A DNA stretch of 64,000 nucleotides from Methanosphaera sp. BMS (lineage in GTDB: Archaea; Methanobacteriota; Methanobacteria; Methanobacteriales; Methanobacteriaceae), in contig NZ_CP014213.1 in assembly GCF_003268005.1 (NCBI RefSeq), positions 1,550,001 to 1,614,000 of the forward strand, written 5' to 3'. Each line of letters begins with the position of its first letter. Positions within the stretch are counted from its first letter, which is position 1. The notes under the pieces are model-generated. The model saw only the letters and a list, made by a program, of their open reading frames with translations, was not told the DNA's origin and did not search any database. Both the position numbers and the translations under genes were made by a program. Below are positions 1 through 64,000 of this stretch, piece after piece.

Positions 1-467
1 GTTATGATTGTATCCGATGTATCTTTTTCTATGATTATTTAATGTAGGTACATGATTAATCATGATAATTAAGGGGTGAATATTATCTTTTTTTCAATAC
101 ACTTTTTGTTGGCGTATAATTATTTGTGTTTTTGTTCATTTTGTAAGTCCAATCAGTACATTTTATATTTTTCATTATTTTTCTTGTTTTGGTAATCTTT
201 TGTTTAGTTTATGTTATTTTTTGTATGTGTCTGTTTATTTTGTTCTTCTTCTTTTCTTGTGTTTTGTCGCATATTATATTAATATGCGAAATAGGATATT
301 TTGAGATAGATTTTTATTACAAATAATAATTAGCAAGTTTCAATCAGAGTAGTGTGATTATTATTAATTTATTAAATGATAGAAAATTCGATAAAATATA
401 TAAACTATAAATTATATATATTGAATTTCAAAGTGAAAAAAATATATTTGATAGGCGTGGATAATTT
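1..467. other. Intergenic region, no gene seen
   Basis: AT-rich stretch with no credible coding frame and no tRNA-like fold. It contains a perfect inverted repeat at 268-288 (9-bp arms CGCATATTA and TAATATGCG around a 3-base loop), preceded by a T-rich run. Around 390-420 there is a TATA-rich stretch that could be the core promoter of the gene starting at 468. Confidence 0.6.
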
Positions 468-1223
468 ATGTCAAAGACAAAAATGACTGATATTATAATA
501 GTTGCCCTTATATCTGGAGTTGTAGCTGTTTTAACTTCATTTATGGGTATTAGTGGTACAATTATAGGGGCTGTTGTCACATCATTTGTAGCGGAGTTTC
601 TGAAGAAATTCTTTAAGGATCCGTTGATGACTGAGATTGAACAGGAGAAGACACAGTTACCTAAGAAGACTCCAAGAGATAAATTCAGGAAGGTCAATAA
701 TTACGAGTATCATAAAAGATATCAGCAAAAAGTGGATGATGATTCATCATATATTACCACTAAGATTTTGTTCTTGTTCCCATTGGTTGTAATATTAATA
801 ATTGAATTGATTCATTTTCTTGGGGCAGCAGGAGTCATTCCATATGACATCTTCATGAACCTTGAAAGTATTACTAATTGGACATTATTTAGAACAATTG
901 GATATGCGTTGATTATCATGGGTTTATATCCATTGTTCAGTGGTAAAATAAAAAGTACCCATGGAATCCTATTGATTATCATAGGAGTTATTGAGTTGAT
1001 AATTGGCTATGCTGATGTTAATGTTCATGCATCAATGATATATTCATTGTTTGAATCAGTTAAGGAATATGTTAACATTGCAATTATTGCCTGTATTTTA
1101 TACACTATCCTCAGGGTACCTGATGAAGTTGATAAGAATACGAAAAGTAACCCTAAAAAAGTTAACACCCATAGATTTAATAATTATCATGAGGGTAATG
1201 ATGATGAAGATATGATTTATTAG
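468..1223 (+). CDS. Hypothetical multi-spanning membrane protein
   Basis: Unrecognised 251-residue protein. Hydrophobic segments are visible at roughly residues 7-42, 98-122, 142-158, 165-182 and 198-212, so it probably has five or six membrane helices. A charged, Lys/Glu-rich cytoplasmic-type linker lies at about 45-92, and the C-terminal 35 residues are polar and rich in Asn, Asp and Lys. It has no signal-peptide cleavage site and no catalytic motif that I recognise. It stands alone, followed by a convergent pair of genes. The ATG at 468 has only a weak purine-rich sequence (GGCGTGG) upstream. Function unknown. Confidence 0.7.
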   Translation: MSKTKMTDIIIVALISGVVAVLTSFMGISGTIIGAVVTSFVAEFLKKFFKDPLMTEIEQEKTQLPKKTPRDKFRKVNNYEYHKRYQQKVDDDSSYITTKILFLFPLVVILIIELIHFLGAAGVIPYDIFMNLESITNWTLFRTIGYALIIMGLYPLFSGKIKSTHGILLIIIGVIELIIGYADVNVHASMIYSLFESVKEYVNIAIIACILYTILRVPDEVDKNTKSNPKKVNTHRFNNYHEGNDDEDMIY

Positions 1224-1311
1224 TTATCTTCCAAATCACATCACTCTTTTTTTAATAAAACAAATAATTAGATTTAGTATATGTTTTTACATGAAGTATT
1301 TTCGGCCTTTT

Positions 1312-1683
1312 TTATATAGTTTCAAGATATGCTTTTATGACACCTCTTCCGGCATTTCTAAAAGCGCGTGAGACTCCTCCCTGTCCTAGTTTTATTCCAC
1401 CGAATATTCTGGAGACCATAATCATATATCCGTTGAGATTGTATTCATGCAATAATTCCATGAGTACTCGTCCTGGAGAGCCTACCTCCCCATCATTTCT
1501 TTGATCTTCATTATCATCCAACAATACCGCATAGCAGTGATGTGCCGCCTTTTTATACTTCTTGTTATGTATTTTTCTGATTTGTTCTACGTCACTGTCC
1601 ATATTATCTATCTTGTATAGGTGTGCATAGAATTTGGATTTGCGTTCAACCATTTTACCTGCTAGTACCTCTTCTACTGCCAT
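1312..1683 (-). CDS. IMPACT/YigZ (UPF0029) family protein
   Basis: About 123 residues, equal to the N-terminal IMPACT domain without the C-terminal domain of bacterial YigZ. The family signature is clear: a NDGEVGSPGR stretch near residue 65 and SRIFGGIKLGQGG near 92. In eukaryotes IMPACT binds Gcn1 and modulates Gcn2; the role in archaea is not established. The start is the ATG at 1683, which has AGGTGAT four bases upstream; an in-frame GTG at 1692 lies inside that ribosome-binding site and is not used. It follows the ERF-like gene with a gap of 9 bases, so the two are probably cotranscribed. Confidence 0.8.
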   Translation of the reverse strand: MAVEEVLAGKMVERKSKFYAHLYKIDNMDSDVEQIRKIHNKKYKKAAHHCYAVLLDDNEDQRNDGEVGSPGRVLMELLHEYNLNGYMIMVSRIFGGIKLGQGGVSRAFRNAGRGVIKAYLETI

Positions 1684-1692
1684 AATAATCAC

Positions 1693-2130
1693 CTAACTTA
1701 TTGGATGTTTTAGTTTTGGTTTGCTTGCGTCAACCACGTCGTTTTCCGTAATGTCCAAAAATTGCATATACAGATATCTTCTGATGTATGTCTGTATTTT
1801 TCCCAAGTTCTGCAATTGATTGTTTATGTTTCCCTCATTTTTATAATCCTTTCCTGGCATGCAGAATTCCGTTTCCTCCCTGTTTTCAAGATCATAGACT
1901 TTTAATTTATACTGGTTGTTTTCGTATGTGAATAGTGTTGCTATTTTCAGTTCTATGCATATTTCGATTGCATCAGGGATTATGTCTTTGAGTTCATAGT
2001 ATGCGAAGTTTTGGAAGTGATTATATCCTGATTTTGTTATTCCTTTGTCTTTAAACATTTTTCTTGCCTGCATTATCTTTGATAAAAGATGTACAGGCAT
2101 GTCGTCTTTATATATGTTCTCCGTAAACAT
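1693..2130 (-). CDS. ERF-family single-strand annealing protein
   Basis: A 145-residue protein resembling the ERF (essential recombination function) superfamily of phage and plasmid annealing proteins. The typical core is present: an N-terminal helix with KIMQARKMF, then a GYNHFQNFAYYELKDI stretch (residues about 36-51), and the diagnostic TYIRRYLYMQFLDITENDV segment near residues 114-132, equivalent to the YARRYLL...ENDDDA motif. ERF proteins anneal complementary single strands during recombination. A ribosome-binding site AAAGGA precedes the ATG. No phage genes, SSB or exonuclease sit next to it, so it is either a domesticated host gene or a leftover of an element. It shares a probable transcript with the IMPACT gene. 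Confidence 0.7.
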   Translation of the reverse strand: MFTENIYKDDMPVHLLSKIMQARKMFKDKGITKSGYNHFQNFAYYELKDIIPDAIEICIELKIATLFTYENNQYKLKVYDLENREETEFCMPGKDYKNEGNINNQLQNLGKIQTYIRRYLYMQFLDITENDVVDASKPKLKHPIS

Positions 2131-2383
2131 GATTTGTTCCTTTGTAATTATTTTAGTGAAATATTTTTTTGTGTATTTATTTTTTTCTTCGTTCTATAGA
2201 ATGATATATCAAAACCATCATATAAAAAAATTAGGGTAAAAGATTATTCCCGGTATCGTTATATTATATGTATTATTGATTATGTATAGTTGGATGTGAT
2301 GGCTTTGTAATCAATAACTTTTTTAATCACCTTCTTAAAAAATATCATACAAGTAAAAAAAATATTTTTATGTGAGTTATACT

Positions 2384-3283
2384 ATGCCAAAGAATATTAA
2401 AAATAATACATTGAAGGAAATATTGGACATTATCCTATATGAAGCCCCCTCAACACAGGATGAAATTGCTGACAAGTTGAATATCAGCAGGAGATATGTG
2501 ACAAAGCTTCTTAAACCACTTATCGATAATGAGGTAATTAAAAAGGCTTATGTTGTTGACTTGAAGAAATTCAATGAAGTATCCGAGATGTATGAGACCA
2601 ATCACTCCGTTCCTGAGTATTCGGGGGAATTCTTCATCAAGCAGATGCTTAAGGAGATGGGCGAACAGATTACAAAACAGTTTGCATGGTCATTTGAAGC
2701 TTTGAAGACAAATGATGTTGATCTGGCCCAGAAAGCGTTGGACGAGGATTTGAATACCAACCATATGTATAATAAGATCAAGTCATCCACGGATACTGTC
2801 ATATCACTTGATCCCTACTTTGAATTCAATAATACGTTGATGTTCAATGAGATAGCCTATGATATGGAACGTATAGGTGACCATATCTGTCATATTCCAA
2901 AGTTTGTTATCGAGGAAAATAAGGATGTTAAGGAACCTGTCATTGATGTCTTGGAGGAAATGTATGAGATGAGCAATACCATGTTTCAAAAGGCTGTTAA
3001 GAGTTCCTTGAAGTTTGATGCCAACATCAAGGAGAAGATGGACAGGTATGAACGTGAGCTTACCAATCTTCAAAAACTTGCTACTAAGAAGATATCAAGT
3101 CAAATGGCCAAGGATGAGATTGATAAGAAAAATTCAACATATTATCTTGTATTGTTCAGGGTAGTTAAGTCATTTGAAAGGATTGGTGATATTTCCATTG
3201 AGATTACCGAGGCTACTACCCAGTTTTATATCGAAAACCAGTCCAACCTCAATAAGGGTTATAATTATTTGGATAAAAATTAG
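2384..3283 (+). CDS. PhoU-like regulator with N-terminal winged HTH
   Basis: About 299 residues. Residues 1-65 form a MarR/ArsR-like winged helix (TQDEIADKLNISRRYVTKLL), and residues about 80-290 hold two PhoU three-helix repeats, each with the metal-binding E-x-x-x-D pattern (MERIGDH near residue 160 and FERIGDIS near 267). PhoU proteins couple phosphate transporters to regulation; the HTH fusion suggests direct DNA binding, as in other archaeal PhoU-like regulators. No pst transporter genes are nearby. The ATG at 2384 is preferred over the GTG at 2372, because the GTGAG there works well as the ribosome-binding site with a spacing of 7 bases. Confidence 0.85.
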   Translation: MPKNIKNNTLKEILDIILYEAPSTQDEIADKLNISRRYVTKLLKPLIDNEVIKKAYVVDLKKFNEVSEMYETNHSVPEYSGEFFIKQMLKEMGEQITKQFAWSFEALKTNDVDLAQKALDEDLNTNHMYNKIKSSTDTVISLDPYFEFNNTLMFNEIAYDMERIGDHICHIPKFVIEENKDVKEPVIDVLEEMYEMSNTMFQKAVKSSLKFDANIKEKMDRYERELTNLQKLATKKISSQMAKDEIDKKNSTYYLVLFRVVKSFERIGDISIEITEATTQFYIENQSNLNKGYNYLDKN

Positions 3284-3328
3284 TATTAAAAAAAAATTGA
3301 ATGAATGGATGAAGTTACCCCGGAGTAA

Positions 3329-4171
3329 CTATTCATCCCTAAGGATTTCGGTAGCATGTCTTGCAGCCCAGCATTGTACACATATTCCTACAGGTAATCC
3401 TGCGGTGTGTGTATCTGCAAGTTCTACTTTTACGTCAAGTGTTGTTGTTTTACCTCCAAGTCCCATTGGTCCGATACCTGTGGAGTTGGCTATTTCAAGC
3501 AATTCCTTTTCTAGTTTTTCAAGTCTTGGATCTTCATTGTATGTTCCTACTGGCCTGAGCAATGCTTTTTTTGCCAGTTTCATCACCATATCTGATGAAC
3601 CGCCGATTCCTACTCCTATGAGTGTTGGTGGACATGGTTTTCCACCTGCGGACAATACGCTTTCTGTGAAGAACTCCTTTATTCCATCTATTCCTTCACC
3701 AGGCAGTAGCATTTTCATTTTATTATTGTTTTCGGAGCCGAATCCCTTTGGAAATACTGTTATTTCCAGTTCTGGTTTATCGGATAATTCAACGTTTATT
3801 TGTGGTATGCCTTTTCCTATATTGTTTCCTGTATTGACCCTTGTTAATGGGTCAACTACGTTTGTTCTTAATGGCGTTTCTTCTGTGGCCTTTTTTACCC
3901 CTTCGATTATTGCTTCTTCAAGGTTTTCTACTTCTACCTTTCCAAGCTTTACAAATATTATTGGCAGACCCGTGTCCTGACACATTGGAATTGATTTTTC
4001 TTCTGCTAGAGATATATTCTTTAAGATGGATTGAAGATTTAACTTGGCTATATCATTTTCCTCTATTTCTTCTGCTTTTTTCAAGGCACTTTTAACATCA
4101 TCCGGTAATTTAATTGCAGCCTGTTTGTATAATCTGCAAACTGTGTCGGTTATTAATCTTTGAGTAATCAT
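3329..4171 (-). CDS. fumA: Fumarate hydratase class I, alpha subunit
   Basis: 280-residue N-terminal (alpha) half of class I [4Fe-4S] fumarase, which interconverts fumarate and malate in the incomplete reductive TCA branch. The cluster cysteines are present in CQDTGLP (about residue 63), [14 protein letters not shown] (about 180) and [11 protein letters not shown] near the C-terminus. The start ATG at 4171 has AAGGAT upstream; the longer reading frame to 4306 adds a hydrophobic leader that is not part of the family. The beta subunit gene is not adjacent and not in this window, consistent with the separated fumA and fumB genes of many methanogens; the partner must be elsewhere. Confidence 0.9.
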
Positions 4172-4283
4172 TTTAATAAAATCCTTATAATCGTATCTAA
4201 TATGAGATATGTTAAAACTAATATTAAAAATTATAGAAAAAAAGTTTACGTGAAATGCTTCAACAAAAAATATTAAAGGAGAA

Positions 4284-5567
4284 TTATTGATTATCCAATC
4301 TTTCATTCAGTTGTCGGATTTTCTCATCCTTCTTTTTAAGAAGTTCATTCAATTGCTTTTCTTTACTAAGAGAATCCTCTTTTAACCTGTCCAGTTGAGT
4401 GGTCAAGTCATCTATTTCAGCGTCTTTACGCTTGAATTCCTCCTTGAATGACGTTACCATATCGTTAAGATATGAAATCAGCTTGTTTTTATCCTGAATC
4501 TTCTTATCCATAAGGACAGATGGTATTTCTTCATCCGTAGCACAAGTCATTTCCTGGCCGTTATCCTGAAGCATTGATTCAAGGGAGGATATTTCAAAGG
4601 ATTTGTCAACGTTTTCCCTGTTCAACTGGTTGATTTTTCTTCTGTATTCATCACATACCTGAACCAACCTACTAGGATCTTGCTGGTACATTTTTGGGTT
4701 TACTTGTGGATTGTTGATATAAAATTCATTCAATCGGACATATCTTATCATGGACAGTACCACATCCTTTGGTAGAGCAGAGTGACCCATATTCTTACCG
4801 AATATTATGAGCTTCATGGAGTTGCCCTTAATGTCATATTTGAAATTGTTGAGTCTCTTAAAGAATGGGAGATACTGTCTTGTAAAGTCATATTCGGCAC
4901 TGCAATCCATCATGACATATGCGTTAGGTATATACTCTTTTTGTTGGATTAACTTCATGACGCTTACCCGGTTACCGTACTTTTCTACAAATTCCTTGTC
5001 ATCCATGTCAAAGCTTGCATTCTTTAGAGGTCTCCAGAATGATCCCCATGAGGTAATGTCAAATTGGGGAACCTCGGCAAGACAGACAGAGTCTTTAACC
5101 ATGATAGATAGCATGAGTGATGTGAATCCACCGGCGGAACTACCATAGAAGAGTATGTCATTGTTTCGTACTCCCATTACTTCTGCTATCTTGGCAGTTA
5201 TAATGGAAATCTTTTCTAAGTACCATGTTTCTGGCGTACCTAAACCCCATGGCCCATAGATGTCATCTGCCAGGTATAATGTCGGGTCATGATAGTATAA
5301 CGTGGAATCATCAAATGTCCAGCTCCACCTGTTAAACCATGGGCCGGTTCTATCATAACCCTTTTCTTTGTTGAATGCACCTGAGCCCAGGACGGTCAGT
5401 TTATCACTTTCATCCAAATCCCGTAGTAGAAATTCATAATCAAAATTTTCATATTCAACTATTAAATAAATCAGTTCATTTTTTGGATATTCCAGTTTAT
5501 CCAAGTCTTCATACTTAATTTTAATTCCAATGTCCGTTATTCCCTTTAAGACTATTTTTTCATCCAT
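4284..5567 (-). CDS. Alpha/beta-hydrolase-like protein with coiled-coil tail
   Basis: 427 residues. Residues about 1-290 look like an alpha/beta hydrolase with a nucleophile elbow GSSAGG (Ser144) and a late His in NMGHSAL, resembling Asp2-like or glycan-modifying hydrolases. Residues about 305-427 form a highly charged coiled coil ending in repeated KKDEK/RQLNERL heptads. There is no signal peptide or membrane segment, so it should act in the cytoplasm, perhaps on polysaccharide or lipid-linked precursors (inference). The ATG follows AGGTG with 7 bases spacing. An 18-base perfect palindrome containing a TATA box lies 50 bases upstream of the start, so it may be regulated. Exact substrate unknown. 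Confidence 0.6.
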
Positions 5568-5924
5568 GAGCTAACACCTAGTTAAATGAGTTTATATCAA
5601 AAGACTCCGTGATTTATTAAGTATATATACTTAACTAACTATGAATAATTATTCATTTTGAGATTAATATACTTTTTTATCAATATTTTTTTGAAAAAAA
5701 GGGATTGTATAAATCATAACAGGACAATTGCTGATAAAACTTGTCCGCCTGAAAACTAAAAATTACAATGAAAAAACCAATACCTTAGAATAAAAATGAT
5801 TATTACATCCATAATTGAAATGAAAACGTGAAAATAGAGGTGTAGAGATTAAAAGCATTTAAATTAATTCAAATAATGGAAAAAAAATAGTTGAGAGGAA
5901 TAAAATAATTATAGTCCACTATTT
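5568..5924. other. Intergenic region between por operon and hydrolase gene
   Basis: No gene seen. On the minus strand the por operon ends here; just past the porB stop is a short hairpin (ATAGT/ACTAT) and a run of eight T at about 5881-5888, a likely transcription terminator. At 5617-5634 lies the palindrome TTAAGTATATATACTTAA that overlaps the probable promoter of the downstream gene. Confidence 0.6.
5617..5634 (-). promoter_or_regulatory. Palindromic TATA element upstream of the hydrolase gene
   Basis: Perfect 18-base palindrome TTAAGTATATATACTTAA whose centre is a TATA box. It lies 50 bases upstream of the ATG at 5567, which would place transcription start about 25 bases upstream of the ATG. 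A symmetrical site over a core promoter could bind a dimeric repressor; this is inference. Confidence 0.45.
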
Positions 5925-6803
5925 TTATTCAGACAGCTGTTCAAGTTGTGCATACTTTGTATCAGCATGTTCTTGGATAACTTTGATCTGTTCTTCTTTT
6001 AAGTGTTTGAAACGTTTTTGTGCACTAAGATATTCCTCTACAGGTACTGGGTTGGTTACTTTCTTGGTTACTCTTATTACACCATTTTCAATCTCATATA
6101 ATACCCAAGCTTTTGAGTTAACAGCTAGTTTACCCAGTTTGATTGTTTTTGATGGATCATATCCCCAACCGGTTGCACATGGCTGTAATACGTGGATGTA
6201 TGCAGGACCCTTAATTTGGGATGCCTTTTTGACTTTGTCCATCAAGTCTTTTGGTTCGGATACACATGCTGTTGCCACGTATGGTATTCCATGACCGGCC
6301 ATGATTGAAGCCATGTCCTTTTTGAACTTGTCTTCACCGAAGCTTTTCTTACCTGCAGGTGATGTTGTTGTACTTGCACCGTATGGTGTTGAACTACTTC
6401 TTTGAATACCTGTGTTCATGTATGCTTCGTTATCATAACACATGTATATGATGTTTTGTCCTCTTTCCATAGCCCCTGATAATGATTGAAGACCGATATC
6501 TGTTGTTCCTCCGTCACCACCGATTACTATTATGTTTACATCATCCAATCCTTTTGCTTTAAGTGCTTCTTCCACACCACTAGCTACTGCTGAAGCATTT
6601 TCGAATGCCACGTGTATCCATGGTATTTCCCATGATGTTTCTGGATATGGTGAAGTAACTACTTCAAGACATCCTGTTGCAGATACTGCCACAGTGTTTG
6701 GACCTAATGCTTTTAGTGCTAATCTTACTGCAATGGTTGCACCACAACCTGCACATGCACGGTGTCCTGGTGCTAAATATTCTTTTGGATCAATATCTAT
6801 CAT
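5925..6803 (-). CDS. porB: Pyruvate:ferredoxin oxidoreductase, beta subunit
   Basis: 292 residues, the thiamine-diphosphate-binding subunit of the four-subunit archaeal pyruvate synthase. N-terminal cluster cysteines are in HRACAGCGA (residues about 14-22), and a third cysteine lies in GCLEVV. The ThDP motif begins [10 protein letters not shown] (about residue 94) and continues to NEAYMNTG about 30 residues later. The enzyme makes pyruvate from acetyl-CoA, CO2 and reduced ferredoxin, the main entry of acetate carbon into biosynthesis. It is the last gene of porGDAB, 6 bases after porA, with AAGGAG upstream of the ATG. The porE and porF polyferredoxin genes known downstream of por in some methanogens are absent here. 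Confidence 0.95.
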
Positions 6804-6809
6804 ATTATC

Positions 6810-7949
6810 TTACTCCTTTAATCCAATCCATTCTACATCGTTTTGTGGATTTTTGGTTTTTTCGATGATTTCATCTATTTCTTTAGGTGTTATGTCACGT
6901 CCACCTAATCCTACGATGTAATTGTATGTATCATTATTTACTGTTGATTTTGTATCTAAGTATAATGCCCCACCTGAACTGAATGACACGTCTTTGTCTA
7001 TTACTGCTAATTTGGCGTCTCCAACAGCTTCCTTAAGAGCATCTTTTGGGAATGGTCTGTATACTCTTACTCTGATTAAACCGACTTTTTCACCATTTTC
7101 ACGGCGTTCGTCGACTACATCCTTTATGGTGTCACATAATGAACCCATTGCTATGAGTATAATTTCAGCATCTTCTGATTTGTATTCTTCTATTAAACCG
7201 TATGTTCTGCCGAATTTTTCTCCGTATTCTTTTCCCACTTCTTCGATTACTGATAATGAATTTTGTAGTGCCTTTTCGATATCATATCTTATTTCCATGT
7301 AATGAGCTGGATCTGCGAGTGTTCCTAAACTCATTGGATCTTTAGGATCTAGGTAGGAATGTTCAGGTACGTATGGTGGTAGGAATTCATCCACATCTTC
7401 CTGTGTGATTAATTCTACAGGGTCTACTGTGTGTGTTAGGATAAATCCGTCTACACATACCATTACAGGCAGTAGTACATCCTTGTTTTCGGCAATTTTG
7501 AATGCCTGTATTGTTGTATCGAATGCTTCCTGTCCGGTTTCTGCATAGATTTGTATCCATCCGGCGTCACGTTCAGCTAATGAATCCTGTTGATCGTTCC
7601 ATATGTTGATTGGTGATGACAATGCACGGTTTACATCTGCCATTACTATAGGAACTCTCATACCTGCTGCCGCGAAGACTGGTTCGTGCATGTATGCCAG
7701 TCCCTGACTTGAAGTTGCTGTAAATACTCTTACACCAGCACCTGATGCACCTATAGCTGCACTCATTGCACTGTGTTCTGATTCTACTTTAATGTAATGA
7801 GCATCCAATTCACCATCTGCAACGTAGTCCGCTAGTTTTTCGGATATTTTTGTCTGTGGCGTAATTGGGTATACAGGAATTACATCTGGTCTTGCACGTT
7901 TTACAGCTTCGGATATTGCTTCTGCTGATGAAATAACTTTAACAACCAT
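6810..7949 (-). CDS. porA: Pyruvate:ferredoxin oxidoreductase, alpha subunit
   Basis: 379 residues, the alpha subunit of archaeal pyruvate synthase. It has the N-terminal pyrimidine-binding domain ([11 protein letters not shown] at about residue 26, [17 protein letters not shown] at about 57, [12 protein letters not shown] at about 79) and the C-terminal transketolase-like domain with RVRVYRPFP at about 292. It pairs with PorB to form the active site. Its stop abuts porB, and the gene starts directly after the stop of porD with GGAGAG upstream of the ATG, so the operon is tightly coupled. Confidence 0.95.
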
Positions 7950-8192
7950 TTATTCTCTCTCCATTGATATTGCTTTTACCGGGCATTCTTCTGCACAAAT
8001 TCCGCATCCTTTACAGTAATCATAGTCTATTTCAACGTCTAAATTGATACATCCTTCAGGACAGAAATAGTAACAGATACCACATTCTATACACTTTTCT
8101 CTGTCATGTACTGGCTTGAATGTTCTCCAGCTTCCAGTTTTATTTTTTCTTGAACTTCCAGGTTCTCTTACAACTGCACCTATTGAATCCAT
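7950..8192 (-). CDS. porD: Pyruvate:ferredoxin oxidoreductase, delta subunit (ferredoxin)
   Basis: 80-residue 2x[4Fe-4S] ferredoxin subunit. Two full cluster motifs are visible: CIECGICYYFCPEGC and CKGCGICAEECPVKA. The N-terminal GSWRTFKPV stretch is typical of PorD. It passes electrons from ferredoxin to the PorA/PorB active site. The start is the ATG at 8192, five bases after AGGTGAG; a longer frame reaches back into porG but has no family support. There is a 16-base gap after porG. Confidence 0.95.
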   Translation of the reverse strand: MDSIGAVVREPGSSRKNKTGSWRTFKPVHDREKCIECGICYYFCPEGCINLDVEIDYDYCKGCGICAEECPVKAISMERE

Positions 8193-8208
8193 ATTCTCAC
8201 CTATTATC

Positions 8209-8754
8209 TTATTCTTGGTCAACACATGAGTTGTAAACATACTCTGTAGCTTCTTTGTTTGTTTTTGCAATCTTTTCAGGGAATGTCTGATCGATGATTT
8301 TAAGTAATGAATCGATTGATACTACTCCTGTTTTTGCAGATAAGAATCCTAACATTATAGTATTTACTATGTTTCTTCCAATAGTGTCTAATGCTATTTT
8401 TGTTGCATCCACTTCATGTGTTTTAATATTTTGTTCTTCTAATGATGGTATTGATGTTCTTTCAGTATTTATTAATACTGCACCATCATCTTTTAATCCT
8501 GAAGTTAAGTTAACTACATTTGCTAATGTTTCATCTAAAACTACAACATATTTTGGTTCGTATATCTGATATCTTCTTCTGATTGGCTGATCAGATATTC
8601 TTGTAAATGCTGTAACTGGTGCTCCCCTTCTTTCCACACCAAATGATGGAAATGCTTGAGTGTATTTTCCTTCCTCAAACACCGCTTTAGCCAATATCTC
8701 TGCTGCGGTTACAGCACCTTGGCCTCCACGTCCATGAAATCTAATTTCAATCAT
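8209..8754 (-). CDS. porG: Pyruvate:ferredoxin oxidoreductase, gamma subunit
   Basis: 181 residues, the gamma subunit (also called PorC). The family hallmarks are the N-terminal [18 protein letters not shown] and [13 protein letters not shown]. It is the first gene of porGDAB. A strong GGAGG ribosome-binding site precedes the ATG at 8754. The operon promoter must lie in the 240-base divergent region shared with the dihydropteroate-synthase-like gene at 8994. Confidence 0.95.
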
Positions 8755-8993
8755 AGAATATTATTCCTCCAAACTTCTTATTAATATTTTAATGTGAATA
8801 AAAATAGTTTAAATTATAGATAATAACATTATAAAATTTAGAATTATCTAGACTATATTTATCATGTTAAATCGTTATGTTTGTTATTATATTTATATTT
8901 GTGGTTTTGAAAAATCAAAAATTAAAAAAGCTTTTATTTTATTTCAAATATATTAACATATATTCAGAGAGTAAGTAGAAGACGAGTGATACG

Positions 8994-10580
8994 ATGAAAA
9001 TATTAATTGTTACGGGGACTATCGCCAAAGACAACATCATAAAACATGTTTTTGATTACAAAAAACATGAATTGTACATTAAAATACTGCCCATCCCAAT
9101 TGCAGCATTCATAACACCAAAACTAGTTCTATACCACCTTAAAAAGGAGAAAGTGTTTGAGTCAATCAATTCTGATAAGGACTGCGGATTAAGTGACATT
9201 GATTTGATTATTACACCAGGTTTGATGAAACAGGATGCAATTGCTATTAAGGATGAAATCAATATACCTTGCGTTAAGGGTTCGACCAATTCGGCAGATA
9301 TAAGATTGACATTGGACATCTTAGGCGATATGGACTTGTCAACCACAACCCCCGCCGACATATTAATACGGGAAAAACAATATGAAGAAAGCATGAACAT
9401 CATAAACAAATTCAACAAGTTATCTGATGAAAATAAGGGATTGCTGGATAAAAAGTCCAATATTATGATTGGAAACTGTCCTACAGGGCAGGATTTTCCA
9501 ATGAGAGTTCTCGGAGAAATTGCCAATGCTACCAGTTTTACAGAAGATGAACTGTTAAAAAAAGTGGACTACTACATCAAGTCAGGGGCGGATATGATTG
9601 ACGTTGGAATGACTGCTGGAGAAAATAATCATAAAAAAGCTTATGAGATGATAAAGACAATCAAGGACAACCATGACATACCAGTCAGTATAGATTCAAT
9701 GAATCCCGATGAAATTATAAGTGGATTGAATGCCGGTGCGGACATGGTATTGAGCCTTGATCATGGAAACTACAAAAAGGTTATCGCTACCATAGCAGAC
9801 TATGAAGCAAGGGCAGTCATCATACCGACGGATTATTCGAAAAATCACATACCCTCAAGTCCCGAGGATAAGGTCAAATCCCTTGAATTATTGGATAAAA
9901 AATGTGAAAGCATTACCACGATAGCGGATTTATTGCTTGACCCGATTAACAGTCCATCACTAGTAAAATCCCTTGATGCGTACTCTCTATATAGAAGACA
10001 AAATCCATTAAAGCCCATGTTTTTTGGAGTGGGTAATGTGTCAGAGCTGCTTGATGCTGATAGTCAGGGCGTTCATGCACTCCTTGCGGCTATAGCAATG
10101 GAACTGAAGATGTGCATATTGTTTACACCAGAGGCTAGCCTAAAGACTAAAAATGCAATAAGTGAATTGAAAACTGCATCCCATATGATGTTTATATCAA
10201 AATATAAAAATAGTATTCCTAAAAATATTGGAATCAATCTTATTCAACTTAAGGATGCTTACAGAAAGGATGATGCAAAAATCGATACTGACGGTTTGGA
10301 AAAGATTGAAGCATATGGAGATGGAAAGTTCATACCCGATAGAAAGGGAAGTTTTAAGATAATTGTTGAGGATGGATATATAAAGGCCATTTATTATGTC
10401 AACTATAAGAAGACATCCGTAATTTATGGCCGGTGTGCCCGTGACATCTATGAGGAAATTCTTAGAAGGGATATGATTAGCAGGCTTGAACACGCCGCAT
10501 ATATGGGCATGGAACTGCAGAAGGCCGAGACCGCATTGAAGTTAAACAAACAGTATGTGCAGGATTTTCATGTCTTTTGA
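8994..10580 (+). CDS. Dihydropteroate synthase-related protein (H4MPT biosynthesis)
   Basis: 528 residues, matching the archaeal family TIGR00284. Residues about 1-130 are an archaea-specific N-terminal domain, about 150-400 a DHPS-like TIM barrel (MIGNCPTGQDFP; GADMIDVGMTAGE; PVSIDSMNPDEI; GADMVLSLDHGN), and about 400-528 a C-terminal extension ending in QKAETALKLNKQYVQDF. In methanogens the family is linked to the pterin-arylamine condensation of tetrahydromethanopterin synthesis, in place of folate DHPS. The ATG follows GAGTGAT. It stands alone, divergent from porG. Identity of the family is firm; the exact reaction here is from family knowledge. Confidence 0.88.
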   Translation: MKILIVTGTIAKDNIIKHVFDYKKHELYIKILPIPIAAFITPKLVLYHLKKEKVFESINSDKDCGLSDIDLIITPGLMKQDAIAIKDEINIPCVKGSTNSADIRLTLDILGDMDLSTTTPADILIREKQYEESMNIINKFNKLSDENKGLLDKKSNIMIGNCPTGQDFPMRVLGEIANATSFTEDELLKKVDYYIKSGADMIDVGMTAGENNHKKAYEMIKTIKDNHDIPVSIDSMNPDEIISGLNAGADMVLSLDHGNYKKVIATIADYEARAVIIPTDYSKNHIPSSPEDKVKSLELLDKKCESITTIADLLLDPINSPSLVKSLDAYSLYRRQNPLKPMFFGVGNVSELLDADSQGVHALLAAIAMELKMCILFTPEASLKTKNAISELKTASHMMFISKYKNSIPKNIGINLIQLKDAYRKDDAKIDTDGLEKIEAYGDGKFIPDRKGSFKIIVEDGYIKAIYYVNYKKTSVIYGRCARDIYEEILRRDMISRLEHAAYMGMELQKAETALKLNKQYVQDFHVF

Positions 10581-10750
10581 TGATTATGCTTTAGTTATCG
10601 GATGTTGTTAACCATACTTTGTTTTGGTCACATTATGTAAGAAAGGATGTATCCATCCCTACTTAAAAAAAAATATTATGCGTTGCAATAAATTAATTAA
10701 GATTGATTAAGAAAAATTATTATAAGAAAAAAAGATAAGGATTGTTAATA

Positions 10751-11707
10751 TTGACAGATAACATTTGTACACAATGTGGGTATGAACATGTTGTGATTAA
10801 TAGAAAATATAATGGTCAAAAGCTATGTAGCAGTTGTTTTAGGGATTCTATTGAAAAAAAGGTACTTAAAACCATTAAAAAGAACAAGTTAATCACCAAG
10901 GGCGATAAGGTTCTTGTAGGATTATCCGGTGGAAAGGACAGTGTTGCACTTTTAAACATTCTTAATATTCTAAAAAAGAAGGGCATCATAGAATTGGAAG
11001 CCGTGACCATTGATGAGGGTATTGGCGGTTATCGTGAGGAAGGAGTACGTATTGCCAAGGATGTGGCCGGCAAATTAGACGTCAAGCATCATATTGTTAG
11101 TTTTGATGAGAAATATGATTTTACGATTGATAAGATAATGAATGCTCAAAAAGATAAGGGTCATAACCAGAATGCATGTACTTTCTGTGGGGTTTTCAGA
11201 AGACAGGTGTTCAATCAGGTTGCAAGGGACATAAATGCAACAAAGCTTGCCACGGGACATAACCTGGATGATGAAACGCAGAGCATTGTGATGAATTATC
11301 TTGAGGGAAACATCACCAACATGGTTAGAATTGGTTACAAGACCGAATCACGGGACAAACGCTTTACCCCCAAGATTAAACCATTACGTGAAATTCCTGA
11401 AAAGGAGATTGGACTGTACGTATTGGAAAGCGGATTCGAGGTTCACTTTGATGGTTGTCCATATGCCCATGAATCATTTAGAATGGAAATAGGAGACTTT
11501 ATTAGAGAACTTAATCTGAAACATCCGACCATCATGTATTCGACGCTCAATAACTTTGAAAAGATTAAGCCCGCCATTAAGAAGGAGTATGTCAAGACCC
11601 ACAGTGTGCCGAACGGTACGTGTGAATTATGCGGCGAACCTGCAAGTAGCAGGATATGTAAATCATGCAAGTTTTTGGATGTGATTCACAATCAACTGCT
11701 TGATTAG
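10751..11707 (+). CDS. ncsA: tRNA 2-thiolation protein NcsA (Ctu1/TtuA-like)
   Basis: About 318 residues. An N-terminal zinc ribbon (CTQCGY...LCSSCF), a PP-loop ATPase core with GLSGGKDSVALL (about residue 55), a middle CTFCGVFRR motif that can hold a [4Fe-4S] cluster, NLDDETQ, and a C-terminal zinc ribbon (CELCGE...CKSC). This is the archaeal/eukaryotic type enzyme that adenylates and thiolates U34 of tRNAs (Ctu1) or U54 (TtuA). The TTG at 10751 is chosen because AAGG lies 10 bases upstream; the in-frame TTG at 10742 is too close to it. The next gene encodes a ubiquitin-like sulfur carrier, which fits the pathway. Confidence 0.9.
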   Translation: MTDNICTQCGYEHVVINRKYNGQKLCSSCFRDSIEKKVLKTIKKNKLITKGDKVLVGLSGGKDSVALLNILNILKKKGIIELEAVTIDEGIGGYREEGVRIAKDVAGKLDVKHHIVSFDEKYDFTIDKIMNAQKDKGHNQNACTFCGVFRRQVFNQVARDINATKLATGHNLDDETQSIVMNYLEGNITNMVRIGYKTESRDKRFTPKIKPLREIPEKEIGLYVLESGFEVHFDGCPYAHESFRMEIGDFIRELNLKHPTIMYSTLNNFEKIKPAIKKEYVKTHSVPNGTCELCGEPASSRICKSCKFLDVIHNQLLD

Positions 11708-11739
11708 AATAATTGATTTTGCAATGACAAGGATAAGTA

Positions 11740-11754
11740 TATAACAATGTTATA
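11740..11754 (+). promoter_or_regulatory. Short inverted repeat ahead of the sulfur carrier gene
   Basis: TATAAC and GTTATA around AAT, followed by a TATA-like AAATATATTTAA. It lies about 50 bases upstream of the ATG at 11802, where a core promoter is expected. It may give the small gene its own transcription start. Confidence 0.3.
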
Positions 11755-11801
11755 AATATATTTAATTATACCAAATAACAAAAAAGACAGGAGAATATGA
11801 T

Positions 11802-12002
11802 ATGACAATAACACTAATCAATAAAAAAGATGTTAAAGAAATAGAATATGAAGAAAATCTAAAGGTAGAGGATATATTAAAAAGAGAAGATATCCCTATT
11901 GAAACTGTTGTCGTTAAACTAAACGATCAGACCGTTACCGAGGATGAACCCGTCAACGATAATGACAAGATGGAAATCATAAAGGTCATCTATGGAGGAT
12001 AA
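11802..12002 (+). CDS. MoaD/ThiS-family ubiquitin-like sulfur carrier
   Basis: 66 residues with a beta-grasp pattern and the C-terminal diglycine (IKVIYGG) required for adenylation and thiocarboxylation or for conjugation, as in archaeal SAMPs, Urm1, ThiS and MoaD. AGGAGA precedes the ATG. It lies 94 bases after ncsA on the same strand, so the likeliest role is sulfur donor for NcsA-dependent tRNA thiolation (inference from context). A role in thiamine or pterin synthesis cannot be excluded from sequence alone. Confidence 0.85.
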   Translation: MTITLINKKDVKEIEYEENLKVEDILKREDIPIETVVVKLNDQTVTEDEPVNDNDKMEIIKVIYGG

Positions 12003-12050
12003 CCCCTCCCATTTTTCAAACTTATATTGGAATTTAACATGTCAAATGGG

Positions 12051-13217
12051 TTAGCTCCCACCAATAATCTCTTCCAAGTCAGACAGGAATTCATCGATGT
12101 GTTCACGTTTTACATGAGGCATCAGTACCAATCTGATTGCATATGGCTTAACAGTATTTGATACTCTCCATCCTTTTTTAAATAATTCTTCTTTTAACAC
12201 GTTTACCTTCATGTCATCCACATTGAATGCTATGACATTCAACTCAGGCTTGACTATGACGTTGACGTTTTTCATTTGCCTGAGCTTATTATATGTATAC
12301 CCGGTCAGATTAATTGACCCCTCAACGATATCTGCATAGCCATCCATTCCATAGTAGTTTATAAGGGCCCATGTAGCTGCTGTTGTAGCACCGGTACGTG
12401 TGCCTACAATGGTTGTCTGTACATTTTTTGTCAGGTATGGTGCATCTATTGCAAGCTTGTCGAGGTATTTTTTTTCACGGAATAATATTCCGCCTGCCGG
12501 TACAGGTGCAAGTCCCATTTTATGTGGATCAAGGGTTATGGAAGATACACCTTTACACTTGAAGTCAAAGTTTAATCGAGTCTTATTTCTATAATTTAAG
12601 AAGGGTATTATGAATCCACCTAATGCAGCATCGACATGTAGATACACATCATTTGAATGTGCTATTTTTGATATTTCATGGATGTCATCAACCAAGCCGA
12701 ACTCAGTGGAGCCGGCAATTGCAACGATTGCCATGGTATTATCTGTTATACAATCCTCAAGTGCTGTCGTGTCAATCTTATATTCATCATTCAACGGAAC
12801 TTCAACAGTCTTTAAGGATAACATCGAACATGCCTTCTTAAATGAAAAATGAGCCGTTCTAGGAAGTATTACCTCGGGAGTATCCTCATTATCCTCCTGG
12901 AAAATATACTTTGCAGCACACATCGCCATTATATTAGCCTCGGTACCTCCTGTAACGATATGACCACAAGCTTCACTTGAGTGAAGAAGCCTTGATAATG
13001 ATGAGATTACTTCATCTTCCATCATGCTTGTACCCTTAAACAGCCCCCCATCACCAAGATTAGTTTCAGTAAACATCCTAAATGCCTCCAATGCAATAGG
13101 ATCCGGCTTGGTACACATAGAACCCAATATTCTCCCAGAGTCATAGGTCATATCCATTTGATGAAAGGATTCCAGTTTTTCAAATATATACTTCTGATCA
13201 TGCGTCTTCTTAAACAT
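12051..13217 (-). CDS. mfnA: L-tyrosine decarboxylase MfnA
   Basis: 388-residue PLP-dependent group II decarboxylase. The PLP lysine is Lys233 in TLDPHKMG; HVDAALGG (Asp196) and TGGTEANI (about 89-96) are also typical. MfnA makes tyramine from tyrosine, the first step of the tyramine part of methanofuran; the family also acts as aspartate decarboxylase for CoA synthesis in some archaea. The ATG follows GGGGG. It lies 15 bases downstream of the duplicated AlgX-like gene and is probably in the same transcript, an odd pairing. It ends convergent with the sulfur carrier gene. Confidence 0.9.
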   Translation of the reverse strand: MFKKTHDQKYIFEKLESFHQMDMTYDSGRILGSMCTKPDPIALEAFRMFTETNLGDGGLFKGTSMMEDEVISSLSRLLHSSEACGHIVTGGTEANIMAMCAAKYIFQEDNEDTPEVILPRTAHFSFKKACSMLSLKTVEVPLNDEYKIDTTALEDCITDNTMAIVAIAGSTEFGLVDDIHEISKIAHSNDVYLHVDAALGGFIIPFLNYRNKTRLNFDFKCKGVSSITLDPHKMGLAPVPAGGILFREKKYLDKLAIDAPYLTKNVQTTIVGTRTGATTAATWALINYYGMDGYADIVEGSINLTGYTYNKLRQMKNVNVIVKPELNVIAFNVDDMKVNVLKEELFKKGWRVSNTVKPYAIRLVLMPHVKREHIDEFLSDLEEIIGGS

Positions 13218-13232
13218 TACAAAATACCCCCT

Positions 13233-15560
13233 TTAATTTATGTCAAACTCCTTCGTGATAACTCGTGCCTTTGTGGACTCAGATTCCTCCAGACGTAACT
13301 TCAATATGTGACTTCCCACATTCAAATATTCAACGCTCAAACTGCATATGCATCTTCCCTGCATCAATTCCCTTTCACATAAGAGTTCATCGTCAATATA
13401 AAACTTTAATGTCGAATCAACGGGAAGATTCCTGATATCCCTACAGCTTACCTCAACAGTCAGTTTATTATCCTCCTGTTCAAATTGATTAACATTGATC
13501 TTGACGGGAATCAAGACATGTGAGTTGTCGTTGATGATGAATGTCAGTGCCGTATCCAAAAATCTTTCTGCCTTGACTTCGATTACGACATCAAAACTTG
13601 CATAATCAATCAGATTCTTGTTGAAATACCAGAAGTCATGATAGAAGAATACTTCCCGGAAGTATGCAATGAAAGCCTCAAATAGTGGATGGGCTGACTT
13701 GTCACATATAATCAATGCCCTTCTATTGCTGATGCTGTCAGGATTGTGAACATAATCTGATGCCACATTGTTAAATTGTAGAAATTCCTCGTCAATATCC
13801 ATGTGGGTTAGCTTGTCCTTGGCAATTAAGGATAATTCATCTATATTGATTTTTGAATATTTTTCATAAACATCATCCTTCGGATAGGACCATGCCTCAT
13901 CGGTAAATAAATCGCCCTGGTGTGTCACTTTATTTGTCGTGAATTTTTCAAGAATTTCGCCTTTAATTTCCGAAAATGACTTTTCTTTGAATGTCTTGAA
14001 TAATATGTAACTTACGGCCTTAACTGCCGCTTGTGAGGTGAGTTTTGTATCGTTTACCAAAAAGTCATCATTGCCTATTACATCAGATAAATCATAGTAA
14101 TAATTTTTAAGGCTATCCCAGTTACGTTTAGCATCCGTTGTCTCAAAGGGAAGATATTCTCTTAATACTACACTTTTATCAGGTATGATAAACTGTGTAA
14201 ATTTGATATTCTTCTTTGCAAGATATTTCCTTTTTGATTCAAGGCTTTGTTTGAATTGTCTTAAATCCAATGATGAATCATATTCCAAGTCATAATGCTG
14301 TAAGAGTTCATTGGTGTTGTCATTTACCAAAAAGAATGTGTTGTCCAATCCCTTGATGGAGGATTTCAGATTAGCAAAATACTTCCTGATGTCCTCGGAT
14401 ACTAGTATGCTTCTTGTAAACTTGAATGTGTTTGTTGTATCTGTGGCGTTTACTATTACCTTGAGGTCGTATCTGTTAGTTGGATAACAGGATAGGTCAT
14501 AACACTTATCGAATATGGAATTGGTTGTATCATCACTGACAAATGGTTCGTCATTTATGTATATGTCCACTTTCGTATCGATTGGCCGGTTATAGTAGTC
14601 CATGATGTCAAACTTAACTTTTAACTTCTTGTCATGTGACTCGATTGTCTCCAAATTAAGTATTACATCCTGTTTTATTTTAAAGTCTGTTTCAGCTGTC
14701 GGATAATGTGGATTTTCAATAAACCTTTCAGTTCTTATTTCAATTACATCATCAGGGTTGAACCATTCCACCAGTTGTTTATTGAAGTACCAGTGGTCCC
14801 AGTAGAAAAATACTTCCCTGTAATAAGCTATGAAGGACTTTGTCAGTGAGTTTGTAGAGGAATCCCTTAATATCAAAGCTTTTTTATTGCTTATGCTGTT
14901 TGGGTTTATGTAATACTCGGATTTTCTTTTTGATACCCTTCGATACTCTTCTGGTATGTCCTCAAGTTCCACTTGTTTGTATTCATCATTTAATTCCAAA
15001 GTCTCCAGTTGCATGTGTGCATAATTTTTGAATCTTTCATCCTGAGGATATGACCAGTTGAATACGAAAAACAAATCTCCCTTATGATCTACAATTTCAA
15101 CATGAGTTTTATCTGTTATCTGTTGAGCATATTCTTCGGCTTCGGTGCCGTGTAAGACCGACAATATGTGGGGAGTGAGCTTAAGTGAAGACATTACAGA
15201 GATGTGCGTATCGTTTCTAAGCACGTCATCAATTGTGATAACACTGCTTAAGTCATGAAGCAATCCTCCCAATTGATCCGTGATTCTTTTTGGTTCGGGA
15301 GTTTCGAAGGGCAGATATTGGCGTGCAGTTATGCTCTTATCAGGTATGACAAAGAATTCATAGTTGATGTTTTTAGAATAAAAGTAGTCTTTCTTGGAAG
15401 CAATGCTTTTTGCAAATCTTTGAATGTCGATAGAACTTTGATAATTATAGTCATAGTGTTGTCTTATTTCATTATTTGTATCGTTGACTAGGAAGTAATA
15501 ATTATCCTTTCCCTCTATGGTCTTTTTCAGGCCCCTAAAATATTGATTAAAATCTATCAT
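13233..15560 (-). CDS. Tandem-duplicated AlgX/AlgJ-like SGNH protein
   Basis: About 775 residues made of two similar halves (about 1-370 and 380-775). Each begins with a YFxxLKxxIxGxDNxFFLVND segment, then PDKS and YLPFET, a DT[H/K] site and a second conserved block with YREVFFY, followed by a beta-rich C-terminal part. The arrangement matches AlgX/AlgJ-type SGNH hydrolases that acetylate polysaccharides. Copy 1 keeps the DS (LRDSS) and DTH motifs; copy 2 has CDKS and DTK, so its catalytic Ser and His look lost. There is no signal peptide, unlike periplasmic AlgX. The start is uncertain between ATGs at 15560 and 15581; neither has a strong ribosome-binding site. mfnA follows after 15 bases. 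Confidence 0.65.
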   Translation of the reverse strand: MIDFNQYFRGLKKTIEGKDNYYFLVNDTNNEIRQHYDYNYQSSIDIQRFAKSIASKKDYFYSKNINYEFFVIPDKSITARQYLPFETPEPKRITDQLGGLLHDLSSVITIDDVLRNDTHISVMSSLKLTPHILSVLHGTEAEEYAQQITDKTHVEIVDHKGDLFFVFNWSYPQDERFKNYAHMQLETLELNDEYKQVELEDIPEEYRRVSKRKSEYYINPNSISNKKALILRDSSTNSLTKSFIAYYREVFFYWDHWYFNKQLVEWFNPDDVIEIRTERFIENPHYPTAETDFKIKQDVILNLETIESHDKKLKVKFDIMDYYNRPIDTKVDIYINDEPFVSDDTTNSIFDKCYDLSCYPTNRYDLKVIVNATDTTNTFKFTRSILVSEDIRKYFANLKSSIKGLDNTFFLVNDNTNELLQHYDLEYDSSLDLRQFKQSLESKRKYLAKKNIKFTQFIIPDKSVVLREYLPFETTDAKRNWDSLKNYYYDLSDVIGNDDFLVNDTKLTSQAAVKAVSYILFKTFKEKSFSEIKGEILEKFTTNKVTHQGDLFTDEAWSYPKDDVYEKYSKINIDELSLIAKDKLTHMDIDEEFLQFNNVASDYVHNPDSISNRRALIICDKSAHPLFEAFIAYFREVFFYHDFWYFNKNLIDYASFDVVIEVKAERFLDTALTFIINDNSHVLIPVKINVNQFEQEDNKLTVEVSCRDIRNLPVDSTLKFYIDDELLCERELMQGRCICSLSVEYLNVGSHILKLRLEESESTKARVITKEFDIN

Positions 15561-15724
15561 AAATAATAAAACCCATATCATTTCTTATTAAATATTATAT
15601 ATTTAAAGGTTAATATGTTATTCTATTTGAATGGATTAATTGACAATATACTACTATTGGAATAGTAAATGGAAAAACTTAAATTAAAATTAGAAAATAA
15701 TGGGTGGAGAAGAGTGTTTTATAT

Positions 15725-18022
15725 TTAATTATCTTTCAATACTTTTTTAGCAGCATCAAGCATGATTTTTTTCTCTACTTTAGCTACTATTCTTCTTATT
15801 TCTGGAACTGCATCAGTATTAGCGGAAATACTATCAATACCAGCTTCAACTAGTTTTTCAACAATTTCCGGTTTACTGCCAGCTTGTCCACAGATACTGG
15901 TTGTGACTCCAGCTTCATTACATTTTTTAATTACACTCATTAATAATTTCATTACAGCCGGATGTGCTTCAGTGTAATGTTTTGCAACCAATTCATTGTT
16001 TCTGTCTAATGCAAGGGTATATTGGGTCAAATCATTAGTTCCGAAACTAACGAAGTCCAATCCTTCTTTAATAAACTCTTCAATGATTATTGCGGATGCA
16101 GGTGTTTCAACCATCATACCGAAGTCGACATCTACGTGTGGTATTAAACCGACGGAAGTGGCTATTTCTTTTGCTTGGCGTAATTCTTCAGGTTTGTGTA
16201 ATAATGGTAGCATTACTCCAATGTTTGTGTAACCTTGTTGGTGTAACTTTTTGATAGCCTTGAATTCTGCTTTTAAGATTGCCGGCTGATCTATTTCTCT
16301 TCTGATTCCTCTCCAACCAAGCATTGGGTTTGCTTCGTCAGGTTCGTTTTCTCCACCTTCTAGGGTTTTGAATTCATCGGTTGGAGCATCTAATGTCCTA
16401 TACCATACTGTTTTTGGATAGAATACATCGACCACTTTAAGAATTCCGTCTGCCAGTACGTGTACAAGTTCATCTTCTCTTCCTTCATCAATGAATTTGT
16501 AAGGTACTGTACCTGTAGCAAGCATCATGTGTTCGGTTCTTAGTAAACCTACACCATCGGCCCCTGTTTCATATGCTTTTTGAGCAGCTTCGGCCATACT
16601 TACATTTACTTTTACATCGGTAACCGTTATTAACGGTGCTGATTGAACATTAACAGTTTGTTGTGATTGTTCATCTGTTGAGTCTTCTGATGCGAATGCT
16701 CCTTCAAATACCAATCCTTTTTTACCGTCAATGGTTACTTGAGTATCTTCTTCGAGCACTGATGTTGCATCACCTGTTCCGGATACACATGGTATACCCA
16801 ATTCACGTGAGATGATAGCTGCGTGACAGGTTACTCCACCTTCATCTGTTACAATTCCGTTTGCACGTTTCATTGCCGGAACCATGTCAGGTGTTGTCAT
16901 GGTTGTTACGAGTATGTCACCATCTAGGATTTTATCTAATTCATCAAGGTCGCTTACGATTTTTACGGTTCCTGATACTAATCCAGGACTTGCACCTAAT
17001 CCTCTTGTAATGATTACTCTTTCTTCATCATCGGATGATTCTTCAACTTCAGTTATGTTATCTAATGTTGTGATAGGTCTTGCCTGTAGCATGTATACCT
17101 TATCGTTTTCAATACCCCACTCAGTATCCATTGGAGCTTGATAGTGTTTTTGTATTCTTCTACCCAGTTGGGTTAGCTGTTTTAGGTCTTCATCGGTTAA
17201 GACCCTTTTATCCCTGCATTCTTCAGGAACATCTATCTGTACTGTTTTACCCGTTTCAGGGTCTTTAGTGAACATGGTTTTCTTGGTGTTTACCTGATAT
17301 GATTTGACTTCATCGTTTACTTTGTCATATCTGCAGGTGTCCGGTGTTACTGTACCAGATACAACCCCTTCTCCAAGTCCCCATGCTCCTTCTATGAGCA
17401 TTTCTTCAGCACCTGTTGAAGGGTCTACTGTAAACATTACTCCGGCTTTTTCGGAGTTGACCATTTGTTGTACTACTACAGCTATTAATACCTGTGAGTG
17501 ATCAAAGTCATTTTCTGCTCTGTAGAATATTGCTCTTGCTTCAAATAGGGAAGCCCAACATTTTCTTACGTTTTCAATTACATCATCAATTCCGCTAATG
17601 TTAAGGTAAGTGTCCTGTTGACCTGCAAATGATGCATCAGGTAAGTCTTCAGCTGTTGCTGATGATCTTATTGCTACTACAACATCTTCTATATCCACAT
17701 CGAGACATAATTTATTGTATGCTTCTATTATCATACGTTGGATGTCATCAGGGATACTGGTTGTAATAATTAAATCTTTTATTTGATCGGATACTTTTTG
17801 TAATTCAATGGTATTGTTTATATCCAAACCACTTAACATATCATTGATTTGATTATCAATACCTGTTTTTGTAATGAATTCACGGTACGTTCCGGCTGTT
17901 ACAACAAAGCCCGGTGGAACTGGAATTCCAGCGTTTGTCAATTCACCAAGGTTTGCACCTTTACCACCCGCAATAGGTATATCATCTTTACCCAACTGTT
18001 TGAAAAATTCAACATAATTCAT
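15725..18022 (-). CDS. ppsA: Phosphoenolpyruvate synthase
   Basis: 765 residues with the full three-domain structure: N-terminal PEP-utilising ATP-grasp domain (about 1-330; GGKGANLGEL, RSSATAEDLP), the mobile domain with the catalytic His (about His400 in GGVTCHAAI), and the C-terminal PEP/pyruvate TIM barrel (GVGLLRTEHM, ending with FGTNDLTQYTL and SICGQAGS). It makes PEP from pyruvate and ATP, the next step after pyruvate synthase in carbon assimilation. The ATG at 18022 has GAGTG seven bases upstream; the GTG at 18031 lies in this ribosome-binding site. A single gene; the promoter is probably in the 170 bases before it. Confidence 0.96.
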   Translation of the reverse strand: MNYVEFFKQLGKDDIPIAGGKGANLGELTNAGIPVPPGFVVTAGTYREFITKTGIDNQINDMLSGLDINNTIELQKVSDQIKDLIITTSIPDDIQRMIIEAYNKLCLDVDIEDVVVAIRSSATAEDLPDASFAGQQDTYLNISGIDDVIENVRKCWASLFEARAIFYRAENDFDHSQVLIAVVVQQMVNSEKAGVMFTVDPSTGAEEMLIEGAWGLGEGVVSGTVTPDTCRYDKVNDEVKSYQVNTKKTMFTKDPETGKTVQIDVPEECRDKRVLTDEDLKQLTQLGRRIQKHYQAPMDTEWGIENDKVYMLQARPITTLDNITEVEESSDDEERVIITRGLGASPGLVSGTVKIVSDLDELDKILDGDILVTTMTTPDMVPAMKRANGIVTDEGGVTCHAAIISRELGIPCVSGTGDATSVLEEDTQVTIDGKKGLVFEGAFASEDSTDEQSQQTVNVQSAPLITVTDVKVNVSMAEAAQKAYETGADGVGLLRTEHMMLATGTVPYKFIDEGREDELVHVLADGILKVVDVFYPKTVWYRTLDAPTDEFKTLEGGENEPDEANPMLGWRGIRREIDQPAILKAEFKAIKKLHQQGYTNIGVMLPLLHKPEELRQAKEIATSVGLIPHVDVDFGMMVETPASAIIIEEFIKEGLDFVSFGTNDLTQYTLALDRNNELVAKHYTEAHPAVMKLLMSVIKKCNEAGVTTSICGQAGSKPEIVEKLVEAGIDSISANTDAVPEIRRIVAKVEKKIMLDAAKKVLKDN

Positions 18023-18192
18023 TGATAACACTCTTCTATTCTATTTTTCCATTATTATTATATTAAATGAGTTTAGGAAGATTATTTAATAAAGGATATA
18101 ACGGATAATTCAATATCCCATTAAATAGCAACTTCCAAATGTTTAATTTGATTAAAAACATCAATAATCCATTAGTCTATCAAAAAAAGCGA

Positions 18193-18678
18193 TTAGAACT
18201 GAACTAAATCGTTACCTTTGTCGACGACAAGTTTACATGTTACAGGTAGTTTCATTCCAGCCCTGTTTAATGCTATTTTAGCACTTTCGAAATCTTTCAC
18301 ATTTACATAAGCTGTGATAATTTTTTGATTTGCACGAACTAAAGCTTCAGAACTTACAGCTTTACCGAATGCTCCTCTCATACCACTCTGAACCCTATCT
18401 GCCCCTGCACCAGTTGCCATAGGATTTTCTCTTACTATGTGATGTGGATATACTCTTATTTTTAATCTGTAACCGAGTTTTCCGGTTGTTCTTTGTAAAT
18501 ATCTGTTTGCAGCAATCCTAGCAGCCTCTAAAGAATTATGTGATAAATGTGCATGATCTTTAACTGCTAATGTTACTTGTAAAGGAAAGTCTTCTGTTAA
18601 GTTTCCCATATCATACTGAACAATTTTGGATGCTGGTATTTTCCTAATATAATCTTTTCTTGTATATGGACGTACCAT
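18193..18678 (-). CDS. rpl10e: 50S ribosomal protein L10e (uL16)
   Basis: 161 residues, collinear with archaeal L10e. Typical segments are [15 protein letters not shown] at the N-terminus, RIAANRYLQ near 80, [13 protein letters not shown] near 100 and the [13 protein letters not shown] loop near 120. It is a component of the large subunit near the A-site and peptidyl transferase region. A strong GGAGG ribosome-binding site precedes the ATG. A good archaeal TATA box (minus strand TTTATATAAC) lies at 18844-18853. Confidence 0.97.
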
Positions 18679-18843
18679 TATAATTTTCCTCCTTAATTAA
18701 ACTGTTAAATATTTTTATATTAAAAAATATCAAAAAAATCATCGTAAAAATGTAATACAATAAATATATTCTCTCAAAAATATTACGAATTCGAATTACA
18801 TCATCATGTAATTTAGTATAATAGTATATAATATGTTTAAACA

Positions 18844-18853
18844 GTTATATAAA
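18844..18853 (-). promoter_or_regulatory. Probable TATA box of rpl10e
   Basis: Minus-strand TTTATATAAC fits the archaeal TATA consensus. Transcription would start near 18820, giving a leader of about 140 bases before the ATG of rpl10e. That leader is long for an archaeal mRNA, so a nearer weaker promoter is possible. Confidence 0.4.
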
Positions 18854-18950
18854 TTTATGGTTAACATATCCACTTAAAAAAATAAGTCCCCTATTATTAA
18901 TATAATGAGATGGACAAATACTAATATAATAAGACACCAAGGAATTTAAT

Positions 18951-19175
18951 ATGAACGTTAAAACTAGAATGGTATTCACCTATAAAAGCAAGCAATTGGC
19001 TGAAATTGCTTATAATTCATTGTACCCGGACAATGAAAATCACATCGAAAGCTTCGTTGAAGACAATAGATTAACATGTATTATTGAAAACGAAAATATC
19101 GGCAGTGTACTTAACACCATTGAGGATTTGATTCAATGTGAAAAGGTTATTGAGGTAACTTCCGAAATTATTTAA
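18951..19175 (+). CDS. pcc1: KEOPS complex Pcc1-like subunit
   Basis: 74 residues with the size and pattern of archaeal Pcc1: a first strand of the type KTRMVFTYKSKQLAEIAYNS, then LYPDN, a central strand and a final helix with NTIEDLIQCEK, equivalent to the family's L-x-DDL segment. Pcc1 is the dimerisation subunit of the KEOPS complex that makes t6A37 in tRNA with Kae1, Bud32 and Cgi121, none of which is in this window. AAGGAA is the ribosome-binding site. The protein is short, so recognition is moderately certain. Confidence 0.65.
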   Translation: MNVKTRMVFTYKSKQLAEIAYNSLYPDNENHIESFVEDNRLTCIIENENIGSVLNTIEDLIQCEKVIEVTSEII

Positions 19176-19234
19176 TTGAGGGATATTCATGTATTGATAT
19201 TCAATACATTAAAAGAAAAAAAGAGTTGATGAGA

Positions 19235-20053
19235 TTATTGCTCATCTTCATTTAATACTTCAGGTACTTCTTCTTCAACTTCAGCATCATTTGCTTCTTC
19301 TGTTCCGAATACATCTTCAACATCTGATACTTCTTCATTTTCCTGAGGTACTACTTCCTGGTATTCATCGATGAATTGAACTTTTTCAACTGAATCTATG
19401 TTTTCATATGCTACACGTGCTACTTGGAATTTTGCTAATGTAACTTCTTGAACTGTTCTCTGTTCAAATCCTGCTAGTTTGTCGAGTATGATTTTAGCTG
19501 TGCCATCTTCTATTTCAACTTCTGTTTTTTCCAGGTTTATATTTGGATTTCCATAGTATACATCGATTAATCCTTTGATTTTTTCCACGTCATCTTCAAT
19601 TTTTTCTTCAATTACTACATCATATACTATGTCTTTGCCTGCTAATCTGTGGTTGAAGTCTACTCTTACTCTTCCGCCATCTACTGTTCTGACAATACCT
19701 TGTTGACCGTCTAGGCTTATAGGCATACCAGGGAATGGTCTGATGTTTTGTTGTTTGAATTCTTTCATTGGAATGAGTTGGATTAGACTTGGATCTTTTT
19801 TACCGAATGCATCTTCACATGGTATTTCGATTGTTTTTTCTTCTCCTACTTCTAAACCAATTAATTGATCTTGTAGAGCGGATAGTACTTGGTCTGCACC
19901 TACTGATAATACTATTGGATGGTAATCTTTACCTTCAACTTTGATTCCCGCTTCTTCAGCTACTTCTTCATAGGTTGTGTCGAACACTTCACCGTTTTGC
20001 TGTACTTTTCCTGTGTAGTTTAATCTTATAAAATCATTTTCTTCTATTGGCAT
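19235..20053 (-). CDS. FKBP-type peptidyl-prolyl cis-trans isomerase (SlyD-like, long form)
   Basis: 272 residues. An FKBP domain with an insert-in-flap chaperone domain occupies about 1-150 (DFIRLNYTGKV; GEVFDTTYEE; LSVGADQVLSALQDQLIGLEVGE; an IF-domain stretch; FNHRLAGKDIVYDV), followed by an archaeal C-terminal domain (about 150-235) and a very acidic tail (about 236-272, mostly Glu and Asp). It acts as a cytoplasmic folding helper. Its start overlaps the stop of the upstream nucleotidyltransferase by 10 bases, and AGGAG stands 12 bases before the ATG, so the two genes form an operon. Confidence 0.93.
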   Translation of the reverse strand: MPIEENDFIRLNYTGKVQQNGEVFDTTYEEVAEEAGIKVEGKDYHPIVLSVGADQVLSALQDQLIGLEVGEEKTIEIPCEDAFGKKDPSLIQLIPMKEFKQQNIRPFPGMPISLDGQQGIVRTVDGGRVRVDFNHRLAGKDIVYDVVIEEKIEDDVEKIKGLIDVYYGNPNINLEKTEVEIEDGTAKIILDKLAGFEQRTVQEVTLAKFQVARVAYENIDSVEKVQFIDEYQEVVPQENEEVSDVEDVFGTEEANDAEVEEEVPEVLNEDEQ

Positions 20054-21159
20054 ATTATCTTATTATCTCCTATTGAATTATTATTTAAATTATTTTTAAA
20101 TTTACTAAGAGTTTCTTCATTTTTATATCCTAATACTCTAATTTTCTGAGGATAGTTATTTATATATTTATGTATCTCATCCTTTAAAATACCTGTTTCC
20201 AATACACTTAGTATTCTCTGTTTTCTATGGGTACTGAATCCTTGAGATATGTTCTCCAATATACTTGAAACATCCTCAAACGGCCGGTTGTTGATAATAT
20301 TTTCAACCGTTTTGTCGTCCATCAGTGTTAAATTGGATAACTTTTCTTCGTCAAAGGTATTGACGTTATCTAATAGAATCCTTTCAGCCCTGTATTCATG
20401 TAATGGGGCTTTGGATTCACTGATGGCCTTTTTTAAAGTATCTATGGTGTTCTGTGGCAGCATGTCATCAAGATTGTCAAAGTCCTTGTTGGATATTTTT
20501 TCTCTGATTAGACTACCACTGACATTCTCCAGACGAGGAATAAAAATAAATTTACCCTTGTAATCAAAATCTAGTTTTGTTAATGACTTAGCTAATGAAA
20601 CAATAACGTAATCGTCATTTGATAGCTTTCCATCAAGCAGCACTTTTTTATCGTCCATTGATATAATTTTGTATGGCCGTGGTGCTACTGGCTTACCATT
20701 ATTTATGTAGTTCAATATATTTTTAAATTTCGCATCCTGACTGATGTATCCACGTGGTATGTAATCAGCATTTAATGTTTTAAAAAGTAATGACAGACAC
20801 AACGAGTACTGTCCTGAACCCATAACTCCCATAGGTGGGCCTTCTATAGCAATGTCGGCACCCAAGCTGATTGCCAGATTTGCCCTGTTGTAACGATCAA
20901 GTATATATGGAAGTCCTCTACCGTTGCGTTCAAACAAGCCCGGTATTATAGCTACAAATAACGCTTCAGGATGTAGGCGTTTTGCCTCCTGCATACAATA
21001 TAAATGACCATTATGCAATGGAGAGTACTCCGTGAAATCTGCTATCACGGGGGTGATATTTTTATTACATGACATCTCGATTTTTTCCATATCCAAGTCC
21101 TTATAAAACTGTCTTTTATCTTCAAGTAATATATTTTCAACATAATCTTCTATCATCAT
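20044..21159 (-). CDS. HxGH nucleotidyltransferase-like protein (TmcAL/DUF795 type)
   Basis: 371 residues. The N-terminal Rossmann-like nucleotidyltransferase domain carries HNGH (His49-His52) in FTEYSPLHNGH and a late SGSLIREK motif (about residue 215) equivalent to the ISSTxxR site of this superfamily. It resembles the bacterial tRNA-Met cytidine acetate ligase TmcAL and archaeal DUF795 proteins. The C-terminal third (about 230-371) is helical and of unknown role. It overlaps the FKBP gene by 10 bases. Substrate not certain; many archaea use TmcA for ac4C, so a different RNA or nucleotide target is possible. Confidence 0.65.
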   Translation of the reverse strand: MMIEDYVENILLEDKRQFYKDLDMEKIEMSCNKNITPVIADFTEYSPLHNGHLYCMQEAKRLHPEALFVAIIPGLFERNGRGLPYILDRYNRANLAISLGADIAIEGPPMGVMGSGQYSLCLSLLFKTLNADYIPRGYISQDAKFKNILNYINNGKPVAPRPYKIISMDDKKVLLDGKLSNDDYVIVSLAKSLTKLDFDYKGKFIFIPRLENVSGSLIREKISNKDFDNLDDMLPQNTIDTLKKAISESKAPLHEYRAERILLDNVNTFDEEKLSNLTLMDDKTVENIINNRPFEDVSSILENISQGFSTHRKQRILSVLETGILKDEIHKYINNYPQKIRVLGYKNEETLSKFKNNLNNNSIGDNKIICQ

Positions 21160-21247
21160 TTAAATACACACTTACCATAGAGCTCTAATTAAACATATGT
21201 TTAAAATACTATTAATAACTAAATAAGAATTAGAGTAGGTGGAAAGT

Positions 21248-22537
21248 ATGAACAACTTGATACTTAAGAATTGTAAATTTTCTGATAAGCAAATAAAAAA
21301 CATAATAATAGAAGATGGAAAAATAGCCAAAATTACAAAAACTTTAAGTAAATCCGACTTGACCAGTGACAATATAATAGATTTAAAGGAAAAATATGTA
21401 ATACCCGGACTTATAGATCCACACGTTCACTTCAGAGACCCCGGCTTAACATATAAGGAGGACTGGGCTTCAGGAAGTATGGCTGCAGCACACGGAGGAT
21501 ACACCACGGTAATCGATATGCCCAATACCAATCCACAGACGGATACCTTGAAAAATTTCAAAGAAAAAAAACAGATAGCCCTCAAGAAGTCATACTGTGA
21601 CTTTGCACTTCAGGCAGGCGTCAAATCAAAAAAGGATGTGGATGAGATAATGACCGAAAAACCTGCATCCTTCAAGATTTTCATGGATTTATACAGCGAT
21701 GATGAGTTGAATGAATTGTTCAGCCATATTGAGAATACGGGTAAGCTTCTATGTCTGCACTGTGAGGACCAGAAATTGGTGAACTATTACACGTCCAAAC
21801 TAAAGGAAAACCCCGACAATAAAAGTGACTGCAAGGCATACAGCCGGGCAAGATCGGAAATTGCCGAGCTGATATCAGTACATAAGGCCATGACCTATGC
21901 AAAAAAATATAACCTGCAATTACATTTATGTCACATTAGCAGCAATCAAACCCTCAAATATGTAGAGGCATATAAACAAGACATGAACATAAGCATAGAA
22001 GCAACCCCACATCACATCTTCCTTGATAACAGTACATACGACAGTTATGGTACAAAGGCCAAGACCAATCCACCACTTAGAAATAAGAAATATGCGTTAT
22101 GTGTAGATGATTTATGCAAGTTTGACAGCATCGGAACAGACCACGCACCTCATACACTTGAGGAAAAAACAAAGGATACCTGGACAACTGCTGCTGGAAT
22201 ACCGGGATTGGAGGTTACCATGAAACTGCTCTTATCACAGGTAAACAAAAACAAGCTAAGCTTAGATGAGATAATAAGATTAACCAGTGCCAATCCTGCA
22301 AGAATATTTAAGATAGAAAATAAGGGATTCATAAAGGAAGGCTATGATGCAGACTTATGTGTAATTGACATGGATAAATACGGAAAAGTAGACGTGGATG
22401 AATTTTATACACAGGCAAAATACACGCCATTTGAAGGTATGGAATATAACGGTGATGTCATCATGACAATTAACAGGGGAGAAATAATCTGTGAAGATGA
22501 TGAATTAATAAAACATGACGTCAAATACGTTTACTAA
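21248..22537 (+). CDS. pyrC: Dihydroorotase
   Basis: About 429 residues, class I (PyrC/allantoinase-like) amidohydrolase that cyclises carbamoyl aspartate to dihydroorotate in pyrimidine synthesis. Metal ligands are visible: DPHVHFRDPG (about residue 57), the Lys of SFKIFMDLY which is normally carboxylated, LHCED, LCHISS, and Asp in IGTDHAPH. The ATG at 21248 has AGGTGG five bases upstream; the GTG at 21239 is within that site. It ends with a run of eight T at 22553-22560, a likely terminator. Confidence 0.93.
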   Translation: MNNLILKNCKFSDKQIKNIIIEDGKIAKITKTLSKSDLTSDNIIDLKEKYVIPGLIDPHVHFRDPGLTYKEDWASGSMAAAHGGYTTVIDMPNTNPQTDTLKNFKEKKQIALKKSYCDFALQAGVKSKKDVDEIMTEKPASFKIFMDLYSDDELNELFSHIENTGKLLCLHCEDQKLVNYYTSKLKENPDNKSDCKAYSRARSEIAELISVHKAMTYAKKYNLQLHLCHISSNQTLKYVEAYKQDMNISIEATPHHIFLDNSTYDSYGTKAKTNPPLRNKKYALCVDDLCKFDSIGTDHAPHTLEEKTKDTWTTAAGIPGLEVTMKLLLSQVNKNKLSLDEIIRLTSANPARIFKIENKGFIKEGYDADLCVIDMDKYGKVDVDEFYTQAKYTPFEGMEYNGDVIMTINRGEIICEDDELIKHDVKYVY

Positions 22538-23034
22538 AAATCTCCAACCACCTTTTTTTTAATAAGATAATTAAAGCATTAATTTAAACACCAGAAATAA
22601 CAACGTCCTTGATTCTTAATTGATTAAATGCATCAAAAAGATGTTCTTTTTTAATAATTTAAAGCATTATTCAATAGTTAATTATGAAATTTTGTATTGA
22701 AATTGAAAATATACCTAAAAAGGCTTTGTTAAAAATGAGTTATGAATTTAAAAAGATTTTAAAAAATAGAGAAATAATATGAAGGAATATAATGACTCCC
22801 AAGTAGCATTATAATTCCTTATGTTATTCCCAGTAAAAGTATATAATAGCTTTATTATGGATGATGCAGATCGTACCTAGTTTACCTTGGTAATACTGGT
22901 CGTATCTTGCTCATATTCATTAATAAACCATTATTGAATATATTACTATACTTAAGTTTACTTGGAAACTCTATAATGATATATGTATATCATCATATAT
23001 AAATATTCCTTCATATCACCTTAATCAAAAATGC
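22538..23034. other. Intergenic region with several stem-loops downstream of mcrA
   Basis: No gene seen. The region separates convergent pyrC and mcrA. A T8 tract at 22553-22560 should end the pyrC transcript. Inverted repeats are: 22782-22794 with 22807-22820 (13 paired bases with one bulge), 22882-22893 (TTACC/GGTAA), and 22976-22993 (arms ATGATATA and TATATCAT, two-base loop). The last is about 40 bases past the mcrA stop and may end or protect that transcript. Confidence 0.6.
22976..22993 (-). terminator. Hairpin just downstream of mcrA
   Basis: Perfect 8-bp arms with a two-base loop, 42 bases past the mcrA stop codon on the minus strand. Possible 3-prime end structure of the operon mRNA. 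No long T tract follows directly, so it may stabilise rather than terminate. Confidence 0.35.
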
Positions 23035-24693
23035 TTATAAAGCTGGGTTGATTAAGTCACGTTCACCGCTAGGCATAAATTCTCTGATTGCACCTTTTGC
23101 GATACATTCTCTTGGGTTAGCCCAATCGAATAATAAGTTTTTGTCAGCAAATGCAACTTTTATGAGAGGGTTGAGTGTGAAAGCGTCTCCTCTAGCTGCG
23201 TGTGGTGCTTGAGCAATACCTGCGTATTCAGGTTGGTGACCTACGTTCATTGCGTAGTTAGGGTAGTTAGGACCTCTTAATTCGTGGATGAGACCTTCGT
23301 CACTTCTGATAGCGAGTGAGTTGGATGAACCACATTGATCTTGTAAGTCGTAACCGTAGAATCCTAATCTGCTGTGACCTTCTTTGTGTAATAATTGACT
23401 TAAGTACCATCCGTTTACACCAGCGTTTGAGTTACCGGTAGCGAATGCTACTGAACAACCTGCACCTGCTGCAGCTACACATGCTCTTTGTGATCCACCG
23501 AAGTGGTCTTCGAGTGCTGCTGGGGTTTCGTATTGTTCTAATGCGTATAAAGTTACTTCACTTGCAATGTCTTTTACTACATCAACGGAAGCATCAGCTT
23601 GACATAATCCACCATAGTTTGTTTCTACGTAATCTTTACCGTAGTATATGAAGTCATCTAAGATTTCGTCGGTGTATGCTGCGGTAGCATATTGTGTGAA
23701 TCCTACACCACCAGACATGTATGAACCTAACCATACTTGGTCGTATAATGGTGATGCTGCACCGATTACTTCTAATGTTACTTTAGCAGGGTCGTCAGAT
23801 GTTCTGCTGGTTTGTACCATATCTGAGAATGCACCGAAGGTTACACCTCCAGGTTCGTTAGGACCTCTTGCTCTTCTTGATGGCATTGCACTAGCCATAG
23901 ATACTACGTCTGCGTGTTTTGCAGCGTATGAGAAGTCAGCAATAGCAGCTTCTCCTGCACATAATTTGTATGCAGAAATGAAACTCATACCGATTTGCAT
24001 AGCAGACCATCTTGAGGTTGTACCACCGTCACAAGCACGTACTACTAAAGTAGGTACTCTTGATACTTGGTATGTTTTTTTACCTATGTATTTTTTGAGC
24101 ATTTCAGCTTGTTCTTCAGGGAATTCTTTGTTGATGTCGATTACGAATCTCTGATCTAATTGGTCGAGTAAGTCATCGTCACCAGTAAAGATTTTTGCGT
24201 ATGAATCTACAACGAGTCCAGGGTCTACTTCAACCATGTGTTCTTGTACAACTGCTCCTCCAGGGAGTGCGTGGTTGATTGTTTCGAGGTATTCGTTGAT
24301 TGTTTCAGGAGTTACTTCTACACCAAGTCTTTGTTCGAGTACTCCGTGAGCTGTGTCCATACCTACAATTACAGTTCTTTTAATATCGTCAACTAATTGT
24401 TGGATAGCAGAGTTGTTACAGAAGTGAAGGTCGTCTCCTTCTACGTATGTGTCTGTTCCAGATACTTGGTAAGCCATTAATTTTCTTTGTCCAAGAGGTA
24501 CCCCAATATCTGGGTTGTAGAATGGTAATCCTCCACGAGCTTCCATAGCTTTTTCTGCTTGTTCATTAAATTCTCTTTTTCTTGCGGATTGTTCCCATCC
24601 ACCGTAGCAGTAATATTTAGTGTTTTGTTCTTCAGGGTCTTCGTCAAATTTTTCTTGTAAAGCCTTTAAGAATAATTTTTTCTCATTATCCAT
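23035..24693 (-). CDS. mcrA: Methyl-coenzyme M reductase, alpha subunit (mrt type by operon order)
   Basis: 552 residues, the catalytic alpha subunit that binds F430 and releases methane from methyl-CoM and CoB. Visible key residues: the axial Gln near 150 (GGAVVQEH), His260 (site of N-methyl-His), Arg274 in [12 protein letters not shown] (site of methyl-Arg), Gln402 (methyl-Gln), Gly447 in [11 protein letters not shown] (thioglycine) and Cys454 (methyl-Cys in some species). All sites are intact; whether each is modified cannot be seen. It overlaps the stop of mcrG by one base (TAATG), so translation is coupled. Operon order B-D-G-A without C matches the MCR II (mrt) isoenzyme. Confidence 0.97.
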
Positions 24694-25490
24694 TATTTAC
24701 CACCTAATTTACTTTGTAAATCTTTGTTGAATACTTCTAATCCGTATCCACCGTCAGTTCTTGCGAAGTGGATTTCTTCAACTACTTTGATAACTTCTGG
24801 GTCGTCTCTTAAACTTATGTTGTCACTTCTGTAAATAGTTGTGATTTCTTTAAGTTTATCTTCTGGTAAAGGTTCTCCTACTGATATAGGTTCGTCAAGT
24901 TCTACACCTACTTGGTCTTTTACGTATTTAACTACTCCTTCATCTTCGTCAAATACATATCTTTGTAATGCGTCGAACATTAAACCGTTTTCATCAAGTC
25001 TTAATGAGTGACCGTGTACGGTTGCTCCTCTTAAACCTGTTTTTGCTGGATCAAAGAATTCTGATTCAATTAATAATTTTGAGGTTTCTTCGAGGTCTGA
25101 TTCTCTCATTTCTACTACTTGTCTTCCTGAGAGTGTACCGGTATCTACTCCTCTGAATCTTCTCATGTATGATCTTGCTCTGTCGTATGGTTGAGCTGGT
25201 GCGTTATACATGGAGTCTGCGAATTGTACGTATCTTATACGAATTCCTTTTTTAGCTCCGTCGATAGGTTCAACGAAGTCTTTCATATCATCTGCTTCAA
25301 AGTCCATTTCATCTAGAGGTGGGTGTACTGTTTTGTAACCTTCCCCTGGGTTTCTGTGACTTAAAAGTTTTACTATGTCATCATCTGCTATACTTCTTAG
25401 TATTTCGAGTTCATAATCTGGGTTTAAGTGTTTTTTACGGTTTTCCGCAATCTTACTTTCCCCAGGATAAAATTGTACGTCATATGCCAT
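24693..25490 (-). CDS. mcrG: Methyl-coenzyme M reductase, gamma subunit (mrt type by operon order)
   Basis: 265 residues, the gamma subunit of the MCR hexamer. Typical features are the N-terminal [18 protein letters not shown] near 43-53, and the F430-contacting [14 protein letters not shown] segment near 155-168. The length fits the family. It starts 6 bases after the stop of mcrD, and its stop overlaps the start of mcrA. There is no mcrC between mcrD and mcrG, unlike the classical mcrBDCGA operon. Confidence 0.97.
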
Positions 25491-25496
25491 TTACAA

Positions 25497-26003
25497 TCAC
25501 CTGATATATTTAACAGTTTCTGATGATTTTGCATTTGGATCAACTAATCCGATAAGTCTAGAATCGATTTTATCCTCAAAACCTTTTCCGTATTTCATGT
25601 AATCTGATACGGATGTTTGTGTTTTGGTGAAAACACCGACTTTCAAATCATATCCGAAACTTAGTGTGTTTTCTAAAATTTCATCTACCTTTTCTACAAA
25701 ATCTTCAAGATTGTCTAATTGGACAGTCAATATTATTTCACCAACAGATACCCTTAGCGGTACGTCATTACCTTTGACATTGATTGTCTTTCTGTCAGTA
25801 TGATTAACCGGCAATCCTCTGGCAGGACCGAAGTTAACTACCGTAGGCAATGATTCCCCATTAATTAAAACTCTCAAAACTCCATCTAAAACCATGACTT
25901 CATTCAAAATACTTTCCGCCGTTTCTGGTTTCAATATCCGATATGGAAATATCTTTACATCGGTTGCTTTAATTATATTTGATTCGTCTATATCTGTTGA
26001 CAT
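25497..26003 (-). CDS. mcrD: Methyl-coenzyme M reductase operon protein D
   Basis: 168 residues, McrD family. It is not part of the purified hexamer; it is thought to help assembly or F430 loading of MCR. Features include the N-terminal DVKIFPYRILKPETAE and the central GPARGLPVNHTDRK. AAAGGATG precedes the ATG. It sits between mcrB and mcrG with short gaps (17 and 6 bases). Confidence 0.93.
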   Translation of the reverse strand: MSTDIDESNIIKATDVKIFPYRILKPETAESILNEVMVLDGVLRVLINGESLPTVVNFGPARGLPVNHTDRKTINVKGNDVPLRVSVGEIILTVQLDNLEDFVEKVDEILENTLSFGYDLKVGVFTKTQTSVSDYMKYGKGFEDKIDSRLIGLVDPNAKSSETVKYIR

Positions 26004-26020
26004 AACATAACATCCTTTAA

Positions 26021-27349
26021 TTAGATTTTATCTTTTATTTGACTAGCTCCTTCAGCAACATATTTTACTGGTTCTCTTAAGTTATCTACATTACCATATA
26101 CTTCTCCAACTAATCCTGATGTAGCTTCTACAGAGAACATCTGTGTACCTGCATCTAAGGACATAGCTGCTGCGTTACATGGAATTGCGTAACCTTTACT
26201 GTGTCTTGTTACTACGTGGTTACCGTTGAATACACCAGGTCCTCCTCCACCGTATATACCGTGTGAGAAGAAACTCATACCTACACCTGTACCCATTACT
26301 CTACCAAAGTCTACACCAGGTAATCCTGCTTCGTATTCTAAGATATCGTTAAAGTATAAAATGGATGATGCAATACCTTGTGCTGCTCTTGCTGCACCTA
26401 CGTTTACAATAACAGATGCTACGAGACCTGCTGCTGCATATGCATTCCATAATGCCCAGTCAGCTGGTTCATATAATTTGTATCCGGATGGTAATGTTTC
26501 TTTTACTTTGATTACTCCATCGTCTTCTGCTCTTGCTAATAATGAAATAACAACGTCACCAAGGGTTCCTTTACCGTTTTCTTTTACTAAGTCGTAAACT
26601 AAGTTGTTTGCGTTTAATCCTTGGAATGCTAAACCTAAAAGGTGGCTTCTTTCGAATGCACCGATTGCGTCACCCATTTCGAAGGTAGCTGTTTGTTCTA
26701 ATATAGAGGATAAAGCTACTGCGTTGAGTGTGTTTTTCTTAGTAATTGCTACTACGTGGTTTGCTCCGATGTTTCTTAAACTGTAACCTAAACCTTCAAG
26801 GTGAGTGGTTTGACCTAATAAGGTTGTTAATGCTCCACCTAATTTAACGTTGTGTGGGTATCCACCCATAGCTGCGGTTTTTATTTCTACAGCTTGGAAT
26901 TTGTCAATGTCGAAAGTGTCTAATATAGCTTGGATTAATGCTGAACCTGTTGCGAGTGGTGCAACTGAGTAGTCACCAGCAATATCTAATCTTTCAGATG
27001 GTAATTGAACTAATAATTGTTTACCGCCGTTTAAGACTTCAACGTTGAGATCATCGTCATCGTTTACTTTTAACATTCTTCCAATTCTGCAAGCAATAGC
27101 ATCAGCATTGTCAACAATGTCTAATTCTAATTCTCTTCCTGGAATAAAGTTAGCTTTTCCACCGTAAGCTCCGTTTGCTAATGATTTTTCAATACCTGCA
27201 AGGTTTACAGCAACTGAACGCTTAATTTCTTGTATAATACTTTTTATTGTAGGGTTTACTACTGGACTAATTGCTTCTAGAGGTACTTGTTCTTCTAAAA
27301 GTTTTCCATCTACCCCATATAGATCTATTTTGTCTTCATATGTTGGCAT
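26021..27349 (-). CDS. mcrB: Methyl-coenzyme M reductase, beta subunit (mrt type by operon order)
   Basis: 442 residues, beta subunit and first gene of the operon. The CoB/F430-site region with [20 protein letters not shown] (about residues 360-380) and HSKGYAIPC is intact. The N-terminal YEDKIDLYG is typical. GAGGTG lies about 10 bases ahead of the ATG at 27349. The operon promoter should lie in the 650-base divergent region upstream. Confidence 0.97.
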
Positions 27350-28003
27350 TTATATGTACACCTCTTAAATAGTAAATTCATTAAGAAATGAATTATCATA
27401 TTCATTCCGGTCTATATGTCCACTTGAAAATCAATTATTAAAAAATATAGTTATAACTTCAACAACACTTAGTTGGTAAAAATGTTTATTGAATAAGTAT
27501 ATCCTTTATATCAATGATACTGCAATAATTAATTTAAAATACAAATAGACATACTCCCTCCAACTCTTATCTAAAAATACATTTCTATGTGTTCAAATAT
27601 TTATACAAAGAAAAAACTCCTAAGAACAAATGATTAACGATACAAAAATCACAACCCCTATATCATCATGATTAAAGTATCATATACATCAATCAACCTT
27701 AGGATGTAATTTACAACCGTTATTAGTACGTTTCTTATTTCATAGAGTAATACAAATAAACATCAATTTGAATACCTATGTTTGTGATAAATATTCTTAC
27801 AATTGAAATATTTAAAAAAGAAAACATATAAATGTTTTTATATTTTTAATTTATATATAAATGGGATATTTAGTATAAGATAGTTTAATATGATAAAATA
27901 GTCAACATAAAAAATTCATTAATTATTATACAAAGTGAAAAAATAGTTTACAAGTAATAAAGGATTATTTAATCAAAATTCTTTAAAAGAGTGGAGAAAA
28001 AAA
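27350..28003. other. Divergent regulatory region between mcrB and the radical-SAM-like gene
   Basis: No gene seen in 654 bases. It must hold the promoter of the MCR operon (minus strand; TATA-like TTATAACTATATTTTT near 27440) and that of the gene at 28004 (TATA-like TTTATATATAAATG near 27850). A perfect inverted repeat is at 27821-27838 (AAAACAT and ATGTTTT around ATAA). The length is unusual for such a gap and leaves room for regulators or a long leader. Confidence 0.5.
27821..27838. promoter_or_regulatory. Inverted repeat in the MCR divergent region
   Basis: 7-bp arms AAAACAT and ATGTTTT separated by four bases, directly upstream of the TATA-like stretch for the gene at 28004. Could be an operator; no homolog of the site was matched to a known regulator. 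Confidence 0.3.
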
Positions 28004-28903
28004 ATGATTGAAAAAATAGTTAAAAATCTGGAAAATGCGCGATTGTTTTTTGAAGACATGAAAATTTTATTATTCACTGATGATGATTGTATTAATATTT
28101 TATACAAGAAAGCTGCCGATATCAACATAAAAGAGCATGATGCGATAAAATTGGAAACGAAGATTTTTTACCCGCTTGTTTATAGTGTTCAGAGCAATTG
28201 TCCAACTTGTGGTTACCAGACTCCGGAAAGCCGCAGGGAGTATAATCCGGCATACATGGAAAGTGTGATTAAATACAATATAGATGTAATTAAATCATAT
28301 GATATTAAAAGAATTAACTGTTTACATATAGAGAACAATAAGAATTATGAAAGAGAGTTATTTTTGAAAATATTGAATAAATATGATATAGACAAAGCCA
28401 TCAAAATTGATGACATTAAAGAATTGGACATTATTGAAAAATATGATTTTGCCTCATTGATTATGGATTCCAAAAACCTCGAACTGTTCAAGTACCTTAA
28501 GGACAACAAGTCCATACAAAAAAGTTACCATATCACGGCAAACGTAGAAATCTATAACAACAATCTTGAAGAAAATATAGAATTCATCAATAATCTAAGA
28601 GAATATGATGTGGATGCAGTTGAGATAGTTGGTTATGATCCGTTTTATGACGATGTTCACGAGTACAATCCACAGTATAACAAAGAATACGTCAAGAGGG
28701 TAATTTCCACTTTGAGAATAATGTATCCTGAGTTGGAATTGAAAATATCCTATGCTACAAACGGATGCAACTATTTTGATGAAATTATACCGTTGGGAAT
28801 TAATTCAATAAATGGAATATACTGCAATAGGACAAACAAGTTGTTTAACATGGAAAAGATAATGGACATATTACAAAAAATACCTCAAAACCAGGAAAAG
28901 TAA
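28004..28903 (+). CDS. BioB/HmdB-like radical SAM fold protein with incomplete cluster motif
   Basis: 299 residues. The layout resembles biotin-synthase/HmdB-type radical SAM barrels: an N-terminal helical lead (DDDCINILYKKAADI), then a loop SVQSNCPTCGY where the cluster should bind, then REY and alternating strand/helix pattern with EIVGYDPF and EYVKRVISTLRIMYPELELKISYA. The canonical CX3CX2C would need Cys at 62, 66 and 69; residue 62 is Val, so only two cysteines remain. It may hold a cluster with another ligand or be a non-enzymatic relative. GTGGAG precedes the ATG. It is divergent from the MCR operon and ends in a strong terminator hairpin. Function unknown. Confidence 0.5.
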   Translation: MIEKIVKNLENARLFFEDMKILLFTDDDCINILYKKAADINIKEHDAIKLETKIFYPLVYSVQSNCPTCGYQTPESRREYNPAYMESVIKYNIDVIKSYDIKRINCLHIENNKNYERELFLKILNKYDIDKAIKIDDIKELDIIEKYDFASLIMDSKNLELFKYLKDNKSIQKSYHITANVEIYNNNLEENIEFINNLREYDVDAVEIVGYDPFYDDVHEYNPQYNKEYVKRVISTLRIMYPELELKISYATNGCNYFDEIIPLGINSINGIYCNRTNKLFNMEKIMDILQKIPQNQEK

Positions 28904-28925
28904 TACTTTTTAATAAAAAAGTATT
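28902..28925 (+). terminator. Hairpin terminator overlapping the stop of the radical-SAM-like gene
   Basis: Perfect 10-bp arms AATACTTTTT and AAAAAGTATT around a four-base loop, beginning inside the stop codon. T-rich first arm fits an archaeal oligo-T termination signal. Confidence 0.55.
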
Positions 28926-29589
28926 TATCATAGGACATACATATTAATTATTGTAAAAGTAATACGAAAAATAAAATAAGTATTATTTTTTACAACATAA
29001 GTTAATTTACCTAAATTAATTAAAAAAACTCCCAAACTCTTATAAAACGTGTTCAAATTAAAATATATATTCATAACGGATAAGACTTAAAAAAAGTCTT
29101 AAATATTTTACTTTTTTTTAAAAAAATAATACATTTAAATTAAGACGATAAGACAATATTCTTTTTTTTAAAAATTACAGCAAACGCTCTTTTTTAAAAT
29201 AAATCTCATATTAACCCATTATTAGGATATGACTTCAAAAATCAATGCTAACTCAATAATCTAATAAAAATCAAGGAAAAAAAGTTCATTAGGACTATGA
29301 ATAAAATCAATGATTGAAAATAAAAATTATAAAAAAAAGATTGATAAAAAATAAAAAGAATAAGGCTGTTAGTTGAGAATGAACTTCTCATACTACAACC
29401 ATTGTTCCCTATATTTGTATTATTTTAGTCATTATTTGTTCAAAAGATGCGACAAACAAATATTATATTAAATACAATACCCTATAAATCAGCGATAACT
29501 AATTTAAATATTTGAAAGAAAAGAAATTAGGGAAACTGATCCCCAATTCCACAACTTCATAAGAAGTTAGTATTTTTAGATTTGACTAA
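28904..29589. other. Long noncoding region with many inverted repeats
   Basis: 686 bases without a credible gene between convergent genes. Besides the terminator at 28902 it holds: 28951-28995 (TTGTAAAA and TAATAC pairing with GTATTA and TTTTACAA), 29081-29101 (TAAGACTT and AAGTCTTA, five-base loop), 29374-29390 (TGAGAA and TTCTCA), 29433-29462 (TATTTGTT and AACAAATA) and 29553-29568 (AACTTC and GAAGTT). The last lies 22 bases after the mvhA stop and may end the mvh mRNA. mvhB, often next to mvhA, is not here. A structured small RNA is possible. Confidence 0.5.
29553..29568 (-). terminator. Hairpin downstream of mvhA
   Basis: Arms AACTTC and GAAGTT around a four-base loop, 22 bases past the mvhA stop on the minus strand. 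Likely 3-prime end element of mvhDGA. Confidence 0.4.
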
Positions 29590-31023
29590 TTATATTTTTT
29601 TAACTAAGTTACCCATGTGGTCGTATACTTCAACAGTAGATAATCTCATTTGAGTATCTAATTGGTGAGTTGCACATGATAAACATGGGTCGTATGCACG
29701 AATAACCATTTCCATTAGGTTGAATATTTTGTCGTCTACTTCTACACCAGGTTTGATGTAAGTTTTTGCAACTTGTTGAATACCCATTTCCATGGAAGGG
29801 TTGTTTTGTACAGTAGCTACGATGATGTTAGCTTTTGTTACTAAACCGTTTTCATCGGTTTCGTAGTGGTGAGTTAAAGTACCTCTTGATGCTTCAACTA
29901 TACCTACACCGCTACCGGTGATAACTTCACGGTCTAAAGCTTCTGGACGTTTTTGACCACTTAAGTCACCTTCAAGTCCATCTACTGCTAATTCAGCAGA
30001 TGCAACAAGTTCTATGAGTCTTGCTGGGTGGAATAATAAAGGTGCTTGAGGACATCTTCCGAAAGTGTCTCTGAATGCTTCTAATAATTCTTGAGCTTGA
30101 GGAGCAGCATCAGGCATTTTTGTACATGCGTTGATTCTTGATAGAGGTGCTACTCTGTAGATACCTTCAGGATATCCGATGTCTTTGATGTAAGGGAATT
30201 TTAACCAGGAGTATGGTTTTACACCTTCAGCCATGTAGTCGGTGTAGTCTTGTGGTGCAAATTCAGCATAGGTTTTTGCTTCTTTGTCTACCATTCTTAC
30301 GTTACCGTTGTACATGTCCCAACTACCATCGTTTTTGTCTACTAAACCACAGTGGTATGTTTCTACATAACCTAATTCTGCGATTAAGTCTAAGTTTTCT
30401 TCAAAGATAGGTTGAGCTGCTTCCCATGTATCCATGGATAACTCGAGTCCTCTTTGTGCTTTTACTAAGTTTTCTTTTTGTTCTTCATCACTTAATACAG
30501 TGGTAATTCCACCAGGGGTGTTTGATACTTGGTGAATTGGTCTTCCACCGATAGCTGTTACGATATCTTGTGATAAGTGTCTTAGTTCTAAAGCTTTTTT
30601 AGCTAATTCTGGGTGAGTTTTGATGATTTGGAATACATTTCTTGTTTTTCTGTCTGCTCCACCGATAAAGTCAGGTGCACTTAAGAAGTAGAAACTTAAA
30701 GTGTGTGAGTGCATTACAGATCCCCAGTTCATGATTTCTCTCATTTTGTATGCTGCTGGGTAAATGTTATCATCTTCAAATCCGAATACTTGGTCACATG
30801 CTTTAGCTGCAGCTAAGTGGTGCTGTACGTCACAAATACCACAGATTCTTGGTACGATTCTTGGTACTTCTTCGATTGGTCTTCCTTGTAAGAATTTTTC
30901 AAATCCTCTGAATTCCATTACATGTAATTTAGTATCTTTTACGTTTCCTTCTTCATCAAGGTCTACTGTAATTTTAGCGTGACCTTCAATCCTTGTTACA
31001 GGTTCTAAAGTTAATTCTACCAT
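29590..31023 (-). CDS. mvhA: F420-non-reducing hydrogenase, large subunit
   Basis: 477-residue [NiFe] hydrogenase large subunit. Ni-Fe ligands are Cys61 and Cys64 in [11 protein letters not shown] and Cys447 and Cys450 in [17 protein letters not shown] near residue 11 is typical. In methanogens MvhADG feeds electrons from H2 through MvhD to HdrABC, the electron-bifurcating heterodisulfide reductase. It is the third gene of mvhDGA, 24 bases after mvhG. The polyferredoxin gene mvhB that follows in many relatives is missing at this locus. Confidence 0.95.
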
Positions 31024-31047
31024 ATAAGTTATCCTCCTATAAATAAT

Positions 31048-31965
31048 CTAGTTTCTTAATTTGAGTGGAATTAAAGCTGCTGGTAATGTGTAAGTGTAGA
31101 ATGTTCCTACTACATCTTCAACTTGGTTTGCAACTTCTTCTGGATCAATTTCTTTATCGTTTTCTACTCCGTAGTCTGATGCGATAGCACTGATCATTTT
31201 AGCTCCTGCATCTAATACTTTGTCTGTAGGTCCGTAACATCCTCTACATGGGGTGTCTACTGATGGACATTGTGCACCACATAATGGACGGGTAGCAGGA
31301 CCTAAACAAATAACTCCTTGAGGTACTAAACACATGTCTCTGTCGGTTTCTCCAACTTCCCATGGTCTTTTGATTTTGTCCATTGCCATACCCATAGGTG
31401 GTTTTTCTCTTTCACATACGTCACAGAGGTTGTTATCAGGTATTTCTGGGGTTTCTCCATCCAATAATGCAAGTAATACTTGTGCGATTACTTCTGATTT
31501 AGGTGGACATCCAGGTAAAGCTGCGTCTACTTTAATTACATCTGATAATGGTCTTACTCTGCTTTCTAAGTGAGGTACGCTTTCACTAGGTATGATTCCA
31601 TCCGGGTTAACTGTTGATACTGAGTTGATGTATGCTTCAGTTGTTAATTCATCGTTGGTGTGTAAGTTACCGAGTCCTGGAACTCCTCCGAATTCAGCAC
31701 AACTTCCGTATGCGATTACAAAACCAGCTTTTTCTCTTAATACTTCAGCTAATTCTTTGTTTTCATCGTTACGGATTCCACCTTCAATTAATAAAATGTC
31801 CATTTCTGGAATTTCATCATATTTTGTATCCATAAGTACTGGACTGAATTGGAATTCTACAGCTTCTAATACATCTAATAATAATTCGTGTAAATCTGTT
31901 AAAGCGATGTGACAACCAGAACATCCTCCGAGCCACATTGTTCCTATTTTAACTTTTTCTGCCAT
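31048..31965 (-). CDS. mvhG: F420-non-reducing hydrogenase, small subunit
   Basis: 305-residue [NiFe] hydrogenase small subunit. Cysteine motifs for the Fe-S clusters are visible: WLGGCSGCH near residue 13-20, YGSCAEFGG near 92, PGCPPKSE near 153, and CLGPATRPLCGAQC with TPCRGCYGP (about 220-245). It carries electrons from the Ni-Fe centre to MvhD. It starts 4 bases after the mvhD stop. There is no Tat signal, as expected for a cytoplasmic hydrogenase. Confidence 0.95.
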   Translation of the reverse strand: MAEKVKIGTMWLGGCSGCHIALTDLHELLLDVLEAVEFQFSPVLMDTKYDEIPEMDILLIEGGIRNDENKELAEVLREKAGFVIAYGSCAEFGGVPGLGNLHTNDELTTEAYINSVSTVNPDGIIPSESVPHLESRVRPLSDVIKVDAALPGCPPKSEVIAQVLLALLDGETPEIPDNNLCDVCEREKPPMGMAMDKIKRPWEVGETDRDMCLVPQGVICLGPATRPLCGAQCPSVDTPCRGCYGPTDKVLDAGAKMISAIASDYGVENDKEIDPEEVANQVEDVVGTFYTYTLPAALIPLKLRN

Positions 31966-31969
31966 GTAC

Positions 31970-32398
31970 TTATTCCCCCTCTGCTAATTGTTCTTTGAGT
32001 GGTGATGGACCTAACTCTTGAATTTCTGCAGTTACTCTTCTAATTGTTGAAGCGAATTTTTCTCCTTCGGAAGCTGAAATCCAGTCGTGCTGTACTCTCT
32101 GTTTTTCAATTCCAAGTTCGTCTAATAATCTGTATACTAATCTCATTCTTCTGTCAAATTTGTAGTTACCTGCATCGTAGTGACAGTCACCCATGTGACA
32201 TCCACCGATGAATACTCCGTCTGCTCCTTCTCTTAAAGCTTTTAATATGAATTGAGGTTCAATTCTTCCAGAGCACATTACTCTGATCATTCTTATGTTA
32301 GGTGGGTATTGCATCCTTGATGTTCCAGCAGTATCTGCTCCACCATAGCAGCACCAGTTACAACTGAAAACGATTATTTTAATATCGTCGTTAGCCAT
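31970..32398 (-). CDS. mvhD: F420-non-reducing hydrogenase, delta subunit
   Basis: 142 residues, MvhD family [2Fe-2S] protein. Conserved cysteines lie in [12 protein letters not shown] (about 11-20), VMCSGR and GCHMGDCHY. MvhD links the hydrogenase to HdrA. It is the first gene of the operon, with GGAGG eight bases before the ATG. The region upstream is dense in palindromes, described separately. Confidence 0.95.
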
Positions 32399-33167
32399 TA
32401 TTTTTCCTCCTATTATAAAACATGATTATTTTATCTTGTAAAAACAATCATAAAACTTTTTAAATGTTTACATTTAAATTTCTTATTTAAACACGTGTTT
32501 ATTGTACTAATATGACTCTATAGTACAATATTAAAAAATGTACAAACTAAAATAATGTACAATATTATATCACTTTAACTATTATTATAAAGGTTGTTTT
32601 ATCATATCAACCATAAAGTATAAATATTATGACTGTAATTTTTTGCTTTTTTTAGTGTAAAATATGGATGAAAATGATAATAAAAAAAGGGCATTAATGC
32701 TTATAATTTAATTTAAAGGACAAATTGCAAATATTTATTTTAGATGATTTTTAATAAAAAAATGATATAATTTTAGGTAAACCTAATAAAAAAATTCGGT
32801 CCAAAAGCACATCGCATCAAAAAAAAATACGCCAAAACATCAAATACAGTGAAAGCATTATTATGTTATGACAAATGCCCATATTTTTTCAGATTTATTG
32901 TACCTATTTCCAAAATATATTTAAAGTTATGTTTTAATTATCAATAAAAACTTGTTTAAATGAGTAACTGCCCATTATCCTATAATGATTATTGAAACAG
33001 TAAAAATTCCAATAACACATTCAATAACAATAGTTATATAATACTTATTAGATAACGATAGTTATAACACTAAAAAAATATAACCAATAAAAAATATATA
33101 ATAATATATTATTGAAGAAAAAAATATAACGATATTTTATTATTTATAAACAAATTATGGTGATTGA
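32399..33167. other. Divergent regulatory region between mvhD and sufC
   Basis: 769 bases without a gene. The mvhD side (32459-32570) carries three successive inverted repeats and repeated GTACAA half-sites. The sufC side ends in very AT-rich sequence with TATA-like stretches near 33090-33115. The middle (about 32600-33000) shows no feature that I can name. Confidence 0.55.
32459..32570 (-). promoter_or_regulatory. Palindrome cluster upstream of mvhDGA
   Basis: Inverted repeats at 32459-32478 (TTTAAATG and CATTTAAA), 32488-32501 (TAAACACGTGTTTA, perfect) and 32500-32530 (TATTGTACTA and TAGTACAATA, 11-base spacer). The GTACAA half-site is found again at about 32540 and 32558. They lie 60-170 bases upstream of the mvhD start, a plausible place for operators around the core promoter. 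No regulator is identified. Confidence 0.5.
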
Positions 33168-33905
33168 ATGCTACTTGAAATATCAGATTTAGAAGTAGAA
33201 GTAGAGGGAAAAAAGATACTTAAAGGAGTAAACCTTCAAATTGACGAAGGAGAAACACACGTTTTATTAGGACCGAATGGTGCAGGAAAAAGTACATTAT
33301 TCATGACCATACTAGGATTTCCTAAATACGAAGTAACAAAAGGTAAAATAATATACAAAGGACAGGACATAACCAATTTAGAAACCCACGAAAGAATAGC
33401 CTTAGGTTTAGGAGTAACATTCCAGAATCCACCGGCAATCAGAGGAGTAAAACTCAAAGATTTACTCAAGATAGTTGATGGAAAACATGAATACAAAACA
33501 GAAGATGACCTGGATGATGAAGTAGTAGCACTAGGAGAAAGATTAAAACTCAATGAAAACTTCCTTGACAGAGATGTCAACCTAGGATTCTCAGGTGGAG
33601 AAGTAAAAAGATCAGAACTGTTACAACTTTTAGCACAGCAACCTGACTTCATCATGTTTGACGAACCGGACAGTGGTGTAGACATAGAAAATGTGGAATT
33701 AATATCAAATGAAATAGGAACACTACTCGGTCAGGATGATGAAAACACCAAAAAAGCAGGACTGTTAATTACCCACCTCGGATATATATTGAACTTCGTA
33801 AACGCTACGCATGCCCATGTATTAATAGATGGAAAAATAGTACGTACAGGAGAACCTAAAGAAATAATGGATAACGTAAGAACAAGTGGATTTGGGGAGA
33901 TATAA
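33168..33905 (+). CDS. sufC: Fe-S cluster assembly ATPase SufC
   Basis: 245-residue ABC ATPase. Walker A GPNGAGKST (35-43), Q-loop in TFQNPPAI (about 86), signature GFSGGEVKRSE (about 145), Walker B FIMFDEPDSGVD (about 165) and a switch His in THLGY. It drives the SufBC2 scaffold that builds Fe-S clusters, needed for the many Fe-S proteins here (Por, Mvh, fumarase, Mmp10). GGTGATTG precedes the ATG. sufB follows with a one-base gap. Confidence 0.95.
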   Translation: MLLEISDLEVEVEGKKILKGVNLQIDEGETHVLLGPNGAGKSTLFMTILGFPKYEVTKGKIIYKGQDITNLETHERIALGLGVTFQNPPAIRGVKLKDLLKIVDGKHEYKTEDDLDDEVVALGERLKLNENFLDRDVNLGFSGGEVKRSELLQLLAQQPDFIMFDEPDSGVDIENVELISNEIGTLLGQDDENTKKAGLLITHLGYILNFVNATHAHVLIDGKIVRTGEPKEIMDNVRTSGFGEI

Positions 33906-33906
33906 T

Positions 33907-35124
33907 ATGGTATCAATAAAAGATAGAGCAGAAAAAGCATTAAATAAAAAAGCGGTGATAGGTGAAGATATCGATTTAAATGAATATGAAACCATGGATG
34001 TTGACGCATACGAACACGTAGACTCCTTGGAAGATTTGGATAAATCAGATAAACAAATGCTCACCAGTGTAGGAATGGACACCACAGAAGAAGACAGATC
34101 TGCATCATTCCTTCAGATGGATCAATCCGAAATACTTGCAAACGTAATGTATCCGGGTGTAGAGGTAATGAGTACGCCAAAGGCACTTGAAAAATATGAC
34201 TGGCTACAAGATTATATGTGGAACGCAATGGCAGTAGACGCGGACAAATATACTGCAACGACAGAACTTGATGGAAAAAGTGGATATTTCATAAGAAGCC
34301 TTCCTGGAACCAAGATGGAACTGCCTATACAGGCATGCATGTACATCGGTGATGATTCAGTAAGACAGACTGCCCACAACATAATCATAGCTGAAGAAAA
34401 CTCTGAAATAAACATAATAACCGGTTGTTCAACGGCAAATCATGTAGATCATGCTGCACACATCGGTGTAAGTGAATTCTATCTTAAAAAAGGTTCAAAA
34501 GTAACATTCACCATGGTACACAACTGGGCAAAAGAGGTAGACGTAAGACCAAGAACAGCTGTAATAATGGAAGATGACAGTACATACATATCAAACTACA
34601 TATTGACAAGTCCCGTAAGAAACATACAGGCATATCCAACAGCATATGCAAGTGGAAACAACTCAAAAGTATTTTTCCAGTCAATACTCGCCGGAAAAGA
34701 AGATTCAACGATAGATCAAGGTTCAAGAACCATATTATCAGGTAACAATTCACAGGCCGAAATGATTACCCGTGCAATAAGTGATGATGATTCATACATC
34801 ATGACCCGTGGAGACTTACTTGGTAAAACACAGGATGTACGTGGCCACATAGAATGTATGGGTCTGATACTATCTGATAATTCAAAGATATACTCCGTTC
34901 CAGAGCTAAGAGGAGAATGTGCAAACATGGAACTATCACACGAAGCGGCAGTAGGTAAAATAGCCGAAGACGAAATCCAATACCTGATGGCCAGAGGATT
35001 AACAGAAGATGAAGCAGCTTCAATGATAGTAAGAGGTTTCCTGGACATAGACATAAAAGGATTACCTGAAGAACTTGCTAAGGAAACCAAAAAATTAATG
35101 GAACTTAGTATGGAAGGAATGTAA
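33907..35124 (+). CDS. sufB: Fe-S cluster assembly scaffold SufB
   Basis: 405 residues, SufB/SufD family beta-helix scaffold. Helical N-terminal part (about 1-110), central beta-helix (about 120-340) and C-terminal helical domain with GLTEDEAASMIVRGFL typical of SufB/SufD. Archaea often have one such protein with SufC (SufBC). The ATG at 33907 has GGGGAG seven bases before it. The stop codon lies within a short hairpin (TATGGAA and TTCCATA), followed by T7 at about 35140, which should end the operon. Confidence 0.93.
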   Translation: MVSIKDRAEKALNKKAVIGEDIDLNEYETMDVDAYEHVDSLEDLDKSDKQMLTSVGMDTTEEDRSASFLQMDQSEILANVMYPGVEVMSTPKALEKYDWLQDYMWNAMAVDADKYTATTELDGKSGYFIRSLPGTKMELPIQACMYIGDDSVRQTAHNIIIAEENSEINIITGCSTANHVDHAAHIGVSEFYLKKGSKVTFTMVHNWAKEVDVRPRTAVIMEDDSTYISNYILTSPVRNIQAYPTAYASGNNSKVFFQSILAGKEDSTIDQGSRTILSGNNSQAEMITRAISDDDSYIMTRGDLLGKTQDVRGHIECMGLILSDNSKIYSVPELRGECANMELSHEAAVGKIAEDEIQYLMARGLTEDEAASMIVRGFLDIDIKGLPEELAKETKKLMELSMEGM

Positions 35125-35146
35125 ATTCCATACCTCTACTTTTTTT
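35110..35146 (+). terminator. sufCB terminator
   Basis: Inverted repeat TATGGAA/TTCCATA spanning the sufB stop codon, followed by a run of seven T. Fits an archaeal termination site. Confidence 0.5.
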
Positions 35147-35398
35147 AGATTGAACCCCATAAAATATATTTAAAAATAAAACTATTTTTTAAGCACCAAA
35201 GATTGTATGTGCAATTATTTTGGTGATATGCATTGTATTTACTTAATTACATATTTTTAAAATAAGTAATATCCTTTTAAAAGTATAAACAGCATAGCTA
35301 ATAAACTATGGCAATTATGGAACCTGATTCGTCTGCGTTACAATTTAAATTTTAAAAAAAAAGAATGGATTTAAAAAAATCCATTGATAAGAACATTT

Positions 35399-38300
35399 TT
35401 AAACAGTAACAGTTAAAGTCTTAACATCTTCTAAATTACCATATACAGAAGATATGAAAATTGCAGTAATATTATATTCCCCTACTTTAAAGTTTTCAGG
35501 TAAAGTGTAATCTACACTTACTGCATTGTTAGATACTTTAGCATATATTATCTTACCATTTTCATCTTTAACAGTTTTTCCGTTAATTTTGAAAATTACT
35601 TTACCGTTATTTATTGCAACATTTGTGTTTATCGTTGCTTTAAGTGTGATATCAGTACCTGCTTTTGTTACAATATCTTCCGTTGTAATTGTAACACTAT
35701 CCTGTGTTATTGATAGGGTTTGCTTATCACTAGTTAATGAGGATACTTCAACTGAACCTGAATATATGGCTTGTATTGTAGAATTTTCATTCCAACTTGC
35801 CGGTATTTCATAGCCGGTTATTGTAGCTGTACCGTTAACTACTTTTGCATAGATAACCTTACCATTTTCATCCTTGAGTGTTTTACCATTTACTTTGAAT
35901 ACTACTTTTCCTTTGTTTATGCCGGTCAATATATTTTCACCATCATAAATGCTTGCACTTATATTGGTTGTTGTACCTATTGTAAATGCCGTAGTGTCAA
36001 CTTTTAATGATAACTCTAATGGATGATTTACTACAAGTATTGTACCCATTGCAAATAGGTTGTCGTTGATACTTTGTAAGCTAACCAAGTTTGTACCATC
36101 TTCCAAGTTGTCCAAGTTTGTTTCAATTATGCTTATTTTTGATGTTGAATCGTAGTTGTCTGCTAATGATTGATATTCTTTGTTGTTTACTATGATTTTA
36201 CTTTCACCAACTTTATCTGCTGCTGCAGATATTGTGTACAACATTGCATCTGCTGATTTGATGTTTTCATAGTTGGAGTATGCTATAGTATACTCATTTG
36301 TTGTTAATCCACTTGCTTCTGGGTTTAATAGGTCTGCTCCTTCATTTATTAGTATACTGGTGGTTTCAGTATTGTTTGCGTAGATTATCACTAGTATTCC
36401 ACCGTAAAGTATGTTACTGTTGTTTTCTAGTTGTATTGGCACAATTTCATTTAGTTGGCCTGCCTTGAATTGTTCTGTTATGTTAAATACTACTACTCCA
36501 CTCGGGTAGTTGTATGTTCCAAATCCTTTGGTGTCACTGTAGTTTGCAATTATTGGTGATTCTTCGTCATTTACATTTAATCCGAAGTTTAAGTTTTTGT
36601 CCCAGTTGTATCCTTGGTAGTATAGTACATCAACTATTTTGTCACTGCTTAGTTGTGTTGCATCATATGTTGCTTTTGTGCTTTCATTCCAGTTGTAGTA
36701 GTTGAACTGTTCAAGTATCAGCGTGTTTTTGCCTTCGTATTGTCTTTTTGTTGTGAAGTTTTCTCCACCTGTGAATGATTTTCCTCTGTATCCATTGTAG
36801 TATGCGTTAATTGTTCCTTCATATAATGTTTGTGTTGTTTCATCATTTATAATATCTATTTTAATGTTTTTTGCACCGGTAGTTGCAGGATTGTATGTTA
36901 CATCAATGGTAGTTTCACCTGTAAAGTTTTCAACTGTTTCGGTTATGTTTTTGTCATCAATGGTTATGTTTAAAGTTGCAGTTGCTGCTCCCCCATCGTT
37001 TGTTAGTTTGATGGTAATTGTATTGTCTGTTTCTACGAGAAGATCCCCTTTGCTTGCTGTTACATCCACATCATCTACAACCACATTTGGCATTGCAGGA
37101 TGTGTTATCATAAGTATTGTGTTCATTACAAGCAGATTATCATTAATACTTTGTAAACTAACCAAGTTTGTACCATTGACTAAGTTATCCAGATTTGATT
37201 CTACAATACTGATTCTACTTGTACTATCATAATTATCTGCAAGTGATCCATATTCTTTGTTGTTAACCATAATCTTACTTTCACCAGCCTTATCTGCTGC
37301 AGCAGATATTGTGTATAATATCGCATCATCAGCATTGATGTTTTCATAATTTGCATATGCTATAGTATTTGAACTGTTTGCACCATATCCACTTGATTCT
37401 GGATTTAACAGATCTGCACCTTCATTAATAATGATATCTGTTTCATCAGTGTTATTTGCATATATTACTATGAAATATCCTCCATATACTGAACGATCAT
37501 TAGATTCAGGTAGTATATCCAATTGATTTTGACCGTTTGCTATGAACTGACCTTTAGCATCGAATACTGATAAACCGGATGGATAATCATAACTTCCAAA
37601 TCCTTTTGTATCAGTATAATCTGAAATAGGATCCCATAATCCTTCTTCATTTAATCCTATAAACATGTAGCCGGTATCTTTAAGCCAGTTGTATCCTTGA
37701 TAATAGAGAACATCCACTATTTTGTTTCGTTCGGTAATACCATAATCTGCTGAATTGAAAGTAAACTGTTCCTCACCATAATTATTGGACAAATAGAATT
37801 TTATTGGAATAATTACCACTGTATTTTTACCAGTGTAGTGACGTTTTGTTGTAATATTTTGTCCATTAGTAAATGATTTGCCCATATACCCATTGTAATA
37901 TGCTACAAGAGAATCTTCATAGATAAATGAGACACCGTCATCAATAGAGACACTTATTGATTTTTCGCCATTGCCTTGTGGCATATAAGTAATATTTATT
38001 ACGGATTCACCTAGACTTGCTTGTGAAGTATAACTATAATTATCTATTGTAATTGTTAAAGGAATATTATCCCGAAGAGTATTTGTAACATCTATTGAAA
38101 TTATGTTCTCTTCATTTACCAGTAAGTTACCTGAATTGGATGAAACTTTTAAATTATTTACCGTTACATCACCAGGTGTGTCTGTTCCAACTTGAATGTT
38201 TTCAATTATATTAGTATTTCCAAGTAGTTTAGATGATGCGGATATGGAATATGTTCCTTCTGTATCAATAGTCAAGTTATATACATTGTCTGAAGTTCGG

Positions 38301-40153
38301 ATAATTTCTTGATTATTAATATAATAAGTGTATTCATCCTTATCCAATATATTTCCATCATAATATGTTGGATTTGTTAAAACGCTTATCACTTCAAGTT
38401 CTATTGAATCTGTTGTTGCGTATACTTCTTTAGGATTGTTAACTTGTAAAGTTAAATTATCATAGAGTATAGAAACATTTTCATAATTATTTTCTATGAA
38501 TGTATTTTCTCCTTGTAAGTTTAATGTTTCATTGTTTGATGTTATGTCTTTGAAGTTTGATCTAGTGATTTGAGTTGTTGAATCACCAGTAGCATATATT
38601 GCTCCACCTTCATCTGCATTTCCATCAGTGAAATTACATGAACCCACTATTAGGTAATCCTGAGCATATATTGAAGCACCGGTTGTAGCAGTATTTGAAT
38701 TAAATTTAGAATTCGTAATAGTAGTTAGAACTTTCGTATTAAATACACCACCCGTTGTTGCGGAATTATTCTCGAATTCCAAATTATTGAAAATCAAATC
38801 AGTACAATTAGTGTTAATATATATACATCCACCATCTTGTGCAAGATTATTCTTAAATATACTTCCAGACACATTTGCTTTTGCATTCCACAGATATATT
38901 GAACCACCATAACTATTTGCATTGTTGTTAATAAATACATTTTCTGGATTAACTATTAGATTGCCCCTATTTGTATAGACACTTGCACCAGCATAATTTG
39001 CTTTATTAGCATCAAAAGTATTGTTTTCGTTTATTGTTATGTTACCTGTTGAATTAATAACTCCACCGTATGTTGCCGTGTTATTTATGAATTGGTTATC
39101 ATTTTCAATTAGAATATTTCCCAAATTACTTGAAATAACTCCACCGAAACTAAAACCATTATTATTTAAGAAGGTATTGTTTTGTTTTATGGTTACGTTA
39201 CCTCTGTCATTATAAACAACACCAGCATAATTTTTTGCAGATGAAGATTTAAAGGTGTTATTTTTATTGATTATTAATGTTGCCTGATAATTATATATTG
39301 ATCCTGCCCAATCGGCAGAATTGTTTTCAAAGAGATTATCAGAATCAATATTAAATATGACTTTGTTATTGTATAATGCCCCGCCTTTGCTTGCATTATT
39401 GTTAGTAAATATTGAATTCATAAAGGATATATTTCCGGTACTGTGTATAGCTCCACCATATCCGTTGGTTCCACTACCGGTTGCTTGATTATGATCAAAT
39501 ATTGAGTTCATAATTGTTAAGTTACCTTTGTTATTATAAATTGCCCCACCACTTGATGCTATATTGTTGTAAAAGGAGGAATTTACAATGGTTAAATTTC
39601 CTGCATTTATAATCGCTGCCCCATTATTACTTTCTGAGTATGCGTTGATGAAGCTTATATTATTTATTGTAACTGTGTTATCTGTTTTTATATCAAACAA
39701 ATTGATTTTATTTAGCCCATTAATTGTCACATTACCTTCAGATTGAATAAGAATATCTTTAGCATAACTTTTAGTTATCGTTACTGCTTTTTTAAGATTA
39801 TATTCACCTTCGAGTAATGTAAAGTTCTTTTTATTTTGTATGTTTGTATTATTAAAAGCAACAGAGATATTATATGGATTATTTCTAGAACCATCCCCCT
39901 CCAATGTTGCCTCCGGAGAGATATACGCAACTTCATCGGATTCCCCATCATTTTTAATATTGCTTTTAGGAAGGATATTTTCCTTTATAGTATTCTCTTC
40001 AAGTATTTCAGCATTAGTTGATTGTTCTTGAATAGAGTAATCATCCAAACTTTGAGATGTTGTAGTATTTTCTGTAGCAGAAACTACACCTATTGCAAAA
40101 ATCATCACTAATACAAAAAACATGAATAAATATTTTGTATTTATTTTTGTCAT
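35399..40153 (-). CDS. Large adhesin-like surface protein with beta-helix and DUF3344-type modules
   Basis: 1584 residues. A signal peptide with hydrophobic core spans about 8-25, ending VVSATEN. Residues about 150-560 are beta-helix repeats of the GGAIYN/NNTF type. Two related modules of about 350 residues (about 740-1070 and 1090-1390), each with YYNGYxGKSFT, KNTxxI, DVLYYQGYNW and INEGADLLNP, resemble DUF3344. Two Ig-like repeats with VIFKINGKT follow at about 1400-1584. It is a secreted, Asn/Thr-rich protein likely to be on the cell surface; no C-terminal anchor is visible. GAGGTTG lies before the ATG. Typical of the adhesin-like family of gut Methanobacteriales. Confidence 0.85.
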   Translation of the reverse strand: MTKINTKYLFMFFVLVMIFAIGVVSATENTTTSQSLDDYSIQEQSTNAEILEENTIKENILPKSNIKNDGESDEVAYISPEATLEGDGSRNNPYNISVAFNNTNIQNKKNFTLLEGEYNLKKAVTITKSYAKDILIQSEGNVTINGLNKINLFDIKTDNTVTINNISFINAYSESNNGAAIINAGNLTIVNSSFYNNIASSGGAIYNNKGNLTIMNSIFDHNQATGSGTNGYGGAIHSTGNISFMNSIFTNNNASKGGALYNNKVIFNIDSDNLFENNSADWAGSIYNYQATLIINKNNTFKSSSAKNYAGVVYNDRGNVTIKQNNTFLNNNGFSFGGVISSNLGNILIENDNQFINNTATYGGVINSTGNITINENNTFDANKANYAGASVYTNRGNLIVNPENVFINNNANSYGGSIYLWNAKANVSGSIFKNNLAQDGGCIYINTNCTDLIFNNLEFENNSATTGGVFNTKVLTTITNSKFNSNTATTGASIYAQDYLIVGSCNFTDGNADEGGAIYATGDSTTQITRSNFKDITSNNETLNLQGENTFIENNYENVSILYDNLTLQVNNPKEVYATTDSIELEVISVLTNPTYYDGNILDKDEYTYYINNQEIIRTSDNVYNLTIDTEGTYSISASSKLLGNTNIIENIQVGTDTPGDVTVNNLKVSSNSGNLLVNEENIISIDVTNTLRDNIPLTITIDNYSYTSQASLGESVINITYMPQGNGEKSISVSIDDGVSFIYEDSLVAYYNGYMGKSFTNGQNITTKRHYTGKNTVVIIPIKFYLSNNYGEEQFTFNSADYGITERNKIVDVLYYQGYNWLKDTGYMFIGLNEEGLWDPISDYTDTKGFGSYDYPSGLSVFDAKGQFIANGQNQLDILPESNDRSVYGGYFIVIYANNTDETDIIINEGADLLNPESSGYGANSSNTIAYANYENINADDAILYTISAAADKAGESKIMVNNKEYGSLADNYDSTSRISIVESNLDNLVNGTNLVSLQSINDNLLVMNTILMITHPAMPNVVVDDVDVTASKGDLLVETDNTITIKLTNDGGAATATLNITIDDKNITETVENFTGETTIDVTYNPATTGAKNIKIDIINDETTQTLYEGTINAYYNGYRGKSFTGGENFTTKRQYEGKNTLILEQFNYYNWNESTKATYDATQLSSDKIVDVLYYQGYNWDKNLNFGLNVNDEESPIIANYSDTKGFGTYNYPSGVVVFNITEQFKAGQLNEIVPIQLENNSNILYGGILVIIYANNTETTSILINEGADLLNPEASGLTTNEYTIAYSNYENIKSADAMLYTISAAADKVGESKIIVNNKEYQSLADNYDSTSKISIIETNLDNLEDGTNLVSLQSINDNLFAMGTILVVNHPLELSLKVDTTAFTIGTTTNISASIYDGENILTGINKGKVVFKVNGKTLKDENGKVIYAKVVNGTATITGYEIPASWNENSTIQAIYSGSVEVSSLTSDKQTLSITQDSVTITTEDIVTKAGTDITLKATINTNVAINNGKVIFKINGKTVKDENGKIIYAKVSNNAVSVDYTLPENFKVGEYNITAIFISSVYGNLEDVKTLTVTV

Positions 40154-40781
40154 TATTCAACCTCTAAAATGTAATACATTATTGTAAAAAATTATTAATG
40201 TATTATGATATAATATGTATAGAAGATATATAAAAAGGTAAGCAAAGTAATAAAAAATTTAAAAACTTAAAAAATAAGTAATAATGCAATATAACATGGC
40301 AACCACTTACGGACATTACTCCATTTTAATAATCAATAAAATTTATCGTAAAAACATTATTTATCAAACTCCACCATTGACAGTCATTAAATACAATATC
40401 AAAACATAATATAGAATTTTTACTTATCCTAACCACGGGAAAAGCATTACATTATTTTAAATTACTTGACAATAATTTGTTTAAAAATCAAACATTTAAA
40501 AATAGAATAGATAAAAACAGATATGGCAAACCATAGAATATAACCATATATTTAAGTTATACTTATATTAAACAGGACCCCTATTTAAATAAACAAATAA
40601 CCCATTAGCTAATTTATGAAAAAATATGTTTTGTTTATGAACAATAATAAAAAGTTTTGATTAAACTTATTAAAAGTAGAACCCTGTGGACTGAATTTAG
40701 GACACCCCACAAATAGTTTAAAAAAAAAGTATGAAATACAAAAAATAGGTAAAATAATCAAAAAAAAATGATTATTTAATA
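40154..40781. other. Intergenic region upstream of the adhesin-like gene
   Basis: 628 bases without a gene, very AT-rich. The left end holds the adhesin promoter (TATA at about 40226-40235 on the minus strand) and a 10-bp inverted repeat at 40172-40205. The rest, up to the PRC-barrel gene end at 40782, shows no nameable feature. Confidence 0.55.
40172..40235 (-). promoter_or_regulatory. Promoter and leader hairpin of the adhesin-like gene
   Basis: A TATA box TTTTTATATA is at about 40226-40235 on the minus strand, giving a start of transcription near 40200. Arms TAATACATTA (40172-40181) and TAATGTATTA (40196-40205) then lie in the short leader just before the ribosome-binding site GAGGTTG. 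The repeat could be an operator or an RNA hairpin that affects translation. Confidence 0.5.
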
Positions 40782-41051
40782 TTATCCTGAAATGATAATA
40801 AATTCCCCAACTTTTTCTACTTTACCGAAAGGTACTGAAAGCCTATCGCCTTCACGTTTAGCACCTTTAACGTTGACAGATCTATCTTGTTGTGTTTGTA
40901 TAACTATGTCAGTGATTTTTCCTGTTTTTTCATCAATCGTCAGTTCATCTAGTATTCCTAGTATACGAGCACTATTAGTAGCTACTTGGTAACCTTTAAT
41001 ATCGGCCCATAATTTTTCTTCGCCTTTAATTAATTCCCTTTCTTTAGTCAT
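40782..41051 (-). CDS. PRC-barrel domain protein
   Basis: 89 residues forming one PRC-barrel: VATNSARILGILDELTIDE, then a strand-rich VNVKGAKREG and VPFGKVEKVGEFII. Small archaeal PRC-barrel proteins of this kind are common in methanogens and of unknown role. The ATG at 41051 has TTAGGTGG six bases upstream; the GTG at 41060 lies inside that ribosome-binding site. It stands alone, downstream of cobY on the same strand. Confidence 0.8.
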   Translation of the reverse strand: MTKERELIKGEEKLWADIKGYQVATNSARILGILDELTIDEKTGKITDIVIQTQQDRSVNVKGAKREGDRLSVPFGKVEKVGEFIIISG

Positions 41052-41175
41052 TATTGCCACCTAAGGTCAATTTAATTTTTGTCATTATTAAAATCAATTT
41101 TTAAAATCAATATTAATATATATTTTTATCCAATATTCTATATAAAACTTTTTGTTTTACAAGAGCATAGACGAG

Positions 41176-41763
41176 TTAACTCAAATTACCACTCTTATCC
41201 AAATCATGAAGCGTATTGATATTGAATGCCAATTCCACATTATCCGTAATGTATATGGTCTGTTCCTGTTCTTGACTATTGGCAATAAGCATATTCACAC
41301 CGCTAGGAACCAATCCTTCATAGACCAGTGTTGGTATGATATCATATTCCTTAAATAATTCTTCAGATACTGAAACACACATTGCAGGTTTATTTCTCTT
41401 ATAATACTCTGTAAGAACATCATCAATGTGATCGGCCGTTACAAAGGGCAAATCAGAAACTATTGTCATCACCGGTTCATCCTCATTCAAATAATTCCTA
41501 TCCTGCATGATATCTGCCAGGTCTTCAATGTACCCCTTAGCCTTAGTTTCAACTATGACCACTGGAAAATCCTTTAGAAATTCCCTGGTTTTGGGAGTAT
41601 TTGGACTTATAGCAACAAGAATCTTATCCACATACCTTGAATTCAATAAGGCATCCAATACATGCTCAATCATTGGCTTATCATTTACCTTAATGAGTGG
41701 TTTTTCCTCGTCAAGATCCATTCGCGTACCTCTTCCACCAGCCATAACTAATGCGGTTGTCAT
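41176..41763 (-). CDS. cobY: Adenosylcobinamide-phosphate guanylyltransferase CobY
   Basis: 195-residue nucleotidyltransferase with the N-terminal GTP-binding MTTALVMAGGRGTRM and EKPLIKVNDKPMIEHVLDAL. CobY transfers GMP to adenosylcobinamide phosphate in the archaeal corrinoid pathway, replacing bacterial CobU. Corrinoid is needed by MtrA and by Mmp10 in this window. AAGGTGAT lies four bases before the ATG at 41763; the longer frame to 41826 lacks family support. Another MobA-like nucleotidyltransferase role is possible but less likely at this length. Confidence 0.85.
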   Translation of the reverse strand: MTTALVMAGGRGTRMDLDEEKPLIKVNDKPMIEHVLDALLNSRYVDKILVAISPNTPKTREFLKDFPVVIVETKAKGYIEDLADIMQDRNYLNEDEPVMTIVSDLPFVTADHIDDVLTEYYKRNKPAMCVSVSEELFKEYDIIPTLVYEGLVPSGVNMLIANSQEQEQTIYITDNVELAFNINTLHDLDKSGNLS

Positions 41764-41952
41764 GATAATCACCTTAAATATAGTAATTGTTATATTATAT
41801 TTATCACCATCATATCTAAAAAACATATACTATTGACGATTCATCCAATAAAATAGAAATAATGAAAAAAAGAGGACCATACCTTAAAAGTAAAAAGTAT
41901 AAATACCATATGTGATAATTAATTATACGTAAGAAAAAAATTGTGATTAAAT

Positions 41953-42831
41953 ATGTTAGAAAATATTAAGACAGTACTGCTACTTAGTGTACTATCTGTA
42001 ATTCTAATAATGATATTTGGTTTTCTTGGAAGGTCATTTGGTCTTGGAAGTCTGGGACTGCTTATAGGATTGATTGTTTCATTAGCAATGACATTCGTAA
42101 GTTACTTCAAATCAGATGAAATAGCCCTCAGATCAAACCATGCACAAGTTGTATCCGAACAGGAAGCACCAAATCTGCATAGAATTATCAGAGAATTGAC
42201 CGCCAGTGCAGGTTTAAAAATGCCAAAAGTAGCAGTTATCAGAAGTAAAGATCCCAATGCATTTGCAACAGGAAGAAATCAGGATCATGCAGCCGTGGCT
42301 GTTACAACAGGACTGCTTGAATTGTTAACAGAGGATGAATTACGTGGCGTACTATCACACGAACTTGGACATATAAAAAACAAGGACATACTAATAAGTA
42401 GTGTAGCAGCATGTATAGGTTCAATCATCACTTATGCGGCAAGTATGGCACGATTTGCCGCCATCTTTGGTGGAGGTGATGGACGTGACGGTTATGATGT
42501 TATTGGCGGACTTATCATCATGATACTTGGTCCGATATCCGCGGTAATCATACAAATGGCAATAAGCAGAACAAGAGAATACAAGGCAGATGCCACAGGA
42601 GCTGAAATATGTGGTAACCCATTAGCACTGGCAAGTGCTCTTAGAAAAATAGAGTTTGGCGTTCAACAGCATCCGATGACTGATGCTAAGGCTACCGATG
42701 CCCATATGTTTATCATGAATCCATTCGGTAATGCCATAAACAGTATGCAAAAGTTATTTTCAACTCATCCACCTACAGCCGAAAGAATAGCAAGACTAGA
42801 GGAGATGGCTGGTAGAAAATTAGAGTACTGA
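41953..42831 (+). CDS. htpX: M48-family membrane protease HtpX
   Basis: 292 residues. Two N-terminal membrane helices (about 5-25 and 30-50), the zinc site HELGH (about 137-141) with the downstream Glu in SRTREYKADATGAEI, and another hydrophobic pair at about 153-205. HtpX degrades misfolded membrane proteins. GTGAT lies five bases before the ATG. It stands alone. Confidence 0.93.
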   Translation: MLENIKTVLLLSVLSVILIMIFGFLGRSFGLGSLGLLIGLIVSLAMTFVSYFKSDEIALRSNHAQVVSEQEAPNLHRIIRELTASAGLKMPKVAVIRSKDPNAFATGRNQDHAAVAVTTGLLELLTEDELRGVLSHELGHIKNKDILISSVAACIGSIITYAASMARFAAIFGGGDGRDGYDVIGGLIIMILGPISAVIIQMAISRTREYKADATGAEICGNPLALASALRKIEFGVQQHPMTDAKATDAHMFIMNPFGNAINSMQKLFSTHPPTAERIARLEEMAGRKLEY

Positions 42832-42978
42832 ATTTACCTCCCCATTATTTTTTTAAAACCCATCCTGAAAAAAGGATAATCTGTTAAATTAAATATCATT
42901 GTTAAAAAAAAAGAATTATAGGATGATGATTAATCTAACCCTATTGATTATTTTGATATTTTTAGACCATTTTCCTAT

Positions 42979-43908
42979 CTACTTGTCAGCACCCAATGGG
43001 ACGTGTCTTAGTTTAAATAGGCTTTCCCTGATAATGGTTAATACTGGAACAAGAAGGAACAGGTATACACAGTATCTTGATATGAAAAATGTGAGTATGG
43101 TCACTATGACCGTTCCACCCAAAATCATATAGAATGTATTGTATGTGTATTTTTTTTCATCCTCAGTGAGTTCACTTTCTAAAAAGTTTCTCTTATCAGC
43201 ATATTTAAACATCCACAGAAACATTACCAATGTCAATAAAATATTTAAACCAAACAATAATGTAGCCAGGAAAAATTTAGAATATGTTCCTATAAGAGTT
43301 GTTGTAAATGGAACAAAAGACAAACATGCTAGAAACAAAATATTTAACCATAAAAACGGCATATTCAAAGATTTTATCTTTATAAACTGATGATGATAAA
43401 TCCAAAATGAAGCAAGAAGAATAAAGCTTACAATGATTACACCCAGTTTTGGTAACATAGACCCAATAAATGCGGAAAAGTCACTTGCCGTCACCAATTC
43501 CATATCCGGCAATGCCATACCAAAAACAAGCAATGTCATGACAATTGAGAAAATACCATCGGTTAATCCCATCAGTCTTCCGGGATCTATGTCAATTACC
43601 GTTTGTATAGCCATAACATACCTATTTGAAAAATCTAAAAAGCTATTATAGAACCGGAGTTTTTTCTTTTCTTTTTCCTGTTGTTTCTTATCCATACTGT
43701 ATACGACTTCATCATCATGCAAAACACTTGATTTAATGTTAATTTTTTCCTTATATTCCTCAGCTTTTTCAATAGATTCCTTATTAGCATTTTCATTGAA
43801 ATACTTGATTTTTTCATCGATTTCCTCTTTCAATTTTAGAATCTCTTCAAAATCATCCTGACTAACAGAATCTTTTTTTGTATCCTCAGAATCGTTAATT
43901 TTTATCAC
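42979..43908 (-). CDS. TMEM175/DUF1211-like membrane protein
   Basis: About 307-310 residues. A charged, coiled-coil N-terminal part (about 1-85) precedes a membrane domain with six helices (about 110-300). The segment GLTDGIFSIVMTLLVF is the DUF1211/TMEM175 signature R/G-x-x-DGIFAI found in potassium-permeable channels, and FWIYHHQF matches the second conserved site. Start is unusual: the GTG at 43908 is inside the AGGTGAT ribosome-binding site, and four bases after that site is ATT (43899), the position where ATG stands in neighbouring genes. An ATT start is therefore likely. Confidence 0.75.
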   Translation of the reverse strand: MIKINDSEDTKKDSVSQDDFEEILKLKEEIDEKIKYFNENANKESIEKAEEYKEKINIKSSVLHDDEVVYSMDKKQQEKEKKKLRFYNSFLDFSNRYVMAIQTVIDIDPGRLMGLTDGIFSIVMTLLVFGMALPDMELVTASDFSAFIGSMLPKLGVIIVSFILLASFWIYHHQFIKIKSLNMPFLWLNILFLACLSFVPFTTTLIGTYSKFFLATLLFGLNILLTLVMFLWMFKYADKRNFLESELTEDEKKYTYNTFYMILGGTVIVTILTFFISRYCVYLFLLVPVLTIIRESLFKLRHVPLGADK

Positions 43909-44181
43909 CTAATTATACCATTTAGATTTCATGTTTAAAAAATTTATGGTAAACAAGCCAAAAAAAAGTTATTTATTTTGGTGAAAATATAACAAAAATC
44001 ATTATTCCATCAGTATTTAAAAATCCATAATTATTTGGATGGGCAATCAAAAAAAAAGGTAATTGTCATTTAAAAAAACAGACTAAAAAAATAAGATTAA
44101 TAGTTGCATAAATTCTCCATTATAAGAAAAATAAAAAAAAGGATAGTTCTGATAAGAAGTTTAGAACTATAAGCTGGTTGA

Positions 44182-45831
44182 CTAGTTACGTAGATATTTG
44201 AATACTATGTAAATTCCGAGAACCAAACTGATGATAAAACCTATTAATGCCACCATGTATACATATCCAAGTGGTATGCCCGCACTGGTTTTATAAAATG
44301 CCTGGGCAATGATTGTAGCGGCCAATACCAATGCCGTACCGACTATTAATGCTGCAAGTATTAATGATAAGGAAATCATGTTTTTAAGGTCATCTAATCC
44401 CCTGTGTTTTAAATTGACTTCCAAGTCACCTTCTTCAAGTTTATCAAGTGTGGAGTTAAGTCTGTCTGGTAAATCTTTAAGTAAATGTTCAATTTCCACT
44501 ATGTAGTTTAATCCGCCGCTTACAAGATTACCTGCACTGAATTTTTGACTCACCATTTTTTTGGCGAATTTTTCAAGTTCCGTTGTTAGGTTAAATGATG
44601 GATCCAATCTGCTTCCAGTATCTTCCAGTAATATGAATCCTCTTCCTATCATAACAAATTCCCTTGGGAGAACTATGTTATGTTTAATCATAACGTTCAT
44701 TAGGCTTTCAAATATTCCGTCCATTTGGTCCAAGTCAACGCCGAGGTATTTGTTTAATAAATCTTCCACATCTTCCTGGAATTCCTCCGTATTCTGTTGA
44801 GGAGTTATGATTTTCATGTATATTAATTGTTTGATAAGTTTTTTGGAATCACCAGACAATAAAATCAATATCAATTGAGCAAGGTTTCCTTTGAACTCTT
44901 CAGTAATAATTCCAACCATTCCCCAGTCAATGTAGGATATATTTGCGTCTTTTGTAACGAACATATTTCCTGGATGTGGATCTGCATGGAAGAATCCGTC
45001 AAGTAATATCTGTTTTAAATAGGATTGTACTGCAATTTGTGCCATTTCCTTATTGTCAATGCCTTCAATTTCTTTGTCAAATAACTCTGAAATTACATAT
45101 CCATCAACAAGTTCCATTGTAATAATTTTACTTGTGGAATATTCATTGAATGCTTGTGGAATTACTACTCTTTCATCCTCTTCGAAGTTCTTTGTAATTT
45201 TTTGTATGTTAAGTACTTCTTCCATATAATTAAGTTCTTTGAATATTGATCTTTCAAATTCCTTCATTATAGCCGGTAAGTTATATGTTCTAGTTTTTGT
45301 GATGTATTTATCAGCTTTTCCAGCCAAATCATTCAATATCTTTACATCCGCCACTATTATATTATAAATATTTGGTTTTTGAATTTTTACTGCTACTTCC
45401 TGTCCATTTTCTTTTAAGGTAGCTTTATATACCTGACCAATTGACGCTGAACCAAGAGGGTTTTCATCGAATTCTGAGTAAATTTCTTCAAGGGGTTTGC
45501 CCAGTTCACTTTCCACAACTTCCCTCATTTGATCAAAAGGAGTAATTGGAGTATTATCCCTGAGTTTTTTTAGATCTTCTGCAATTTCAGGACCAATCAT
45601 ATCCGGACGTGATGCCAGCAATTGACCTAATTTAATAAAAGCAGGACCTAATTCTTCCATTGCTTCCCTAAGACCGGTAAAATCAATTTCTTCATCAGAT
45701 CCATCATCAGACTTTTTACGTTTTGATGATGAGGTTAATAAGGATATTACTTTATGTTTTTTTGCCACATCTAAAATTTCATTCAATCGTTTATTTGCAT
45801 TTATTTCATTATCGTCTTGTTTGGATGCCAT
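44182..45831 (-). CDS. UbiB/AarF (ABC1) family atypical kinase
   Basis: 549 residues. The family motifs are in order: KLGQLLASRPD (KxGQ, about 69), NPLGSASIGQVYKA (Ala-rich loop, about 126), VAVKIQKP, FHADPHPGNMF (about 285) and YIDWGMVG. The C-terminal end has two membrane helices (about 490-516 and 524-546). UbiB kinases/ATPases act in isoprenoid lipid metabolism; with no ubiquinone in methanogens, the substrate is probably another membrane isoprenoid (inference). ATG at 45831 follows GTGAT by four bases. Confidence 0.9.
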   Translation of the reverse strand: MASKQDDNEINANKRLNEILDVAKKHKVISLLTSSSKRKKSDDGSDEEIDFTGLREAMEELGPAFIKLGQLLASRPDMIGPEIAEDLKKLRDNTPITPFDQMREVVESELGKPLEEIYSEFDENPLGSASIGQVYKATLKENGQEVAVKIQKPNIYNIIVADVKILNDLAGKADKYITKTRTYNLPAIMKEFERSIFKELNYMEEVLNIQKITKNFEEDERVVIPQAFNEYSTSKIITMELVDGYVISELFDKEIEGIDNKEMAQIAVQSYLKQILLDGFFHADPHPGNMFVTKDANISYIDWGMVGIITEEFKGNLAQLILILLSGDSKKLIKQLIYMKIITPQQNTEEFQEDVEDLLNKYLGVDLDQMDGIFESLMNVMIKHNIVLPREFVMIGRGFILLEDTGSRLDPSFNLTTELEKFAKKMVSQKFSAGNLVSGGLNYIVEIEHLLKDLPDRLNSTLDKLEEGDLEVNLKHRGLDDLKNMISLSLILAALIVGTALVLAATIIAQAFYKTSAGIPLGYVYMVALIGFIISLVLGIYIVFKYLRN

Positions 45832-46204
45832 ACTAATCACTGTTTAAATATATAAAAAAAGATGAATAGCCTTTGTAAAATAACTTATTGTTTAATTTAC
45901 ATGATGTATAAAATCAACAGAATCAATATAAAAATGTTTAATTTTCAAACCCTATTCTTTTCCTTTTTTTACTTCATTAAAGCCAAAATATATATATGTA
46001 TATTTGTAAACTTTAGTATATAAAGCAATTGAGTAAATGAACAAAATATATTATGTTTAAGATTGTTTAAATGAATATTAAATATAGTATACATTATTTA
46101 ATAAAATATACCAGATATATAAAAAAAATCATGAACAATACCGTATAAATATAAAATAATATATTCACAAAGCCCATATTGCATAATAATAAGAAGGTGA
46201 TATA
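45832..46204. other. Divergent intergenic region
   Basis: No gene seen. It must hold promoters for the UbiB gene and for the coiled-coil gene at 46205. A TATA-like TATAAATATAAAAT at about 46144 fits the latter. An odd palindrome TACATGATGTA is at 45898-45908. Confidence 0.45.
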
Positions 46205-46699
46205 TTGACTTTGAAAGAACAAAAAGATAAACTATCCGAAAAGATAGATGAAGCAAAAACCAATACAAAAAACAAAGTTAAAGAAACACAGACAAACTTT
46301 GCAAATTCTACTGCTGAAAAAATGATTGTCTCACATATGAATAAAGCAGAGAAAAAAATTGATAAGGCAATAGAAGAAGCAGACAAAAATATATGTAAAA
46401 TGTTAGAAAATACGGACAAGGAAATTGAAAAAGGAAACAGACCAATTGATTTAATTTTATTCAAGGCCAACAGCCAATTTGAAGAAATCCTATTAGAAGC
46501 CGAGTTAAAAATGCAAAAAGCCAAAGTAGGATTAATCAACTCACTAGAAAAAGATGTTGATACATTTGAACATCTTGCCAATATAGAAGGCAATACTTCC
46601 GAATTTAGAAATAAATTACACGAAGGAAAAGCAAAAGTTGCAGATAAAATTGAATGTAAAAAAGAAGAAATTAGAGAAAAACTCAATAAAGAGGAATAA
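46205..46699 (+). CDS. Coiled-coil protein of unknown function
   Basis: 164 residues, almost entirely charged helix (Lys and Glu rich), with no membrane segment or signal peptide. No known domain recognised. TTG is the start: AGGTGAT lies three bases before it and no better codon follows nearby. It is 31 bases before the secreted pentapeptide-repeat gene on the same strand, so both are probably one operon. It may be a cytoplasmic partner or an unrelated neighbour. Apolipoprotein-like or phasin-like helical bundles look similar. Confidence 0.65.
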   Translation: MTLKEQKDKLSEKIDEAKTNTKNKVKETQTNFANSTAEKMIVSHMNKAEKKIDKAIEEADKNICKMLENTDKEIEKGNRPIDLILFKANSQFEEILLEAELKMQKAKVGLINSLEKDVDTFEHLANIEGNTSEFRNKLHEGKAKVADKIECKKEEIREKLNKEE

Positions 46700-46730
46700 T
46701 TAAGTTATTAAATATTTAGGAGAAGATATA

Positions 46731-47909
46731 ATGTTATCTAAAAAATACATATATGCAGTAGCATTATTGCTGGTGTGTTTTTTAGCAATTTCATGCGTAA
46801 GTGCAGCTGATGAACAGGCAAGTACCGATAACTCCGCTACAAGTACTTCCGACAGTTCAACTTCAGAACAAACTAGCAGTATGCCAAGTTTTGACATGAA
46901 CAGCTTAAAAACTTCATCAAATAGTAATGCTGGAGGCAACAATTCATTTAGTTTAGGAAATTCAAACGGTAGCTCAAGTAGAGGTAATTTTAATTTCAGT
47001 AGCTTAAACTTCAGTAGTTTAAATACTTCAGGATTCAATTTATCCAATTTAAATTTCTCAAGCTTAAACTTTAGTGGAATGAATTCATCAGGATTTGACT
47101 TATCTAAATTAAACATATCCAGTATGGGAAATGGTAGTTTCAATACATCCGGAATGAATATGTCAGGAATTGACTTATCCAAATTAAACCTATCCAGTTT
47201 AAACTTATCAACCCTTAATTTCAGTAGTTTAAACACTTCCGGATTAAATACTAGTGGTTTTAACTTATCCGATTTAAGTAACTTAAACCTATCAAGTTTA
47301 AATACCTCTGGATTAGACTTTTCCAGCCTTAACCTATCAAGCTTAAACTTTACAGGAATGAATTCATCAGGATTTAACTTATCAAGCTTAAACCTATCCA
47401 GTTTAAACCTATCCAGCTTGGATTTATCAAAATTAAACCTATCCAGTTTGTTTAATATGAACAAAACAAACGATACTCAAAATGATACACCAGAAGTAGC
47501 TCCGATAGTGGACAATAAACCCGTAACTGATGATGTAAAACCTGATGTAAAAGTTGTTAAAACTACAACAAAAGATAAAGCAAAAACAACAACAGTTAAA
47601 AACATAGCCCCAAGTGCTGCAAAAACATTTACCATAAAAAGGGCAAATGATTCCAGCGTTCTTTATCAAGGTGACAGTACAGTAACCCTTGGTGAATTAG
47701 ATAAAATATTTGGCACATCATTTGCAAGTGGACAGTTAGTTCTAACTATTGATGGTGAAGTTGTATTTAACGGCACTGTAAACGGTGACTTAGCAAGTGT
47801 AATATTTGATATCATTGAAAAATTCCTTGGTGAACACAACATAAAAGTAGAATTTACAGATGATGCCAATAACACAAATACATTCGAAGAGAATGTTATT
47901 ATAGAATAA
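46731..47909 (+). CDS. Secreted pentapeptide-repeat-like protein rich in N-glycosylation sequons
   Basis: 392 residues. A signal peptide covers about 1-25 (hydrophobic core ALLLVCFLAISCVSA). After a Ser/Thr-rich stretch, residues 86-242 are tandem five-residue units of the type [L/F/M]-[N/D]-x-S-[S/G/K], in register from about 86 to 180 and, after a three-residue insertion, to about 242. Most units hold an N-x-S/T sequon, about 26 in this region. The pattern fits a pentapeptide-repeat beta-helix on the cell surface. Residues about 255-295 are a Lys/Thr-rich linker, and about 297-392 a compact C-terminal domain (TFTIKRANDSS...). AGGAGA precedes the ATG. No homolog of the full architecture is known to me. 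Confidence 0.75.
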   Translation: MLSKKYIYAVALLLVCFLAISCVSAADEQASTDNSATSTSDSSTSEQTSSMPSFDMNSLKTSSNSNAGGNNSFSLGNSNGSSSRGNFNFSSLNFSSLNTSGFNLSNLNFSSLNFSGMNSSGFDLSKLNISSMGNGSFNTSGMNMSGIDLSKLNLSSLNLSTLNFSSLNTSGLNTSGFNLSDLSNLNLSSLNTSGLDFSSLNLSSLNFTGMNSSGFNLSSLNLSSLNLSSLDLSKLNLSSLFNMNKTNDTQNDTPEVAPIVDNKPVTDDVKPDVKVVKTTTKDKAKTTTVKNIAPSAAKTFTIKRANDSSVLYQGDSTVTLGELDKIFGTSFASGQLVLTIDGEVVFNGTVNGDLASVIFDIIEKFLGEHNIKVEFTDDANNTNTFEENVIIE

Positions 47910-48171
47910 CCCCCTCATTTTTTCTTTTTTTAAAAAATCAATAATAATGGATAATCACTTATTTAAAATCATTCCATCCAAACTCTTGTGTAACAAAGCA
48001 CTTTTCGGATATGCACTAAATAACCTTAGTCCAATTAACCCTCAATTTATAAAAAAAAAAGATAATATAACAAAAAAAACTTAATCAAAGAAAACATGAT
48101 AAATGTTACTTAAATCAAAAAATAAAATCTAACAATAAAAAAAATTGATAAAAAAGAAAGAATGGAATGTT

Positions 48172-48807
48172 TTATTGTAAATCGAGTATACCAAATAACA
48201 GCGGTATTGATCTACCTTCATTGATTGCATTTGTACATATATATGCATCATATGCACAATATATAACATATACCAAACCCAATATTGTTATAATGGAATA
48301 GATACCAGTATTTAAAAATATGATGTTCAAAAGTATTGGGACAAATCCAATCAGACATAAGACAATTCCTCTTTTGATTAATCCAAGATATAACTGACCC
48401 AGTCCACTTAAGAAATATATGAGAAATCCTGCAATTCCGCTTAGTAATGTAGCTACCCATTTATTTTTTTGATTGACCGGCACATTGTATCCTCCAGGAT
48501 AAGGGTTTTGACCTGGATTATATTGACCATTACCATACTGACCATTGTTGTATGGACCATTATTGTATGGACCATTATTGTACTGGTTATTATCATATTG
48601 ATTAGATGTACTCTGCTGATTATTTGGCTGAGGAATATCCTGTTGTTCAATTTGAGGATTGTTATCAGGTTGATAGTTATTGTTAAAATTTTGATTAGTA
48701 TCTGCCTGTGGCTCTTGCTGAGAAGTTATTTGCAAATTACCTCCACAACTTAAACAAAATTGTGCATTATCTTGATTATCATACCCGCAAAGATGACATT
48801 TTTTCAT
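48172..48807 (-). CDS. Zinc-ribbon, Asn/Gln-rich, TM2-like membrane protein
   Basis: 211 residues. An N-terminal zinc ribbon CHLCGYDNQDNAQFCLSCG (4-22), then a low-complexity Asn/Gln/Tyr/Pro linker (about 25-110) that includes short YNNGP/YNNGQ repeats, then a TM2-like membrane domain with three hydrophobic segments (about 118-140, 143-165, 170-192). The GLGQLYLGLIKRGI sequence is the TM2 motif. GGAGG lies seven bases before the ATG. Role unknown. It faces a 12-bp repeat array that also encodes Asn-rich peptides, on the opposite strand. Confidence 0.7.
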   Translation of the reverse strand: MKKCHLCGYDNQDNAQFCLSCGGNLQITSQQEPQADTNQNFNNNYQPDNNPQIEQQDIPQPNNQQSTSNQYDNNQYNNGPYNNGPYNNGQYGNGQYNPGQNPYPGGYNVPVNQKNKWVATLLSGIAGFLIYFLSGLGQLYLGLIKRGIVLCLIGFVPILLNIIFLNTGIYSIITILGLVYVIYCAYDAYICTNAINEGRSIPLLFGILDLQ

Positions 48808-48933
48808 GAAATACCTCCGAATATTAATTTATAAAAACAATTATATTAACCATCATTATATATATTTTATTCCAAACAAGGATATGATAAAAATAATTTT
48901 CTGATTATATTTACATGGTTGAAGAATTCTCCC

Positions 48934-49493
48934 ATTATAACAACAATTATAACAACAATTATAACAACAATTATAACAACAATTATAACAACAATTATAA
49001 CAACAATTATAACAACAATTATAACAACAATTATAACAACAATTATAACAACAATTATAACAACAATTATAACAACAATTATAACAACAATTATAACAAC
49101 AATTATAACAACAATTATAACAACAATTATAACAACAATTATAACAACAATTATAACAACAATTATAACAACAATTATAACAACAATTATAACAACAATT
49201 ATAACAACAATTATAAGAATAATTATAACAACAATTATAACAACAATTATAACAACAATTATAACAACAATTATAAGAATAATTATAAGAATAATTATAA
49301 CAACAATTATAACAACAATTATAACAACAATTATAACAACAATTATAACAACAATTATAACAACAATTATAACAACAATTATAACAACAATTATAACAAC
49401 AATTATAACAACAATTATAACAACAATTATAACAACAATTATAACAACAATTATAAGAATAATTATAAGAATAATTATAAGAAATGTTGTGAT
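48934..49493. repeat. Tandem array of a 12-bp unit, about 46 copies
   Basis: About 560 bases of the unit ATAACAACAATT, almost without change. A variant unit ATAAGAATAATT is found at 49213, at 49273-49296 (two copies) and at 49453-49476 (two copies). Two plus-strand frames are open: one reads (NNNY)n from an ATG at 48915 to 49550 and the other (ITTI)n. Neither start has a ribosome-binding site, and the differences between units alter the peptide in both frames, so I do not call it a gene. The near identity suggests recent expansion by slippage. Confidence 0.85.
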
Positions 49494-49686
49494 TTAAATC
49501 AGCAAATATATAATAATGGAAAATTAAGATTAAAACAAAAAAAGCAATAGTGGAAGCAATATGTCAAAACATGACTACTTCCATAGTGTTAATGAGTCAT
49601 AACACATCGTATTTTTAGACAATAATTATTTTATGGAACAATTTACGCATACATCATACCAATATATTCATATGCAAAAACAAATT

Positions 49687-49917
49687 TCAGAAATAAGTTT
49701 TTCCATATTTATCCTTAGTGTACTTGTTGGTTTTAACCAATAACTCTATGGATTTATCTATTTGTTGTTTATTTCTAAGATCACCATAATTGATATTTTT
49801 TTCCATCTTTTTAACTCCATCGGGCGTTAACTGTGGATAAAGATCATGTTTTCTTAAGTACTTTAATAAATCATCTTTACTATCTTTTTTTGCAAATATT
49901 ATGTCTGCTAATCCCAT
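49687..49917 (-). CDS. Small hypothetical protein
   Basis: 76 residues, Lys/Asp rich, with no motif recognised (MGLADIIFAKKDSKDDLL at the N-terminus). The helix-turn pattern DLLKYLRKHDLYPQLTPDGVKKMEKN is compatible with a small DNA- or RNA-binding helical protein, but this is a guess. The start ATG at 49917 has GAGGTG nine bases upstream, which supports it as real; the longer frame to 50043 does not add anything typical. Function unknown. Confidence 0.6.
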   Translation of the reverse strand: MGLADIIFAKKDSKDDLLKYLRKHDLYPQLTPDGVKKMEKNINYGDLRNKQQIDKSIELLVKTNKYTKDKYGKTYF

Positions 49918-50266
49918 AATGATACACCTCTTTATTTTAATTTGTATATTTTTTTCTATTTTTTTATTTTTTTCGTCTCCGATTATAATTGTGACAAAGT
50001 TAATATAAACTTTTCGATATCCCCCACTACAATCCATTAACAAAAATCTGATTAAATATGTCTTTGTGGTTATGCAACCGAAAAGTTAAAAGCAGATATC
50101 AAATATATTATTATTAGAGATTGATTGTTTTTAAATTAATTATATGCATATTCATCATTAAAACTGTTTTAAACAGCAGTCTATTAGCATATGGAAACAT
50201 GAAAAAACGGGATATTGAATATGCTATTTGATAAGGGATTTAATCATTTTAAGTGGATGGGATTTT
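49918..50266. other. Divergent intergenic region before the cysteine-synthase-like gene
   Basis: 349 bases, no gene. It holds a short odd palindrome CTGTTTTAAACAG at 50164-50176 about 90 bases before the downstream start, a possible operator. No other feature that I can name. Confidence 0.45.
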
Positions 50267-51226
50267 ATGAATGTTGAAAAGCTGGTTGGCAATACGCCAA
50301 TGATAAAGATTGATTACGAATATGAACAAAAGAAGGGAAGTATATATACCAAACTTGAATCATACAATTATTCCGGAAGTATAAAGGACAGAATCGCATT
50401 ATACATTATTCAAAATGAACGAAAAAACGGTAACCTAGAGGAAGGACAAAGTATTGTTGAGGTTACAAGTGGAAACACGGGCATTGCATTCAGTGCCATA
50501 GGTGCACTTTTTGGTCATGATGTCCACATATTCATGCCGGACTGGGTGAGCTTGGAAAGAAAAAAACTTATTGAAATGTATGGTGCCCATGTTCATCTGA
50601 TATCAAAAGAGGACGGTGGATTTAAAAGGGCTTTGGAATTAGCAGAAGAATTCGCATTAGAAACAAATGCATACCGGCCACTTCAATTCGACAATCCATT
50701 GAATATAGAAGCACAATACAATTCTACAGGAAAAGAGATCATTGACAGCATCCCTGATGTTAACGCATTCGTTTCAGGTATAGGAACTGGTGGAACATTA
50801 ATGGGAATCGGTAAAAGATTGAAAGAACATAATCCCGATTCAAAGGTATTTGCCCTGGAACCATCCACTTTATCCATTCTTAAAATGGGTATGGAAGAAG
50901 GAAGTCATATGATTGAAGGGATAGGAGATGACTTTATTCCTGGAATTGTGGATAAGGATTTGATTGATGACATAGTATTAATTGATGACTTGGATGCAAT
51001 CAACATGGCTAAAAGAATAGCCAAAGAATTCGGTTTAGGTATTGGTATTTCAAGTGGTGCAAACTTCCTGGCAAGCGTGTTGATGGATAACAACAACTTG
51101 AAGATAGCCACAGTATTTCCTGATGATAATAAGAAGTACATTACAACAAAGTTGTCAGAGCCAATTGATGAAAATCCGGAACTACTTTCAAATAAGATAA
51201 AGCTTATCGGCTTTGAAGCTGTATAA
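50267..51226 (+). CDS. Cysteine synthase-like PLP enzyme (CysK/CysM family)
   Basis: 319 residues. The PLP lysine is Lys40 in SGSIKDR, the phosphate loop is GIGTGGT, the alpha-carboxylate loop is TSGNTG (about 69-74), and the late SSGAN (about 272) is typical. It uses O-acetylserine or O-phosphoserine and sulfide to make cysteine, or acts in a related beta-replacement. The ATG at 50267 is chosen because the longer frame adds a short hydrophobic leader without family support. No serine acetyltransferase is adjacent. Specific substrate not decided. Confidence 0.85.
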   Translation: MNVEKLVGNTPMIKIDYEYEQKKGSIYTKLESYNYSGSIKDRIALYIIQNERKNGNLEEGQSIVEVTSGNTGIAFSAIGALFGHDVHIFMPDWVSLERKKLIEMYGAHVHLISKEDGGFKRALELAEEFALETNAYRPLQFDNPLNIEAQYNSTGKEIIDSIPDVNAFVSGIGTGGTLMGIGKRLKEHNPDSKVFALEPSTLSILKMGMEEGSHMIEGIGDDFIPGIVDKDLIDDIVLIDDLDAINMAKRIAKEFGLGIGISSGANFLASVLMDNNNLKIATVFPDDNKKYITTKLSEPIDENPELLSNKIKLIGFEAV

Positions 51227-51440
51227 ATCAATCTACATATGCAATGATGATTAATAGACCATGGATTCAGATCATGCCAATCAGCAAACTGGCCGAAGCA
51301 ATAATACGCTTTATGCCAACAGATACATCATCATGGAAATAACTTAACTATCTTATTTACCCATTTCGACCTTTTTTTATAATATTTTTACATCTATTGT
51401 TCGCATTGTTGAATTTCATTTTACACCCATCAATATGGAA

Positions 51441-52661
51441 TCAATCCCCATTTAACTGTAATCTTTTTGGAGTTTGGAATAGACATGATATAACCGCGGT
51501 TATAAGCATCAATGGAATTAAATTAACCGGAAATAGAATCATCAACAGTAATACAACAGCTATCGGCTTTTTTAATATGTTGGCTAGAAGTGCCGTGGTG
51601 ACTATTGCCATGGAAAGTACCGGATCCATATTGAAAATCATACTCATTGCATATCCCATTGCAATTCCCGAAAAGATCAATGGGAAGAAATGTCCACCCT
51701 TCAATCCACTTTCTATACAGATGTTGGTTAAAAGAATTTTGACAATACTTGTCAATATCAACAAGGCCACGCTTATTTCCAGTGCATTATCCAATAGAAT
51801 ATGAATCTGATATTCTCCTGAAAACATCGTTAACGGCAATAATGTTCCTACAATACCTAGAATCAATCCTCCAATAACGCTTTTTATGATATAACATTCA
51901 CAGATACCATTGAATAATTTTTTCACCAATATATTCATTAAAAAATAGAAATATCCAAGGATTATTCCCACAAGCATCAAAAGAACAATATAATAATAAT
52001 TTAAATTTGACAAAGAAGCAGCTCCAACCAATTGCATTCCCATATTACTGGCAGTCAAATGGTTCAGTAACATGAATACGCCAAATGAGCTTAATATAGC
52101 TGCAAAATAGAGAATGTTCTTTGAAGTTTTAGGAAGCTTAACGTTTTCTTCATTTTCAATCGGCTCTACAAATGCAAATAATGGGGAGGCAAAGATTACG
52201 CCCAAGGTAGCTGAGACACCAATGCTTGCCATGTCTTCAAGTTCCTTATTGAATATCTTCAGCCTATCTGATGCCCATGTACATAAACTTGCTATTATCC
52301 CCGTTAGACCTGCTTCCGGCCCTACACTTGCACCGATCATCAACGGAAGCAGAGCCGAGACTATTGACTGGAATATGTTTTGATAGGGGTATCGGTGATT
52401 TGTCCTTACATTCTCAACTACAACCTTCAGCTCCTGAGTCGCATCCCCATACTTCTCCTTGAACAATCCGATAATCAATCCTCCCAATAGACAGGTGACT
52501 ACCGTATAGTATTTGAAATGTAGCAATTCCGGCAGATAATCCCATAAGAAGTATATACCCAGATTCATGATTTCGATAAAACTCCATATGATAACGCCAG
52601 ATATGATTCCCACAATTATGGTATATGCCAGTAGAATCAAGTCATTTTCTATTTTTTCCAA
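51441..52661 (-). CDS. CLC-family chloride channel/transporter (YfeO-like)
   Basis: 406 residues with about ten to twelve membrane helices. The conserved site reads GASVGPEAGL (about residues 112-121), so the gating Glu of the classic GREGP motif is replaced and a Glu follows the Pro instead, as in YfeO-like CLC proteins. A second conserved GLKGGHFFPL site lies near 330. The start is TTG at 52661 with GGAAGGG upstream. It ends 39 bases... convergent with the cysteine-synthase-like gene across a 214-base gap. Ion specificity and whether it is a channel or exchanger cannot be told. Confidence 0.85.
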   Translation of the reverse strand: MEKIENDLILLAYTIIVGIISGVIIWSFIEIMNLGIYFLWDYLPELLHFKYYTVVTCLLGGLIIGLFKEKYGDATQELKVVVENVRTNHRYPYQNIFQSIVSALLPLMIGASVGPEAGLTGIIASLCTWASDRLKIFNKELEDMASIGVSATLGVIFASPLFAFVEPIENEENVKLPKTSKNILYFAAILSSFGVFMLLNHLTASNMGMQLVGAASLSNLNYYYIVLLMLVGIILGYFYFLMNILVKKLFNGICECYIIKSVIGGLILGIVGTLLPLTMFSGEYQIHILLDNALEISVALLILTSIVKILLTNICIESGLKGGHFFPLIFSGIAMGYAMSMIFNMDPVLSMAIVTTALLANILKKPIAVVLLLMILFPVNLIPLMLITAVISCLFQTPKRLQLNGD

Positions 52662-52718
52662 AAAAAAACACCCTTCCTTATATTCCTTATTATAATAATC
52701 GTATTTTTGGAGTACCGA

Positions 52719-54086
52719 TCATTTTTTATTGTGTTTTATCCTTTCATGCATTATGCATATTCCACCTTTGCTTCCGCCCATCGGACTTATAGGTGTTCCA
52801 AGTGAGTTCATGCATCTTGCCATCATCGTCGCTCCCTGTGCAAGTGCATCCTCTACAAGAAGTATGTCCTCAAAGGCTTCTGAAAGATATTCTTTAATGT
52901 ATTTCATTTTGTTTGCAGTAATTCCTGCACGTCCTGTTATTGCAAGAGTGGAATTAGGACTGATTAGATTAAATTCCATTGACTTATCAATCACTCGTTT
53001 AACCAGATATGCGTAGAAGTCATCTATTTGTTCTGAGAGTATTTGAGGATTAACATCGATTATTTTTCCAAATTCTTCTATTAGTTTTTCTTCATCATTT
53101 ATCCTGCAACCTATCAACTTGACTTTTGAGTTGATTCTTTTGTCTTGATATACGGCCACGCATCCAAATTCATCAACGTCATATGGTACTTCCATTATAT
53201 CAATAAATTCATGTAATTTAATGGTATCCTCATGAAGTTTATCATCATTTAATTTATCGTCAAATGTATTAAAATCAACGTCTATGGTTGAGTGATTATT
53301 CTCTATCAATCCACAACCCCTTAGCACCATGTCCATGATTCCACCTGCAAGGCCCAAATAGTTACATACCACCTTGGCATATGGTCTGGAGTCATCGACA
53401 ATCTGCCCGGCAAGCGTTGTTCCCATATCAATGGAGACCACCGGATTTCTATATTCGATGGATGATGACTTGGAGGCCAGCTTCATACCCGCCGTTACCA
53501 GTTCACTTTCCATTTCATTTGCAACGGCACCATTTAACTGACCGGATGAAATGCCAACGACCGATCCGTCAAATTCAATATTGTTAAAAAAAGAGTACTT
53601 GCGTATGTGTTCTGGGATGTTATCCAAGGAAAATGGAGCCCTCATCTGGGAAGCCTTAATGCCCGCTTCAAGACATGCCAGGGACAATGCCTGTATTATA
53701 TAGTTCAACTCGTCATCAGAGGACAATACGGCAACTACTCCCGTTGACCGGACAACAAAGTCCAATTCATCAACGGACATGTTTATTTTAGAAAGAGATT
53801 CAAGTATCAAATCCCGGATGGCATCTATTATTGCCTCCTTGGATAAGTCCTTACCCCAGATGGTATTACCGAATACGGTTTCACCATCCAGGGGTTTTCT
53901 TATGTCACGGGTTAGCTTTACCAGTTTAACCAGTTGGAATGATTTGTTGTTTTTAACGTTACTTGTTGTTATAATGGATTTGATGGTGGTATTTCCCAGC
54001 TCTACGGACAGTACTGTGAAATACTGTCCACCCATATCATTTTTATTGCCAGATGTTACTGATACTTTTTCTATTGACATATTCAT
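52719..54086 (-). CDS. Methanogenesis marker protein 14
   Basis: 455 residues, matching the methanogen-specific marker family 14. It has an ASKHA-like pattern: VLSVELGNTTIKSII near residue 25, VVSIDMGTTLAGQIV near 218, and LAITGRAGITANK near 385, suggesting an actin-like ATPase of the type found in corrinoid-activation (RACE/RamA-like) systems. The overlap with the mtrH stop (TGATGA) puts it in the mtr operon; a role in reactivating or assembling Mtr corrinoid is a reasonable inference, not shown. Its start could instead be the ATG six bases further on. Confidence 0.85.
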   Translation of the reverse strand: MNMSIEKVSVTSGNKNDMGGQYFTVLSVELGNTTIKSIITTSNVKNNKSFQLVKLVKLTRDIRKPLDGETVFGNTIWGKDLSKEAIIDAIRDLILESLSKINMSVDELDFVVRSTGVVAVLSSDDELNYIIQALSLACLEAGIKASQMRAPFSLDNIPEHIRKYSFFNNIEFDGSVVGISSGQLNGAVANEMESELVTAGMKLASKSSSIEYRNPVVSIDMGTTLAGQIVDDSRPYAKVVCNYLGLAGGIMDMVLRGCGLIENNHSTIDVDFNTFDDKLNDDKLHEDTIKLHEFIDIMEVPYDVDEFGCVAVYQDKRINSKVKLIGCRINDEEKLIEEFGKIIDVNPQILSEQIDDFYAYLVKRVIDKSMEFNLISPNSTLAITGRAGITANKMKYIKEYLSEAFEDILLVEDALAQGATMMARCMNSLGTPISPMGGSKGGICIMHERIKHNKK

Positions 54087-55018
54087 CAGAGTAAGTTCTT
54101 ATATGGATGGCTATCTACAGGCGTTATGCCTATTGCTTCGTTTGCTTCTGCTATAAACATGTCAGTCATGGCACAGGCAGTAAAGGCCATACGAGTGTTT
54201 TCTATTGGACCAAATAGTACAAAGTCTCCACCGGCCATCTGTTGAACTATGTTTGCTCCAATATCACATACCGGCCAGACTTCCTTATATTCCTTCTTGT
54301 ACTGTTTTATCCATTCCCATGCAGACGGTACGTTGTGCACTCCACTACCTGCAGGGTATCCCCATATACTTTTTTCCTTCAGTGTTGCCTTTATTGCAAG
54401 TCCACCACCCTGACCAAGTGGGGTGACTGCCACATCCATCAACGGCTTTGTGATTCCACAGTCTGAGGCTATTTCCAATAGTCCCTTGTCCATTATGCCT
54501 GATCCATCCTCCCAGAGGCTTATCTTACCATCCACTCCAGGCTGTGTTGGATTAAATCCCAATATGATGGATGAGGTAATGTCCGATTCGGTTATGGCAT
54601 TTATCTCATCATCATCTATGGACATGTTGATGGAGTTATAGACCGTACGTTCAGATAAACCTGACTCCGTTACGAATTCGGCACCTGCAATACGTGCATC
54701 GGCAGATGTTGAATCTATCAGAAACGGTGAGTTTGAAACGTCGGCTACATAGTCAATGTATTTTGTTAATGCTTCCGGCGTAGCCCCAAATACCTGTACT
54801 ATATTAGGATTTCCAGTCTGGTCGGTCATTTCATCCATCGTATTTAGCAAGTCTTCGGCTTTGGCCTTATCGAATTCTCCCTTTTTCTCATCAGATATTA
54901 TGTTGTGTCCGGCATAGAATATTGTTCCGGCCAGTACTGTTGGATATTCACCAGGCTGACCTCCAACTTTTACACCATATATGTCAAATACTTCCTGTTT
55001 TTTCTCAAACTTAAACAT
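54086..55018 (-). CDS. mtrH: Tetrahydromethanopterin S-methyltransferase, subunit H
   Basis: 310 residues, the cytoplasmic methyltransferase of the Mtr complex that moves the methyl group between methyl-H4MPT and the corrinoid on MtrA. TIM-barrel features include VQVFGATPEAL, FLIDSTSADAR (about 105-115) and FGPIENTR near 272. The ATG at 55018 has GAGGG at good spacing; the ATG at 55027 is too close to it. It follows mtrG after 18 bases. Confidence 0.96.
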   Translation of the reverse strand: MFKFEKKQEVFDIYGVKVGGQPGEYPTVLAGTIFYAGHNIISDEKKGEFDKAKAEDLLNTMDEMTDQTGNPNIVQVFGATPEALTKYIDYVADVSNSPFLIDSTSADARIAGAEFVTESGLSERTVYNSINMSIDDDEINAITESDITSSIILGFNPTQPGVDGKISLWEDGSGIMDKGLLEIASDCGITKPLMDVAVTPLGQGGGLAIKATLKEKSIWGYPAGSGVHNVPSAWEWIKQYKKEYKEVWPVCDIGANIVQQMAGGDFVLFGPIENTRMAFTACAMTDMFIAEANEAIGITPVDSHPYKNLL

Positions 55019-55036
55019 TATAATCATTCCCTCTAG

Positions 55037-55225
55037 TTATATTATATTTAATTTCATAAGTATTATGACCAAAATCAGTGCGAATATCACACCATATAAT
55101 ACTCCTACTTCACGTCCCAATGATTTACCCATATTTTGTGAATATTCTCCACGTGTTTCTTCAAGCCTTTGTTCAAATTCATCCAATCTATCATTGATTG
55201 CTTCGATATTTTCATCCCTTGACAT
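55037..55225 (-). CDS. mtrG: Tetrahydromethanopterin S-methyltransferase, subunit G
   Basis: 62 residues: an N-terminal amphipathic coiled-coil part and one C-terminal membrane helix (GVLYGVIFALILVIILM). The ATG at 55225 has GGGGGG before it; a longer frame runs through mtrF but is not family-like. One base separates it from the mtrF stop. Confidence 0.93.
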   Translation of the reverse strand: MSRDENIEAINDRLDEFEQRLEETRGEYSQNMGKSLGREVGVLYGVIFALILVIILMKLNII

Positions 55226-55226
55226 T

Positions 55227-55415
55227 TTATATACCCCCCTTATAATAGAGTATTGGCAATAGGATAACAATACATGTAAGTATAAAACCAATCAATATCC
55301 CCTTTAGACGAGTTTCTCTAACGCCACTTGTCAAACGTTCATTTCGTCCTATCAATTGAGTCTTATATTCAATAGTATTAGTTAAATCGTTGATGTGTTC
55401 AATGTTCTTCCTCAT
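55227..55415 (-). CDS. mtrF: Tetrahydromethanopterin S-methyltransferase, subunit F
   Basis: 62 residues with one C-terminal membrane helix (GILIGFILTCIVILLPILYY). Overlaps the mtrA stop in an ATGA arrangement. It resembles the C-terminal anchor of MtrA, as in other Methanobacteriales. Stalk-type subunit of the Mtr complex. Confidence 0.92.
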   Translation of the reverse strand: MRKNIEHINDLTNTIEYKTQLIGRNERLTSGVRETRLKGILIGFILTCIVILLPILYYKGGI

Positions 55416-56182
55416 AATACCAACAATCCCTTAAATAACAATATTAATGTGAGGATAATCGTTAAACAAAATCCTATCACTATTCCTTCCATTCGACCGG
55501 CGTAGTAACCTGAAGAAAATCTTTCAATAGCTGCTATTTCATTTATCTGTCCTTTCAGGTATCGAATTCTTGATTCGACATGTTCCAACATGACAATTGA
55601 TGAGTCCACGCCTACACCGTCAAATTCCTCATCATCTTCGGTTATTTGCTCATCGTCTTCTTCATCTTTAACATCATTCAGCTCAACAATCATTGCATCC
55701 TGCGGGTATGCTCCAGGGTCATTGGCTATGCATTCAGAGATTTTTTCCTCTATCTCATCAAGATTTTCATTGTTTATCATGCTTATTAGCGTAATTTGAT
55801 CCTGGAATCTTTCCACTGCTTCAACGGATAGATTTTCTACAAATGGTATGGCACCTGGTGAGCCCAGTATAACCTTTTTTTCGGGGTCTATACCGTTTTC
55901 ATAGAGTGCCTCCATTGTTTTACCTGTGATGTGACCTTGAACCTCACTACCGCATACTATTACAAATCTTATATTTGAGTTTGATATTACATTTGCAACT
56001 ACCTTTTCAATCCCCAAATTTTCGGTATGCAGTGGCCCCGCTATGGCGGCTCCACGTTGAACCACGTCTGCGTTCATCTTTGAACCTAGGGTAACAACGG
56101 CAACTGGACATTGAATATCACCGACATCATAATCACCAGTCTCAAGTGGCCATCCTTCTATAACATCCTTTTTTTCGACCAT
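55412..56182 (-). CDS. mtrA: Tetrahydromethanopterin S-methyltransferase, subunit A (corrinoid protein)
   Basis: 256 residues. The N-terminal corrinoid domain has His84 in EVQGHITGK, the lower cobalt ligand. A flexible acidic linker covers about 150-195, and a membrane anchor is at about 232-254. MtrA carries the methyl-Co(III) corrinoid between MtrH and MtrE. It follows mtrB after 16 bases and overlaps mtrF by four bases. Confidence 0.96.
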   Translation of the reverse strand: MVEKKDVIEGWPLETGDYDVGDIQCPVAVVTLGSKMNADVVQRGAAIAGPLHTENLGIEKVVANVISNSNIRFVIVCGSEVQGHITGKTMEALYENGIDPEKKVILGSPGAIPFVENLSVEAVERFQDQITLISMINNENLDEIEEKISECIANDPGAYPQDAMIVELNDVKDEEDDEQITEDDEEFDGVGVDSSIVMLEHVESRIRYLKGQINEIAAIERFSSGYYAGRMEGIVIGFCLTIILTLILLFKGLLVL

Positions 56183-56198
56183 TTATATTCACATCCAA

Positions 56199-56495
56199 TT
56201 AAATTATCAATATTATAAATATCAATGCTAATATTACACCGATGACTATGTTTGTTATTAAGCCTTCCTTCAGGTAGATTCCTTCGCGATTTTGCATTGA
56301 ATTTGAGGAAATTGTATGGGCATCCAATGATAACTCCAAGTCCTCAATAGATTCTTCCAAGCGGTCAAGTGCCGCGTTAATCTCATCATAGTCAAATGAA
56401 GATGATTTACCGGCTTTCTTATTTGACTTTAAGCCTACGGTATATGTATCCATATCCAATATGTATTCATCATCAATTATCACACTACTTGTCAT
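56199..56495 (-). CDS. mtrB: Tetrahydromethanopterin S-methyltransferase, subunit B
   Basis: 98 residues: a soluble N-terminal part and one C-terminal membrane helix (LITNIVIGVILALIFIILI). The ATG at 56495 has AAGGTGG five bases before it and overlaps the end of mtrC by 11 bases; the frame to 56531 is too long for the family. Confidence 0.92.
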   Translation of the reverse strand: MTSSVIIDDEYILDMDTYTVGLKSNKKAGKSSSFDYDEINAALDRLEESIEDLELSLDAHTISSNSMQNREGIYLKEGLITNIVIGVILALIFIILII

Positions 56496-57279
56496 AGTAA
56501 CCACCTTCGTCTCCTTTTGACCAGAATCCATAGTATTTTACTTCTGCTGCCTGTCTTAATGAGTATTTGACATACCTTCTAAATGTTAAAATCCATCCAA
56601 TTATACTGATTATAAGATAGATTATGTAAATTTGATTATTCAATAAACCTATTACAGATAGTATCATCAGCATTAAAAATGCATTTGATAATGCCAATGT
56701 CAATGTTCTTAGTTGATCCTCGTTTGAACCCATACATGAGTTGTATGGATTTTGAATGGTCATCACACACATAAACAACAGCAACACTACCAATCCCGTG
56801 AATATTATGTCTGAAAACAGAACTCCCGGAGCATATGTTGATGTCAGGAATGTGGATAATGCCATTAGGGCCAGATTTGATGCCATGGATAATGCCATGA
56901 ATGACCATGACAATATTTCAATTTCTATCCTGAAGACGTATCTGCATATCAATGAGATTACGGCGCCCATTAAAAGTGCCAGCACCCATGATAATACCGG
57001 AAATATGAGAACATTACCCAGATAACCCGCAATGGACATGGCCATTATCATGGATATTAGCCCACAAGTGGCAAGAAGATATACGATTGATGGAACACCG
57101 GTACCCAGACTGTAATTACCGATGTATCTTAAGGTATTTGTACCCAAAATTACGGCCAATGCAAATGCCAGAATTGAAAATATACCGCCAAAGGGAATAC
57201 TTGACAGATATACTGACAATAGTCCACCTATTACTGCAGAAATTAGAATAATCTGTTGAGGCACCACATCATCAGACAT
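56485..57279 (-). CDS. mtrC: Tetrahydromethanopterin S-methyltransferase, subunit C
   Basis: 264 residues, about seven membrane helices. Part of the membrane core with MtrD and MtrE that couples methyl transfer to sodium movement. Overlaps mtrD by 8 bases and mtrB by 11 bases, showing tight translational coupling. Confidence 0.94.
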   Translation of the reverse strand: MSDDVVPQQIILISAVIGGLLSVYLSSIPFGGIFSILAFALAVILGTNTLRYIGNYSLGTGVPSIVYLLATCGLISMIMAMSIAGYLGNVLIFPVLSWVLALLMGAVISLICRYVFRIEIEILSWSFMALSMASNLALMALSTFLTSTYAPGVLFSDIIFTGLVVLLLFMCVMTIQNPYNSCMGSNEDQLRTLTLALSNAFLMLMILSVIGLLNNQIYIIYLIISIIGWILTFRRYVKYSLRQAAEVKYYGFWSKGDEGGYYDK

Positions 57280-57973
57280 AAATTAGTCCCCCTATAATAA
57301 TTGTATAAATCACCGCTATCAATATTGCAGTTAGAATTGATGCGATAAAAGCGGATTTGATTTTCATATTGAATTTCTTATCATAAAATCCCTGTATGGT
57401 CCCACCAATGTTATATGAGGACATTACGGCAATAACGAAGAATACAAGCAATGTTAAAATTGCTGATATAACACCCGCTTGCATGACAAATGAATTGTTA
57501 ACTATCAATGCTTCATATATTGCCGAATATAAAAGGCTTCCTCCTAGTCCGCCCAATAGTGAACCGATTAATCCGCTGATAAATGATACTGTTGGAATCC
57601 CATGGCCGGTTGTGCCGGGACTGACATATTCCCCCTGATTAAAGGAGGTTATAGGATCCTTTTCAAATGTAGATGATGCTATGTTTACCCCTACACCATA
57701 AACGTGGACAAGATTAGAAAACAGCATGGTAATTGCCATCATGAGCATTGAAGCTGACATTCCTGACAATAACACCACCGGTAGTGACTTACCAATAACT
57801 GAGCTTGTTACCAGTATACCCGTTACTCCCATACCTATCGTAATCATCGGTGCTCCAGTAGGAATTCCCGCCGTTGTGGATAGTGCTGCAGGTGCACCAC
57901 CAACGGGGATAAAAAGAACACCCACTCCAATTAATGTTGAAGCTATGATTATTAAGATTAACATTGATAACAT
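57272..57973 (-). CDS. mtrD: Tetrahydromethanopterin S-methyltransferase, subunit D
   Basis: About 233 residues, six to seven membrane helices, Gly-rich (GAPMITIGMGVTG; LIGSLLGGLGGSLLY). The ATG at 57973 has GGGGAAG before it; a TTG 12 bases upstream overlaps that site. Membrane core subunit of Mtr. A 73-base gap separates it from mtrE. Confidence 0.93.
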   Translation of the reverse strand: MLSMLILIIIASTLIGVGVLFIPVGGAPAALSTTAGIPTGAPMITIGMGVTGILVTSSVIGKSLPVVLLSGMSASMLMMAITMLFSNLVHVYGVGVNIASSTFEKDPITSFNQGEYVSPGTTGHGIPTVSFISGLIGSLLGGLGGSLLYSAIYEALIVNNSFVMQAGVISAILTLLVFFVIAVMSSYNIGGTIQGFYDKKFNMKIKSAFIASILTAILIAVIYTIIIGGLIYV

Positions 57974-58046
57974 ATTCTTCCCCAATCATTCTCTTTTCTA
58001 TTTTGTTAAGTTTCAAGTTTCATTAACTGACCTTTATTGAAGGTCA

Positions 58047-58919
58047 TTACTGTTGATATTTCCCATACGTCTTACGCGTATTTTTTTCCAATAAATAATT
58101 TAACAATGTGATTATTATTACCAATATGATGCTTACTATAAATGCATACTCTACCTTGAATACTGTTGTAGTCCAAAAGCTCAGGAATATAACTGTACCA
58201 AAGGCAAGACCGGTTAACGGACCGGCAAATTTTGAACAAAAATGCAGCACGTCTATTGAATTGTTTGAACCCATACTTGACATTCTTACAATATTACCGC
58301 TGTTTGAAACAGGAAGTCCTGAACCAAACTCCTGATTCTGGTATAGCTTTTCGGCCCCATAATGAATATCTCCAACGGCTGATCCTATGGAACCCAAGGT
58401 AATTCCCATTAATGCGGATACAACAGGCAATGATAAGCTGACAGCCGGAACCAACAGGTATGTCATGATATATGACAGAAGCACTATTGAAAATTGAGTG
58501 ACAAATGCGAATGCCATCATCGTCGGAATATGCTTATAGAGCATGTCCATGAATAGCGGTTGATTATAGAGTGATTGACTGGTTATTCTTCCCATGTATG
58601 ATGTTATGGAGAGTATCGCCTGTACCAGGGTTACCAGAATACTGGAAATGAATATGGCCAGCAGGACATTCATATCATTTGACAAGAATGCATAACATAA
58701 GCTACCCGAAATAACAGACATAAATCCAATCATTAATGGTTCGCCGGATATTGCACGGTTAAAATATTTGTGTAGCTTACCTACCTGTGGAGCCAGCTGT
58801 ACCTGACTGTTAGGATTACTTGTACTTGCAACGTCACTTTCCAAATCCTCGAACATACCGGCAATTATAGCAATTAATCCCATAAAAGTAACTAATAAAA
58901 TATTTGATAATATATTCAT
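58047..58919 (-). CDS. mtrE: Tetrahydromethanopterin S-methyltransferase, subunit E
   Basis: 290 residues, about six membrane helices. The cytoplasmic loop with SAVGDIHYGAEKLYQ and FGSGLPVSNSGNI (about 186-215) is the conserved region near the coenzyme M site. It transfers or accepts the methyl group at CoM. It is preceded by mcrC after 19 bases, with GAGGTAAG before the ATG. Confidence 0.95.
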   Translation of the reverse strand: MNILSNILLVTFMGLIAIIAGMFEDLESDVASTSNPNSQVQLAPQVGKLHKYFNRAISGEPLMIGFMSVISGSLCYAFLSNDMNVLLAIFISSILVTLVQAILSITSYMGRITSQSLYNQPLFMDMLYKHIPTMMAFAFVTQFSIVLLSYIMTYLLVPAVSLSLPVVSALMGITLGSIGSAVGDIHYGAEKLYQNQEFGSGLPVSNSGNIVRMSSMGSNNSIDVLHFCSKFAGPLTGLAFGTVIFLSFWTTTVFKVEYAFIVSIILVIIITLLNYLLEKNTRKTYGKYQQ

Positions 58920-58938
58920 ATGCTTACCTCATCATAGG

Positions 58939-59541
58939 CTATTTAGCATACTTTTCAATAGCATTTTCTACTTTATTTATTATTTCATCAAGTTTTTCTT
59001 GTGTACATGTTTCTCCACGAATAACATCCGTGATTAAATCTACTATTGTTCCCTTGGTTTCAGGGTTATCCGGCATTACCTCTGTTGTCTTAACTCCAAT
59101 TCTTGCAAAGTCTTCAAAGTCTACAGGATACTGTGCAATGATAATTACCGGTTTGTTGATGTTTCTTAACACGTGACGTGCCTTGTAGATGATATGATTT
59201 TTTACCCCACCGAAGTGTATGAGCACTATGTCATGTCTGTTCATCTGGGATATTTCCTTTGGAGTTACACCGAAGAGTCCCTGACCTCCACCGGATGGAG
59301 TATCTCTAGGTACACCACTACCCGCATCAAGTACAAGAGTACTTGTTTGAATATTGGCTTCACGTAATGCAAATGTAATCTCACATACCGGTTTTGTAAT
59401 ATGCCTGCGGCCCGGACTCATTGCCACTGCAAGCAAGTCATCCCCACACTGGGCATAGGTTCCACGCTGAGCGATACCTCCACCTTCACCTATACCTCTT
59501 GTTTCACGGCAATCAACTATATGTGTACTTTTTCCTATCAT
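58939..59541 (-). CDS. mcrC: Methyl-coenzyme M reductase operon protein C
   Basis: 200 residues, McrC family: [22 protein letters not shown] near the N-terminus is spread around Cys11, then [21 protein letters not shown] (about 60-80) and [15 protein letters not shown] (about 150). McrC is part of the ATP-dependent complex that reduces and activates the nickel of MCR, together with the A2 protein. It leads the mtr operon here rather than being in mcrBDGA, 31 kb away. In Methanothermobacter mcrBDCGA stands directly upstream of mtrEDCBAFGH, so this looks like the remnant of that arrangement. Confidence 0.93.
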
Positions 59542-59861
59542 AATTACTCAACCTTGTATTTATTGAATTTTTTTATTATATATAGATATTTGATTTTTAT
59601 CAATTATATTATTTTGTCTTTTATAAATTTAAGTATTGATTAAAAATGCTTTAATTAAATCCATTAATTATTTATTTTTAATTTTTTCACTACACGTTGC
59701 CACCATATGAAAATATCATATGGACATCCATTTTCATCAAATCATAAAAATAATACTCTCTTAAGTATTGGAAATTGAGTCTGGATATGATGAACACTTA
59801 AAAAATATTCGTGTAAATATCGATAACATTAAAACTGATTATCAAGATATATATCTATATT
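59542..59861. other. Divergent regulatory region between mcrC-mtr and mmp10
   Basis: 320 bases without a gene. It carries the promoter of the whole mcrC-mtr operon and that of mmp10. A perfect inverted repeat lies at 59703-59723. AT-rich TATA-like sequences occur on both sides (for example TTATATATAG near 59580 for the minus strand). Confidence 0.55.
59703..59723. promoter_or_regulatory. Inverted repeat between mcrC and mmp10
   Basis: Arms CCATATGA and TCATATGG around a five-base spacer, roughly midway between the two divergent starts. A dimeric regulator bound here could control MCR activation, Mtr and MCR modification together. Inference only. Confidence 0.4.
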
Positions 59862-61103
59862 ATGCAAATTATGGCTGATGTCGGAGGCATACCCGGTAAG
59901 AATTGTAGGGGTTTCTGCAAGTACTGCTACTTTAAAACAGTTACACAAACAAAGGTGCTGGGTTGTAAACACTGCCCTCCAGGACAAATTGGATGTAGTC
60001 ACTGCACTACAGAAACGAACATGACAAGGGATTATTTCCCGGCATATCAGGTATTGAGTTCCCTTCAAACTAACATATTCCAGACAAAACTGCCGAAAGA
60101 TACCATGGTAAACATTACAGGTGACGGTGATGTCAGTTGTTATCCCGAGCTACTGGATCTTACCCGTGGAATATATGATATGGGCTTAACAACACATCTG
60201 GGATATACGAGTGGAAAAGGAATTGATGATGCGTCAATTGTTGATAAGCTGATAAACAACAATGTGGTTGAAACGACATTCACCACCTTCTCGACAAATC
60301 CAGAATTAAGGCGTGAATGGATGTATGATCCTACACCGGAAGCGTCAATCGAAGCACTTGAAAGGTTTTGCCAGTCATGTGATGTGCATGCGGCTTCCAT
60401 CATAATACCGGGCGTAAATGATGGGGAAGAACTTGCACGTACATGTGAGGATCTTGAAAGCTGGGGAGCCAAGGCATTGATTCTCATGAGATTTGCAAAC
60501 TCCAGAAATCAGGGATTGATTCTAAGTGACCGGCCAATAGTTCCGGGAATAGTAGAACAGGACGTGCATGAATTTGAACAGCTTGTAAAGGACACCGCGA
60601 AGGAATATAACCTGAAAGTCACCGGTACACCACTGTGTGATCCTGATAATGACAGCCCATATGCAATAGCAAAAAGCAAAAACAGGGAGTATCTTGACAT
60701 CCTGACAAGCGTGAAGGCCGAGGCAACAATCATTACCAGTAAAATATCCGCTCCTTATATCGAGAAGGTATTTGACAGCATAGGTGCGTCAGAACACGTG
60801 AATGTTATTCCAACCCAACAGGAAATAGCATGTCTTATAACGGCAGAGGATTTGGAAGAAATCGACTTGAATGAAGTGAAGGATACTGTAATCATACCCG
60901 GCCGATGCTTCGTACATGACATGGTAGCAGAGGAAATACTTAGAAGAGACGGAAAGTTCAGATTAATTCATAGGGGACCCGACATGCTCACATATGATGG
61001 TGAGATGAGCGGATCAATGACTAAAAATGACGTGCTTAAACATGAACTGATATCATTTGAGGATTTGATAGAATTAATCAACTATATGGGCGTAAGAATA
61101 TAG
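59862..61103 (+). CDS. mmp10: Mmp10, MCR arginine C-methyltransferase (B12-dependent radical SAM)
   Basis: 413 residues, methanogenesis marker protein 10. The radical SAM site is CRGFCKYC (Cys15, 19, 22), followed by a second cysteine group CKHC...CSHC (35, 38, 45, 48). It methylates the C5 of one MCR alpha arginine (Arg274 here) using SAM and cobalamin. The enzyme, its target operon and CobY for the cobamide are all in this window. The start MQIMADVGG fits the family, but no ribosome-binding site is seen before the ATG, so the mRNA may be leaderless or nearly so. Taw2 follows after about 30 bases. Confidence 0.93.
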   Translation: MQIMADVGGIPGKNCRGFCKYCYFKTVTQTKVLGCKHCPPGQIGCSHCTTETNMTRDYFPAYQVLSSLQTNIFQTKLPKDTMVNITGDGDVSCYPELLDLTRGIYDMGLTTHLGYTSGKGIDDASIVDKLINNNVVETTFTTFSTNPELRREWMYDPTPEASIEALERFCQSCDVHAASIIIPGVNDGEELARTCEDLESWGAKALILMRFANSRNQGLILSDRPIVPGIVEQDVHEFEQLVKDTAKEYNLKVTGTPLCDPDNDSPYAIAKSKNREYLDILTSVKAEATIITSKISAPYIEKVFDSIGASEHVNVIPTQQEIACLITAEDLEEIDLNEVKDTVIIPGRCFVHDMVAEEILRRDGKFRLIHRGPDMLTYDGEMSGSMTKNDVLKHELISFEDLIELINYMGVRI

Positions 61104-61136
61104 ATAAAAAAATACATAAGGTTGGATGCTGGTTAT

Positions 61137-61868
61137 ATGAAGGGCAAGCTTATCGGAGACATAATGGTCGTTAAAAATAAACCTGAAGACATGGATGAAT
61201 TAATAAACAGGCCATACATCAACAAGATAGTTAAGTTAGGCAAGATTCATGGACAGAAAAGAGAACCGGAAGTGGAGTTACTCTATGGTGACAGTACAGA
61301 GACCATTCATAAGGAAAACTATTGCAAGTTCAAGTTGGATGTGGCCAAGGTAATGTGGTCCAAGGGAAATACCAATGAGAGAAAACGTATGAGCACATTG
61401 CCTGATGACGGCGAGGTAATAATAGACATGTTTGCAGGCATAGGATACTTCACCGTGCCAATGGCCGTTCACTCCAATCCCAAAAGGATATATGCCATAG
61501 AGATTAATCCCAACTCCTACCAATTCCTATGCGAGAACGTTAAGTTAAACAAGATAGATGATATTGTGGAGCCGATACTGGGTGACTGTTCACAGCAGGA
61601 CTTCGACCACGTAGCCGATAGAATCATGATGGGTTACATCGGAGGCACCCACCATTACCTTGACAGTGCAATGAAATACCTTAAGCATGGAGGCATTATC
61701 CACTACCATGAATCCACGCCTGAGCCCATACTCTTTACAAGGCCTGTCGAGAGGGTCAGATGTGCTGCGACTAAGGTGGACAGGGAAATTGAAGTACTTG
61801 ATAAAAGAAGTATAAAGAAGTATTCACCGGGTGTTTATCATACTGTAGTTGATATTAGGGTGTATTAA
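61137..61868 (+). CDS. taw2: tRNA-Phe wybutosine aminocarboxypropyltransferase Taw2 (Trm5/TYW2 family)
   Basis: 243 residues, SAM-binding Rossmann domain with MFAGIGYFTVPMA (motif I; the IGYFT form marks TYW2/Taw2 rather than Trm5, which reads VGPF), YAIEINPNSYQFL, and HYHESTPEP. Taw2 adds the aminocarboxypropyl group to 4-demethylwyosine at position 37 of tRNA-Phe. The N-terminal domain is short (about 80 residues). ATG at 61137 is preferred; a TTG at 61122 is possible. It lies 33 bases after mmp10 and is probably cotranscribed. Confidence 0.85.
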   Translation: MKGKLIGDIMVVKNKPEDMDELINRPYINKIVKLGKIHGQKREPEVELLYGDSTETIHKENYCKFKLDVAKVMWSKGNTNERKRMSTLPDDGEVIIDMFAGIGYFTVPMAVHSNPKRIYAIEINPNSYQFLCENVKLNKIDDIVEPILGDCSQQDFDHVADRIMMGYIGGTHHYLDSAMKYLKHGGIIHYHESTPEPILFTRPVERVRCAATKVDREIEVLDKRSIKKYSPGVYHTVVDIRVY

Positions 61869-61929
61869 AACAATTATTTAAATATTTGAATTATTAACTT
61901 ATACGACTGAAGAAAATGAATGAATATGA

Positions 61930-63423
61930 TTATTCATCCACCCATTCTCTGAATTTCTCCCATATCTTTACCATTGCATATGTATCCAGTTTACAGTACT
62001 CCAATAGCCCACGCCTTATTTTTTCCTGTTCTGATTTACTTTTATTTTTCATTGACTTAAATGCTTCGCTAGCCTCATCACCCTTATGTACCACTTTCAG
62101 TTTATTATAATCCAATTCAGGGTCATTCGGATATAATGCGGGAAGTACATATTTAATTGAATATGAACCTTGCATTTGTCTTGTATAATAATTTCTCTTA
62201 CTGAATGCTTTCATGAAGTCAACAATATTGCCGTTTATTCTTTCAAGTTCATCCTTCAAGTCAGGATACATTTCGGCTATTTCTTCATTTCTTTTTGCCT
62301 CAAAGGATTTATTGTATACTATGACACTTCCATCTTCGGGCATGTCTCTTATCATATTCTCTGCAAAGTGTCTGATAAAGTCACTATCATCCACATCCGC
62401 CAGAAACTCCCTGTGTTCCAGTGGTGCATTCTCATGAGTTATTATATGTAATGAGTATTGGAATGGCAGTTGTTGATATGGAGTTGTGCCTACAACCTCG
62501 GGTATTGGAGTCATATACGATTCATAGTCAATAAAATATAATGGATATTTAAGGGAACTTAGAAGCTCTTTGATTGCATCCTTTTCTATTTTAGGCTCTT
62601 TGTCATGGAGTTCATAGTCAATCTGTTCGAGGGATTTTTCATTTAAGTCCTCATCTTCCAAGTCCTCAAATGATATTTTTCCACTGTAATACTTTTCAAA
62701 TTTGTCTTTCATTTGCATTCCTGCTACATCAAATATGTTTGGCTTTGGCAAATCTCTTGTACAGTACTCCCAGAATTCACAGGTATATGGATTGAAGCAA
62801 TTTTCGGATATGTCCATATCCGGTTCGTTATCAGCGTCATGTTCATCCATGAATTCATTTATACGTATGATATTGTCTCTGATTTCATCCTGCTTTTGGC
62901 GGACAATTTCGGTTATGTCACATATGTTGAATAACTTGTCAATTTCCAATTGACCATTACGTACATATTTCTTATTGATGTAGACAATGGCCACTTTCTT
63001 TACATTATAGCCCAGATTTGACAGTACATAATACTGATATGCCGCATCATCCAGATATATGTCCTTGACACCCGTGGAGCTTTTTACCTCATATATCTCC
63101 AGACCATCCTCGTCATTTTTCAGTATGTCAACGCTGCAGAAGTTATTGTCATATGTAAATGATGCTTCGGTGATGATTGGAGTTTTCTTATCCAAAAGTT
63201 CACGTGTCTTTTCTATCATGACTGTGAGATGTTTATTGTATTCAACGTCCCTGTATTCTCCAAATAATCCTTTAGCCAGTTCACCTACCTTTTTACCGTT
63301 TTCAAAAAGGACGGTGTTGTCAATTTCAGTGGCTGATTCCCTATTATATTTGTTTAACCATAATATTTTTTCACATTGTATACATTTGCAGTATCTTGAT
63401 TTTGATAGATATACCCTAGTCAT
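61930..63423 (-). CDS. Dual nuclease: Cas4/Dna2-like PD-(D/E)XK plus DUF2779 DEDD exonuclease
   Basis: 497 residues. The N-terminal part (about 1-240) has a PD-(D/E)XK site (VDIL then IYEVKSS) and cysteines in YCKCIQC and CFNPYTCEFWEYC that could hold a Cas4-like [4Fe-4S] cluster. The C-terminal part (about 300-497) is a DUF2779 exonuclease with the DEDD pattern YFIDYES, VIVYNKSFEAKR and YCKLDTYAM. Proteins of this type are commoner in bacteria, so transfer is possible. The ATG at 63423 has GAGTGAT four bases upstream. A small gene lies 13 bases before it in the same direction. Role in repair or defence is unknown. Confidence 0.8.
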   Translation of the reverse strand: MTRVYLSKSRYCKCIQCEKILWLNKYNRESATEIDNTVLFENGKKVGELAKGLFGEYRDVEYNKHLTVMIEKTRELLDKKTPIITEASFTYDNNFCSVDILKNDEDGLEIYEVKSSTGVKDIYLDDAAYQYYVLSNLGYNVKKVAIVYINKKYVRNGQLEIDKLFNICDITEIVRQKQDEIRDNIIRINEFMDEHDADNEPDMDISENCFNPYTCEFWEYCTRDLPKPNIFDVAGMQMKDKFEKYYSGKISFEDLEDEDLNEKSLEQIDYELHDKEPKIEKDAIKELLSSLKYPLYFIDYESYMTPIPEVVGTTPYQQLPFQYSLHIITHENAPLEHREFLADVDDSDFIRHFAENMIRDMPEDGSVIVYNKSFEAKRNEEIAEMYPDLKDELERINGNIVDFMKAFSKRNYYTRQMQGSYSIKYVLPALYPNDPELDYNKLKVVHKGDEASEAFKSMKNKSKSEQEKIRRGLLEYCKLDTYAMVKIWEKFREWVDE

Positions 63424-63436
63424 AATAATCACTCCC

Positions 63437-63781
63437 TTATAAGTTATTTGCCCATTCAATCAGTTGTGGTTCTAATTGCCTCCATAACTCTTCTGTTTTT
63501 TTAATTATAACATATGATTCATCCTTATTTTTATTTGAAAGTTCATTAATTGAATCTGATAAATTATCCATGATAATAGTCAATTGAGGTGTTATGTCAG
63601 GCACTGCCCATAAAATATTATCATTTATCAAATCCAGCTTTTCAAATAATTCTTCGGGAATTGTTGATGATAAAAAACTGAATTCATCATTGTATATTTC
63701 TGTTATTTCCTCAAAGAGAATATTAACATCATTTAGTTTATCAAGGTATTCCTTTTTGAACTTTTCAACATAATTACTCAT
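63437..63781 (-). CDS. Small helical hypothetical protein
   Basis: 114 residues, acidic and helical, with no known motif; the C-terminal ELWRQLEPQLIEWANNL is amphipathic. The ATG at 63781 has GGTGAG before it; the longer frame to 63799 begins in that site. It stands directly before the dual nuclease gene and may be its partner or regulator. Function unknown. Confidence 0.6.
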   Translation of the reverse strand: MSNYVEKFKKEYLDKLNDVNILFEEITEIYNDEFSFLSSTIPEELFEKLDLINDNILWAVPDITPQLTIIMDNLSDSINELSNKNKDESYVIIKKTEELWRQLEPQLIEWANNL

Positions 63782-63863
63782 TATACTCACCTTATACAAT
63801 ATCAGTTTATGATATTGATTTTGTTGGAAGTCGTTTAATTATTTGTCATTTTCTTTAGCCTAT

Positions 63864-64000
63864 TTAAATAAATTGAATATAGTTTTCGGCTACGTCTGCT
63901 GCGGGCCATTTCTTTTCATAGCATTCTTTGATAAAATCCATTGATTCTATTACCTCTTTTCTAGCACTTTCCTCCGTATAATAGGAAAAGCTTGCTTCAA
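63864..64000 (-). CDS. Hypothetical protein, C-terminal part only
   Basis: An open frame enters from the right edge and ends at a TAA at 63864-63866, giving about 44 residues rich in Glu and Lys (SYYTEESARKEVIESM; KKWPAADVAENYIQF). The start is outside the window. It lies 82 bases before the small gene at 63781. The helical, charged pattern is vaguely like HEPN proteins, but this is too short to name. Confidence 0.45.
   Translation of the reverse strand, partial: EASFSYYTEESARKEVIESMDFIKECYEKKWPAADVAENYIQFI

Follow-up and report, generated by a model that had tools for sequence, protein, structure and literature searches.

Radical-SAM proteins are usually recognized by three cysteines. The window analyzed here (the whole stretch of 64,000 nucleotides, taken from a single-contig Methanosphaera genome of 2.87 Mb) encodes an HmdB-like protein in which the first of these cysteines is missing, and its gene lies directly beside mrtB of the MCR II operon. 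What does this protein, here called X, descend from, what has become of its cluster, and does it serve MCR II? Methanosphaera species are rumen and gut methanogens that live on H2 and methanol only, and their energy depends on MCR II. The place beside mrtB makes X a candidate for an unrecognized accessory of the methane-forming MCR II. As a family that is conserved and under selection although Tyr has replaced one cysteine, X is also a natural test of the barrel without its cluster.

The first-pass annotation had described an ORF at 28004-28903 with Val at residue 62 and with C66-P-T-C69 present, and all of this was found as stated. The features of the locus are collected in Table 1. We assume the names mrtBDGA, mvhDGA and hcg from resemblance or gene order, save where a search names the gene.

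Table 1. Features of X and its surroundings, in window coordinates
Feature	Position	Strand	Basis and remarks
ORF of X	28004..28903	+	ATG start, 299 aa
Probable ribosome-binding site GTGGAG	27991..27996	+	Sequence; GGAG/GGTGA-like strings precede the start in other species
Divergent intergenic region X/mrtB	27350..28003	.	654 bases; conserved blocks also kept without X or with X elsewhere, assigned to mrt
mrtB, at the head of the MCR II operon (mrtBDGA, 23035-27349)	26021..27349	-	ORF; name by sequence resemblance
mvhA, convergent neighbor of X (mvhDGA, 29590-32398)	29590..31023	-	ORF; name by resemblance; mvhA is the neighbor in 12/14 mrtB-linked loci
Former cluster-binding loop, residues 51-80	28154..28243	+	E51, P57, Y60, N65-C66-P67-T68-C69-G70, S76, Y80 conserved; model confidence low at 56-72
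Tyr60 codon, where CX5CX2C of HmdB has its first Cys	28181..28183	+	Alignment: X Tyr 12/13, HmdB Cys 13/13
CPTCG, residues 66-70, two retained cluster cysteines	28199..28213	+	Alignment; rubredoxin/zinc-knuckle-like sequence
Cys106 codon, end of strand 2	28319..28321	+	Cys in 13/13 X and 13/13 HmdB; not in the genus' BioB-like/CofG-like rows
DPFxDxxxEYxPQY loop, residues 212-225, X signature after strand 6	28637..28678	+	Alignments

Fold and nearest family

Family models recognize X poorly. The Pfam search with the window protein gave nothing of note, and among the 14 members of the X alignment two matched Radical_SAM (best E 0.042). In NCBIfam the window protein matched HmdB (TIGR03957) with E 1.2e-7 and 31.3 bits, far below the cut-off of 320.9, and the BioB model with 18.6 bits (cut-off 225). 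The copy in G014 (L003) likewise stays below the cut-offs, with 40.9 bits for TIGR03957, 28.6 for PylB (cut-off 348.2) and 19 for HydE (cut-off 254.6). Over the 14 members (alignment A2), 13 were matched by HmdB, 11 by BioB and 10 by PylB. Of the two models against which the first-pass annotation had proposed to check the protein, TIGR03957 was thus matched below its cut-off, and Radical_SAM gave no match for the window protein.

In profile-profile comparison, X matches the HmdB proteins of other Methanobacteriales with E 1e-19 over 287 columns, the PRK06267 family with 2.1e-6 and the BioB-like proteins of Methanosphaera itself with 3.7e-5. HmdB is both its best sequence family and its best full-length profile-profile match. 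The AF2 model (pTM 0.81, mean pLDDT 77) is an eight-stranded HydE/BioB-like barrel, with the least confident parts at residues 56-72 (the CPTC loop) and 213-224. In a Foldseek search of the PDB with this model, HydE was the best match (E 8e-10), followed by BioB and PylB. Structural alignment with HydE 7o1p gave Z 20.5 over 267 residues at 15% identity. The sequence profile of X found PylB 3t7v as its best solved relative (E 1.1e-6) and also HydE, and a search of solved structures with the window protein alone returned chance barrel matches only. Among the VIA-align and Foldseek matches listed for X there is no HmdB structure. The TIGR03957 matches, the structural matches to HydE and BioB, and the profile-profile result together bear out the BioB/HmdB-like fold proposed earlier.

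X shares this fold with HydE (maturase), PylB (methylornithine synthase) and the biotin synthases (BioB) of V. parvula and B. obeum at Z 19-20.5, but it differs from them in its low structural identity (12-15%), the lack of CX3CX2C, and scores far below the family cut-offs. In a tree of X and HmdB, the two fall on opposite sides of one branch, with supports of 100/99 and 99/96. Support for the sister relation falls to 56/27 when BioB-like and CofG-like rows are included, so that the exact root of X is not fixed, though HmdB is nearest. On sequence grounds, the nearest family of X is therefore HmdB (HcgA), with a sister placement that is firm only without the BioB-like and CofG-like rows.

The lost cluster ligand

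According to PMC10100467, HcgA is a radical-SAM enzyme whose product, made with cleavage of SAM, is the pyridinol precursor of the FeGP cofactor, and the cluster motif of HmdB/HcgA is CX5CX2C. The same motif was seen in 18/18 HmdB rows inspected (9 and 9 more, out of 28 distinct HmdB-like places fetched). The first-pass annotation had used CX3CX2C as its frame and taken Val62 as the lost position; this reference motif was dropped once HmdB had been aligned. Alignment A6 comprises 28 rows (13 X, 13 HmdB, 2 PRK06267). At position 60, Cys stands in 13/13 HmdB and 2/2 PRK06267 rows, whereas X has Tyr in 12/13 and Leu in the relocated copy of G001. Position 62 is Val or Ile in 13/13 HmdB rows as well, and Val62 is hence uninformative about the cluster. 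What has changed, from Cys to Tyr, is residue 60, the first position of CX5CX2C.

The loss is shared throughout. In all 14 mrtB-linked copies, the partial one of G006 and the interrupted one of G018 included, the pattern is Y-x-[VI]-x-x-N-C-P-[TS]-C-G, with Val or Ile at 62 and Cys neither there nor at 60. An alignment of homologs near mrt had been suggested to see whether the Val is conserved; within the genus, the loss of the first cluster cysteine is conserved beside mrtB. The full set of three cluster cysteines is present in 0/14 of these copies, and the search for homologs with an intact CX3CX2C at the same place, which would have spoken against the earlier reading, also ended at 0/14. 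In the full-length copies (G018 left out), C66 is kept in 12/13, and C69 and C106 in 13/13.

Since the first cluster cysteine is missing in all 14 mrtB-side homologs, its absence is not a sequencing error. An error or a recent pseudogene in the window genome is ruled out by this agreement, and error in sequencing or assembly in general, in favor of which nothing was found, is so improbable as to be negligible, given that the same residue pattern recurs in 14 genomes, two of which (G000 and G014) are single-contig assemblies.

The SAM pocket and the residues fixed in X

The comparison of 13 X with 13 HmdB rows covered 265 columns, a column being called fixed when at least 12/13 rows agree. Twelve columns are fixed alike, namely those of C66, C69, C106, S76, Y80 and 7 more. 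In 93 columns the residue is fixed in HmdB while X varies, in 12 each family has its own fixed residue, and 14 have a fixed residue in X alone. Among the 93 are the stretches SGxxG (107-114), NLET (155-158) and GES (185-187), which we take to belong to the SAM site by analogy with BioB/HydE. A conserved SAM-binding motif was accordingly not found in X. Residues 125-204 (the region of strands 3-5, picked post hoc) hold 1 of 42 conserved positions (at least 12/13 rows), with 11 expected.

The residues fixed in X are E51, P57, Y60, N65-CPTCG, S76, Y80, N105-C106, DPFxD (212-216), EYxPQY (220-225), K247, Y250, N253 and Y273. They lie on strands 1, 2, 6, 7 and 8 and their loops, and by this pattern of conservation the barrel seems to have been rebuilt on its cluster side instead of eroded. 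Lacking both the full triad of cluster cysteines and a SAM site that is conserved, X is not expected to generate radicals, and it is very probably not a conventional radical-SAM enzyme. The first-pass annotation had offered a cofactor or modification protein whose cluster is changed, or a structural relative that binds SAM or an intermediate. Because the SAM-pocket residues fixed in HmdB are now variable, a structural relative is the best fit of those offered. X is best filed as a genus-restricted branch related to HmdB that has lost a cluster ligand and is, by the defining features of those two groups, neither HmdB nor radical SAM.

Distribution and linkage to mrtB

X was found in 15/20 Methanosphaera genomes (175-435 bits) and mrtB in 17/20. 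X adjoins mrtB in 14/17 mrtB-bearing genomes, and 14/15 X copies lie directly beside mrtB. The other neighbor is mvhA in 12/14 of the mrtB-linked loci; in G009 it is another ORF, and in G006 the contig ends inside X. Three genomes (G002, G012 and G019) have neither mrtB nor X. One of them is rated 97% complete, and the mrt-mvh region is probably missing from these assemblies.

In G016 and G017 only weak matches to other barrels were obtained. The G017 contig ends 668 bases before mrtB, and this genome counts neither for nor against the linkage. G016, the most divergent congener, has no X, and an alpha/beta-hydrolase-like ORF (L119:7695-8465) fills its mvhA-mrtB slot. G001 carries the only copy away from mrt, in which C66 and the CPTC motif are gone; its neighbors are presumably, by resemblance, a MATE-type exporter and a TetR-like gene. 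A tblastn search for traces of X between mvhA and mrtB in G001, in the gap of G016 and the upstream side of mrtB in G017 gave only short, scattered matches (best E 0.079).

Outside the genus, X was found neither among 150 genomes of the order, where the next best match (100.9 bits) is an HmdB, nor among 151 genomes of the phylum, which are largely the same. A pattern scan of genome contigs recovered 8 relatives among 16 stretches, all of them from Methanosphaera; it would miss copies like that of G001, since the pattern demands NCP[TS]CG. The open-access literature searched holds no account of X, of a pseudo-radical-SAM relative of HmdB, or of a gene between mvhA and mrtB.

The [Fe]-hydrogenase context of HmdB was not found in the genus either. 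In two other genera whose loci were read, HmdB adjoins hmd and hcg-like genes. Hmd was found in 0/20 Methanosphaera genomes with a model that matches in controls, HcgC in 0/20 with a query that finds 5/5 HmdB-bearing controls, and HcgG in 0/20 with a query run without a separate control. The HcgC and HcgG labels of these queries are our assignment from gene order. X thus resembles HmdB in sequence and in its shared fixed columns, but differs in having Tyr60 for the first Cys, in its score (31 bits vs 320.9), in its variable SAM-pocket positions and in standing outside an hmd/hcg cluster in a genus where Hmd is absent.

The divergent region upstream of mrtB

The gap to mrtB, put at about 650 bases in the first-pass annotation, agrees with the measured length. 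It had further been suggested that this region places X under common control with MCR, which is not borne out. Four conserved blocks were found (about 27344-27424, 27458-27492, 27552-27623 and 27742-27852), and conservation is lacking over the 150 bases closest to X. In G001, where X lies elsewhere, the blocks match 57-100% of the consensus letters, and in G016, which has no X, they are mostly matched (48-100%). The blocks belong to mrt, not X. As they are kept where X is absent or elsewhere, the divergent layout is no evidence for shared control, and a shared X/mrt promoter is not supported. No Rfam match was obtained in 27300-28100.

One conserved block lies at a distance of 400-500 bases from mrtB, and about 250 bases upstream of the mrtB start there is a TATA-like TATAAATA. 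A long leader of mrt and a remote control element, kept across the genus, are therefore possible.

Selection and dispensability

Among 91 codon-aligned pairs of X, the 14 most similar have omega (dN/dS) values of 0.08-0.38, which are rough because dS is 0.2-2.1 and in part near saturation. The 13 full-length copies keep open frames of about 300-316 codons, and Shine-Dalgarno-like strings are kept ahead of the starts. Judged from these codon comparisons, X is under purifying selection, and in most species it is very likely functional and not decaying. It evolves fast nonetheless: the mean pairwise identity is 39% for the 13 X rows vs 67% for the 13 HmdB rows, while mrtB of the genus is 80-93% identical to the mrtB of the window.

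The copy in G018 (L013:1489-2424) carries one in-frame TAA and C106F, and its 92%-identical relative in G007 is intact; the interruption is a recent loss or a MAG error. With the absence in G016, the relocation and motif decay in G001 and the stop codon in G018, X is useful yet dispensable.

What X may do

In the preferred reading, X would descend from the HmdB (HcgA) branch of the BioB/HydE/PylB fold, be specific to Methanosphaera, and have given up radical-SAM chemistry, with the barrel put to other use. Once [Fe]-hydrogenase had gone from the genus, the barrel would have kept a pocket on the side of strands 1, 2, 6, 7 and 8. In the predicted model, its putative residues are E51, Y60, C66, C69, Y80, N105, C106, D212, D216, E220, Y221, Y225, K247, Y250, N253 and Y273. 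A metal or a small ligand is probably bound in this pocket by the CPTCG loop, to which C106 may contribute. Finally, X may act as an accessory (a maturation helper or a sensor) of the MCR II/Mvh system, on which all such cells depend; this is the weakest step. Reuse for another job is probable. The place beside mrtB suggests work for MCR II, a role that seems quite possible at somewhat less than even chances; the whole chain, from a non-radical HmdB-branch descendant with a CPTCG pocket to an accessory of MCR II/Mvh, is put forward just as tentatively.

A more specific proposal concerns the loop. CPTCG resembles rubredoxin and zinc knuckles, which makes a mononuclear metal at C66, C69 and perhaps C106 or an acidic residue plausible; zinc-finger matches in the NCBIfam and Pfam searches were weak only. 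It is conceivable, and on balance improbable, that the CX5CX2C loop has been rebuilt as a CP[TS]CG knuckle, of rubredoxin or zinc type, that joins C106 and acidic residues of the barrel in a mononuclear metal site or a sensor maturing or tuning MCR II. If so, X would bring new metal chemistry, without radicals, to the HmdB branch.

Other explanations start from the same observations. X might adjoin mrtB for historical reasons alone and be a conserved ligand-binding barrel unrelated to MCR II. The G001 copy, which sits elsewhere near the presumed exporter and TetR-like genes, would fit this, as would the hydrolase-like ORF in the slot of G016 and the assignment of the promoter-like blocks to mrt. 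However, 14/15 copies have stayed directly beside mrtB despite their fast divergence, and the sole copy off mrt has lost C66 and CPTC, a single case. A purely historical linkage is thus considered rather unlikely. A radical-SAM enzyme with an altered cluster is a different matter: a [4Fe-4S] cluster could sit on C66 and C69 with Tyr60, C106 or a partner protein as third ligand. It is hard to reconcile with the variable SAM-pocket positions, the strand 3-5 region with its 1 of 42 conserved sites, and the Radical_SAM results (2/14 members, best E 0.042), which leave it improbable even though the fold is intact, C66, C69 and C106 are nearly invariant, and Tyr60 is conserved exactly where the ligand was lost. 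Clusters outside CX3CX2C do exist, HcgA itself being an example (PMC10100467).

A decaying hcgA remnant, left behind after the loss of Hmd and the hcg genes, would explain the fast divergence of X, the absence of Hmd, HcgC and HcgG in 20/20 genomes, and the defects in G018 (stop codon), G001 (motif loss) and G016 (absence). Decay would not be expected to leave 13 full-length copies whose frames stay open over about 300-316 codons, with omega of 0.08-0.38, retained Shine-Dalgarno-like strings, and 26 residues that are fixed in X and differ from, or are unfixed in, HmdB. A remnant is accordingly very improbable.

Other radical-SAM proteins of the genome

The PRK06267-type protein is a distant barrel relative of X, matched over the C-terminal half and sharing E51, but it keeps three cysteines (CEKGDCKFC) and forms a separate family. 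A member of this family with CX4CX2C spacing lies on the chromosome that carries X, outside the window and about 61 kb away (L061:5442-6452); another was seen at L050:1294-2304.

Mmp10 (TIGR03278), the MCR arginine methyltransferase, is a radical-SAM protein tied to MCR whose CRGFCKYC (CX3CX2C) is intact. It is encoded in the window at 59862-61103 (637 bits vs TIGR03278), where it adjoins the mtr operon. As Mmp10 belongs to another subfamily, X is not the Mmp10 of this genome. Elsewhere in the window, an ORF at 48915-49550 consists almost entirely of a (YNNN)n repeat that is open in two frames, and is probably a low-complexity tract.

Follow-up and report, generated by a model that had tools for sequence, protein, structure and literature searches.

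Among the closest described counterparts of the protein examined here are the adhesin-like proteins of Methanosphaera and Methanobrevibacter, which likewise combine an N-terminal signal or anchor with Asn-rich repeats (PMC11532034). The word 'pentapeptide' is absent from that survey of adhesin-like proteins (PMC11532034), and our literature search found no paper pairing Methanosphaera with pentapeptide repeats. In the literature that we found, glycosylation of the adhesin-like proteins of gut methanogens is assumed, not demonstrated (e.g. PMC12134236).

A second point of comparison is the pentapeptide-repeat proteins (PF00805/PF13599), in which tandem pentads carry N or D at position i−1, often L or F at i, and S or T at i+1, with A, C, S, T or V at i−2. 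A quadrilateral helix accommodates 20 residues and about 4.8 Å per coil. A precedent for an N-glycosylated pentapeptide fold is provided by luminal domain 4 of SV2C, a eukaryotic vesicle protein, which forms a lumenal five-coil quadrilateral beta-helix with three conserved N-glycosylation sites (PMC8145042, PMC5923319). The present protein, which has 26 sites against the three of SV2C, would be comparable to it in fold.

Here, we analysed a window of 64,000 nucleotides (positions 1,550,001–1,614,000) from the 2.87-Mb single-contig genome of Methanosphaera sp. BMS. One gene in this window encodes a protein of 392 residues that we interpret, with somewhat better than even confidence, as an exported surface protein in which selection maintains roughly 30 [L/F/M]-N-x-S-[S/G] units as closely spaced N-glycosylation sites.

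Organization of the gene and its product

The open reading frame, its coordinates and its repeat proved to be as described in the original prediction, and the following features were assigned within and directly upstream of it.

46205..46699, plus strand: 164-aa coiled-coil protein lacking a signal peptide (31-nt gap to the next gene; linkage of homologues)
46731..47909, plus strand: 392-aa sequon-rich repeat protein starting with ATG (open frame; full-length orthologues)
46731..46808, plus strand: predicted Sec signal peptide or N-terminal anchor, residues 1–26, ending CVSAA before DE (sequence; helix in the model)
46809..46979, plus strand: Ser/Asn/Thr-rich linker, fast-evolving, residues 27–83 (identity and omega of residues 1–83)
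46989..47273, plus strand: repeat block A, 19 pentads, residues 87–181 (unit count; tandem repeats of 60 and 15 nt detected by TRF)
47274..47282, plus strand: three-residue phase break L-S-N, residues 182–184 (conserved in four orthologues)
47283..47447, plus strand: repeat block B, 11 pentads, residues 185–239 (unit count; orthologue alignment)
47457..47618, plus strand: second linker, fast-evolving, residues 243–296 (30–47% identity among orthologues)
47619..47906, plus strand: C-terminal domain, residues 297–392 (profile matches in exported proteins; model)

The signal region, made up of KK, a hydrophobic core and CVSAAD, was kept in 4/4 orthologues, and residues 4–23 form a helix in the AlphaFold2 model; the protein is predicted from its sequence to be exported. 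The phase break between the two repeat blocks reads LSN, LTS, LSG or LTG in the four orthologues. We treat the 254-aa open reading frame at 46700–47464 of the minus strand not as a gene but as a shadow ORF produced by the repeat.

Density and conservation of the sequons

As originally predicted, the N-x-S/T sequons of residues 86–242 are numerous and mostly five residues apart: exactly 26 were counted against an estimate of about 26, and the gap was five residues in 18 of 25 cases and ten in four more. When the same residues were shuffled in 20,000 composition-matched trials, the mean was 9.9 sequons (SD 2.3) and the maximum 19. The whole protein contains 34 sequons versus 13.6 expected, by far the largest excess in the window, while the background, formed by the 48 other genes of the window, gave 124 versus 127.2 expected when pooled. 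Twenty-nine units fit the pattern [LFMI][ND]x[ST]x, with N at the second position in 25 and D in four; S or T at the fourth position in 29/29 is built into this search pattern, but units lacking S/T are rare in the protein (2/27 N units and 1/5 D units).

Orthologues that are 66–70% identical along the whole length were found in three other Methanosphaera genomes. Twenty-two of the 26 sequons are intact in all four proteins, and the remaining four were lost through exchange of N for D with the Ser retained; S and T are the only residues seen at the acceptor position. Omega was lowest in the repeats (0.09–0.13), followed by the C-terminal domain (0.15–0.17), and was 0.27–0.55 elsewhere, linkers included; residues 1–83 showed 42–50% identity and an omega of 0.33–0.55. 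The orthologue alignment of the repeats is gap-free save for one exact extra pentad in block B of the L003 protein. The low omega and the retention of 22 of 26 sequons indicate that the repeat is a maintained protein feature, in which individual sequons are dispensable, since N was exchanged for D at several sites.

TRF detected tandem units of 15, 30 and 60 nt in the repeat DNA, a pattern that a functionless low-complexity expansion of DNA could produce. We give this explanation almost no weight. The pattern does not stem from a recently arisen DNA repeat, because its Ser codons are diverse (AGT, TCA, TCC, AGC and TCT) and the orthologues conserve the pattern at the low omega given above; these old repeats are conserved in four species under purifying selection, and their length changes by whole pentads. 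An expansion lacking function was thus ruled out by conservation.

Exported and intracellular members of the repeat family

Periodic sequons alone prove little, because the ordinary pentapeptide consensus A(N/D)LSx can hold N-L-S. The sequons may accordingly be a structural by-product: outside the cell, N would be preferred because its stacked side chains form a ladder without charge, Ser would be preferred as a polar residue for the surface, and no glycosylation would be involved. This account is consistent with several observations: the ordinary consensus reads N-L-S whenever N is chosen, the Pfam register places N at i−1 and S at i+1, both of which are ordinary choices, the N to D exchanges retain Ser, and Ser follows D in the D units too.

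The repeat family has both exported and intracellular members and offers a within-family test of sequon selection. An exported paralogue, par1 (L038 6181–8121), shares 29% identity over about 530 residues (E 2e-60) with an intracellular relative of 1326 aa (L086 706–4686; G000:C1:930205–934185), which has no signal peptide and consists of an N-terminal SAP domain (Pfam E 3e-10) followed by Asp-rich repeats. It is unusual for one repeat family to be common to a protein of nucleic-acid-binding type and an exported protein. The SAP-domain protein was found only in G000, with a fragment in G015. Its 20 sequons versus 18.9 expected are at chance level, and the exported members of the genus have sequon z-scores of 5–9.

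We scored hydrophobic-[N/D]-x contexts for S/T at +2. After N, S/T was present in 79/106 contexts (75%) of four long exported paralogues and in 25/27 (93%) of the repeat protein, compared with 8/36 (22%) of the intracellular form. The contrast between the four paralogues and the intracellular form gave p 6e-8, an optimistic value, as are the other p-values of this test, in that repeat units are not independent; the intracellular side of the comparison is one protein. After D, the frequencies were 54/106 (51%) in the exported paralogues and 46/98 (47%) in the intracellular form (p 0.58); the repeat protein has S/T in 4/5 D contexts, too few for a contrast between N and D. Among the four long paralogues, the difference between N and D was individually significant for par1 alone, and not for the three of the sister genus g4. 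No such effect on S/T was seen between exported and intracellular forms at offsets +1, +3 and +4.

Ordinary pentapeptide proteins, sampled from the phylum with one from another phylum, showed the reverse bias, with S/T in 22/127 contexts after N and 38/87 after D. Both in these proteins and in the intracellular relative, S/T follows only about 20% of N and is rarer there than after D, whereas the exported members reverse the bias at +2 only and for N only. This contrast between compartments argues against the structural by-product, the main rival explanation, which we regard as rather unlikely. Between the intracellular and the exported forms, the shift concerns N alone, offset +2 alone and S/T alone, the three features that define a sequon. 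The comparison thus suggests that the sequons as such are kept by selection in the exported proteins.

A second paralogue, par2 (L038 8580–9554; G000:C1:620579–621553), adjoins par1. Its units are Met-rich (MNMSG/MNFSG/MMSG), and their Met density would suit the binding of a soft metal.

Relationship to pentapeptide-repeat proteins

The unusual placement of L/F/M at i−2 instead of a small residue, noted in the original prediction, agreed with both the Pfam and the PDB alignments. The Pfam models place the N/D of each unit in the N/D column (i−1) and the L/F/M/I in the small-residue column (i−2). An alternative register with Leu at i and Ser at i−2, which would remove the anomaly, was rejected because the Pfam alignments of the repeat protein and both paralogues set N/D at i−1. 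Compared with the definition of PF00805, the protein has N/D at i−1, a fitting residue mostly at i, and more than the required eight contiguous pentads (at least eight; here 19 + 11 with one three-residue break), but L/F/M/I occupies i−2 in 29/29 units in place of the small residue.

The repeat protein scored 6.6 bits against PF00805, below the gathering cut-off of 20.2 bits, and no Pfam domain was found above cut-off in the whole protein; its relatives scored higher (orthologue of G009, 26.7; par2, 26.9; par1, 19.9 bits). In the PDB, the sequence matched quadrilateral beta-helix proteins of both designed and natural origin, with a best E of 3e-10; they include the designed beta1 solenoids 4yfo and 4yc5, NP275-NP276 (2j8k) and Alr5209 (6omx). 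These alignments indicate that the protein is a divergent relative of pentapeptide proteins, departing from them at one defining position. Unlike ordinary members, it is predicted to be exported, is rich in sequons, has far more N than D and falls under the Pfam cut-off. If the repeats fold as a solenoid, the bulky i−2 residue broadens what the pentapeptide code permits.

Fold of the repeats

The pentapeptide beta-helix of the original prediction is in line with these PDB matches, but AlphaFold2, run from three-row alignments, once with the whole chain and once with only the repeats, gave a pLDDT of about 40 for the repeats in both runs, at which the orientation of Asn is unreadable. A coil period of 20 residues (four units) was sought within the repeats and none was found, with an automatic block split that was imperfect for the orthologues. 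Foldseek with both models returned no match to a quadrilateral beta-helix, a result that is uninformative for low-confidence repeats. As the beta-helix itself is unsupported by the models, so are the further proposals of one glycan per quarter turn and of a rod.

If the repeats do form a quadrilateral helix, about 30 pentads would make 7–8 coils of about 36 Å in total, with stacked Asn residues some 4.8 Å apart. At that distance, the folded helix would leave some of the 26 sites without room for a glycan, and full occupancy would be sterically impossible. Real glycosylation would therefore imply either partial occupancy or an extended bottle-brush. In the latter case, the chain would resemble a mucin stalk, densely N-glycosylated before folding and with no beta-helix. 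The low AlphaFold2 confidence of the repeats fits such a form, as do a site density exceeding what a compact helix allows and the occurrence in the sister genus of unrelated sequon-rich segments (GNGTFDFGSLTNRS) before the same C-terminal domain. However, the first position is hydrophobic in 29/29 units, the third often is, and omega is about 0.1, which implies a packed core, whereas mucin-like stalks are hydrophilic and fast-evolving, like the two linkers that flank the repeats. We consider the bottle-brush unlikely, though less so than a functionless expansion of DNA.

A more far-reaching form of the glycosylation-site reading supposes a family of archaeal surface proteins in which a pentapeptide repeat has evolved into a dedicated carrier of N-glycans. 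Almost all units would be used sequons, which would place the chain among the most densely N-glycosylated polypeptides known, on a solenoid whose core position is unusually bulky, and the intracellular relative would have lost the sites or never had them. We judge this form doubtful, much as we do the structural by-product.

C-terminal domain and adhesin-like relatives

The original prediction had singled out residues 297–392 as a domain to be sought in other Methanobacteriales. A profile of 15 rows, searched against 150 Methanobacteriales genomes, matched 25: 11 of Methanosphaera, 13 of the sister genus g4 and, weakly, one of a third genus. Strong matches finish 0–4 residues short of the stop codon, and the passengers ahead of the domain are pentads, right-handed beta-helices and papain-like peptidases. 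Profile searches of Pfam and the PDB with the domain found no convincing family, with Big_13 matched weakly. In the model the domain is beta-rich with two short helices (pLDDT 74–88 over most of 331–392), and its structural matches, to Ig-like sandwiches, were weak. These matches define an undescribed, strictly C-terminal module of about 90–95 residues in exported proteins of Methanosphaera and its sister genus. From its position, the domain is a candidate for a common surface-attachment module.

In the sister genus, the same architecture of signal, sequon-rich segment and C-terminal domain occurs with related 650-residue repeats in L142, L147 and L151, and with other sequon-rich segments in L148 and L149. 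A sequon-rich repeat of the GNGTFDFGSLTNRS type lies before the domain in L149 798–1700 (G098) and L153 1075–1878 (G095).

The repeat protein resembles adhesin-like proteins in that it is exported as judged from its sequence, Asn-rich and repetitive, and shares its C-terminal domain with known, beta-helical members. It is unlike them in its small size (392 aa) and in a C-terminal domain for which Pfam holds no model; neither an archaeal Big domain nor a right-handed beta-helix domain scored above its Pfam cut-off.

Glycosylation machinery and neighbouring genes

STT3/AglB is encoded once in the genome (1,515,158–1,516,543), and its product carries a WWDFG motif. The features expected of an archaeal N-glycoprotein are present together, namely an export signal, N-x-S/T sequons and an encoded AglB. 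In the reading that we favour, that of a selected array of N-glycosylation sites, the N-terminal signal would export the chain and AglB would glycosylate a subset of the Asn residues outside the membrane. The repeats may form a short beta-solenoid whose polar Asn/Ser face points outward, and the C-terminal domain would link the protein to the cell surface. We infer that its purpose may be that of a glycan-display spacer within an adhesin-like coat. The protein offers a single target for measuring N-glycosylation and how closely spaced the sites used by AglB can be.

The coiled-coil gene ends 31 bases ahead of the start codon, as predicted. A homologue is present in all four genomes carrying the repeat protein; in the three other genomes it lies directly upstream in two and is separated in the third. 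In G015 (L160 1878–2344, G015:C43), pseudogene fragments of the coiled-coil and repeat-protein genes adjoin each other, which is consistent with an operon and points to its loss in that lineage. The linkage across orthologue genomes and these remnants agree with the shared operon considered originally, and the coiled-coil gene is a probable operon partner of the repeat protein. A diverged coiled-coil homologue also occurs in G012, with no repeat-protein remnant on the 5.5 kb examined. The G015 remnants adjoin a fragmented UbiB-like gene.

Two other repeats lie downstream in the window. At 48172–48807, a zinc-ribbon membrane protein carries N/Y/G-rich repeats (NNGPYNNGQY), and in L002 a homologue of it (19–681) is found close to the orthologue of the repeat protein. 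At 48934–49480, the 12-mer ATTATAACAACA is present in 45.6 copies at 98% identity; this array, which reads as YNNN repeats (211-aa open reading frame at 48915–49550) or as ITTI repeats in another frame, is probably a young satellite.
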